A stretch of 34,136 bases of DNA from a virus. The notes under the pieces were generated by a model. It did not search any database. It was not told the origin of the DNA and saw only the letters and a program-made list of their open reading frames with translations. This document shows, piece after piece, positions 1-34,136 of the stretch (positions are counted from its first letter, which is position 1; each line of letters begins with the position of its first letter). The translations under genes were made by a program, and so were the position numbers. The stretch covers positions 1 to 34,136 of the IMG/VR virus record IMGVR_UViG_3300030389_001232; one strand, written 5' to 3'.

Positions 1-329
1 ATAGCAGTTCTTTTGTCACAGAGATTTTTATACCCCCTTATAATATCTTTAAACAAACATTTAGTATCTATTCCTCTCCTGTTCATGCCTTCTACTTTTC
101 TGTGGCATCTGTAACATAAGCATACTAGATTTCTTTTATCAAAGATAAGTCCTCTGTCTCTTGGATTTGATAGTAGATTAACTATTGGTATTATATGATG
201 TACTTCATCTGCTGGCTTCCAGCTATGCATATTAAAAGGATTAAAGCACAAAGGATGCAACCTTCTCATTCTTGCAGAAGTTACTTTCCATCTATTACTT
301 GCTCTAATGTCTTGTGGAGTTATGTCCAT
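1..329 (-). CDS. HNH endonuclease, 3' end cut by window edge
   Basis: The frame opening at ATG 329 reads 109 codons and runs off the left edge. The key stretch is a VHHIIPI motif, followed about 20 residues later by FDKRNLVCLCYRCHRK. This is the beta-beta-alpha metal HNH core: His-His near the first strand, Asn in the loop, a C-x-x-C and a final His. An upstream C in PLCFNPF may belong to the zinc site. Small HNH nucleases of this kind typically lie beside terminase genes and are needed for efficient cos cleavage with TerL in HK97-like phages (family knowledge). It overlaps the end of the upstream 81-residue gene by 26 nt. If the window is circular the frame ends 9 codons across the junction, giving about 118 residues. 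Family call is firm; the packaging role is inference. Confidence 0.85.
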   Translation of the reverse strand, partial: MDITPQDIRASNRWKVTSARMRRLHPLCFNPFNMHSWKPADEVHHIIPIVNLLSNPRDRGLIFDKRNLVCLCYRCHRKVEGMNRRGIDTKCLFKDIIRGYKNLCDKRTA

Positions 330-549
330 GCTTTTCTAACGCTTCTAATCCTCTCTGGAATATCTTATGACAATCTCTTTTACTATCCATGTATGTATCT
401 GGATTGTATGCTTTGACTGCCATTGACATTGCTCTTGCATTAGACTTGTTTGCATTAGGAATTGCATTTGTCATTTCTATAATTGGATTCAAATGTTTCA
501 TTGCCTTCCCATATATGATTCTAATGCATAAGTCAATTCTCTTTATCAC
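304..549 (-). CDS. hypothetical protein, 81 aa, between phosphoesterase and HNH
   Basis: I do not recognise this protein. The start is uncertain. A GTG at 549 overlaps the TGA of the upstream phosphoesterase in the GTGA arrangement expected of translational coupling. An internal ATG at 501, preceded by GGGAAGG, could give a 65-residue form instead. The sequence is mixed alpha with many Asn, Ala and Met residues (NAIPNANKSNARAMSMAVKA) and a basic C-terminus containing His (HGHNSTRH). No membrane segment or metal motif is evident. It sits in a tight operon with the HNH nuclease, so a packaging or DNA-processing role is possible, but nothing in the sequence proves it. Confidence 0.6.
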   Translation of the reverse strand: MIKRIDLCIRIIYGKAMKHLNPIIEMTNAIPNANKSNARAMSMAVKAYNPDTYMDSKRDCHKIFQRGLEALEKHGHNSTRH

Positions 550-1523
550 TTAATCAATCCATTTATTATTCTCTTGTTATGAACTGTAAAATCTTTTCCA
601 TCAAACTCTAATATTATAAATCCCAAGTTCCATTGGTTGATTGGCATATAGTCTGGAGATAGCTCTGATAAACATCCAGATGTCCATGAGCCAATAATCT
701 TACCATCTGCATCTTTTTCACCATAAGTAGATGTTCTGTGGTTATGTCCTGCAATAGAACAAACATGAGTTCTCTGTAATAATGTTCTTGCAGGATAGAC
801 TCCTGTGTTTCTCACTTCATGTCCATGTATGATAGTTAAATGCTTCCCTGCTTTTGCTTTCTGCCTTGATGATACTAATTCAATTCCATACTTGTTGAAG
901 TCTAGTACATAATACAATTCAAAGTTAGCTACACCAATTAACTCTGGTGCTTTATGATAAAGGTATCTCTCCCATCTTTCTTCATGATTTCCAATCTTAA
1001 ATACTATTCTTGCTTTTGGGAATCTGTAACGCAAGTGACCTAGAAACTGTCTTGTCTTTGTTAGCTCATTAGATAAGTCTCTTTCTTCTGGATCACGCTG
1101 ATAAGATGAGATGTTGTAACAATCACAAGTATCACCATTTAAGTATATGTGTTCTATTCCTTGTTCTTCTCCATGAGATAAAGCTATCTCTAATGCTTCT
1201 TCATCATGATAAGGTATATGTATATCTGATAAGATTAACCATTTCCCTTTTACTAATTTATAATCTGCACGATCTTTCTTATCACTAACAGGAATTTTGT
1301 AACCAGCTTTACCATTAGTACGAAAGGTTTTTGAATGATTCTTTTTAGCTTTTTGTCTATTTGCTTCACCTTTGTTTCCTCTCCTATATCTTATCATTGC
1401 TCTTACATTATCTAGCTTTGTAAATACTGCTGGATGCTGTTTAAATAACATCTTGGCTAGTGTTGTTGTTGCTGTTTCTGGAAAATCTTTTAACGCTTTA
1501 TCTACTATCTCTTGTTTTGTCAT
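546..1523 (-). CDS. calcineurin-like metallophosphoesterase with N-terminal HTH-like region
   Basis: The metallophosphoesterase signature is complete and in order: LSDIHIPYHD (D-x-H), LNGDTCD (GD), KIGNHEER (GNHE), IIHGHE, and AGHNHRTS (GHNH) near residue 260. These ligands bind the two-metal centre that hydrolyses phosphomonoesters or phosphodiesters. The first 70 residues (TKQEIVDKALKDFPETATTTLAKMLFKQ, basic tail) look like a small helical, DNA-binding type module. An N-terminal HTH plus MPE is a common phage architecture. I place the start at ATG 1523, which has a GGGAG 5 nt upstream and overlaps the TGA of a 27-codon gene (ATGA). An earlier ATG at 1535 lacks a ribosome site. Substrate is unknown; a role in nucleic-acid end processing or repair is inference. 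Confidence 0.88.
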   Translation of the reverse strand: MTKQEIVDKALKDFPETATTTLAKMLFKQHPAVFTKLDNVRAMIRYRRGNKGEANRQKAKKNHSKTFRTNGKAGYKIPVSDKKDRADYKLVKGKWLILSDIHIPYHDEEALEIALSHGEEQGIEHIYLNGDTCDCYNISSYQRDPEERDLSNELTKTRQFLGHLRYRFPKARIVFKIGNHEERWERYLYHKAPELIGVANFELYYVLDFNKYGIELVSSRQKAKAGKHLTIIHGHEVRNTGVYPARTLLQRTHVCSIAGHNHRTSTYGEKDADGKIIGSWTSGCLSELSPDYMPINQWNLGFIILEFDGKDFTVHNKRIINGLIK

Positions 1524-1603
1524 ACCAGCTCCCATAATAAATCTAAAAAGAATACCACTAATGAAATACTTAAAATTAACATAATGATATAATCTCTATC
1601 CAT
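1520..1603 (-). CDS. 27-aa single-span membrane peptide
   Basis: The ORF starts at ATG 1603, reads MDRDYIIMLILSISLVVFF followed by an LDLLWELV end, and stops in an ATGA overlap with the phosphoesterase start. It also overlaps the end of the upstream zinc-ribbon gene by 8 nt. The charged N-terminus followed by about 18 hydrophobic residues predicts one transmembrane helix. Its exact fit between two genes, closing an otherwise empty gap, argues that it is translated. It is too short for homology-based assignment; lysis accessory or membrane-regulator roles are guesses. Confidence 0.55.
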   Translation of the reverse strand: MDRDYIIMLILSISLVVFFLDLLWELV

Positions 1604-1781
1604 TGTCTGTCCTGTCTATCTTGAAAACAGTTCCACACCTTGTGCATGGTTTATCAATCTCAAGACTACCCATCATGATTCCACAGTTAGTACAGTAACC
1701 AATATGCTTTCCTAATCTTCTACTTGGTATCTTTACTTTCCATTCCTCATAATCTGATTTATGTAAATAATATTGCCCCAT
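1596..1781 (-). CDS. small zinc-ribbon protein, 61 aa
   Basis: Residues 30-53 contain C-T-N-C and C-T-R-C pairs separated by 15 residues, a rubredoxin-type zinc ribbon. The N-terminal half (SDYEEWKVKIPSRRLGKH) is basic and hydrophilic. ATG 1781 is preceded by GGGAG in the end of the preceding 33-codon gene. Phage zinc ribbons of this size usually bind nucleic acid or an RNA-polymerase or replication partner, but I cannot name a partner here. It lies in the early-type operon between the NinG-like nuclease and the phosphoesterase. Confidence 0.7.
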   Translation of the reverse strand: MGQYYLHKSDYEEWKVKIPSRRLGKHIGYCTNCGIMMGSLEIDKPCTRCGTVFKIDRTDNG

Positions 1782-1782
1782 G

Positions 1783-1884
1783 TTAATCTCCCATTGCTAG
1801 CCAAACCATAACTGAACTAACTATAAACAATACAATCAATCCAAAGTCATTTAACAATCTTATTGCTTCATCAAGCTGATCCAT
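1783..1884 (-). CDS. 33-aa membrane peptide
   Basis: ATG 1884 has a strong AAGGAG eight nucleotides upstream, placed inside the end of the preceding nuclease gene (14-nt overlap). The product begins MDQLDEAIRLLNDFG and continues with a hydrophobic helix of roughly 17 residues (LIVLFIVSSVMVWLAM), ending Gly-Asp. One amphipathic segment plus one transmembrane helix is the likely topology. The strong ribosome site and the fit of the stop codon 2 nt before the next start support a real gene. Function is unknown. Confidence 0.6.
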   Translation of the reverse strand: MDQLDEAIRLLNDFGLIVLFIVSSVMVWLAMGD

Positions 1885-2383
1885 CTTTTATTCTCCTTAT
1901 AGCTTTAGCATGATTCTTTGGTTTCATATCTTTTATTAATCCAGTCTTGCTATGAATCTCTCCACCTAATTGCTCATACATCTCTCTGTATGTCCATGAC
2001 TTATCAAATACTTTATGAGCTTCTGGTTGATGTTCTTGCCACCAAGCATATTGTTCTGGCTTATGTTCTTTCACCCAATTAGCGAATGACTGTTGTGCTT
2101 GTGTATTCATTATAGAATGTGGAGAGCAGGTAGGATTGTAATGACTATGATGAACTGGACAAAGAACAACAATGTTCATTGGTTCATATCTATACTTCCT
2201 ACATACCCCTTTAAAAATTAAGTGGTGTCCACAACTGGAAACCACTTTAGCATTCTCATGACCAGAGACTCTGCCACATATCTCACATGGCTTTCCTCTA
2301 TACCGAGCCAAGAACAAATCATCACACTTATGCATCCAGCCACCAGCATCTGCACTTGAATAATTTGAACTTGCTCTTTTCAT
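1871..2383 (-). CDS. HNH / NinG-like recombination endonuclease
   Basis: Residues 30-85 carry a Cys-Cys-His-His arrangement: PCEICGR, then SSCGHHLIFKG, then MNIVVLCPVHHSHYNP. This matches the HNH fold with a structural zinc knuckle (C-x-x-C ... C-x-x-H), as in lambda NinG (Rap), a structure-specific nuclease acting on recombination intermediates. The C-terminal half is helical and rich in Trp, Gln and Lys (WVKEHKPEQYAWWQEHQ), unlike homing HNH enzymes, and may contact DNA. It overlaps the upstream winged-helix gene by 1 nt (TAATG). Its position beside SSB-like and helicase genes fits a recombination or replication role. The HNH call is firm; NinG equivalence is tentative. Confidence 0.7.
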   Translation of the reverse strand: MKRASSNYSSADAGGWMHKCDDLFLARYRGKPCEICGRVSGHENAKVVSSCGHHLIFKGVCRKYRYEPMNIVVLCPVHHSHYNPTCSPHSIMNTQAQQSFANWVKEHKPEQYAWWQEHQPEAHKVFDKSWTYREMYEQLGGEIHSKTGLIKDMKPKNHAKAIRRIKDGSA

Positions 2384-2655
2384 TATGTGACTCTCTTAAC
2401 CATTCTAACCATCTTGCCAGTTACATCACATTTTGCTTTTCCTGCTTCTTCCAGATAACCAGCTTGGATTAGCTCTGTAATTCTTGGTTGCACCATATTT
2501 CTTTCAGCATAGTTCATTTCTTTCTGAACTTGTCTGTCTGTATATAATCCCTGCTTCTCACAAAAGAAGTTATGGATATGTTTTGCTCTCTTACTTAACT
2601 TTGGTCTTTCTTGGTAATAACAGTTAATACTGTTGTCATGTACGTTTGTTTTCAT
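2383..2655 (-). CDS. winged-helix DNA-binding protein, 90 aa
   Basis: Residues 20-75 (KRAKHIHNFFCEKQG, TDRQVQKEM, RNMVQPRITELIQAGYLEE) read as a winged helix. There is a first helix, a helix-turn-helix whose recognition helix contains QPRITELIQAG, and a wing carrying GKMVRMVKRV. The RITELIQAGYLE pattern is shared with the MarR-like or PadR-like regulators and with phage helicase-loader winged helices. ATG 2655 has AGGAG upstream. It is the first gene after a gap of about 110 nt and is coupled to the NinG-like gene. It could regulate the operon or act as a replication accessory; the sequence does not decide. Confidence 0.65.
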   Translation of the reverse strand: MKTNVHDNSINCYYQERPKLSKRAKHIHNFFCEKQGLYTDRQVQKEMNYAERNMVQPRITELIQAGYLEEAGKAKCDVTGKMVRMVKRVT

Positions 2656-2750
2656 TTCATTCTCCTGTTCTGATTAATACAAAAATGGTTGCTGGATGTA
2701 TGAACCCTGTCCAGCACAGGAATGATTAACTCTTGGAGATAGCAAGTCAT
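2652..2750 (-). other. structured leader with a possible 32-aa upstream ORF
   Basis: The 110-nt gap before the winged-helix gene holds a minus-strand ORF from ATG 2750 whose TGA overlaps the gene start (ATGA). Its ribosome site is weak and its composition (MTCYLQELIIPVLDRVHTS) is not distinctive. The same stretch can fold: CCTGT-GCTGG-ACAGG, or alternatively CTGGA pairing with TCCAG, are mutually exclusive hairpins. It may be a leader peptide, a regulatory RNA leader, or nothing. Confidence 0.3.
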
Positions 2751-2768
2751 ACTCTTACCTAATGAAAA

Positions 2769-3359
2769 TTAAAATGGTACTTCTGTTTCAGCTTCATCAA
2801 TGTTTGTTACTTTAGCACCAAATGCTTCTTGCACAGCTTTTACTGCTCCACCAGCTTTTATTGATTGGTATTCATCAGATGCTTTAATTGTTTCTTTCTT
2901 CCAATCATCTAATGCTATTGGTAGCTCTCCACCTTTGAATGTAGATAGATCAAACAACTCAACATAATCTAATTCAATACCATCTGTGTTGTATGGCATT
3001 ACATTCTCAACAGTTACATTACCAACAGAATTTGGAGCTAGTATCAAAGAACAACCCTTGTTTAGTAACTTTGAAAAATCAAAATCATCTAAATCAATTT
3101 GCTCACCACTAAACCAACTTGCAATATACTTACGCAATGTAGCTCTCTCATTCATTGAGAATGTTACTGTCTTATGTAGCTTTAGATTATTTCCATCTGG
3201 ATAGAATTGATCTAATAACTGCCAGCCAAGAATTAGTGACCTTTTCTTTTTTCCATCAAACTTATTCTCTGCTGTTCCAGCATCAATCACGCTATAACAA
3301 ACAGCATGGTAGATACCAGCTTCCAAACCTTTCTTGCTTTGTTCCTTTGGTGCTTTCAT
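2769..3359 (-). CDS. single-stranded DNA-binding-like protein, 196 aa
   Basis: The protein has an OB-fold-like beta-rich body: AGIYHAVCYSVIDAG, then KKRSLILGWQLLDQF, then LHKTVTFSMNE and LILAPNS. It ends in an acidic linker closing with EAETEVPF. Bacterial SSB proteins end in D-D-D-I-P-F, the tip that recruits helicase and recombination partners, so this tail is a close mimic. Similar proteins of about 200 residues sit beside DnaB helicases in many phages and are annotated as DUF669-type or ssDNA-binding. It overlaps the next upstream gene by 1 nt (ATG/TAA junction at 3359). SSB role is inferred from tail, fold pattern and neighbourhood. Confidence 0.6.
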   Translation of the reverse strand: MKAPKEQSKKGLEAGIYHAVCYSVIDAGTAENKFDGKKKRSLILGWQLLDQFYPDGNNLKLHKTVTFSMNERATLRKYIASWFSGEQIDLDDFDFSKLLNKGCSLILAPNSVGNVTVENVMPYNTDGIELDYVELFDLSTFKGGELPIALDDWKKETIKASDEYQSIKAGGAVKAVQEAFGAKVTNIDEAETEVPF

Positions 3360-3559
3360 TAAACATCCCCTTTTTTAATATTATCCCAGAATACTATCTT
3401 GTATTCACCATTAACTTTTTTACCTGTTGCACTTGTATTGTGCTTCTTCTTAAACCTATGCAATCTAAAAGGATTATTAGGATTATCTTCCATGACTAAT
3501 CCAGCTTTCCCTTTTGCAAAAGCATCATCAATTATATTGCCAATTCTAAACGAACTCAT
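3359..3559 (-). CDS. hypothetical protein, 66 aa, in replication operon
   Basis: I do not recognise this small basic protein (IDDAFAKGKAGLVMEDNPNN, RLHRFKKKHNTSATGKKV). It lies between the DnaB helicase and the SSB-like gene and is coupled to the latter. A good ribosome site (AAGGAG) precedes ATG 3559. The Lys/Arg/His-rich centre suggests nucleic-acid contact. The 57-nt gap upstream of it shows no convincing terminator. Confidence 0.55.
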   Translation of the reverse strand: MSSFRIGNIIDDAFAKGKAGLVMEDNPNNPFRLHRFKKKHNTSATGKKVNGEYKIVFWDNIKKGDV

Positions 3560-3616
3560 AATTATTTACTCCTTCTTTCTTTATTTATTCTACTATTAAA
3601 TATCATTGTTACTCAA

Positions 3617-4954
3617 CTACTTTGTTTGTTTCTTTTCTTCTTTAAATTGACATCTACTCAAATCTGTTTGCAAACATACACTTGAGTTAGAGCCATGATT
3701 ATTTACAAGACACTCAAAGATTCTGGTAGTCATTCTTCCTGCATCATCATAAACAATATCATAACCAGCATTGGCTAATGTTCCTTCTATTCCAGATGAC
3801 TGTAATGCATAAACACTTCTTGCATCTGATACTATGTTTGATGATCCTCTAATCTTATCTACTGTTATCTTTTCATGGTCTTGCAACTTCGTTAAATGAT
3901 GAACAGCTACAACAGCTATGTTTAGACTATGTGCAATCTCCACTAACTGCTGACTTACTTCTTCATCAAATCCTACATCACCATACTTTCCAGATGGTCT
4001 TAATAAATCTTTGCATCCATCAATAAATAAAACTTTGATGTCATACTTTCTTTTGAATCTTAAAGCTATTCCTTTTAATCCTTTTGGTGTCACCTTCTTA
4101 TCCCAGAAATGAATAGGATAATTGCTTACTGTCTCCAGAGCTTGCCTTCCTTTTTCTATTTCTTCATCTGTTGATTTACACCATTCCCATCTCTCTCCAT
4201 CATTAATAGATATATAATAACCACCTCTATCTAATACACCTGTTTCTATTCTGGAAAGATTACTAGCCATTCTCTTAATGGTAGTTTCATATTTATCTTC
4301 TAATGGAACTGACAGAGTTGGAATGCCTTGTTGCCCTAAATAATTATACCAATGAGATAACAGCATTGATTTACCAGATTTACTTTTACCAGTTAAGATA
4401 TGAACCATGCCTTGTCTTAATCCACCACTCTGTCTATCAATAGATACAAATGGAGTTGGTATTGTAATTCTTTCTCCAGATTGTGATAGCTTCCATTCTT
4501 CAACTATGGATTCATAATTATCTTTTTCTTCTACTGGTTCTCCCATCAATCTAGCTATGAGATCATCAGATGTATCATCACCTCTGTATGCATCTTCTCT
4601 ACACTTATCCATCCATTCTATGTGCTTTCTTAATTTATACTTCTCCTTAATTATATTTGCATAGTATTGTGAATGACTAGCTACAACAGTTACATCTTGA
4701 CACTTCATTAAAAAATCAAGACCACCTACTTTATTCAAAACACCTTCTGTTTTTAAATGCTCTACAAAAGCTATTGGATCGAGATGGTTATTATCATGAA
4801 CAAATTCAGTTGCATACTTCCATAACTCTTGATGTCTTGGTTTATAAAAATGCTCTGGCTTTATATCTACACCATACACTTTATGAGATTCTAATAAAAT
4901 AGAACCTAACAATCCTAACTCTGCTTCTTCTGAATATGGTGTCTGTTTACTCAT
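3617..4954 (-). CDS. dnaB-like: DnaB-like replicative helicase
   Basis: The N-terminal 100 residues (SEEAELGLLGSILLESHKVY, FYKPRHQELWKYATE) match the DnaB N-terminal helical domain that binds primase. A RecA-like core follows: Walker A GKSKSGKS near residue 185, LSVPLEDK, a Walker B strand KVLFIDGCKDLL near 305, VVAVHHLTKL, and the KIRGSSNIVSDARSV region that corresponds to DnaB motif 4. Length (445) is typical for the family. It unwinds the fork as a hexamer. It overlaps the upstream initiator-like gene by 8 nt. No DNA polymerase or primase is in the window, so those functions must come from the host. Confidence 0.88.
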   Translation of the reverse strand: MSKQTPYSEEAELGLLGSILLESHKVYGVDIKPEHFYKPRHQELWKYATEFVHDNNHLDPIAFVEHLKTEGVLNKVGGLDFLMKCQDVTVVASHSQYYANIIKEKYKLRKHIEWMDKCREDAYRGDDTSDDLIARLMGEPVEEKDNYESIVEEWKLSQSGERITIPTPFVSIDRQSGGLRQGMVHILTGKSKSGKSMLLSHWYNYLGQQGIPTLSVPLEDKYETTIKRMASNLSRIETGVLDRGGYYISINDGERWEWCKSTDEEIEKGRQALETVSNYPIHFWDKKVTPKGLKGIALRFKRKYDIKVLFIDGCKDLLRPSGKYGDVGFDEEVSQQLVEIAHSLNIAVVAVHHLTKLQDHEKITVDKIRGSSNIVSDARSVYALQSSGIEGTLANAGYDIVYDDAGRMTTRIFECLVNNHGSNSSVCLQTDLSRCQFKEEKKQTK

Positions 4955-5288
4955 CTATTCCTACCCAACCTTTCTTCTTTTTATTATTACTATTACTATT
5001 ACTTGCGTTTGCTTGACTTTGCTTGGCTTTGCTTGCTCTTGCTAAACCACCTCTCCTACCTGCTTCTGCTCGCTTCTTACAAACGTCATCATAATTAGTT
5101 TTAGCTTTATCTAGGTTAAGTCTAAACATACTAAACACCATGTCACATAATGGACATAAATCAGTTGGTTCTTTACCAGAATCAGCATATTCATATATTG
5201 CTTTAAATACATGACCAGCTTGTTCTGTTGATAGTTTGTCAATAAATGTTTTGTTATCAACAAACAACATAAATGCTTTTGGTTTCAT
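4947..5288 (-). CDS. replication initiator-like protein (DUF6291 type), 113 aa
   Basis: Residues 1-75 (KAFMLFVDNKTFIDKLSTEQAGHVFKAIYEYADSG, FSMFRLNLDKAKTNYD, KKRAEAGRRGGLA) match the small phage domain DUF6291. That domain is found just upstream of helicase or helicase-loader genes. The C-terminal third is low complexity (AKQSQANASNSNSNNKKKK). The DNA under it is a 10-nt tandem repeat followed by an AT-rich tract, which resembles an origin embedded in the initiator gene, as in lambda O. It overlaps the helicase start by 8 nt. Domain match is from memory of the family; the initiator role is inference. Confidence 0.6.
   Translation of the reverse strand: MKPKAFMLFVDNKTFIDKLSTEQAGHVFKAIYEYADSGKEPTDLCPLCDMVFSMFRLNLDKAKTNYDDVCKKRAEAGRRGGLARASKAKQSQANASNSNSNNKKKKGWVGIDE
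5002..5041. repeat. four 10-bp iterons inside the initiator-like gene
   Basis: On the plus strand four consecutive copies follow CTTGnnnTTG: CTTGCGTTTG, CTTGACTTTG, CTTGGCTTTG and CTTGCTCTTG. The 10-nt period is not a multiple of three, so it cannot be explained by repetition of the protein. An AT-rich stretch of TATTAC/TATTAT triplets (about 4978-5001) adjoins. This is the usual anatomy of an iteron origin. Confidence 0.6.
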
Positions 5289-5306
5289 TATCTCCTGCTC
5301 CTGTTG

Positions 5307-5729
5307 CTAATCATAATTAAAGGCTACTACAACACCCCATGCTTTTTTGTTTTGTAAATGATAGATGCCATCAATAATACAAGTTGGCTGTATATTATTT
5401 CTGGTAATATCAATGGTTACATTATCTCTAATCTTTCTGCACCATTTAGCTCTCTGGTATTGAGTATCATGTTTCCATTGATCTCTTTCTCTAAATGCTT
5501 TTCCAATGTATTTCTTTAATGTATCTAACTTTGGAATCCAACCAATTAAGTCTTTACCATTTGCCAAAATAGCATAATCAGAATCATATATTGTTTCTGG
5601 TTTTTTTGGTGATACATCTCTTAACTCTACCAGACATTCAACTTTCTGGTTAGCGTCTAATCTCATTCTGTATTCTTTCAGTAGATCATAATCTACAAAA
5701 GTTGTTCCTGTTAAATTAACCAGCATCAT
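5307..5729 (-). CDS. HIRAN-domain-like protein, 140 aa
   Basis: Residues 3-75 read VNLTGTTFVDYDLL, then KVECLVELRDVSPKKPETIYD, DYAILANGKDLIGWIPK and an amphipathic LDTLKKYIGKAF. That order fits the HIRAN fold (V-x-G ... L-x-R-E-P-x-N-x-x-D ... G-x-x-I-G-Y-I-P), which binds 3' ends of single-stranded DNA and is found fused to helicases or alone in phages. The remaining half is beta-rich and ends in AWGVVVAFNYD. The start at 5729 overlaps the previous stop by 14 nt and has GGAG about 10 nt upstream. The neighbourhood is replication and repair. The domain call is moderate. Confidence 0.55.
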   Translation of the reverse strand: MMLVNLTGTTFVDYDLLKEYRMRLDANQKVECLVELRDVSPKKPETIYDSDYAILANGKDLIGWIPKLDTLKKYIGKAFRERDQWKHDTQYQRAKWCRKIRDNVTIDITRNNIQPTCIIDGIYHLQNKKAWGVVVAFNYD

Positions 5730-5934
5730 TTTCTTTATTCTCCTCCATCTTATCTAATTGATTTGTCATTTGAATATGAAAAGCTAACTCCTCTGCTTCA
5801 TCAACTGTTACATCTATTACAACTCCATCTGTAATTCTATCATCAACCTTTGATATAGTTTTATGCATCTTGCAGTTATAAAAAGCAATCAATGCCCTAC
5901 CTGCTCCAGTTGTTTTATACTTTAGACTGCTCAT
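5716..5934 (-). CDS. hypothetical protein, 72 aa
   Basis: I do not recognise this protein. It has a short basic N-terminus (SSLKYKTTGAGRALIAFYNCK), a beta-like middle (DDRITDGVVIDVTVDEAEEL) and an acidic helical end (MEENKENDAG). It overlaps both neighbours, by 20 nt with the upstream gene and 14 nt with the HIRAN-like gene, which implies co-translation. No metal or membrane motif is visible. Confidence 0.55.
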   Translation of the reverse strand: MSSLKYKTTGAGRALIAFYNCKMHKTISKVDDRITDGVVIDVTVDEAEELAFHIQMTNQLDKMEENKENDAG

Positions 5935-6307
5935 CTTCTACTATCTCCCATTCTTCAACAATCTCACCAGATGATAATTTCTTTTCCCCTGTCTTGATTG
6001 TCTTATATTTAATACAATTATTTTCTCTCCATTCACTACCTTTATCTGAACACCAATCTTTGAATTTCATTATCTCAATATGATCTTCATTGTGTAATGG
6101 TTTTCTTCTGGTCTGCCAATCGTATGGTTCTCTTTTAGTTGGAAATAATTTTCTTCCATAAACCATGCAATCACATTTGCTGTTGTGCCATTCACATTCT
6201 GGACAAAAGGGAGATGGTTCGTCTCTGTGCAGTTCAATGTATTCTTGTTCTGCCCATTGACGCTCCTCCTCCTCCCTTCTTTCCTGCTCCTGCCAATCGT
6301 CAAACAT
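5915..6307 (-). CDS. Cys-rich hypothetical protein with N-terminal charged coil, 130 aa
   Basis: The first 30 residues are an E/Q/R-rich, probably coiled-coil segment (WQEQERREEEERQWAEQEY). A putative zinc site follows: FCPECEWHNSKCDC, two C-x-x-C or C-x-C pairs with a His between them. The rest is polar, with FKDWCSDKGSEWREN, and ends acidic. The start ATG 6307 lies within the end of a 54-codon gene. It belongs to the run of small overlapping early genes; no function can be assigned. Confidence 0.55.
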   Translation of the reverse strand: MFDDWQEQERREEEERQWAEQEYIELHRDEPSPFCPECEWHNSKCDCMVYGRKLFPTKREPYDWQTRRKPLHNEDHIEIMKFKDWCSDKGSEWRENNCIKYKTIKTGEKKLSSGEIVEEWEIVEDEQSKV

Positions 6308-6464
6308 CTTGACTCTTATCTGGTGCTACTTCTTTACCATCAATCCAGCAACCCCATCCAAGCTCCAGACAAAACTTAATAACATCATCTTGCATCTTGA
6401 TTGTATTTTCCTCTGCTTGCTTGTGGATATTTTTATTGTTCTTTAATCGGTCTTTGTCCACCAT
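6300..6464 (-). CDS. hypothetical protein, 54 aa, overlapping frame
   Basis: This short frame opens at ATG 6464 inside the end of the coiled-coil gene (32-nt overlap) and closes with TGA inside the start of the Cys-rich gene. It fills an otherwise empty gap of about 125 nt. The product has a basic start (MVDKDRLKNNKNIHKQAEE) and a conserved-looking end (KFCLELGWGCWIDGKEVAP) with paired Cys and Trp residues. The GWGCWIDG pattern looks like real protein. Function is unknown. Confidence 0.5.
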   Translation of the reverse strand: MVDKDRLKNNKNIHKQAEENTIKMQDDVIKFCLELGWGCWIDGKEVAPDKSQDV

Positions 6465-6633
6465 CTTGAACTTCCTCCTTCAACATATTTACTGCTTCCA
6501 TTAATAACTTCATTGCTTCCATCATACTTTGTAGCTGTTTAGACATTTTAATCTGATTGTCTAATATGTCTAACAACTCTTGATGTAGTCCATCAACATC
6601 TTCAATCCCTATCTTTGATTCTAGTTCTGGCAT
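6433..6633 (-). CDS. coiled-coil hypothetical protein, 66 aa
   Basis: Residues 12-55 have heptad-spaced hydrophobics (LHQELLDILDNQIKMSKQ, then MMEAMKLLMEAVNMLKEEV), predicting a long coiled coil. It overlaps the end of the muramidase-like gene by 32 nt. No transmembrane segment is present, so a spanin-type role is unlikely. An oligomeric accessory of the lysis gene or an unrelated scaffold-like protein are both possible. Confidence 0.55.
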   Translation of the reverse strand: MPELESKIGIEDVDGLHQELLDILDNQIKMSKQLQSMMEAMKLLMEAVNMLKEEVQDGGQRPIKEQ

Positions 6634-7027
6634 ACTTTACTCCTTTGTCTGCATACTTATTTAATTTGTTTATTACTTCTGGTTTTGTTTTCTTGTACCA
6701 ATGGCATCCACCATTCCAACATTGCAAATAATCTCTAAAGGTTGCCTTCTTGCCTGTATTTAGCTCATAACGCTCAATCCAATAAGAAAGGTATAGTTTA
6801 GCTATCTCATGTGACTTTTGCATTGAGAAGCAATCCTCGTAAGAATATGACGTATCATAGACTCTATTAACATCTGCTATAATTAGATGTGGTTGAATTT
6901 GCATACATCCAAATGAATGATGCTTGCCATTCCAATAATCACCTTTAGCATTTAAGCGAGCATCTCCAGAGAGATGCCCACTTTCTAAAAACATTATTGT
7001 TGTTAAGATGAGCGACCAGTTAATCAT
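6602..7027 (-). CDS. lysozyme / transglycosylase-like endolysin
   Basis: The protein follows the goose-lysozyme/SLT pattern. A catalytic Glu sits in FLESGHLSGDARLNAKGD (residue about 15), then SFGCMQIQPHLI (the conserved G-x-x-Q-I turn), DVNRVYDTSYSYEDCF, and helices KSHEIAKLYLSYWIERY and DYLQCWNGG. These residues form the glycan-cleaving groove of soluble lytic transglycosylases and phage muramidases. The 12-residue hydrophobic N-terminus (MINWSLILTTIM) may be a remnant export or anchor segment, but it is short and runs straight into the catalytic helix. It overlaps the upstream gene by 8 nt. Likely the phage endolysin, degrading peptidoglycan at lysis. The nearest holin candidate is far away at 21.2-21.8 kb. 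Confidence 0.7.
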   Translation of the reverse strand: MINWSLILTTIMFLESGHLSGDARLNAKGDYWNGKHHSFGCMQIQPHLIIADVNRVYDTSYSYEDCFSMQKSHEIAKLYLSYWIERYELNTGKKATFRDYLQCWNGGCHWYKKTKPEVINKLNKYADKGVKYARTRIKDRD

Positions 7028-7361
7028 TCGTTAACTCATTTTTATATTTGTCATTCACATCTTGTTTCAATTTGTTTGAATATGATTCAACTAAATTTCC
7101 AAGATAAATCAAATCCCGACCAGAAATTTTGTTTCCATTTTTCTTGTACTGCTCACAAAAAACAACGTCTCTAACTTCTGTTTCAGTTAATGCTTTAAAG
7201 TAATCATTATCTTGGTTTTTACTACTTTTATAAAACACTATTGTAGCAACCTGCTGTACTCCTTCACCACCCCATTCAGTTCTGAATATTGGATAGCGAT
7301 CATATATTTTATTACCTCTGATATAGTAATTTGATTCCATGCTTGAATATATTTTTCTCAT
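7020..7361 (-). CDS. hypothetical protein, 113 aa, coupled to a leader peptide
   Basis: I do not recognise this protein. It is hydrophilic, with Tyr- and Lys-rich stretches (NYYIRGNKIYDRYPIFR) and a helical C-terminal half (DLIYLGNLVESYSNKLKQDV). Its ATG overlaps the TGA of a 16-codon leader (ATGA), with AGGAG inside that leader, so translation is probably coupled. It starts the operon that includes the endolysin and is served by the promoter at 7415-7443. Confidence 0.6.
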   Translation of the reverse strand: MRKIYSSMESNYYIRGNKIYDRYPIFRTEWGGEGVQQVATIVFYKSSKNQDNDYFKALTETEVRDVVFCEQYKKNGNKISGRDLIYLGNLVESYSNKLKQDVNDKYKNELTND

Positions 7362-7408
7362 TTGTCTATCTCCTGCCTTTCGGCTTTAATTAATTTGTTA
7401 ATCATCAT
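7358..7408 (-). CDS. 16-aa leader peptide at leaderless start
   Basis: The mini-ORF reads MMINKLIKAERQEIDK and ends in an ATGA overlap with the 113-residue gene. Its first ATG lies exactly 6 nt after a TATAAA -10 box, so a transcript would begin at or next to the A of the ATG. The same geometry and the same ATGATTAA string occur at four other promoters in this window, where the leader instead runs in frame into the gene. Confidence 0.5.
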   Translation of the reverse strand: MMINKLIKAERQEIDK

Positions 7409-7414
7409 TTCTAT

Positions 7415-7443
7415 TTTATAAATTATATTTATACAAAACGCAA
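7415..7443 (-). promoter_or_regulatory. sigma70-type promoter for the lysis/early operon
   Basis: The -35 is TTGCGT (7438-7443), the spacer is 17 nt and the -10 is TATAAA (7415-7420). The ATG of the leader peptide follows after 6 nt. The promoter is just downstream of an intrinsic terminator, which insulates it from the gene above. Confidence 0.55.
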
Positions 7444-7445
7444 TA

Positions 7446-7469
7446 GAAAAAGAGAGCTGGTTGCTCTCT
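7446..7469 (-). terminator. intrinsic terminator after the 337-aa gene
   Basis: The minus strand reads AGAGAGC-AACCA-GCTCTCT followed by TTTTC. The 7-bp stem begins directly after the TAG stop codon at 7470-7472. Confidence 0.75.
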
Positions 7470-8483
7470 CTATTTCCATTCGATAAATGCTGTCCTCTTT
7501 CCATAACCTTTTCTAGCGTCATGCTTGTTAAGTTTGATTGTTGTTTTTACTCTGATTGTTTTACCTCTGAACTCATACCAATCAACTTGTTTTTCAGCTT
7601 CATCCATTGCTACTGTATCTGCATTGAACCAGATAAAGTTACCATTAGCATTTTGTATTTTGACAACTTTCTCACTACCATACCAACCTTCTTTAATGTA
7701 GTTAGTAATGACTACACCTTCTACTTCTTGTCTGCCTTCTGTTAGCTCTGGAGCTTCATCCATTTTCTTTTGAGCATTTGCTTTGGCTTCAGCATTGGCT
7801 TTATCTTTTAGATAATCTTGTTCAATTTTTTTGAACTCATCTTCTTGTCTATATTTATATACAATAGCTAATTGTTTCATTGATGGTCTATAACCTTTCA
7901 TGATGCAGTTTCTAACTAAACCATGAATGAAGTCTTTATAAAAAGAACGTGCAGATTCCACAGCAACTAATTTAGTTTCTTCACCCCATTGAATAGTTTG
8001 ATCATAACTACCATGCTTCTCAACAACATACTTACAATGAGCTTCAAGAGTTCTGTATATTTTAATTAATATATCTCTGAACTCTTTAATTGATAATTTA
8101 GTGTTATCTTTACTAGCAAGATATTTTCTTTGCATTTGTTTTTGATAATTTTTCCATTCATCAATAGAACCAAACTGATGAACAAATCTTAAATGACAAT
8201 CACCACCAACAGTAATGTTTTCACCAGATGGTTTATGATGCCATACAGAACCTTTTATAATATTTGCATTGCAATGATGACATCTGTACATCATGCCATC
8301 CTTTATATCTACACTTGGTGGATCGATAGGTTCACTAATCCAACCACAATCTGTATGAGCAGATTCAAGTATAACTTTTCTCATATCAAAGAAATCAACA
8401 AACTCATAATCAGCAAAACTGAAACCTTCAGTTGAGCCAAAATGTTTTTTGTCCATTCCCCATTTTCCTGTTTTTGTTTTCAT
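7470..8483 (-). CDS. hypothetical zinc-binding protein, 337 aa, stand-alone transcription unit
   Basis: I cannot name the family. Residues near 65 carry YRCHHCNANI and, about 20 residues later, VGGDCHLRF. This gives a C-x-x-C ... C-x-H site that probably binds zinc. A long central part is helical and basic (KQMQRKYLASKDN, KDKANAEAKANAQKKMDE). The last 90 residues are beta-rich (VVKIQNANGNFIWFNADT, EFRGKTIRVKTTIKL), like an OB-fold or SH3 barrel. Start is ATG 8483 with AAGGAG upstream; an in-frame ATG at 8507 opens a possible leaderless form with 8 extra residues. It has its own promoter and terminator, unlike the polycistronic neighbours, suggesting separate timing of expression. Confidence 0.75.
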   Translation of the reverse strand: MKTKTGKWGMDKKHFGSTEGFSFADYEFVDFFDMRKVILESAHTDCGWISEPIDPPSVDIKDGMMYRCHHCNANIIKGSVWHHKPSGENITVGGDCHLRFVHQFGSIDEWKNYQKQMQRKYLASKDNTKLSIKEFRDILIKIYRTLEAHCKYVVEKHGSYDQTIQWGEETKLVAVESARSFYKDFIHGLVRNCIMKGYRPSMKQLAIVYKYRQEDEFKKIEQDYLKDKANAEAKANAQKKMDEAPELTEGRQEVEGVVITNYIKEGWYGSEKVVKIQNANGNFIWFNADTVAMDEAEKQVDWYEFRGKTIRVKTTIKLNKHDARKGYGKRTAFIEWK

Positions 8484-8504
8484 TTTTGTGATCTCCTTTT
8501 TAAT

Positions 8505-8543
8505 CATGTGCAAAATATATTAAAAAATTTAAGACTATGTCAA
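8505..8543 (-). promoter_or_regulatory. promoter with -10 six nt before ATGATTAA
   Basis: A perfect TTGACA (8538-8543), an 18-nt spacer and TATATT (8514-8519) are followed after 6 nt by ATGATTAA at 8507. The ATG is in frame with the gene start at 8483. Confidence 0.75.
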
Positions 8544-8562
8544 TACTTATTATGCTAAAGAT

Positions 8563-8611
8563 AAAAAAAAGATTAGGTGCTGACTTTGACCATTTTAACC
8601 AGAATGTCAGC
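8563..8611 (-). terminator. probable terminator at the end of the tail operon
   Basis: On the minus strand GCTGAC and GTCAGC (8606-8611 and 8579-8584) can pair around a 21-nt loop. A run of eight T follows 8 nt later. It lies between the tail-fibre gene and the next promoter. The large loop and displaced T-run make it a weak example. Confidence 0.4.
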
Positions 8612-8664
8612 GATCTTGGCAGGAGAAGGATTTACACCTTGCGTAAATGGTTTAACGCATAAAA

Positions 8665-9492
8665 TTATACTGAAAAAGTAGTAGCTCCAATTATTGTAAA
8701 AGTAGCTGTTTTATTTGTACCAGCACCAATCGTATTACTTAATTCTACTGATGTAACATTACTGCTAACAGGCACATTAACTACACCACGATTTTGTTTT
8801 ATATCTTGGCAAACAAAACTAGCATTTACTAAATCAATACTTACTTCAGTAGTTGTTGAAATCTTTGAATGAAAGCCAACAGAAGCTACACCTGTATCTC
8901 CATCATGATCTTTAGCTTGGCAACTTGCAGATATTAATAAGTTACAAATTTTAGTATTATCAAAACCTGCTGTAGCTGAAGTAAATCCACTCATTAAATA
9001 TGTATAAGTATCTGTCCCTACGCTATTAGACCTTGTTTGTGTCAGTGATACGCTTCCACCACTTAATTTGTAAAATTGTAAACTAGGTGTTGGTGATTCA
9101 GTTGCAACATGGTCTGCTACTGCTTTAGCTGTTGGAATCTGACTGTCAGTAGATGAGCCAGAAATGGTTGTAGCAAGATTGGCAATCTTTCCTGCTTCAA
9201 TAGTTGTATTTGCTATTTTCGCATTTGTTACTGCAAGATCATTTATCTTTGCTGTTTCTACTGCACTATCTACAAGCTCTGTTGTATCAACAACTCCTGT
9301 TAATCTTGAGCTATCAACTTTACCATTACTATCTAATGGACAAATTCCACTAGCATCACCAAAGCTATCAATTATAGTTGATAGTTCTACTAATGCTAAT
9401 CTTAAATCTTCTCTAGCATCAGCAGGTTTATCTGAACCACTATCTAAATTTGCTGTGCTTACATTACTTGAATTACTTGGGAACGCTGTCAT
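8665..9492 (-). CDS. tail fibre / receptor-binding-like protein, 275 aa
   Basis: The N-terminal 60 residues (SSNVSTANLDSGSDKPADAREDLRLALVELSTIIDSFG) match the fibre-attachment region found after tail hub genes in many siphophages. Residues 65-125 contain beta-repeat segments typical of trimeric fibres (DTTELVDSAVETAKINDLAV, TNAKIANTTIEAGKIANL). The C-terminal 140 residues are a Thr/Ser-rich beta domain that probably forms the receptor-binding tip. It is the last gene of the tail operon, 2 nt after the hub gene. A -1 alternative frame continues open for about 30 codons past the stop (see findings). Confidence 0.65.
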   Translation of the reverse strand: MTAFPSNSSNVSTANLDSGSDKPADAREDLRLALVELSTIIDSFGDASGICPLDSNGKVDSSRLTGVVDTTELVDSAVETAKINDLAVTNAKIANTTIEAGKIANLATTISGSSTDSQIPTAKAVADHVATESPTPSLQFYKLSGGSVSLTQTRSNSVGTDTYTYLMSGFTSATAGFDNTKICNLLISASCQAKDHDGDTGVASVGFHSKISTTTEVSIDLVNASFVCQDIKQNRGVVNVPVSSNVTSVELSNTIGAGTNKTATFTIIGATTFSV

Positions 9493-9494
9493 AT

Positions 9495-12353
9495 CTAAAA
9501 ACCTCTCACTTCTATATCTACTGTTGCATCAGTTAAAGTTGATCCACTATATAACTTTATTTCTGGTGCTAAAATTCCACCTACTGTTGTTGTTTTACTT
9601 ATTACCTCAAAGCTCCTTCCAGAGCCACCACCTATAAATGTAACATTAATTACATTGATTGTATTAAAACTTGTATTTAATGGCAAATATATATGCCCTG
9701 CTGTTGAACCACCAGACGCATCATAAGCAGAAGCTACTGCTGATGTGTCTACATTTTGCAAACTTTCTACTATCTGTTTACCATCACATAATATTGATAA
9801 AGAATCTAACCTTGCACCAATGCCAACCACTTGTGTTGTTGTTTTAATAAACCTTGCTGATATTTCATTTAATGTATTTACATTAACTGCTGTTGGATAA
9901 GTATCACCAGAGTTTTGTTTGAACGTAATTAAATTAGTTATTGTTCCTTGTCCAGTTGCTTGTATTCTTGGTTTAAATGTAATGATAGAACCTAAATCAA
10001 ATTCATTTGTTTGATAAACCATTAAACTTGAACCAAAATTAAAATCATCCCAATTATCCCATGTTGTTGTTCCTAAATCATCCCATTCAGCATTTGTTCC
10101 TGCTGTTCCTTCAATGGTATTAGTAATGGTGTTTACAGAACCATTTGAAATAGAACCAACTGTTTCCCAACCTAACAGTCTCGGATAAAATGCTTTAATA
10201 ATATCTCCTAAAGCTGTTTCATCTAAAAATATGTCTAATATATTTTTTGAGTTTTCACTTTCATTACCAGAAGAATCAACTGCTTTGATTGCAAAATCAT
10301 AAGTTCCTGTTGCTAATAATTTTGTTTCAAATGGTGATTGTGTAATTACTCCACTATGAAGTGATGTCATGCTATCAAAATCAATAGCTGATGATGATTG
10401 TGTTCTAAATTTTATTATGTAACCAATCACATCTGGTTCTTCAACAGTAGAGAATGTAAACTCTCTTGTCCCATCAGCTTGTTCTGTAAATGTAAATAGA
10501 GATGGTGATGCTGGCTTTGCTGTTTTACCGACAACATCATGTTGCTGTCCATCCTCACTTGGATAGTAACTTGATCTTCTGCCATTCATCATGATAGTTC
10601 TAACTCTTACATTATAAGAACCAGAATGAATTACAGCTCCAGAAGAATTTGTGCTTCTACTATTTACTGGAGAGCAGAAGAAAATATTGTCATTAGTTAA
10701 AACAGTTGTCCAGTTATCTGTTCCTGTAACCTTCCAACCAATCTCATATCCTCGAACAAATGCAAATGCTGGTGGTGTCCATGTTGCTTTTATTCTTTCT
10801 ACAACACTTCCATCTTTTGAAATAAGCAACTCATCTGTACTATCTAGTGTCATTGCTTGTGGTGGTCTTGCCTGTAGTGGATCGGGTAAATTTGTAACTG
10901 GTGAAACTTGTGGTGTATTTAAATCATAAGTGTAAACACTTGAATCATATTCTTCTGCTTCAATTTTTATTAAATCATGAGCTTCTAAAACTACTTTAGT
11001 TACTCTAAATAATTTTCCAGATGCCAAATCACCAGAATCCCATCCAAACTTTGAATGCTTAATTCTTATAACATCCATTGCTTCAACTTTGAATGCTCTT
11101 AAATTTGTACTAAATGAACACTTCCAACTTAATCTTGATTGTTTGATAAAATGTTGATTTAAAATATCAACTCTTATTTGTTCATTTGTAAAAGGAAAAG
11201 ATAAATTAGCTTCTAATATTCTATTGTTATCCTGTTCCAGATGACTATTAGTTTCATTTTCATTTGATGTAATAGTTATTCCTGCTTCATAATTATTATG
11301 TTTATCAACAAACTTTGTTTTAGCTCTGTTTCTTCTCATCCTTACAGAAGCTCCAACAACATTAAATGTATCTATTATTTCATCTTCAGTTATTGTTAAA
11401 ACAGAAGTTGATGGTTTATCTATAACTAACTTAAATTTCTCGCTAGGTGGTAACAAGCAACCTCTACAAGATGTTAATAATTTTTTTATAACATCCATTG
11501 AATTATCAGTTGTATTAATTACACCATTACAAGTGTATCTTTTCTGACCTGTTAATTCATTACCATTACTATCAAGATGAGTTACTGTTTCATCACAATA
11601 ATTTGCTTCTGTCATAAAACTTTCTAAATCAATATCAGTATATGGAATAGCTCTGCCATAAATAGTATTAGTTAAATAATCTAAAATACACAATGCTGGA
11701 TTTTCAGACCATTCCCATGTGCTTGTATCAGTTGTTCTATGACTTCCACTTCCACCTGTTTGTGTTGAATCTAATCTTGGATCATAAACCTTTTTGCCTT
11801 TTACTAATGCAGTTAATGTTGGTAATCCACTTGCAAAAACATCTGAATCAAAATCAATAGCTACTGCTATATAAGCAATTCCTTTTCCTTGTGATGTTGC
11901 ATCCCATCCTTCAACAGATGTTAATGTAGAAGATGGTGTTTGATCTAGTGTTCCAAATTTTTTCTCTACACCAACAAGAGTTGCATAATCTCCTTGAGTT
12001 ACATCTTTATCATTTAAAAATACTTTTTCAACAGATTCTATTTCTCCTTCTCCTAAAACTAAAACTCTGTGTAATCTCTCATTGTTTGCTCCAGATATAG
12101 CTCTCCATTCTGTGCCACCAACTAATGATTCACCATATATAACTGGAATAGTTCTTGAGTTTGATTGACTGTTTGTTTTTATGTTTTTTGCAAAATTAGA
12201 TAAATCTATATTTGGTTCATCAGCAAATGCTTCTGTAATCCTGCCAAAAGCATAACTGACAATCATACCTTGTATTGCAGTTCCTATAGCATAAGAGCCT
12301 ATTGCCATCTTACCAATGGCTGTCCATATTTTACCTATTCCTAAAAAACTCAT
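9495..12353 (-). CDS. tail hub / host-specificity protein (lambda J-like), 952 aa
   Basis: The N-terminus is hydrophobic and Gly-rich (IGKIWTAIGKMAIGSYAIG), then comes the hub region: TIPVIYGESLVGGTEWRAIS, ENPALCILDYLTNTIYGRAI and SMDVIKKLLTSCRGCLLP. These are hallmarks of the lambda gpJ / phage-tail_3 family that caps the tube. Residues about 485-700 hold two fibronectin-III-like modules (WTPPAFAFVRGYEIGWKV; GYIIKFRTQSS). The last 230 residues are beta-rich and may bind a surface ligand. The gene overlaps the NlpC/P60-like gene by 4 nt (ATGA). It closes the baseplate and transmits receptor recognition. Confidence 0.8.
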   Translation of the reverse strand: MSFLGIGKIWTAIGKMAIGSYAIGTAIQGMIVSYAFGRITEAFADEPNIDLSNFAKNIKTNSQSNSRTIPVIYGESLVGGTEWRAISGANNERLHRVLVLGEGEIESVEKVFLNDKDVTQGDYATLVGVEKKFGTLDQTPSSTLTSVEGWDATSQGKGIAYIAVAIDFDSDVFASGLPTLTALVKGKKVYDPRLDSTQTGGSGSHRTTDTSTWEWSENPALCILDYLTNTIYGRAIPYTDIDLESFMTEANYCDETVTHLDSNGNELTGQKRYTCNGVINTTDNSMDVIKKLLTSCRGCLLPPSEKFKLVIDKPSTSVLTITEDEIIDTFNVVGASVRMRRNRAKTKFVDKHNNYEAGITITSNENETNSHLEQDNNRILEANLSFPFTNEQIRVDILNQHFIKQSRLSWKCSFSTNLRAFKVEAMDVIRIKHSKFGWDSGDLASGKLFRVTKVVLEAHDLIKIEAEEYDSSVYTYDLNTPQVSPVTNLPDPLQARPPQAMTLDSTDELLISKDGSVVERIKATWTPPAFAFVRGYEIGWKVTGTDNWTTVLTNDNIFFCSPVNSRSTNSSGAVIHSGSYNVRVRTIMMNGRRSSYYPSEDGQQHDVVGKTAKPASPSLFTFTEQADGTREFTFSTVEEPDVIGYIIKFRTQSSSAIDFDSMTSLHSGVITQSPFETKLLATGTYDFAIKAVDSSGNESENSKNILDIFLDETALGDIIKAFYPRLLGWETVGSISNGSVNTITNTIEGTAGTNAEWDDLGTTTWDNWDDFNFGSSLMVYQTNEFDLGSIITFKPRIQATGQGTITNLITFKQNSGDTYPTAVNVNTLNEISARFIKTTTQVVGIGARLDSLSILCDGKQIVESLQNVDTSAVASAYDASGGSTAGHIYLPLNTSFNTINVINVTFIGGGSGRSFEVISKTTTVGGILAPEIKLYSGSTLTDATVDIEVRGF

Positions 12354-12796
12354 TGCTTTCTAAATACCTTAAATTCTAATTCATCTTGTTCTATAATTTT
12401 TAAAACATGATACAAATTAACAGCAGTAACTTTACCATCAATAAACGAACTAATTAATTTACCATCTGTGTATATGTGCATACATTCAATCTCATCTTTA
12501 AAAAGATAAAGCACATCTCCTGTTCTCCAACCATTTTCAATTTCTTCATATCCAAGATAGTCTAATAAAACTAATCCATTTTTTTCTGCACATAATTCTT
12601 TTGCCTTCTCTAAAGAATCAACAGGAAAATTTTGTTCATGATAATTTTTATAATCTTGATTTCCTTTTGCATAATCCCAAGCTCTACAAATTAACATTGA
12701 ACAATGTGTTTCACCCCAAACAAATGACCTATTAAGACTATAAGATAAAAAATCTGAAAGTCTGACTAATTCATTATCTGTGACTAGTTGTTTCAT
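12350..12796 (-). CDS. NlpC/P60-like tail tip protein (DUF6950 type), 148 aa
   Basis: Residues 25-40 read FVWGETHCSMLICRAWDY. The W-G-x-x-H/D-C core matches DUF6950 and NlpC/P60-like proteins coded between the tail tip and hub genes of siphophages and gene transfer agents. The Cys could be the nucleophile. A second block, GWRTGDVLYLFKDEIECMHIYTDGKLIS, supplies the expected G-D-V ... H-x-x-I pattern with a catalytic-type His. In this family the protein is a tail-associated peptidoglycan hydrolase or a structural remnant. It overlaps both neighbours by 1-4 nt. Confidence 0.65.
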   Translation of the reverse strand: MKQLVTDNELVRLSDFLSYSLNRSFVWGETHCSMLICRAWDYAKGNQDYKNYHEQNFPVDSLEKAKELCAEKNGLVLLDYLGYEEIENGWRTGDVLYLFKDEIECMHIYTDGKLISSFIDGKVTAVNLYHVLKIIEQDELEFKVFRKQ

Positions 12797-13371
12797 TATG
12801 TTTCTCTACCCCAAACAATATCTCTGTTTACTGTTCCAAATGGTTTAAAGAAATTATCATCTGGGAATCTTTGCGTTTGTTCTGTGTGATTTGTATGTCT
12901 ATTGGCTTTTCTATCAAAGTCAGATAAATAACTTGAAGCACTCACACTTACAACAGAATCAGAATCTGGATTATGTTTTATATTTGGCTGGCTAATTTTA
13001 CCAGTAAAAATTTTATGAGTACCAACAATCGTTCCATCTTCTTGAACAAAAATTCTTAATATATTTACTTCCCTGCTAATATAACGATAATTAAAAATTG
13101 TTGATATGTATTTTCCATCTACTGATGAAAGTGTAAATGTAACTTTTTGAACTTGTAAATCATTTGATTGATCTAAATTACTAATGCCTAATAAATGTCC
13201 TAATGCTTCATAAGTATTTCCATCATAGGTTATATCATTATGAAAATCTGTTATGTAAAAATTTTCTGGTGTATTAGATGCAGTATTAAATAAATTAAAA
13301 GCCACAAGATGTCCTGTTAAAATTCTATTTGATTCTATGAATTGTTGATTAGCTGTTGTGACTGTTCTCAT
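12796..13371 (-). CDS. tail tip / baseplate protein (DUF2163-like), 191 aa
   Basis: The sequence opens TANQQFIESNRILTGHLVAFNLF and continues with beta-rich segments (YITDFHNDITYDGNTYEAL, VQKVTFTLSSVDGKYIS, IFTGKISQPNI). Proteins with this layout, L-T/D-G-x-x-Y-x-P ... V-x-G-x-I, precede the NlpC/P60 gene in phages and in Rhodobacter gene transfer agents and form the distal-tail hub. It ends in RDIVWGRET. The gene is coupled to the next one by TAATG. Family assignment rests on pattern plus gene order. Confidence 0.6.
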   Translation of the reverse strand: MRTVTTANQQFIESNRILTGHLVAFNLFNTASNTPENFYITDFHNDITYDGNTYEALGHLLGISNLDQSNDLQVQKVTFTLSSVDGKYISTIFNYRYISREVNILRIFVQEDGTIVGTHKIFTGKISQPNIKHNPDSDSVVSVSASSYLSDFDRKANRHTNHTEQTQRFPDDNFFKPFGTVNRDIVWGRET

Positions 13372-13379
13372 TTTATCTC

Positions 13380-14159
13380 CTATGGTGCAGTATGTGTATA
13401 TCCCAAAGAAGCATAAGTTTGATGTTGTTCATAGGTTGAAGCATAATAACTATAACCATAAGAATCATACATATAATGTGGAGTAAAATCAGCTTCAGAA
13501 ACTGGTGCTGTAGATGTATAAACAGATGATGTAATTGTCTCAATAAACTCAATAGAAAAATTACGAGTTCTATCTGATGGAATTGAAACAGTCATATTAT
13601 CATTTACTAATGAAACTCTAAAAACAGGTTCAAAAGTTACCACATCATTTTCACTTATAGGTTGTACTAAACTTGGATAAGTTGTTACCAATGCTCTTTT
13701 GTTTGCATTTGAATTATAATCTTCAACAGCAATGTATGTTTTATTACTTGATGCGATCCTAAAATAATCTCCTGCTTTTATGACTCCTGTTGTATTAGCT
13801 GTAAAATTTTTAATATCAAGGATGTTTTCACCTGCTCCGACATCTTTATTTATTTTTAAAACATTTGAACCTGTTGCTAAAGGTAATGGAGATAGTGTTT
13901 CATGATTTGGTAATGCTAAAGTGAATGCGTTAAATCTTCCTCTTTGCTTCATTAAGAATGACCATATTGGATTAAAATCTTCTCTAGTCATTGGAGCATA
14001 AGAAAACTTAATCATCCATCTCTGACCACCTCTGCTTGTTGCCATTCTTTGTAAGCTATGAGATGTTGTTATTTGTGTTTGATTTACAGAAGTTACCTCT
14101 ACACTACTAGGTGCAATATGCTGTGGATAGTCTGCTGTGTATGTTGAGTAATTAGCCAT
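13380..14159 (-). CDS. distal tail protein-like, 259 aa
   Basis: The region at residues 40-85 (MATSRGGQRWMIKFSYAPMTREDFNPIWSFLMKQRGRFNAFTLALP) recalls the distal-tail and DUF2460-type proteins that cap the tail tube beneath the tape measure. The C-terminal 45 residues are Tyr-rich (MYDSYGYSYYASTYEQHQTY), probably flexible or aggregation-prone. It follows the tape measure with an 8-nt overlap, the standard place for this protein. The structural role is supported by order more than by motif. Confidence 0.55.
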   Translation of the reverse strand: MANYSTYTADYPQHIAPSSVEVTSVNQTQITTSHSLQRMATSRGGQRWMIKFSYAPMTREDFNPIWSFLMKQRGRFNAFTLALPNHETLSPLPLATGSNVLKINKDVGAGENILDIKNFTANTTGVIKAGDYFRIASSNKTYIAVEDYNSNANKRALVTTYPSLVQPISENDVVTFEPVFRVSLVNDNMTVSIPSDRTRNFSIEFIETITSSVYTSTAPVSEADFTPHYMYDSYGYSYYASTYEQHQTYASLGYTHTAP

Positions 14160-16668
14160 TAATTCCTACTTGCCCCCTTCTATGAAATGCTTCATCTATC
14201 ATTCCCACAATCATATCTCTACGCATTCCAATTTGATTATCAAATGATTCTGCATCAGTTGCTTGCACATTAAAGTTTACTATTGTTTGTCCACCTAATT
14301 TATTATTTGGTGTGATAAATCCAGATGTATTTGGTGTAAATAATTCAGCACCTCTTTCTCCAACTAAATATGAACTTCCTCTGGTAACTGAACCACCATT
14401 TGCTCTTGCTGTAAAATCTGAAAAAGCATTTGGAATTAAGTTGCCTAATGTATCTCCATATTTTGTAACCATTGATCCTGTTTGGAATGATGACATCTTG
14501 TTAAGATTTACACTTGAAGGTTTAGCACCACCACCAATTAATCCCATTACAGCGTTTGTAGCAAAATCTAATAATGGATTGACTACTGTTTTCTTCAATA
14601 CAAGCCTTTGCATTTCCAAAAGAATATCATTTACGAATGATTTAAAATTAGCTTTGCCTGTGTTAATAAATTCCTGCAAAGAATTAGTCATTCCATCTGA
14701 TGCCATAGCAACTATGTTTTGTACTTCTTCAGCAGTAAATACAACATCTTCTCTAACAGTATTCATTGCATCAGTTAGTCCTATCTTAAAACTGTCAAAT
14801 AATTTTGTTATAGCATCTATCTCTGTTGACGCTTTTAGTTCTGCTAATAATTGAGCAGTTCTTTTTTCTATGTCACCTATTTGTCCTTCTAGCTCTGGTG
14901 GAACTTCTAAATCTTTAAATAAATCTTTAACTCCTTCTAAATCAAATTTAAAATCACCTAACAATCCAGAGAAATCACCACTAACAGCTTTTTTTACATC
15001 TTCTGCTACTTTTGAAATTGTTTCTTTATGGCTTTCATAAATACCTTTAACACTATTTGGATCAGTAAATGTTCCATCTGGTGTTACTTCATCTGGTAAT
15101 GGATCAGCTAAATTTAGACTTGGATTATATTGTCCATATCCACCAAATCCCATTGGATTTACATTAAACTGTCTTTTTTTACTTTGTCTGTCCATGTATT
15201 TGAAGAATCTAACAACAGAAGCAAAAAACCTACCAACCTTATCAATAGCTTGACCTAACGCTCCTACAACTAAATGTAATGTTGTTGCCAGAACAGACAT
15301 AGTTTCTATGAGAACTTCACCCCATGAAATATCAGCACCTTTTACTTCTTCAAGAACTGTTTTTAATGCACCTAAAACGACCACAATTATTGCTATTGAT
15401 TTAGCAAACATTGCAAAACCAGCAATAGCAAATGATAAACCAAATGCCTTCATTCCAAGTGTAGCTATTGCTAATGGTGATATAAGTAATAAAATTGATT
15501 TAATAACAAATCCTATTACACCAACAATATTAGCCATCACAAATGCAACTTGACCTACTACAAAAAACAATGCACCAAATCCCATTGCCAAAGCTCCAAC
15601 TTTCATTGCACTTATTAAAAAGTCTGCCATTGCTTCTTTGTTTTTAGATAAAAATTCAGACAATCTATCTACAACAGCTCTTAATATTGGAGCTAGTTTT
15701 GTAGCTAATTCTATTTGCACTCCTTCAAAAGCAGATTTTAATTTAAACAATGATCCCTGCAAAGAATCATCCATTATATCTGCCATCTTTTGAGCAGTTC
15801 CAGCACTCATTTCAAAAGTTGCTCGTAGCTTAAATTGTTCTTTTCTATTCAGAGCAATGATCTGTGCAACTGTTGCACCTCTCTTACCAAATAATTGCAT
15901 AGCTGTTGCGTTCTTATTAGTAGAGTTTTCAATTCTGTCTAATGCTTGATCTAAAGTTAATCCTTGTTTTGCAATCTCAAGAAATACATTTCTCAATGCA
16001 GTACCAGCAGAACTAGCATCAACACCTCTGTTTACCAGAACAGCTAACATTGCAGTTGTTTGTTCTAATGAAACTCCAGCAGAAGTTGCAGTAGCAGAAA
16101 CAATAGCCATTGCTGTATCAAATTTATTTAGATCAAGAGCAGATGAACTAAATGATGATGACATAACATCAACTACTCTTACCATCTCATTTGCTTCTAA
16201 ACCAAATCCTCTTAATGTTTGAGCAGATACCCTTGCAGATTCTCCAAGTTCTTCACCTGTTGCTAACGCAAGATTCAATGTGGCTTTTGTTACCTTTTCA
16301 ATCTCTGTTGCTGTGAAACCTAATTTAGAGAAGTTTAATTGTAACTCTGCAACATTAGTTGCTGTGAATCTGGTAGTTGCTCCCAAGTCTCTTGCATTTT
16401 TGGAGAGCATATCAAACTCTTTAGAAGTTGCTCCAGAGATAGCTTTAACCTTTTGCATCTCTTGTTCAAAGTTCTGAAATACATTTATTGCTTGACCACC
16501 AATGAATGCCATTGGAGTACCAATTCCAAGCATAAGTTGTTTACCTGTTTGTGTAGCATCTCTACCAAACAATCTTAACTTACGCTGTGCTGTTCTAATG
16601 CCTTTATCTAACCCTTTTGTATTAAGAGTTACATCAGCAAATAAACTACCTATTTTGGTTCTAGCCAT
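14152..16668 (-). CDS. tail tape measure protein, 838 aa
   Basis: Residues 60-280 show the TP901 tape-measure core: FEQEMQKVKAISGATSKEFDML, ARDLGATTRFTATNVAELQL, VSAQTLRGFGLEANEM and VLVNRGVDASSAGTALRNVFLEIA. A run of hydrophobic helices occupies about residues 345-470 (LAMGFGALFFVVGQVAFVM and following), the segments thought to enter the host membrane. The C-terminus has the usual GGSVTRGSSYLVGERGAELF. At roughly 1.5 angstrom per residue the tail would be near 125 nm (rule of thumb). It overlaps the chaperone frame by 8 nt. Confidence 0.9.
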   Translation of the reverse strand: MARTKIGSLFADVTLNTKGLDKGIRTAQRKLRLFGRDATQTGKQLMLGIGTPMAFIGGQAINVFQNFEQEMQKVKAISGATSKEFDMLSKNARDLGATTRFTATNVAELQLNFSKLGFTATEIEKVTKATLNLALATGEELGESARVSAQTLRGFGLEANEMVRVVDVMSSSFSSSALDLNKFDTAMAIVSATATSAGVSLEQTTAMLAVLVNRGVDASSAGTALRNVFLEIAKQGLTLDQALDRIENSTNKNATAMQLFGKRGATVAQIIALNRKEQFKLRATFEMSAGTAQKMADIMDDSLQGSLFKLKSAFEGVQIELATKLAPILRAVVDRLSEFLSKNKEAMADFLISAMKVGALAMGFGALFFVVGQVAFVMANIVGVIGFVIKSILLLISPLAIATLGMKAFGLSFAIAGFAMFAKSIAIIVVVLGALKTVLEEVKGADISWGEVLIETMSVLATTLHLVVGALGQAIDKVGRFFASVVRFFKYMDRQSKKRQFNVNPMGFGGYGQYNPSLNLADPLPDEVTPDGTFTDPNSVKGIYESHKETISKVAEDVKKAVSGDFSGLLGDFKFDLEGVKDLFKDLEVPPELEGQIGDIEKRTAQLLAELKASTEIDAITKLFDSFKIGLTDAMNTVREDVVFTAEEVQNIVAMASDGMTNSLQEFINTGKANFKSFVNDILLEMQRLVLKKTVVNPLLDFATNAVMGLIGGGAKPSSVNLNKMSSFQTGSMVTKYGDTLGNLIPNAFSDFTARANGGSVTRGSSYLVGERGAELFTPNTSGFITPNNKLGGQTIVNFNVQATDAESFDNQIGMRRDMIVGMIDEAFHRRGQVGING

Positions 16669-17283
16669 TCTGTGCTTCCTGCATTGCTTTTACTTGTTCT
16701 AAATACAAACTAAATTGTAATGCCTTCTTCCTTAAATTAACCTTCTTTTCTTTTCTAGTATCATCATCTGGATCAAGTAAGAAATCTTCTATCTTATATG
16801 GTCTTGGTCTTTTCTTTTTATCTCTATTCATTTCAGCTTCCATCCAACAGATTTGTGCTGATCTGTAATCTTCCCTTCTTAACTTTTTTCTATGAAGTTT
16901 TGCGTATGCTTTCATCTCACAAGCATCTGCTGATAAAAATTCTTCTTTAGTTAAACCATAATAGATTATTGCTAGAGCTTGATACTCTAGCCATTTCCTT
17001 TTTTTACTTCATCCTCACTTTCTTCTTCTTCACCTTGTGTAAATCCAGCTTCTTTTATTACAGCTTGCATTACCTCTGGTAGTTCTTTTAACGCTGGTAA
17101 ATGATTAGCATGGTCTAATGGATCACCTTCAAGATTTAAACAAGCACAAGCCAAACGAATTGATGCAGATATTGGATGTGTTTCAAATTCAGCCATTGAT
17201 CCACCATCTAATTCAAACTTCATCATAGCTCTGTTATCTAATTTAATTTCTTTATCTTTACCTTTGTACTTTATTTTCGCCAT
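16661..17283 (-). CDS. tail assembly chaperone GT fusion by -1 frameshift, about 207 aa
   Basis: The frame following the G gene stays open upstream of its first ATG (16915) back to the end of G. Slipping one base back on A-AAA-AAA at 16999-17005 joins G residue 95 to RKWLEYQALAIIYYGLTKEE and then to the basic 84-residue part (MKAYAKLHRKKLRREDYRSA). This is the lambda gpG/gpGT arrangement: both forms bind the tape measure, and the T part recruits tail tube subunits. The stretch without its own start codon reads as ordinary protein with W, Y and G at conserved-looking spacing, which supports translation by shifting. Confidence 0.75.
16987..17283 (-). CDS. tail assembly chaperone G, 98 aa
   Basis: This small acidic-tailed protein (KIKYKGKDKEIKLDNRAMMKF, then EEEESEDEVKKGNG) lies between the tail tube genes and the tape measure, the lambda G position. 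It probably coats the tape measure before tube polymerisation. The zero-frame stop at 16987-16989 follows the slippery heptamer by three codons. ATG 17283 has AAGGAG upstream. Confidence 0.75.
   Translation of the reverse strand: MAKIKYKGKDKEIKLDNRAMMKFELDGGSMAEFETHPISASIRLACACLNLEGDPLDHANHLPALKELPEVMQAVIKEAGFTQGEEEESEDEVKKGNG
16999..17005 (-). promoter_or_regulatory. slippery heptamer A-AAA-AAA for -1 frameshifting
   Basis: On the minus strand the codons GTA AAA AAA GGA place seven A exactly in the X-XXY-YYZ phase. The zero-frame stop TAG comes 9 nt later. Reading one base back continues open for 112 codons. Confidence 0.75.
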
Positions 17284-17295
17284 TTTAACTTCTCC

Positions 17296-18330
17296 TTATA
17301 CATAAGTTAGTTCTGATTTTAATTTAAGTGTTACTGTATTTTCTATGTTACCATCTATTGCTGTTGATTTCTCTACATTATAAACACAACATCTAAATGT
17401 TGATTCAGTAGTTCCATCTGGTGCAATGATTTTACCATATAAATTTAAATCTTGTAACAAACAATCTGTAAATGAATATAATCTATATAATTTCATATTG
17501 CTTAATTCTAAATTAACTCTGTCTACATAAAGAGAGAAAGCTCTGTATCCACCACCTCTAAATGCGTACTTATGATCTCCAACTGTTTTAGGAATAAAGT
17601 GTCTGCGAATAGCATTGTAAGGTGAGCTGTAAAAACCATTTCTAGCATAGTTATGATATAAAGCATCTGCTCCACCAGATTGTACGCTGAAGCTATTAAG
17701 AGTATAATCAAACTGATATTTAAACAGTCCTTCTAATGTATAAACTTGACTAGGAGATTGAGTTTTTTGTCTTTGCTTTTCTATATAAATATTTGGTGGA
17801 TTTGTGTCTGCATTAGATAAATCAGTAGTCAGCCTTCTTGGACTTACACTTCCATTCCAAAATGCAGTTGTATTAGTTACAGATGCATTATCTGTTGTCC
17901 AACCTGTTCCTGCATTTGATCCAATGTCATTTCTTAATATACCATGATTAGCATTTACAACAGTTGTGTTTTCACCAGTTCCATTAATATCTATTTCATC
18001 ATGAATAAAAGAAGATTTAAAATCTGTTTCTGTCCAAACAGCAGTTGCATCTGAACTACCATTAGAAAATGAACCATCAGCTAATTGTGCATTCCAGTTT
18101 CCAAATCCTTCACCAACATTGTAAAGATTATGATTAGTAGTGAATACAATTTCACCTGCATCAACTAACCCACCTAAATAAGTTTTTGCATCACTTGATC
18201 CATGAGCAGTTACTTCTGATATATCTCTTACTGTATTTGGTAAATCTATTTCAGTTATTTCTTTGACTGTTACAAAATCTGTATTGTTTGGAGATAACTG
18301 TAATCCATATCCTCTTGCTTGCGTTGCCAT
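17296..18330 (-). CDS. tail tube paralogue with inserted CBM-like domain, 344 aa
   Basis: The first 75 residues align with the tail tube protein at 19651-20088: here ITEIDLPNTVRDISEVTAHGS then YLGGLVDAGEIVFTTN, there ITDITPPAISRDLIETTNHGS then YLGGLVDYGEVSVTVN. The last 60 residues also align (ESTFRCCVYNVEKSTAIDG ... TVTLKLKSELTY). Between them, residues about 100-285, lies extra beta-rich sequence: GTGWTTDNASVTNTTAFWNG, QVYTLEGLFKYQFDY and FSLYVDRVNLEL. Its pattern resembles a jelly-roll carbohydrate-binding module of the CBM4/9 type. It is probably a minor tube or tube-decorating subunit that displays this domain. Homology of the flanks is clear; the CBM call is tentative. Confidence 0.7.
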   Translation of the reverse strand: MATQARGYGLQLSPNNTDFVTVKEITEIDLPNTVRDISEVTAHGSSDAKTYLGGLVDAGEIVFTTNHNLYNVGEGFGNWNAQLADGSFSNGSSDATAVWTETDFKSSFIHDEIDINGTGENTTVVNANHGILRNDIGSNAGTGWTTDNASVTNTTAFWNGSVSPRRLTTDLSNADTNPPNIYIEKQRQKTQSPSQVYTLEGLFKYQFDYTLNSFSVQSGGADALYHNYARNGFYSSPYNAIRRHFIPKTVGDHKYAFRGGGYRAFSLYVDRVNLELSNMKLYRLYSFTDCLLQDLNLYGKIIAPDGTTESTFRCCVYNVEKSTAIDGNIENTVTLKLKSELTYV

Positions 18331-18332
18331 AA

Positions 18333-18872
18333 TTACCTCTTTCTACCAAGTAACAATCCTGCACCAGTCAATGCAATTAAAGCTATTGCTTGTGGTTCTG
18401 GTATAACTGTTAATGGTGTATCACTTGTTATGTTAAAATTTACTGTTCCTGTTTGCTCTGGATCGTAACTTGTCACCATAGCTAACACTTCATTTGTGAA
18501 TGTAAAATTAGGAAGATAGAAAAACAATCCTTCTTCCATATCATAATTCCCATCATCATCTTCATCAGCTAAATAATAAGAAGCTGTAAATTGTTCTAAT
18601 CCATTAAATGATTTTTCTTCTGGTAGATATAAATATAAATAAGGATCATCATAATCTGTTAAATCAGCATCATAATTAAAGAATGAAACTGTAGCTTCAC
18701 CTTCTGCTGTTATGTAAAACAAATCATAATAATGTTCTTCTTGATCTATTGTAACAACATTAGCTTCTGATAGTATTGCTTCATAATCATATACTATATC
18801 TGCATTCACAAAACTTGCTAAAATCAATACAGCTAATAATCCTGCTAATGCTAATATTTCTTGTAATCTCAT
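18333..18872 (-). CDS. secreted PEP-CTERM protein in the tail operon, 179 aa
   Basis: Residues 1-24 form a signal peptide (MRLQEILALAGLLAVLILAS, then FVNA before DIVYDY). The C-terminus is a textbook PEP-CTERM tail: VIPEP with P158-E159-P160, the hydrophobic stretch QAIALIALTGAGLLLG, and a final RKR. In Gram-negative bacteria exosortase (EpsH/Xrt) recognises this tail and processes it during export to the cell surface. The body is beta-rich and very acidic/aromatic (DYDDPYLYLYLPEE, DEDDDGNYDMEEG), like other PEP-CTERM ectodomains. It overlaps the 48-codon gene by 4 nt (ATGA) and ends 2 nt before the tail-tube paralogue. No exosortase is present in the window, so the phage would rely on the host enzyme. 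Role unknown; surface modification or superinfection exclusion is inference. Confidence 0.8.
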   Translation of the reverse strand: MRLQEILALAGLLAVLILASFVNADIVYDYEAILSEANVVTIDQEEHYYDLFYITAEGEATVSFFNYDADLTDYDDPYLYLYLPEEKSFNGLEQFTASYYLADEDDDGNYDMEEGLFFYLPNFTFTNEVLAMVTSYDPEQTGTVNFNITSDTPLTVIPEPQAIALIALTGAGLLLGRKR

Positions 18873-19015
18873 TTTTTAAACCACTCCAATATCTTAAAAA
18901 TTTTCCAATGTCTTGGCATAAATAAACTCAATGTGCAAAGCAGACCACCTATTCCAATTAATACTGCTATCACATTTGCTTTTACTATTTCCCATATTAA
19001 CTCTACATAAATCAT
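18869..19015 (-). CDS. small membrane protein, 48 aa
   Basis: ATG 19015 overlaps the TGA of the 197-residue gene (ATGA), and its own TGA overlaps the PEP-CTERM start (ATGA). The product is MIYVELIWEIVKANV, a hydrophobic helix (IAVLIGIGGLLCTLSLFM), then a basic tail (PRHWKIFKILEWFKK), so one membrane span with the positive end inside. The double overlap is strong evidence of translation. It may assist the neighbouring exported protein; no family is recognised. Confidence 0.65.
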   Translation of the reverse strand: MIYVELIWEIVKANVIAVLIGIGGLLCTLSLFMPRHWKIFKILEWFKK

Positions 19016-19605
19016 GTCATTGACCTATTACGTTCATTCATATCAGTAACACTACCATCTGTTTCATTATCTGGATTTGGTGGTGATACTGATTTTCTAA
19101 ATTGTTCTTCTATTGCTTTTTGTTCTTCTGTTTTATTTTTTTCTGCTTCTACTTGTTTCTTATATTCACCAACTGGTTTTCCTAAAACTGTTTGCACTAC
19201 TGGCATTTCTTTTCCTTGAAACTTGGAATCAGCAGGTAGTACATTTGCAATAGTTTCTTGAGATACTGTTCCTGTATCTACTAACTCTGCTACAACAGGT
19301 TCTGCTTTTTCAAATGCTTCAACATAATTATCACTAATATGATTTACTTGAAATGCACCTGCACTACCTACTGCTATCATTCCAGATGCTCCTAACGCTT
19401 GAGCTTGAGCTTGCACTTGAGCCACAACTGCTTGAACTGTGCTTTGTGTAGCTTGACTTGTAACCTCTGCACCAACTGCTTCTGCACCTTTAGCATCAAA
19501 TTTTGGTATATCTTTTTCAGATGAGTAAATATCATCTTTAACTTTAATAGAATTATCTTCATAAAGTATTCCTTTTATAGTTACTTGCTTACCTTTTTTT
19601 TCCAT
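19012..19605 (-). CDS. hypothetical Ala/Gln-rich protein, 197 aa, in the tail operon
   Basis: I do not recognise this protein. The first 35 residues are basic and beta-like (QVTIKGILYEDNSIKVKDD). Residues 40-85 are Ala/Gln/Val-rich and helical (TQSTVQAVVAQVQAQAQAL), residues 85-110 are Gly/Ala-rich, and the C-terminus is charged and probably disordered (EKNKTEEQKAIEEQ; PPNPDNETDG). No signal peptide is evident. ATG 19605 lacks a normal ribosome site and follows a 9-bp hairpin by 12 nt, so translation may be limited. It opens a three-gene insert (197, 48 and 179 residues) that separates the two tail-tube genes. Confidence 0.65.
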   Translation of the reverse strand: MEKKGKQVTIKGILYEDNSIKVKDDIYSSEKDIPKFDAKGAEAVGAEVTSQATQSTVQAVVAQVQAQAQALGASGMIAVGSAGAFQVNHISDNYVEAFEKAEPVVAELVDTGTVSQETIANVLPADSKFQGKEMPVVQTVLGKPVGEYKKQVEAEKNKTEEQKAIEEQFRKSVSPPNPDNETDGSVTDMNERNRSMT

Positions 19606-19617
19606 GCCGATAAAGTA

Positions 19618-19639
19618 CCTAGCCCTTTTCAGAGCTAGG
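19618..19639 (-). promoter_or_regulatory. GAAA-tetraloop hairpin after the tail tube gene
   Basis: The minus-strand RNA folds CCTAGCTCT-GAAA-AGGGCTAGG, a 9-bp stem with one G-U pair. That pair and the GNRA loop exist only on this strand. No T-run follows, so it is more likely a 3' stabiliser or processing site than a terminator. It sits 12 nt before the next start codon. Confidence 0.6.
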
Positions 19640-19650
19640 ATTTTTTTAAA

Positions 19651-20088
19651 TTAAGAATAACTTACTGCACCAGATACTTTAATTGTAATAGTAGCTGTTA
19701 ATTGTGCATCTATTGGAGATGATGTTTCAAATCCTGTAACAATTCCATTGAATGTTTCAACAGTTGCTCCTGCATCTGCATAAGTAACCTTAAACTCATA
19801 GTTAGCTGGATTTTCTGATGCACTACCAGAATCATAAGTTCCACCAGTTGCTAATCCTCTTAAACCAATGTCGTCTGTTCCATCTGGATCATAGTTTACT
19901 GTTACTGATACTTCACCATAATCAACTAATCCACCAAGATAAGATTTAACATTTGAACCATGATTAGTAGTTTCAATTAAATCTCTTGATATTGCTGGTG
20001 GTGTAATATCAGTTATCTCACCTAACTCTGCGAAAGTTCCACCATCTTTACGATAATGAAACTTCATACCGAATCCACGTTCTGCCAT
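19651..20088 (-). CDS. major tail tube protein, 145 aa
   Basis: The pattern FAELGEITDITPPAISRDLIETTNHGS, YLGGLVDYGEVSVTVNYDPDG and FNGIVTGFETSSPIDAQLTATITIKVSG is that of lambda gpV-type tail tube proteins. A leading beta-loop is followed by the I-E-x-T ... G-x-x-D-x-G core and a final strand. It polymerises around the tape measure as stacked hexameric rings. A ribosome site identical to that of the capsid gene precedes it, consistent with high expression. A hairpin follows the stop codon. A longer paralogue lies at 17296-18330. Confidence 0.82.
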   Translation of the reverse strand: MAERGFGMKFHYRKDGGTFAELGEITDITPPAISRDLIETTNHGSNVKSYLGGLVDYGEVSVTVNYDPDGTDDIGLRGLATGGTYDSGSASENPANYEFKVTYADAGATVETFNGIVTGFETSSPIDAQLTATITIKVSGAVSYS

Positions 20089-20107
20089 AATAATACCTCT
20101 TTCTTAT
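20083..20107 (-). repeat. translation initiation region shared with the capsid gene
   Basis: These 25 nt, covering the ribosome site AAGAGGT and the start ATGGCA, are identical to 23809-23833 at the major capsid gene. The second tail-tube gene has a near copy (AAAGAGGTAATTATGGCA). Confidence 0.75.
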
Positions 20108-20493
20108 TTAAATATATATTTAATTCTTAAATCGATTGATCTCACAACCAATCCCTCTAAATCACCAAAATTAGACTGCTCATTAAATGACTCACAATAT
20201 GCCATATTTACAGTTGAATCTAAATCAAATGATTGTCCTACAAAAGCATCTTTAAATGCTTTCACTCTTGTATCTTGACCACTAATGGTCTTATCAAAAA
20301 AATCAAATTGAATAACAGCAGTTCCAGAAGGATAACCACCTGCATGAGTTGGTTCTGTTGCATCACCTTCTATGTTAAATATTGTATAAGGCAAGGATGC
20401 TTTCTGTGGTGGCTTAACTGGATAAAACTCATTTGTATTATCTGTTGCTATGTTATTTTTTATATATTTAGCTAGAGCTTTAAAAAATGTCAT
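20104..20493 (-). CDS. tail terminator / completion protein (DUF3168-like), 129 aa
   Basis: The opening FFKALAKYIKNNIATDN, then PYTIFNIEGDATEPTH, then GTAVIQFDFFDKTISGQDTRVKAFKDAFVGQ matches the gp17/DUF3168 tail completion family (P-Y-x-x-x ... F-D-x-x-x ... A-x-x-L). These proteins form the hexamer that ends tube growth and joins the head. It is positioned between the gp10-like gene and the tail tube, as usual. The stop of this gene lies within the tube gene's upstream region region, with the next ATG 15 nt further on. Confidence 0.65.
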   Translation of the reverse strand: MTFFKALAKYIKNNIATDNTNEFYPVKPPQKASLPYTIFNIEGDATEPTHAGGYPSGTAVIQFDFFDKTISGQDTRVKAFKDAFVGQSFDLDSTVNMAYCESFNEQSNFGDLEGLVVRSIDLRIKYIFK

Positions 20494-20921
20494 TGTGCCA
20501 CCTGCCTAGCTGTTTTATTAACTGATCTTTTTAATGATGCTATAACTGCACTTCTAGCTTGTTGCCTTACTCTATTGAAAGATTTGTTTGCCCAAAGATA
20601 ATGCATCTTCTCAACATTTCTTTTAAAGTTTAGGATATAAAAATATACTCCTGTATTATCACTTACAGGCAATTCTTTTAATTGCTTTCCACCAATAATA
20701 CCAACAGAGTTTTTACTATACTTCTTAAATCTGATTCCTATGTTTCTTTTTAAATGACCAGTATCTTGTGGAGCATCATCTTCAAATGCTTTTTTTACTA
20801 CTTCACTACCAGCCATTACTGCTTCTTTAACAGCTTTGTTTTTTACTTTTCTTTCAAACCTTCCTAGATTTCTAGTTAGTTCTTTAACACCTTTTAATTC
20901 AAAGTTTGCTGATGTAGCCAT
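20490..20921 (-). CDS. HK97 gp10-like tail completion protein, 143 aa
   Basis: Residues 8-60 (LKGVKELTRNLGRFERKVKNKAVKEAVMAGSEVVKKAFEDDAPQDTGHLKRNIGI) carry the gp10-family signature: an N-terminal amphipathic helix, A-x-x-x-x-G-A/S-x-x-V, then A-P-x-D-T-G-x-L-x-x-S/N-I. It continues GVYFYILNF and a basic C-terminus (RQQARSAVIASLKRSVNK). The protein acts at the head-tail interface. It overlaps the next gene by 4 nt. Confidence 0.8.
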   Translation of the reverse strand: MATSANFELKGVKELTRNLGRFERKVKNKAVKEAVMAGSEVVKKAFEDDAPQDTGHLKRNIGIRFKKYSKNSVGIIGGKQLKELPVSDNTGVYFYILNFKRNVEKMHYLWANKSFNRVRQQARSAVIASLKRSVNKTARQVAQ

Positions 20922-21238
20922 TATTCCACCACCTTTGCATGAATGATTGTTTGACCATATCTTCTTTGATCTTCTAGGAACTCAATATCATACTTCTTAC
21001 CTCTGTATAATATTTGATCTGTTTCATCTATTGATGATAAATAACGAACTCTGAATCTTATGTTTCTTATAGATACATCTTTATTATCTTCATTTTTCTC
21101 TGATCCAGATTTAACAATTACTTGTGCTGAAATTGTGTTAGCAGTTGAAAAAGATTCAATAGGTTCACCAAAGTCATTCTCTGAACTTGAGCGACTTTGT
21201 ATCTCTATTCTTTCATCCAATCTACCAACATTTCTCAC
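20921..21238 (-). CDS. head-tail joining protein (SPP1 gp16-like), 105 aa
   Basis: The start is GTG 21238, whose G is shared with the TAG stop of the upstream gene. The longer frame upstream of it only reads through that gene. The sequence LDERIEIQSRSSSENDFGEPIESF, then ISAQVIVKSG, IRNIRFRVRYLSSIDETDQILYRGKKYDIEFLED and AKVVE is typical of the Phage_H_T_join adaptor: R-I-x-I/L-Q ... G-x-x ... R-x-R ... R-Y-x-x-x-x-x-x-D-R-I-x-Y-x-G-x-x-Y-x-I. It forms the stopper ring below the connector. Confidence 0.8.
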   Translation of the reverse strand: MRNVGRLDERIEIQSRSSSENDFGEPIESFSTANTISAQVIVKSGSEKNEDNKDVSIRNIRFRVRYLSSIDETDQILYRGKKYDIEFLEDQRRYGQTIIHAKVVE

Positions 21239-21654
21239 TATTTTCTCCCCAAAGAATTTGACCCAAAATAATAGCCCACGAGAAGACAGAGAGAATCCAC
21301 AAGCGACTGTTCCACCCATAATCCAGACACTTCTTGATAAACTGTCTTGCTAAAAATCCACCAACCTTCTTTGACTGGAACGCTTACTCCAACATCTGTA
21401 AAAGCTATAATGAATGGAAAATAAACCATTGTTAAAAGGATACTAATTACAATAAATCTTCTAACCCAGCTTGCATCTTTACCACCTCTTTTAGATGCTC
21501 TGTCTGCTGAATCATCTTGTGCTTGTTGCATTTCAATCTTACCAGCAGTTTGAGCTTTTGAAATATCTAAAGAACCTTGAACAATAGTTCCTATGAGTTT
21601 AAATAAAAATCCAGAACCTGCTCCTGCTAAAAGTGTTAATGCTTCTCCACCCAT
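21238..21654 (-). CDS. 3TM holin-like membrane protein, 138 aa
   Basis: A first hydrophobic segment (ALTLLAGAGSGFLFKLIGTIV) is followed by a polar linker (AQTAGKIEMQQAQDDSADRASKRGG). Then come WVRRFIVISILLTMVYFPFIIAF and a last segment ending LCLLVGYYFGSNSLGRK. This three-span layout with W-x-R-R before the second helix and Y-Y-F-G-x ... R near the end matches the GTA_holin_3TM type family. Genes of this family release gene transfer agents or phages by permeabilising the inner membrane. Its location inside the head-tail operon is unusual for a holin but it lies next to a second membrane protein. Moderate call. Confidence 0.6.
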   Translation of the reverse strand: MGGEALTLLAGAGSGFLFKLIGTIVQGSLDISKAQTAGKIEMQQAQDDSADRASKRGGKDASWVRRFIVISILLTMVYFPFIIAFTDVGVSVPVKEGWWIFSKTVYQEVSGLWVEQSLVDSLCLLVGYYFGSNSLGRK

Positions 21655-21830
21655 TACTTATTCCTCCAGCCCTTCCATATATTATAGAGAGCATTTAATC
21701 CAACAAGGATACCAATGCAGGAAGCTATAATAGATGCTACATAACTAACCTCTTGTAAGCCCCATGATGCAACTGCTGAAGCCCCACTTACTCCTGCTTT
21801 AATTACTGTGTCATTTACTAAATTAGTCAT
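21654..21830 (-). CDS. small membrane protein, 58 aa, next to holin-like gene
   Basis: ATG 21830 shares its A with the stop of the upstream gene, and its own TAA overlaps the holin-like ATG by 1 nt (TAATG at both ends). The product starts MTNLVNDTVIKAGVSGASAV, has a hydrophobic segment (VSYVASIIASCIGILVGLNAL) and ends in basic WKGWRNK. One confident membrane span, perhaps a second weak one. Size and topology suit a holin or antiholin partner of the neighbouring 3TM protein. Confidence 0.65.
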   Translation of the reverse strand: MTNLVNDTVIKAGVSGASAVASWGLQEVSYVASIIASCIGILVGLNALYNIWKGWRNK

Positions 21831-22165
21831 TATAAAACCTGTATTACCATTTCTGTTTCTGGATTAGATGTGTCTGGCATTCTGTATAAAATCGGACTAC
21901 CTAAAAATTCAAACTCATCTGTCACTTTTCCATCATTTATTTTTACTTTAAATTCTATTGGTTTTTGAAACCTTTTTTTTCCCATTGTGTAATGTAAATC
22001 TTCTAGTGTTCCTTCTGCTCCACCTTCTACTGTGAATGTTAAATGAACTTCACTTGCATCTGGCATTGCATTCATTGTTTCACCAATGAAAAGGATTTCA
22101 CAATTTCTACAACTATCAATCCTTGCATAAGCATTTTCATGTAGCTTGTATGAAACTGTTATCAT
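21830..22165 (-). CDS. hypothetical structural-operon protein, 111 aa
   Basis: I do not recognise this beta-rich protein (EVHLTFTVEGGAEGTLEDLHY; FKVKINDGKVTDEFEFLGSPI). The pair of Cys in DSCRNCEIL may be structural. It overlaps the connector gene by 4 nt (ATGA) and lies between head-tail connector and holin-like genes. A minor virion or decoration protein is possible. Confidence 0.55.
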   Translation of the reverse strand: MITVSYKLHENAYARIDSCRNCEILFIGETMNAMPDASEVHLTFTVEGGAEGTLEDLHYTMGKKRFQKPIEFKVKINDGKVTDEFEFLGSPILYRMPDTSNPETEMVIQVL

Positions 22166-22764
22166 GGCAATCGTACTTTATACTGATTCAATAAGAAGTC
22201 TACTGATCTAGGAATAGCTATTGGTGTTCCAGTGTAGCTTATTGGCTCTCTAGTATCATAATAATGAGATAGTAATAAATACATCCCTTGAATGATTGGT
22301 TGTGGTATATCTGCAACATCAGAATATCCAGCAGTATATGTAAAAACAACTGGAGCTACTTTTTCAAAACTTATGCTATTAAATAATACAGAAGATTTTA
22401 TTGCTACAAAAGCATTTGTATCTCCTGTGCTATCTATAACTAATTTATCAGAAGCAACAGTCTGCTCTACATTATCTAAATCAAAATATTTTAGTGATGT
22501 AGCAGAGATAAATGGTGGATTAGGAATCCTTAATTTTCTCTGTACTGTTGGATAAGTTTTGTATGCTACTTGATATACTTGATTAACACCTAGTGACCTT
22601 CTTAAAGAAATCTCTGCACTCTGCCTAGCAACTTTAATTAGATTAGTAATATAAGAATCATCATCAGTTGTATCAACACGCAAATGTGCTTTAGCTTCTG
22701 AAACAGTAATTGGTTCTGTACTTGTATCAGTAGTTCTTTTAATTGAATATGGTTCTATAATCAT
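22162..22764 (-). CDS. head-tail connector protein (gp6-like), 200 aa
   Basis: Residues 15-60 (EPITVSEAKAHLRVDTTDDDSYITNLIKVARQSAEISLRRSLG) are the classical HK97 gp6 / YqbG-type adaptor start: E-x-K-x-x-L-R-V ... D-D-x-Y-I-x-x-L-I-x-x-A-R-x-x-x-E. The end (IIQGMYLLLSHYYDTREPIS ... IPRSVDFLLNQYKV) matches the I-x-x-A-x-L-L-x-x-H-x-Y-x-x-R-E region and the final helix V-x-x-L-L-x-P/x-Y-R. The protein forms a 12-mer ring under the portal. Confidence 0.85.
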   Translation of the reverse strand: MIIEPYSIKRTTDTSTEPITVSEAKAHLRVDTTDDDSYITNLIKVARQSAEISLRRSLGVNQVYQVAYKTYPTVQRKLRIPNPPFISATSLKYFDLDNVEQTVASDKLVIDSTGDTNAFVAIKSSVLFNSISFEKVAPVVFTYTAGYSDVADIPQPIIQGMYLLLSHYYDTREPISYTGTPIAIPRSVDFLLNQYKVRLP

Positions 22765-22787
22765 TACTAATCCTCATAAAGTAAACC

Positions 22788-22811
22788 CATGACTCCCAAA
22801 TGAGAGCCATG
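22788..22811 (-). promoter_or_regulatory. hairpin after the capsid gene
   Basis: The minus strand reads CATGGCTCTC-ATTT-GGGAGTCATG, a 10-bp stem with two G-U pairs and a four-base loop. It is followed by GGTTTAC, not a T-run, so a partial terminator or an mRNA 3' stabiliser is more likely than full termination. Confidence 0.6.
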
Positions 22812-22824
22812 AGATTTTAATTAG

Positions 22825-23814
22825 TTATGCAGTTTCGTCTGTAACTGTTAATCTTACACCACTATTATCTGTAAGAGTTCCATCAGTTCCACCACCACAA
22901 CCAAAACGCAACCCATAGATATGAGTTAGTGTAGCTACAATATCAAAAGTTCCAGCTTTTTGATAAGACAACGCCATCATTGGCATTCCTGTATCAGCGT
23001 CTTGAACGATTGAGTTACTAGCGATAGCTGGAGCATTTGCTCGTGATGCTTGTGCTTGGAAGTCATTAGGTACACGAGAAGCAATGTTGATTGCATTTCG
23101 ATCACCAAAGAATCCAGCACAGTTTTCACTATTGCCATCTGCTGATGGATACTCATAGATAGCTTCAAAGCCAGCGATATTACGAAGAATACCAATTCCA
23201 TTTGCACCACTTAACTGACCATAGTAATCACCAGAAGCAATCTTCTCATCAGTTAATAGTCCAGTCATTACTTTAGAATTAACAATACCATAACGACCTG
23301 CGACTGACGCACCTTGAGTATTTAACTTCTCACGAAGATCATGCAATGTTGATAAAGTAACACCAGAAGCTGTTGCTCCACCTGCTACTGATTCTGTAAA
23401 GTTAGCTGAAACGATACCATCCCAGATTGCACTCATTAATCCCTTACCTAAAGTATGAGCTAATGTGCTTGCTACTTCACCATAAAGATCACGTTGTGTT
23501 GAAATCATATCTAGGTAATCCATAGATATAGATACATACTTATGCTGATCTAATGTAATGTTGATGTCATTAGTTAGAGTTCCAACATCTGTTGTTGAAC
23601 CTTCATAACCTGCTGATGCATCATAATCTGATGGACTTGCAATTGAGCTTAAAACTCTAGCTGTTATTGTTTGTCCTCGTCTTGCTGAATCACTAGAAAA
23701 GTCACGAGCAAAGTTACTGATAACAGGAAACTGCACTTTATAACTATCTAATACATCAGCCACCAACTCATTAACACTTAAAGTGTTTGAGCTATTTCCA
23801 CTTGCTGTTGCCAT
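22825..23814 (-). CDS. major capsid protein, 329 aa
   Basis: The protein starts with a helical arm (SVNELVADVLDSYKVQFPVISNFARDFSSD), then RRGQTITARVLSSIASPSDYD, ITLDQHKYVSISMDYLDM and EVASTLAHTLGKGLMSAIW. That is the P22 coat / HK97-fold layout with N-arm, E-loop strands and spine helix. A later segment (VNSKVMTGLLTDEKIASGDYYG, GFEAIYEYPSADG) fits the A-domain. It follows portal and protease in standard order, has the strongest ribosome site, and is followed by a hairpin. Specific family (P22-coat-like) is from pattern only; capsid identity is well supported by order, length and composition. Confidence 0.85.
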   Translation of the reverse strand: MATASGNSSNTLSVNELVADVLDSYKVQFPVISNFARDFSSDSARRGQTITARVLSSIASPSDYDASAGYEGSTTDVGTLTNDINITLDQHKYVSISMDYLDMISTQRDLYGEVASTLAHTLGKGLMSAIWDGIVSANFTESVAGGATASGVTLSTLHDLREKLNTQGASVAGRYGIVNSKVMTGLLTDEKIASGDYYGQLSGANGIGILRNIAGFEAIYEYPSADGNSENCAGFFGDRNAINIASRVPNDFQAQASRANAPAIASNSIVQDADTGMPMMALSYQKAGTFDIVATLTHIYGLRFGCGGGTDGTLTDNSGVRLTVTDETA

Positions 23815-23833
23815 AATAATACCTCTTTCTTAT
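23809..23833 (-). repeat. translation initiation region shared with the tail tube gene
   Basis: The 25 nt from the ribosome site through ATGGCA are identical to 20083-20107. The sequences diverge immediately on both sides, so the match is a discrete conserved unit rather than a gene duplication. Confidence 0.75.
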
Positions 23834-24339
23834 CTTAAAGATTTAATTTGTTTTGCTAATAAATATTTTTGTTTTGGATCAGTTGCGTTTTCTAACTGTT
23901 CACGCAAATCACCAATACTTGATTTTGCTTCTGGAGAAGAAACTATCTTTTTAGTTGTAGGAGCTTGTGCTAATACATCTAAAATAGAATCTTTAAACTC
24001 ATCAACAGATAGATCATCTGCAACTGCTTTTAAAGCTACTGAAGAATCTACTGCATATTTTTCTGCTAATGCGATAATTGAACCTACACGTTCTTTTTCA
24101 CAAGCTAATGCTTCTTCAACTTCTTCATCTTCTTCTTCAACTTCTTCTTCTGCTTCTTCTTCAGCCAGCTTCTCAAGATCAGCGTCAATGATTGCATCAA
24201 CTGCTTCTTCATGATCTGGTTCTGGTGAAGATGAATCAACTACTTCTTCTACTGCTTCTTCAACAACTTCTTCAGTTGCTTCTTCAACAGGTGCTTCTAC
24301 AACTTCTTCAGTTGCTTCTGCTTTAATTTCATCTTTCAT
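23830..24339 (-). CDS. possible nested scaffold protein, 169 aa
   Basis: Inside the protease gene, ATG 24339 (residue 224) is preceded by AGAGG and an 8-nt spacer. The resulting protein (MKDEIKAEATEEVVEAPVEE onward) corresponds exactly to the acidic, coiled scaffold domain. Lambda C/Nu3 and several other phages make scaffold from such an in-frame internal start (established knowledge). Whether it is used here is inference. Confidence 0.4.
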   Translation of the reverse strand: MKDEIKAEATEEVVEAPVEEATEEVVEEAVEEVVDSSSPEPDHEEAVDAIIDADLEKLAEEEAEEEVEEEDEEVEEALACEKERVGSIIALAEKYAVDSSVALKAVADDLSVDEFKDSILDVLAQAPTTKKIVSSPEAKSSIGDLREQLENATDPKQKYLLAKQIKSLR

Positions 24340-25008
24340 GTTATTAACCTCTGGTTCATCTTGTTCACCATCACTTAATCTTGGAAGTGATGCACTAAAA
24401 GGATATTTTTCTAAATCTTTTATCCTTGCTACCATTGCTATTTTTTCTACTACCTCTGCTTGATCTCCAATAAAATCAACTGCATCCTGACCAAACATCC
24501 ATGTTTCAGCTTCCAAAAGATTACGAATGTAATCCTCATCTTTGCCTGTATGCTTCATGTAGGTTTTTGTAAGAACTCTCTCAAAGTTACCAAGCACTTC
24601 AATAGCTTCTTTCATATCTTCTCTGTTTGGATAATCCATTTCTGCATACATTGGTAGATGTAAAAAGATTCCAGCATTTTCTGGAATGTAAATCTTATCA
24701 CCAGCTAAAATTATTATTGATGCGATTGAACCAGCTATACCATTTACATAAACATGAACTTCTGCTTTATGTCCTCGCAATGCATTATAGATTGCTATGC
24801 CATCTGTGATGTTGCCACCAACTGAATCTACTTGTAGATTTATTGTATCTGCATCAATAGAGTTTAATTCTTTAATAAAGTTTTTTGCATAAATCCCATA
24901 ACCACCAATCTCATCTAACAAATACATATCAACTGTTTTTGTTTGATTCTTAATGTTAATTACAGGTTCTTTAATATTATACCATTTGCCATTCATATCA
25001 TTCACCAT
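23830..25008 (-). CDS. ClpP-like prohead protease with acidic scaffold tail, 392 aa
   Basis: Residues 45-200 form an S14 ClpP-type serine protease: LQVDSVGGNITDGIAIYNALR, VHVYVNGIAGSIASIIILAGD with the nucleophilic Ser in GIAGS, GIFLHLPM with the His, and WMFGQDAVDFIGDQAEV with the likely Asp. The remaining 170 residues are a very acidic helix (EEATEEVVEEAVEEVVD) and a helical end. This is the scaffold part that would direct shell assembly and then be degraded. ATG 25008 overlaps the portal gene by 11 nt; ATG 24996 with GGTGA upstream is an equally good start. An internal start at 24339 may give the scaffold alone. Confidence 0.82.
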   Translation of the reverse strand: MVNDMNGKWYNIKEPVINIKNQTKTVDMYLLDEIGGYGIYAKNFIKELNSIDADTINLQVDSVGGNITDGIAIYNALRGHKAEVHVYVNGIAGSIASIIILAGDKIYIPENAGIFLHLPMYAEMDYPNREDMKEAIEVLGNFERVLTKTYMKHTGKDEDYIRNLLEAETWMFGQDAVDFIGDQAEVVEKIAMVARIKDLEKYPFSASLPRLSDGEQDEPEVNNMKDEIKAEATEEVVEAPVEEATEEVVEEAVEEVVDSSSPEPDHEEAVDAIIDADLEKLAEEEAEEEVEEEDEEVEEALACEKERVGSIIALAEKYAVDSSVALKAVADDLSVDEFKDSILDVLAQAPTTKKIVSSPEAKSSIGDLREQLENATDPKQKYLLAKQIKSLR

Positions 25009-26884
25009 CTATCTGTTTAAGTTTTTTGATTGCCCATTCAATCCCAGAAGTTCCACCCCAACAATCCCAAGCTATTCCTCCACAGCCTTCATCATAAGGA
25101 ACATCTTTATTTTGTTGATGACGTTTAAAACTTGCCATTCTAGCAATAGTATCCCTAGAAAGACTTTCTCTGTTTGCTAATTGATTTGCTCTTTGAAATC
25201 CAACAGGTGTTAAACAATCATTTGGATTATCATTTTCTCTTAACCATTTTAAAGCTCTTTTTGCATTGTTAGTTGCTGACTGTGGATAATCATTATAAGT
25301 CTTATTTATTAAATTCTTTTTTTCATCATCATCCTTCTTATAATTATCTGCTTTAGCAGGATGTGATGCTGGCAATAAATCTAAATCATGTTTACCACTT
25401 CTGAATCTACCATTTCTTAATGCATATAAGAAACTGTTAACACGAGCATACGCCCATTGCTCTGGAGATTTGACTGATGGTCTAACTGAATCTGGATTAG
25501 TCTTATATGCACCTATTCCTCTATTAAAACATATCTTTAATTTTCTTAATGTTGTTTGCTTACTTGGAGCATCTCCTACTTTTTCCTTATGATCTTCCAG
25601 CTTTTTTTTAAGACCTTTTTCAACTTCCTTTGTTACTTTATCTGATTTAGTTTCATTAACTATTTTAGCCATTGCTTCTGGAGCAGATTCTCTTGGTTCA
25701 TTAACAGGCATCAATGCACCATTTACAAAATATGTATCTCCACCTTCATAGGTTGGTTCATCTTCTTTGCGTCTCACATCATTTGGTGACATGATTCCAG
25801 AATTAACTGCTTGTGCATAAGCATTGAATCTAGCAGTTACATCTCCTCTTAACAGATCATTGAAGTGATGCTTGAAATAATAATTATCTTTTTCTGCTTC
25901 ACTCAATAAAGTCATTCTTAACTTTTGCTCAAAGTTTATCGCTAATGGTCTTAACGTATGCATCACATAAGCAAGATTCTGGTGTTCAATATTTGAGAAT
26001 GTAGCCCTGTCTAAATTACCACCAAGATGTTGTGGAACTTTAAACAATGCAAATATTTGTTGCTGTGTAAACTTTCTTGATTCTAACATCTGACTCTCAA
26101 CATGATTTAGATTCATTGGAGAGAACTTTGCACCACCTTCAAGAATAGGAGTTCTGTGTCTGTTACCCATTCCAGAATATCTTTGACCCCAATCTTCTTT
26201 CAATCGCTGAAATGTTTCTTCAGACATTTCATCTGGATAAGAAATCACGCCAGAGACAACACTAGCATTTTCATAAAATTCTCTTGTATATGCTTCTGCC
26301 GATTTGCCACCAGATAATAAATCACTACCCATGTTAATGATTGATGGAGATAATAAATAACCATCTGCGAATAATCTAATGTGCAAAACTTCATTCTGCT
26401 CTAACATTAATTCATTTTCTTCATCCTCTGGATCGGGATAAAGATAATGCAGGTTGCCATCTGGCATGATGTGATATTTTATTTTGTTTGCAAATAAAGG
26501 ATATAGTTCTCTCACATTGCCTGTGCCATCTCTCAATACTTGAGCAACAGCATTTCCTCTTAACAATAAATCAATCATCATCCACAGTCTTAAATCATAA
26601 GATGATTGGTTAGCGTTTGGTTGCCATCTCACTATGTCATAAATCGGATGATTTGTAGCCTTATAGCCACCATCATCTTGTTTGCTATACAAACATAAAG
26701 GTAAGGATGCTATTGATTCTGCAAGCACTCTGACAGCGATTAATACATCTGTCAGTTCCATTGCATTTTGTTCATCAACATTTGTGTTTGGTTGATTGGG
26801 ATTATATATCTTAACTGTGTTAGTTTTTCTGCTCGGAGATTCTTCACCAAAGACAGATTTCTTAATATAGTTTATTATTCGCAT
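24998..26884 (-). CDS. HK97-type portal protein with long C-terminal extension, 628 aa
   Basis: Residues 40-400 are a standard portal: VLAESIASLPLCLYSKQDDGG, LLLRGNAVAQVLRDGTGNV, EVLHIRLFADGYLLSPS, GGAKFSPMNLNHVESQMLE, FALFKVPQHLGG, GIMSPNDVRRKEDEP. The usual protein ends near residue 420; here about 200 residues follow. They include AYKTNPDSVRPSVKSPEQWAYARVNSFLYAL ... HDLDLLPASHP (DUF5824-like) and NNAKRALKWLRENDN ... LSRDTIARMASFKRHQQN ... GCGGIAWDCWGGTSGIEWA, a module seen in structural proteins of marine phages. ATG 26884 has no ribosome site but follows a TATAAT by 6 nt, suggesting leaderless translation. Confidence 0.88.
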   Translation of the reverse strand: MRIINYIKKSVFGEESPSRKTNTVKIYNPNQPNTNVDEQNAMELTDVLIAVRVLAESIASLPLCLYSKQDDGGYKATNHPIYDIVRWQPNANQSSYDLRLWMMIDLLLRGNAVAQVLRDGTGNVRELYPLFANKIKYHIMPDGNLHYLYPDPEDEENELMLEQNEVLHIRLFADGYLLSPSIINMGSDLLSGGKSAEAYTREFYENASVVSGVISYPDEMSEETFQRLKEDWGQRYSGMGNRHRTPILEGGAKFSPMNLNHVESQMLESRKFTQQQIFALFKVPQHLGGNLDRATFSNIEHQNLAYVMHTLRPLAINFEQKLRMTLLSEAEKDNYYFKHHFNDLLRGDVTARFNAYAQAVNSGIMSPNDVRRKEDEPTYEGGDTYFVNGALMPVNEPRESAPEAMAKIVNETKSDKVTKEVEKGLKKKLEDHKEKVGDAPSKQTTLRKLKICFNRGIGAYKTNPDSVRPSVKSPEQWAYARVNSFLYALRNGRFRSGKHDLDLLPASHPAKADNYKKDDDEKKNLINKTYNDYPQSATNNAKRALKWLRENDNPNDCLTPVGFQRANQLANRESLSRDTIARMASFKRHQQNKDVPYDEGCGGIAWDCWGGTSGIEWAIKKLKQIDGE

Positions 26885-26896
26885 CAACGAATTATA
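26884..26896 (-). promoter_or_regulatory. -10 box TATAAT for a leaderless portal transcript
   Basis: TATAAT (26891-26896) is followed by six bases and then the portal ATG (26882-26884). The -35 is weak (TTAGGA at an 18-nt spacer). No AGGAG-like site lies upstream of the ATG. It follows an intrinsic terminator by about 50 nt, so the structural operon needs a promoter here. Confidence 0.5.
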
Positions 26897-26944
26897 TATA
26901 TAAATATTTTTATTCCTAATGAAAAGAAGTTGGTAGTAGTTGGT

Positions 26945-26971
26945 AAAAAAAAAGGAGAACCGAAGTTCTCC
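26945..26971 (-). terminator. strong intrinsic terminator with TTCG loop
   Basis: The minus strand reads GGAGAAC-TTCG-GTTCTCC followed by nine T. The perfect 7-bp stem with a UUCG tetraloop ends the 120-residue gene's transcript. Confidence 0.92.
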
Positions 26972-26993
26972 ATTAACTTAACTATAATATTTT

Positions 26994-27356
26994 TTACACA
27001 ACAAATGGTTCGTATGTGCCATCTGATTTTTGCTCGTATGCAATAATTAAATCACTTGCTGATTTAGGCTCTTTAGCCAACTTAAGTAATGTAACTCGAT
27101 CTGCATAATCAAAAGTAGTTCTGAATGGAACATAAAATACTTCATTATTATATTCTTCTCTACCACCATCAGCGTATCGAACGCATTGAACCTTGTAATG
27201 ATAATATGGAACATCACCATCAAGATCAGAAACTTTATCAATAACCTTACCAATTAAGTAAGAATCAGAGCGACTTTCTCTTGGCTCAAAATTGAAAGCC
27301 TTAATCCAATCTCCAATATTTGCAACTTCGCTGTAATCATAATCTACTTCGTTCAT
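26994..27356 (-). CDS. hypothetical protein, 120 aa, stand-alone transcription unit
   Basis: I do not recognise this protein. It is acidic and mixed alpha/beta (NEVDYDYSEVANIGDWIKAFN; LIGKVIDKVSDLDGDVPYYHYKVQC; VFYVPFRTTFDYADRV). Its start is ATG 27356 with TAGGAG upstream; an in-frame ATG at 27404 opens a 16-residue extension (MIKNHKKLNSKLGEIK) at a leaderless position. It has its own promoter and a UUCG terminator, so it is expressed separately from the structural genes that follow. Confidence 0.65.
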   Translation of the reverse strand: MNEVDYDYSEVANIGDWIKAFNFEPRESRSDSYLIGKVIDKVSDLDGDVPYYHYKVQCVRYADGGREEYNNEVFYVPFRTTFDYADRVTLLKLAKEPKSASDLIIAYEQKSDGTYEPFVV

Positions 27357-27401
27357 TTTAATTTCTCCTAATTTTGAATTTAATTTTTTGTGGTTCTTAA
27401 T

Positions 27402-27441
27402 CATGGGTATAATTTATGAACTTTCTTTGACATACTGTCAA
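27402..27441 (-). promoter_or_regulatory. promoter with conserved TATACCCATGATTAA
   Basis: TTGACA (27436-27441), a 19-nt spacer, TAAATT (27411-27416), then ATACCC and ATGATTAA at 27404. The 15-bp string TATACCCATGATTAA is identical in the promoters at 28.7 and 31.0 kb. Confidence 0.75.
27427..27441. promoter_or_regulatory. palindromic operator candidate over the -35 box
   Basis: TTGACA-TAC-TGTCAA is a perfect 6-bp inverted repeat with a 3-bp centre that covers the -35. A repressor or the phage's own regulator could bind it and control this promoter and the divergent plus-strand unit. Confidence 0.4.
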
Positions 27442-27596
27442 CAATATTTGCAAAAAGAATTTAATATTTTTTTTAGTTCTTTTTTTTGTGTTTGTCTGGT
27501 GATAAATTTTTTCTGAATACGTTGATTGTTTTGACAATGGAAGTATCTGGAGCAGTTCCAGAGAAGCAACGCATAATAATAGAAAGGTTTATTGTT

Positions 27597-27656
27597 ATGG
27601 AAGTCACATTAAATTATCGTGGTGCTACATACGTTAAGTTTGTCAAACTTGACTAG
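27597..27656 (+). CDS. 19-aa (or 39-aa) plus-strand peptide, DUF4278-like
   Basis: This is the only plausible plus-strand gene. ATG 27597 has GAAAGG upstream and yields MEVTLNYRGATYVKFVKLD. An in-frame ATG at 27537 would extend it to 39 residues. The L-x-Y-R-G-x-x-Y core resembles the small DUF4278 proteins. The stop is followed at once by a bidirectional terminator. The region between 27442 and 27660 holds no minus-strand gene, so it is not a shadow. A hairpin (TCTGGA-GCAGT-TCCAGA, 27545-27561) precedes it. An alternative is a small non-coding RNA. I found no clear promoter. Confidence 0.4.
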   Translation: MEVTLNYRGATYVKFVKLD

Positions 27657-27659
27657 CAC

Positions 27660-27690
27660 AAAAAAAAGGCAGTCTTAATTGACTGCCCTT
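27660..27690. terminator. bidirectional intrinsic terminator
   Basis: GGCAGTC-TTAATT-GACTGCC is a perfect 7-bp stem. Minus-strand transcripts (ArdC gene) meet eight T after it, plus-strand transcripts meet CTTTCTTTTTT. It therefore ends both converging units. Confidence 0.9.
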
Positions 27691-27711
27691 TCTTTTTTCT
27701 GATTACCAGAA

Positions 27712-28671
27712 TTATTTTTTCTTCTTACCAAGTATGAAGTCAAATGCTTTTTGAGCTTCTTTAGATGCTTCCATAATCATGTTCTCATCATCTTCTAATT
27801 TAGAAACCCAGCCTTTAATATAAGATGCTTGATTATCAATTACAGCAGGAGAGATTCCAGTATCAGCACAAAGAAAACAAGCTGTTAGTTCTGCAACTAA
27901 TTCTTCTTTTGAATATTTCTCTGAACCAAAGTTTACTGGATCAACAACACCTTCTCTGGCTAATCTTGATTCATGTCCAGTTGAATGAGCAAGCTCATGA
28001 AACATTGTGCTGTAATATTCTTCTGAACCTTCAAAGTTATTTCTAACAGGCATCTCAACACGATCAAAGAAAGGTTGATAACAAGGTACAGTACATTCTT
28101 TTGTTTCACTCAACGCTGGTCTTTGTGGCATATTATCAATAATCTTTTGAGCTTCTTCTAGTATCTCATTTTCTTTTGCTTGAACTGGTTTTGGCTTAAC
28201 CCAATCATGCTTGATCCCTTCAACTTGCTCTAGGTTGAATACTGAAATATATCTTTCAGAGAACCATGCTTTATATCCATGTTCTTCTGTTGTTCTGTTG
28301 ATTTGATAGATGCTCATATCTTTGATCTCTTGTGGAACTTGACTAGCATTGATGTATTTCCCATCTTTAGAGTAGCTAGGATATGCCATATAAAATGCAG
28401 TTGATTTAGAACCCTTCTTCACCTTACCACCAGCTTTTGAAATTTGATTGAATGTTGCATAGTATGGACAATCAAACTTTGAGAAGTGATGAATGAATAA
28501 GTTAATTCCACTTGTGTAATGTTTCTTGGTAAACCAGTTAAGTGGTCTTGAGTTATCAATTCCACCTACCCATGTTTTTCTCCAAGCAACTGTACCTTCT
28601 TTTAATTTTGCAATGATAGATTCTGTTAGAATCTTGTTTACTGATTTTTTATTTGTAACTTTTTTTGCCAT
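27712..28671 (-). CDS. ardC-like: ArdC-like antirestriction protein with zincin domain, 319 aa
   Basis: The N-terminal 130 residues (TESIIAKLKEGTVAWRKTWVGG, PLNWFTKKHYTSGINLFI, FNQISKAGGKVKKGSKSTAF) match the ArdC N-terminal ssDNA-binding domain. The C-terminal half is a zincin metallopeptidase: STMFHELAHSTGHESRLARE contains H-E-x-x-H, and KEELVAELTACFLC gives the third ligand Glu. ArdC of plasmids protects incoming DNA from restriction (family knowledge). Start is ATG 28671 with AAAGGAG upstream; ATG 28707 opens a 12-residue leaderless extension. Own promoter and terminator suggest early expression. The phage also encodes a DNA methyltransferase, so it has two counter-defences. Confidence 0.88.
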   Translation of the reverse strand: MAKKVTNKKSVNKILTESIIAKLKEGTVAWRKTWVGGIDNSRPLNWFTKKHYTSGINLFIHHFSKFDCPYYATFNQISKAGGKVKKGSKSTAFYMAYPSYSKDGKYINASQVPQEIKDMSIYQINRTTEEHGYKAWFSERYISVFNLEQVEGIKHDWVKPKPVQAKENEILEEAQKIIDNMPQRPALSETKECTVPCYQPFFDRVEMPVRNNFEGSEEYYSTMFHELAHSTGHESRLAREGVVDPVNFGSEKYSKEELVAELTACFLCADTGISPAVIDNQASYIKGWVSKLEDDENMIMEASKEAQKAFDFILGKKKK

Positions 28672-28704
28672 TTTTTTATCTCCTTTTTTATGGACTGTTT
28701 TAAT

Positions 28705-28744
28705 CATGGGTATAGTTTATGAACTATCTTTGTTGTTATGTCAA
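28705..28744 (-). promoter_or_regulatory. promoter of the ArdC-like gene
   Basis: TTGACA (28739-28744), a 19-nt spacer, TAAACT (28714-28719), then ATACCC and ATGATTAA at 28707, in frame with the gene. Confidence 0.75.
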
Positions 28745-28781
28745 ATTTATTTATAAAATATTTTCAATTATTTTTAGGCAC

Positions 28782-28809
28782 AAAAAAAGAACAGTTTTAA
28801 GTGATGTTC
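28782..28809 (-). terminator. probable intrinsic terminator
   Basis: GAACA and TGTTC pair around an 11-nt loop and are followed by seven T on the minus strand. It separates the 101-residue gene from the ArdC promoter. The stem is short. Confidence 0.55.
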
Positions 28810-28833
28810 AGCACTATGATTTCTGGAGATAAA

Positions 28834-29139
28834 TTATTTTTTCAGAAGTCTGATCTTCTCTAAAATTCTTTTGCGTTTTTCTTTTTCTAATTTTTCTAAT
28901 TCTATTCTTCTTCTTTTTTTATACTCATAAACTTTTTGTCTATTGTCATACCAAATTTTAGTTCCATCTGATTTACCAGACATATTTATTTTGTGTGTAA
29001 ACTTGCCACCTCTTTTACCAGATGCTTTGTATCTTTTTTCATGCAACCTCTGGTTCTTTTCTTTCTTCTCATCTTTCTTCCTCATTAGACAAAGTGTTTT
29101 ATGATCTACCAGAGCTTTTCCTTTTTTATCATACTTCAT
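28834..29139 (-). CDS. highly basic hypothetical protein, 101 aa
   Basis: About one third of residues are Lys or Arg (LMRKKDEKKEKNQRLHEKRYK; KKRRRIELEKLEKEKRKRIL). The C-terminal 30 residues form a charged helix. It is likely a nucleic-acid-binding protein, but no domain is recognised. ATG 29139 has no strong ribosome site within the usual distance, and a hairpin lies 20 nt upstream. Confidence 0.6.
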   Translation of the reverse strand: MKYDKKGKALVDHKTLCLMRKKDEKKEKNQRLHEKRYKASGKRGGKFTHKINMSGKSDGTKIWYDNRQKVYEYKKRRRIELEKLEKEKRKRILEKIRLLKK

Positions 29140-29157
29140 AATTTTATTTTAAAACAA

Positions 29158-29189
29158 GAACAAGAGCAGATAGCTTGTCTGCTCTGTTC
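29158..29189 (-). terminator. 12-bp hairpin, possible terminator
   Basis: GAACAGAGCAGA pairs with TCTGCTCTTGTTC with a single bulged T and a 7-nt loop. It starts right after the 35-codon gene. The downstream tract is TTGTTTT, so termination may be partial. Confidence 0.5.
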
Positions 29190-29190
29190 T

Positions 29191-29298
29191 CTAGGTGGTG
29201 AGATAAATGAATCTCCAATGAGCTTTAATTTGAATGCAAGTACATTTTTTATTTAACCCATACCAGTCAACTACTTCAAACCTTTCAGCTTTTTTCAT
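29191..29298 (-). CDS. hypothetical peptide, 35 aa
   Basis: ATG 29298 opens MKKAERFEVVDWYGLNKKC, then TCIQIKAHWRFIYLTT, with a natural-looking mix of aromatic, charged and Cys residues. It lies between a structured RNA region and a hairpin. The ribosome site is poor. It may be a small regulator or a remnant. Confidence 0.4.
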   Translation of the reverse strand: MKKAERFEVVDWYGLNKKCTCIQIKAHWRFIYLTT

Positions 29299-29304
29299 CT
29301 TACA

Positions 29305-29408
29305 CTTAATGTCCTACTATCAAAAGATTTCACCCATTAAGCCTGTGCCTTACGCCCTTACAATCTAGCGTTATTCAGCCACACCATATAACCTTCTATG
29401 CCTAGAAG
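29305..29408 (-). ncRNA. structured RNA element, unassigned
   Basis: The minus strand contains CTTAATG (29335-29341) pairing with CATTAAG (29305-29311) around an inner ATC-TTTT-GAT hairpin. It also contains GTTAT/ATAAC and CTTCTA-GGCA-TAGAAG (29393-29408), the last including the stop codon of the upstream gene. Direct repeats GTAAGGGC/GTAAGGC lie between them. The segment is richer in G+C than its surroundings and contains no ORF. I considered a degenerate tRNA but found no proper T-arm or acceptor stem. Riboswitch or regulatory leader are possibilities. Confidence 0.35.
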
Positions 29409-29755
29409 ATAAAATCACCTTTCACTTTTTGAATGTGTTCACTTAATTCTCTAAATCTAAAATCATCAATATCACCTGTATCCCAAATCTTCTGATTAAA
29501 ATACAAAACATTTGATAGCCATTCTGTAAACCCATGAGCATCTTTGAATCTGTCTGCATCCATGACCATTGATTTAACACCATAATTTTTTTGTCTTAAT
29601 CTAAAAGAAGTGGACTCATGAAATTTATGCAGAGCATCCAGATACCATAACTTTTGATTTGTGTCTAATGAATCTAACCAATCATCAGCAAACAAATTTC
29701 TGACATGACTATTCTCAAGAGCTACTCTATAATATTTGCTAGTATTTTTTTTCAT
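29402..29755 (-). CDS. hypothetical protein, 117 aa
   Basis: I do not recognise this protein. It is helical and aromatic-rich (SKYYRVALENSHVRNLFADDWLDSL; QKLWYLDALHKFHESTSF). I prefer ATG 29755 because AGGAG lies 9 nt upstream; ATG 29761 is only 3 nt from that site. A 7-codon upstream ORF (MRTSKIR) ends within the ribosome site. Part of the accessory island. Confidence 0.55.
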   Translation of the reverse strand: MKKNTSKYYRVALENSHVRNLFADDWLDSLDTNQKLWYLDALHKFHESTSFRLRQKNYGVKSMVMDADRFKDAHGFTEWLSNVLYFNQKIWDTGDIDDFRFRELSEHIQKVKGDFIF

Positions 29756-29767
29756 TTTCATTATCTC

Positions 29768-29811
29768 CTAACGAATCTTTGACGTTCTCATAATTTTTAT
29801 ATATTCGTCAA
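29768..29811 (-). promoter_or_regulatory. possible promoter and upstream mini-ORF
   Basis: TATATA (29798-29803) is followed after 6 nt by an ATG that opens MRTSKIR, whose TAG sits inside TTAGGAG. Inverted TTGACG/CGTCAA copies flank it (29779-29784, 29806-29811). No -35 at the correct distance is seen, so this is a weak member of the promoter family. Confidence 0.3.
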
Positions 29812-29830
29812 CTAATATTTTTATATATTT

Positions 29831-30328
29831 TTACTCCCATCCAATTGGGATTCTTACTGGCTTTCTACTCTCCTTCTCCACAATGAACCAGAGATGATAT
29901 TGATTACAAGTATCCACCTCTCTGGACTTGGCAGGGAATATACTTACTGCTTCATACTCATCCCCAACGCAACAAGATTTCATGTGTTGAATCTCTGGAT
30001 AGTTCAAATCAATTTTCAGAGTATGACCATTCTCATCTCTTGCTGTTGATTTAAATGTTAGATGAACCAAACCTATCTCATCAGATGGTGAAACAACCTT
30101 TCCTGCATGAGTTCTGGTTTCTGCAAACCAATCAACCTCAACTTGATATTTATCATTCACCCAGCAATCTAAACTTTTATGCCAATGATAAGTTTCTGAT
30201 AATTTTTTCTTAACTTGATCTCTAGTTAATCTTTTATCCTTCTTCATCATCTCTGGAATTAACCTAGATAAATATTCTTTCATTGGTGGAAAACTACCTT
30301 CCCAATCTATCTTCACATAATCTTTCAT
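29831..30328 (-). CDS. phage hypothetical protein (DUF7694-like), 165 aa
   Basis: The middle and end (CWVNDKYQVEVDWF, VHLTFKSTARDENGH, YPEIQHMKSCCVGDEYEAVSIFPAKSREVDTCNQYHLWFIVE, PVRIPIGW) follow a pattern common in phage proteins annotated as DUF7694. That pattern is W-x-N-x-x-Y-x-V ... Q-x-I/M-K-x-x-x-x-G-x-E-x-x-A-V-x-x-x-P-A-x-x-R-x-V-D-x-x-N-x-Y-H-L-W ... G-W. Its function is not known to me. ATG 30328 has AAGGAG upstream, after a hairpin. Confidence 0.6.
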   Translation of the reverse strand: MKDYVKIDWEGSFPPMKEYLSRLIPEMMKKDKRLTRDQVKKKLSETYHWHKSLDCWVNDKYQVEVDWFAETRTHAGKVVSPSDEIGLVHLTFKSTARDENGHTLKIDLNYPEIQHMKSCCVGDEYEAVSIFPAKSREVDTCNQYHLWFIVEKESRKPVRIPIGWE

Positions 30329-30341
30329 TTACATCTCCTTT

Positions 30342-30371
30342 AAAAATTGTCGGCAGGGATTTCAACCTGCC
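30342..30371 (-). terminator. attenuator-like hairpin
   Basis: GGCAGG-TTGAAATC-CCTGCC followed by GACAATTTTT lies between two genes of the same operon and just upstream of the ribosome site of the next gene. Partial termination or mRNA processing is likely. Confidence 0.45.
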
Positions 30372-30378
30372 ATCACTA

Positions 30379-30768
30379 TTAGAATGTCAACCAGTCTCCT
30401 GCTTGATCTATCTTACTTTTCTTCTCCACCTGCTCTGGAGTTTTACTAATCATAACTTGAGCAGTTCTGATGTCTTGCCTGTCAACGAATTTTTTAATTC
30501 GTTCAACATCATATTTATCTGGATCAACATAGATTATTTTGTTGCCCAGAATATTATCCTGCTTGTGATAAGCAAGCCACGATTCAAAACCAATCCTCTG
30601 GTTAGAGAGAACGATTAAGTGACCGAATCTATCAAGGAAGGTAACATCTCTGTTTACCCATCTTATTCTGTAAGTTTTACCTGTGCTACAGAAGTAATCT
30701 TCAACAGATGAATCATCCCATTTGGAAAGATTCTCTACCTTCATAGACACTGTTTCTTTCACCCTCAT
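30379..30768 (-). CDS. hypothetical protein, 129 aa
   Basis: I choose ATG 30768 because it overlaps the preceding TGA (ATGA) and has GGAG 8 nt upstream; an earlier start at 30819 would overlap the previous gene by 55 nt. The protein is mixed alpha/beta (TYRIRWVNRDVTFLDRFGHLIVLSNQRIG; IIYVDPDKYDVERIKKFV) with a charged end and final AGDWLTF. No family is recognised. Confidence 0.6.
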   Translation of the reverse strand: MRVKETVSMKVENLSKWDDSSVEDYFCSTGKTYRIRWVNRDVTFLDRFGHLIVLSNQRIGFESWLAYHKQDNILGNKIIYVDPDKYDVERIKKFVDRQDIRTAQVMISKTPEQVEKKSKIDQAGDWLTF

Positions 30769-31004
30769 TTGAATGACTCCAGTTTCTTGGTAGCTTCTCT
30801 TAATCGAGAAGAACCCCAAGATGTCTTACGCAATGTACCTGCAAGTTTATCTTGCTTGATAGCATTGCTAATTACAACAGCTTCAACGAGCTGTTCTATC
30901 TGTGCAAAGAAGTCTGCACTAACCTGCAACTTATCTTTGTCATGAACTTTCTGCCCAATCTCTTTTGCAAGAGCTTTGACATTTTGTTTATTGATCAATG
31001 ACAT
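30765..31004 (-). CDS. small DNA-binding-like protein, 79 aa (possible histone-fold)
   Basis: The order is short helix (NVKALAKEIGQKV), linker, long helix (KLQVSADFFAQIEQLVEAVVISNAI) and a basic loop (KLAGTLRKTSWGSSRL). It recalls bacterial histone-fold proteins, where V-S-x-x-x-x-x-x-L is followed by a long helix and an R-K-T loop. Other helical nucleoid proteins would fit as well. Start is ATG 31004 with AAAGGAG upstream; ATG 31040 adds a 12-residue leaderless extension. First gene of the accessory-island operon. Confidence 0.55.
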   Translation of the reverse strand: MSLINKQNVKALAKEIGQKVHDKDKLQVSADFFAQIEQLVEAVVISNAIKQDKLAGTLRKTSWGSSRLREATKKLESFK

Positions 31005-31037
31005 ATTTTCTCCTTTCGTAATCATGCCTTTTTTAAT

Positions 31038-31076
31038 CATGGGTATAATTTAGCATGGGAGAAATTTATACGTCAA
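31038..31076 (-). promoter_or_regulatory. promoter of the accessory-island operon
   Basis: TTGACG (31071-31076), an 18-nt spacer, TAAATT (31047-31052), then ATACCC and ATGATTAA at 31040. It shares TATACCCATGATTAA with the promoters at 27.4 and 28.7 kb. Confidence 0.75.
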
Positions 31077-31106
31077 GCTCCAATATCAATTATTTTTATA
31101 CTAAAA

Positions 31107-31334
31107 TCAAAGATACTTTATATTAGGTTTATTTGAATGGTAGTCACTAGCTTTGAAGTCTTGTTTGTATTTAAAAAAATTATCTACATCATCTGTTGTT
31201 GTTCTTGGTGGTGATCCTTTTGTTTTACCACCAGAACATTTTAGTCCAGCTTTAATCATTGCTGTTACTGTCCATGTACTGCATCTGCAATAGTCAGCTA
31301 TCTCTTGCCTACCAATTAAAATTTTTTCATTCAT
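31107..31334 (-). CDS. helix-turn-helix protein, 75 aa
   Basis: Residues 5-50 (ILIGRQEIADYCRCSTWTVTAMIKAGLKCSGGK, then PPRTTTDDVDNFFKYKQ) are a MerR/excisionase-type HTH: G-R-x-E-I-A-D-Y-x-x-x-S-x-x-T-V-x-x-M-I-x-x-G, then a short wing and a D-V-x-x-F/W-x-x helix. Such proteins act as DNA-binding regulators or small terminase-like factors. It overlaps the terminase large subunit by 4 nt (ATGA), suggesting a link to packaging. Confidence 0.75.
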   Translation of the reverse strand: MNEKILIGRQEIADYCRCSTWTVTAMIKAGLKCSGGKTKGSPPRTTTDDVDNFFKYKQDFKASDYHSNKPNIKYL

Positions 31335-33040
31335 ATCATCCTCAATCCTCTGGCTTCATAAGGATTAACTTTTTGTTCTTCATCCTCATCCCGAAGCATT
31401 ACACCCAAAGCAATTATGCAAGCAACAGCACCATCAATTTTTTGTTTAGCTCTCATCTTATCTGGCTTCATATTTCCAGCAGGATCACGACTAACAACCA
31501 CATTAGATATGTTCCAATTTAGTATTGGACAATTATCATGAACAATCTCATTAGCTATTACTTGTCTCTCTAGTTCAGCAGTTGGATTTGCCATTGAATA
31601 AAATCCCATACCAAACTTTCTTGTCTCAACATTTTCTTTGTCCAGAGCTTGAATTAACTCTCCAGCAAAGTGTCTGTCATATCCAAAACCTTTAATCTTA
31701 AACTGACCATTTCTTTCTAGTATAGATTCTTTTATAAAATCCCAGTTAGTAGTTTTTCCATTCGTTAAAATTAGATTGCCTTCATCTGACCATAATTGAT
31801 AAGGCACTTGATCTTTTATTGATCTCATATCTATTTCATAATCTGGTAAAAAGAAATCTACTATCACATGATTCTTATCTAAACCTTCTTGCACAGGAAA
31901 GAAATATGCACAGGCACTAAAATCTGAAACTCTTGCCAAGTCCATTCCAGCATAACATTCTAGTCCTTTTAATTTTTCTAAATCAATATCACCTTTGCAA
32001 TTATCCCAATCATTATAGTTGAGCCAAATCTCATCAACTTCAGTCCAGATATTCAACTGCTTGTTCAAGAAAGAATTTAGTCTGGTTGGAATTTGTTTTA
32101 TTTTTGCAACCTGTGATTCCATGAACTCAATTTCTTTTGCTTCATATAAACTTGGATTAGCTATTTCCCAAACTCTTGGTTGATCCCAATTATCCCAATC
32201 TTCTTTATCAACTGTATAAATAATTCCAAACTTATCATCACACTCAACTTGTCCATCAAGAATCTTTACCAGATGCTCACGCTCTTGATAGCAGACATTT
32301 GTTTTATCATAACCTGCTGTTGTGATTGCGATCATGTGCCAGTTCTTCCTAGCACCAAAAGCATCTTCCATAACATCCCATAATTCTCTCTTTCTCCATT
32401 GATGTAATTCATCACAGATAGCTGTTACTGGATTTAGCCCATCAAGGTTACGAGAATCGCTTGCAAGTGGTTTTATGAAGCTAGTCCGATTACTATCCTT
32501 AATATAGAGAGTTGACCTTCCTACGAGCATTTCAAAGATATTATTAATCTCTGGAGAATACTTAATTATATTCCTTGCATCATTGATTACTATTTTCGCT
32601 TGATCTTCTTTGGTTGCCAGACAATATACTTCAACACCTTCACGATCAAGTAGAGATGCATCATAACAAGCAATAGCACTAGCCATAAAACTCTTACCAT
32701 TCTTTCTAGGAACTTCCAGATAAGAATACTTGAACCTAAAATTATCATCTTGATCTACCCATCCATACAACGAACCATAAACAAATTTCTGCCAATCTAA
32801 TAAATTAAACACCTCACCAGCTTTAGCTCCTTTGTAATGTCTCAAGTATTTACAGAACTTAAAAAATTTTTCTGCTAGCTCTGGCTTAAATACATACTTC
32901 CAATCTTTTCTTTGCAGATCATTCAAATGTCTCTGGCAAGATTTCTTTACATAATCACAAGACGCAATCTCTCCAGAAACTATTTTCTCTGCATAGTCTG
33001 TTGTTGCGTCATTAGATTCCACAGATTCCCTCATATTCAT
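31331..33040 (-). CDS. terL: terminase large subunit, 569 aa
   Basis: The ATPase half has YLEVPRKNGKSFMASAIACYD (Walker A, near residue 110), VTAICDELHQW (Walker B with catalytic Glu) and MIAITTAGYDK (coupling motif). The nuclease half has ECYAGMDLARVSDFSACAYFF (first Asp), GYDRHFAGELIQAL and KIDGAVACIIALG (last Asp). This is the HK97/Terminase_1 type motor that packages and cuts genome DNA at the portal. Length is typical. It overlaps the methyltransferase by 1 nt and the HTH gene by 4 nt. Confidence 0.93.
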   Translation of the reverse strand: MNMRESVESNDATTDYAEKIVSGEIASCDYVKKSCQRHLNDLQRKDWKYVFKPELAEKFFKFCKYLRHYKGAKAGEVFNLLDWQKFVYGSLYGWVDQDDNFRFKYSYLEVPRKNGKSFMASAIACYDASLLDREGVEVYCLATKEDQAKIVINDARNIIKYSPEINNIFEMLVGRSTLYIKDSNRTSFIKPLASDSRNLDGLNPVTAICDELHQWRKRELWDVMEDAFGARKNWHMIAITTAGYDKTNVCYQEREHLVKILDGQVECDDKFGIIYTVDKEDWDNWDQPRVWEIANPSLYEAKEIEFMESQVAKIKQIPTRLNSFLNKQLNIWTEVDEIWLNYNDWDNCKGDIDLEKLKGLECYAGMDLARVSDFSACAYFFPVQEGLDKNHVIVDFFLPDYEIDMRSIKDQVPYQLWSDEGNLILTNGKTTNWDFIKESILERNGQFKIKGFGYDRHFAGELIQALDKENVETRKFGMGFYSMANPTAELERQVIANEIVHDNCPILNWNISNVVVSRDPAGNMKPDKMRAKQKIDGAVACIIALGVMLRDEDEEQKVNPYEARGLRMI

Positions 33041-33675
33041 TAAAAAAAAGTTTTTTGCTTTTGTTGTTCTTCTAATCTTTTAATTGCATTGTTAAAATAA
33101 TCTTCGTTAATCTCATAACCACTAAATTCAAATTTTAAATCATCTGATGCCAAAGCACTTGATCCACTTCCTAAATGTGTATCTAAAATTTTATCACCCT
33201 CATTAGCATATTTTTCTAACAACCATTTATATAACTGTACTGGTTTTTGTGTCGGATGTATTTTATTTCTAACAGCAGTTGTTGAATATCTAAATATTCT
33301 TGCTACACAATCAAAACTTGTCCATGCCATTTCCCATGCTGAAAAGTTTTCCCAATGTTGTTTTTTATCCCAACAGATAATTCCTCTTGTTTTTCCTAAA
33401 TAATCTCCAAAATAATTACCACCCCAAATAATCTGATTTTTGGATACTCTAAATAACTCATCAAAGTATTCTTTTGTTGGTGCTATATCCCAACCTAATT
33501 TATGCATTTCTTGTATTTTTCTATTTTGTAATTTACCTGCACCTTGTCCACTTCGTTTAGGCAATTCGTATGGTGGATCAACAATAGCTAAATCAAATTG
33601 ATTATCTTCCATATCTTTCATAGCTGTCATGCAATCACAATTATAAATATTTATTTTTGTATTATATAAACTCAT
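33040..33675 (-). CDS. DNA adenine/cytosine-N4 methyltransferase, beta-class, 211 aa
   Basis: Motif IV, FDLAIVDPPYELP, is near residue 35, before motif I (ILDTHLGSGSSALAS, near residue 170). The HPTQKPVQLYKWLLEKY block lies between, an order typical of beta-class amino-methyltransferases. DPPY indicates N6-adenine or N4-cytosine methylation using S-adenosylmethionine. No companion restriction enzyme is present, so this is a solitary modifying enzyme, probably protecting phage DNA. It sits between the terminase subunits, overlapping terS by 14 nt and terL by 1 nt, an unusual place. Target sequence is unknown. Confidence 0.9.
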   Translation of the reverse strand: MSLYNTKINIYNCDCMTAMKDMEDNQFDLAIVDPPYELPKRSGQGAGKLQNRKIQEMHKLGWDIAPTKEYFDELFRVSKNQIIWGGNYFGDYLGKTRGIICWDKKQHWENFSAWEMAWTSFDCVARIFRYSTTAVRNKIHPTQKPVQLYKWLLEKYANEGDKILDTHLGSGSSALASDDLKFEFSGYEINEDYFNNAIKRLEEQQKQKTFF

Positions 33676-34003
33676 CTCTAATATCTGCTTTCTTTAATTC
33701 TGTATTTGGCTTTGGTGGATATAGTTTATCTCTTAATTTATCCATTCTGTTTTGAACACCAATTAGAATAGATACTCTTGGATTCATATATGATCCACCA
33801 CCATTACTTGTAAACACTTCTCCCTCTGCTTCTACTTGCCTTCTTAAAATCATTGTATGGATTCTGCACCTTGCATATTCTTCTAATCTGTCTAGCTCGT
33901 CTGTTTTATAATCTTTAATGGTACATAATCGCTCCAGTTCTGCTTTGAATAATTTATCAAAGTTGCTTGGTACAAGTTCAGATTTTTTTACCAGCTCTAC
34001 CAT
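33662..34003 (-). CDS. terS: terminase small subunit (P27-like), 113 aa
   Basis: A helical N-terminus (VPSNFDKLFKAELERLCTIKD; DRLEEYARCRIHTMILRRQVEAEG) is followed by EVFTSNGGGSYMNPRVSILIGVQNRMDKLRDKL. The G-x-x-x-x-N-P-x-x-x-x-x-x-x-x-x-x-M-x-x-L-x-x-x-L block is the hallmark of P27-family small terminases. It recognises the packaging site and loads TerL. Position two genes before terL supports the call. ATG 34003 overlaps the stop of a Cys-rich frame by 7 nt. Confidence 0.8.
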   Translation of the reverse strand: MVELVKKSELVPSNFDKLFKAELERLCTIKDYKTDELDRLEEYARCRIHTMILRRQVEAEGEVFTSNGGGSYMNPRVSILIGVQNRMDKLRDKLYPPKPNTELKKADIRDEFI

Positions 34004-34136
34004 TCTCTTAACTCACAATTTGAACACATCATTTCTCTGGAGCAGTTCATCTTCCCACAATAATAACCATTACTGGTCTTTTTGCATATCCTTTGAACCC
34101 CCCACCCCCTAAAATCTGATGTGGATGTCAGAAAAC
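33997..34136 (-). CDS. Cys-rich protein, C-terminal part, cut by window edge
   Basis: A frame open from the right edge ends in TAG at 33997-33999. It encodes a basic stretch (DFRGWGVQRICKKTSNGYYC), then GKMNCSREMMCSNCELREW. Cys spacing (C-x11-C-x4-C-x5-C-x2-C) suggests a zinc finger. The 7-nt overlap with terS is typical of this genome. It could be real or a chance open frame; upstream sequence is needed. Confidence 0.4.
   Translation of the reverse strand, partial: FLTSTSDFRGWGVQRICKKTSNGYYCGKMNCSREMMCSNCELREW
34098..34109 (-). promoter_or_regulatory. G-tract before terS, cos-site candidate
   Basis: GGGGGTGGGGGG is the longest G/C run seen in this AT-rich window and lies about 95 nt before the small terminase gene, where cos or pac sites commonly occur. 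Confidence 0.3.

Follow-up and report, generated by a model that had tools for sequence, protein, structure and literature searches.

A conserved gene cassette of uncultured phages encodes candidate substrates of host exosortase

Analysis of a 34,136-base virus contig from IMG/VR (~33% G+C), referred to here in its entirety as the window, identified a gene whose product has the architecture of a PEP-CTERM protein, combining an N-terminal signal peptide, an acidic body and a tail in which a Pro-Glu-Pro (PEP) tripeptide is followed by a hydrophobic stretch and a basic end. The gene, this architecture, the family of phage proteins to which it belongs, its linkage to two further genes and the constraint acting on its tail are established here. 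We consider it fairly likely that the gene encodes a substrate of the host exosortase that is displayed late on the infected cell and may modify its envelope. The balance tips slightly in favour of a broader reading, in which unrelated lineages of uncultured phages share a cassette that hijacks host exosortase to display a phage protein, the first case of phage C-terminal sorting in Gram-negative hosts, and in which a short version of the protein, encoded in the -1 frame over a small membrane protein gene (TM49), would bring just a membrane segment plus a PEP tail into the same pathway.

Architecture of the phage protein

The open reading frame begins with ATG at position 18872 and ends on the minus strand with a stop codon at 18333-18335, encoding 179 residues; a sequence-only reading of the window had its coordinates and strand right (Table 1). 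The signal peptide, acidic beta-rich body and IPEP-hydrophobic-RKR terminus described in that reading are also present. In the tail, a hydrophobic stretch of ~15 residues separates IPEP from RKR, and the extreme C-terminus is IPEPQAIALIALTGAGLLLGRKR. The body (residues 25-156) contains 0.8% Lys plus Arg, 22.9% Asp plus Glu and no Cys, and this composition holds for the mature body in all 21 orthologues compared (0-3.1%, 16-23% and 0, respectively). Bacterial PEP-CTERM proteins are likewise described as comparatively poor in basic residues and almost devoid of Cys (Haft 2006, PMC1569441).

Table 1. Positions of the cassette genes, protein segments, neighbouring genes and short-form tails (window coordinates unless a contig is named)
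Feature	Position	Strand	Basis or description
Phage PEP-CTERM protein, long form, 179 aa	18333..18872	-	ORF, profile matches, family alignment, AlphaFold2
N-terminal signal peptide, residues 1-24	18801..18872	-	predicted signal peptidase I site VNA/D, read from sequence
Secreted body, residues 25-156	18405..18800	-	acidic, Cys-free predicted beta-sandwich, conserved DEDDDGN
PEP-CTERM tail, residues 157-179	18336..18404	-	IPEP + hydrophobic stretch + RKR; TIGR02595
Pro-Glu-Pro tripeptide	18393..18401	-	family alignment, 21 members
TM49, 48-aa single-span membrane protein	18869..19015	-	homologues in relatives
Gene A, linked partner, 197 aa	19012..19605	-	alignments; upstream of PEP gene
Downstream neighbour, tail-tube-like protein	17296..18330	-	phrog_158, 8.9e-06
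Upstream neighbour, major tail protein	19651..20088	-	phrog_158, 4.7e-21
Short-form PEP tail	L033:1372-1674		-1 frame over TM49
Short-form PEP tail	L034:3342-3650		-1 frame over TM49
Short-form PEP tail	L075:2463-2765		-1 frame over TM49
Short-form PEP tail	L081:3457-3753		-1 frame over TM49
Short-form PEP tail	L083:6437-6742		-1 frame over TM49
Short-form PEP tail	L086:6437-6742		-1 frame over TM49

The tail was compared with PEP-CTERM models, as the sequence-only reading had suggested. TIGR02595 (cut-off 16 bits) scored the whole window protein below threshold at 13.6 bits, and exceeded it both in a six-frame search of the window DNA (17.7 bits) and with the isolated 26-residue tail (19.6 bits); for PF07589 the isolated tail fell just short (20.4 against 20.7 bits). 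Judged from its sequence by itself, the window protein is a good yet borderline PEP-CTERM member, and it is the relatives that decide the matter: in most of these, TIGR02595 lies clearly above the cut-off, reaching 26.4 bits. A six-frame TIGR02595 scan of 31 phage records (23 totalling 541 kb, then 8 more totalling 208 kb) yielded 25 matches at E <= 10, 21 of them over the cut-off, and every one was the end of the PEP gene or of its short-form counterpart, with no off-target match in the ~750 kb. Since the tail is conserved in 21 non-identical orthologues and nothing else in this DNA matches the model, its sequence is beyond what chance would produce.

The best NCBIfam matches were to the bacterial PEP-CTERM families THxN (NF038125, 19 bits against a cut-off of 85), NF038129 (15 against 65) and XDP1 (NF041927, 15 against 125). 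These cover at most residues 125-179, and the body of the phage protein differs from theirs. The PGF-CTERM model also stayed under its cut-off on the window protein (18.0 against 24.5).

AlphaFold2, supplied with the family alignment, folded the protein as a beta-sandwich with a mean pLDDT of 79 and values of ~90 over most of the body. Structural matches to the body (Z 7-10) include calpain C2-like domains, a subtilisin-associated jelly-roll, LipL32 and the pre-peptidase C-terminal (PPC) and collagen-binding domains of collagenases, the last two with Z 7.6-8.0 by VIA-align. With the PPC and collagen-binding, calpain C2-like and LipL32 domains the predicted body shares its beta-sandwich and an acidic, putatively calcium-binding site, a likeness at the level of fold only (sequence identity ~7-20%, Foldseek E values of 1e-3 at best); the conserved DEDDDGN motif suggests such a site. 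The Pfam PPC model did not match the protein, and the family profile gave no convincing match to sequences of solved structures. A Pfam DAM-like-phage2 hit to the body (0.003, under the cut-off and in 1 of 17 members) was set aside.

Family conservation, the cassette and alternative readings

Relatives were gathered with terminase, capsid, PEP and gene-A queries. The sequence-only reading had proposed looking for the gene in related phages, and it proved to have many carriers: we compared 21 non-identical long-form orthologues, all from IMG/VR contigs, with 49-74% identity to the window protein in a 17-row alignment. Among viral structure models, A0A516MBN4 is also genuinely related (47% identity, E = 4.9e-18). 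IPE is invariant in the 21 members and the final Pro is present in 18; the other three (L040, L042 and L090) carry PEA and have no TIGR02595 match, and these natural variants offer a handle on how strict the requirement for PEP is. After the hydrophobic helix, the C-terminal end is basic (RKR, KRK or RR) in most members and weaker in L067 and L069. This pattern can be set beside that of bacterial PEP-CTERM tails, in which the motif is near-invariant and precedes a helix with a basic cytoplasmic end (Haft 2006, PMC1569441).

The two termini of the protein evolve differently. Long-form signal peptides, judged by eye rather than with SignalP, retain an A-x-A/D or similar site while the remainder drifts, and in some relatives (for example L014, L024 and L036) the segment has been swapped or rewritten. 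Mean pN/pS over all pairs reached 0.83 in the signal peptide but stood at 0.44 in the body and 0.47 in the tail. A tail about as constrained as the body suggests that its sequence is read by a protein; because both ends are hydrophobic targeting segments, of which one drifts and the other is constrained, sequence-specific reading of the tail is favoured. Constraint by itself is no proof of a sorting signal, however, since TM49, a plain membrane protein, is likewise constrained (pN/pS 0.21).

The PEP gene forms a cassette with TM49 (48 residues in the window, 49 in most relatives) and gene A. TM49 overlaps both of its neighbours, each junction reading ATGA, which makes translational coupling likely. 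Gene A has a conserved Gly-rich core, GASGLIAxGSAGAFQ; its product matched no NCBIfam or PHROGs family and had no confident Pfam match, and its AlphaFold2 model (pLDDT 44) was discarded. A PEP-CTERM gene follows gene A in all 30 contigs that reach far enough downstream, 24 with the long form (counting L035, whose contig stops within the gene) and 6 with the short form, and gene A precedes every PEP gene whose contig extends upstream; because the loci were found through gene-A and PEP queries, these counts measure linkage and are not a survey of phages. L026, L078, L085 and the partial copy in L015 have too little downstream DNA to enter the count, and the DNA of L026 stops precisely at the expected start of the PEP gene. 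In L023 and L025, gene A and the PEP gene are separated by additional small genes. The 35-kb terminase relative G007 is without a PEP gene.

The window derives from a tailed phage encoding terminase large subunit, portal and Clp-type prohead protease, with a likely major capsid gene downstream of these, and a long tape-measure-like gene recognized by tblastn to annotated tape measure proteins. It also encodes a DnaB helicase, a DNA methylase and an ArdC-type protein (27712-28707, minus strand) in which an N-terminal ArdC domain is combined with a zincin-like peptidase and which may counter restriction. On each side the cassette is bordered by a tail-tube-like gene, the second of which contains a long extra region. 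The sequence-only reading placed the gene inside the tail operon, which holds for the window, where it lies between the major tail protein and the second tail-tube-like gene; a special link to the tail is not supported, because T7-like and other carriers have the cassette outside a tail-tube operon. HK97-type siphoviruses (the window, L013, L014 and L021), a phage with a T7-type head-tail connector (L033), one with a T7-type terminase (L034) and two with a phrog_267/P22-coat-related capsid (L023 and L025) all carry it, and in L036, L037 and L039 it lies downstream of presumed fibre genes. Its occurrence in such unrelated phage types indicates that the module moves between phages and is no part of the tail, and is expected for a function directed at the host rather than at virion structure. 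The cassette is a moron-like module whose position in the tail operon is incidental.

In six contigs, L033 (L082), L034 (L084), L075, L081, L083 and L086, the PEP gene is replaced by a short form that has no homologous body and in which no N-terminal signal peptide was seen. Its tail follows TM49 in the -1 frame and reads DC(P)N[VI]PEP (TVPEP in L082), a hydrophobic stretch and, in most, a basic end; PEP occurs in all six, with an invariant Cys shortly before it. All six contigs have an open -1 frame across TM49, whereas 2-7 stops interrupt it in each of the seven other TM49 genes inspected, which are long-form or unassigned; it stayed open in 8% of trials when synonymous codons of one TM49 were shuffled. 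The PEP codons show synonymous changes among the six, and pN/pS was 0.50 for the short-form tail and, in the overlap, 1.4 in the -1 frame against 0.21 for TM49. The short forms are related, so six independent events are not implied. Possible slip sites, read by eye from the DNA, occur in 5 of the 6 contigs (U UUU UUA or U UUU UUG in L081, L083, L086 and L075; A AAU UUC in L084); as none was seen in L082, we do not claim a programmed -1 frameshift as the source of the short form.

These data bear on several alternatives to exosortase processing. The strongest, which we regard as unlikely though deserving serious weight, is that the C-terminus is merely an inner-membrane anchor for a periplasmic effector acting, for example, in lysis or against adsorption, with PEP forming a membrane-proximal turn that no enzyme reads. 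Type I membrane proteins commonly combine a signal peptide with a C-terminal helix and basic end, small membrane proteins abound in the cassette (TM49 and TM50/66 in the carriers), the second Pro is absent from three members, and no exosortase gene was found in the phage records searched. An anchor of this kind accounts poorly, however, for a tail that is constrained while the signal peptide drifts, for IPE in every long-form member, for the retention of PEP in all six short forms, which have no homologous body, and for a body composition consistent with that of exosortase substrates.

A spanin-like lysis protein, partnered with TM49 or a three-span membrane protein as holin, is improbable. 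With its signal peptide, presumed periplasmic body and C-terminal helix, the phage protein resembles unimolecular spanins in topology, and in several carriers the cassette follows presumed fibre genes, close to the three-span protein. Yet the window protein has no lipobox and the signal peptidase I site is conserved, so the protein would be without an outer-membrane anchor; the small membrane proteins matched no holin or spanin family; and the only lysozyme-like candidate in the window, a weak SLT match at 6602-7027, lies ~11 kb away. A conserved membrane protein with several likely spans (21238-21654, minus strand; phrog_38283) recurs near the cassette in many carriers and is a holin candidate.

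Marginally less probable still is a decoy role, in which the PEP tail would occupy or jam the host exosortase, block host surface proteins and so change exopolysaccharide or receptor exposure. This would suit the short form, which may amount to little beyond a TM49-coupled PEP tail, and the IPEA variants, which might bind and escape cleavage, but it leaves the signal peptide and the conserved 130-residue body, with its pN/pS of 0.44, unaccounted for. That the protein is part of the virion, whether it gets there through the membrane or at assembly, is very improbable in spite of the position of the window gene between two tail-tube-like genes: the protein has a signal peptide while tailed-phage virions assemble in the cytoplasm, and L022, L023, L036 and L039 have the cassette but lack that tail operon.

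Proposed route and hosts

PEP-CTERM proteins are exported by Sec and anchored by their tails, and exosortase recognizes the PEP motif and delivers them to the surface or to exopolysaccharide. We propose that the phage protein would follow this route. Its gene would be expressed from the coupled gene A-TM49-PEP cassette together with the late structural genes, a timing suggested by gene position; the product would be exported by Sec and lose its signal peptide at A-x-A/D; and the C-terminal helix would anchor it in the inner membrane, oriented so that PEP faces the periplasm and RKR lies on the cytoplasmic side. Cleavage at PEP by the host exosortase would then release the acidic beta-sandwich to the cell surface or exopolysaccharide. 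Such cleavage is probable, and a surface location is somewhat less so. By analogy with Llp of phage T5, we offer more tentatively a role in adsorption or at the envelope, which is possible at best: the altered envelope might prevent other phages, or the phage's own progeny, from adsorbing to a doomed cell or its debris.

No exosortase gene was found in 23 carrier or related records, many of them fragments, and this favours use of a host enzyme. A pattern-based search found no relatives of the PEP protein or gene A in sequenced genome contigs; neither occurred in the cultured phages searched, nor the PEP protein in the plasmids searched. The window and the relatives searched contain no tRNA that might hint at a host. 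The carriers are uncultured phages, apparently marine, as several of their IMG sample numbers belong to what we take to be seawater samples. For one T7-like carrier, the nearest cultured phages have Roseobacter-group bacteria and Pelagibacter as hosts, and we rejected this as evidence of host because terminase identity is only ~50%; to our knowledge, neither group is noted for exosortases. Planktonic marine DNA from the Sargasso data was found to be very poor in PEP-CTERM sequences, with 2 matches in 670 Mb (Haft 2006, PMC1569441), which counts against the exosortase reading.

Relation to known systems and significance

The phage protein shares with substrates of the PEP-CTERM/exosortase system (EpsH, XrtA-type; TIGR02595, PF07589, PF09721) the signal peptide, the acidic Cys-free body and the terminal PEP, helix and basic end. 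Unlike those, it is phage-encoded, present as a single copy per record within a conserved cassette and in records without exosortase, and it has a short form. MYXO-CTERM/myxosortase, GlyGly-CTERM/rhombosortase and PGF-CTERM/archaeosortase (PMC11980579) share the tripartite logic, and the Cys before PEP in the short form resembles them, whereas the signature tripeptide of the phage proteins is PEP. In Nostoc, loss of exosortase alters the PEP-CTERM exoproteome and polysaccharide adhesion (PMC12188702).

Closer in proposed function are small exported phage proteins that act at the host envelope. Lambdoid Cor, Lom and Bor are phage-encoded surface or exclusion proteins. The small lipoprotein Llp of phage T5 blocks the receptor and helps to limit adsorption, both to infected cells and to the fragments left by lysis (PMC9586334). 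All four are lipoproteins or outer-membrane proteins, whereas the PEP protein would take the exosortase route and may have an exclusion role. Searches of the open-access literature turned up no phage with a described PEP-CTERM or exosortase system, in agreement with the sequence-only reading, which knew of none; the sorting signal is already known, and what appears to be new is that a conserved phage cassette makes use of it.

Phages send lipoproteins and outer-membrane proteins to the surface of the infected cell. If our reading is true, they also exploit the exosortase route, a pathway of which the bacterial chemistry is so far little understood, and the hosts of these phages would be predicted to have exosortase, which would aid in finding them. 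A viral substrate family in which the body is constant, PEP and PEA both occur naturally and a minimal version exists would then be a good tool for studying how exosortases act on their substrates.
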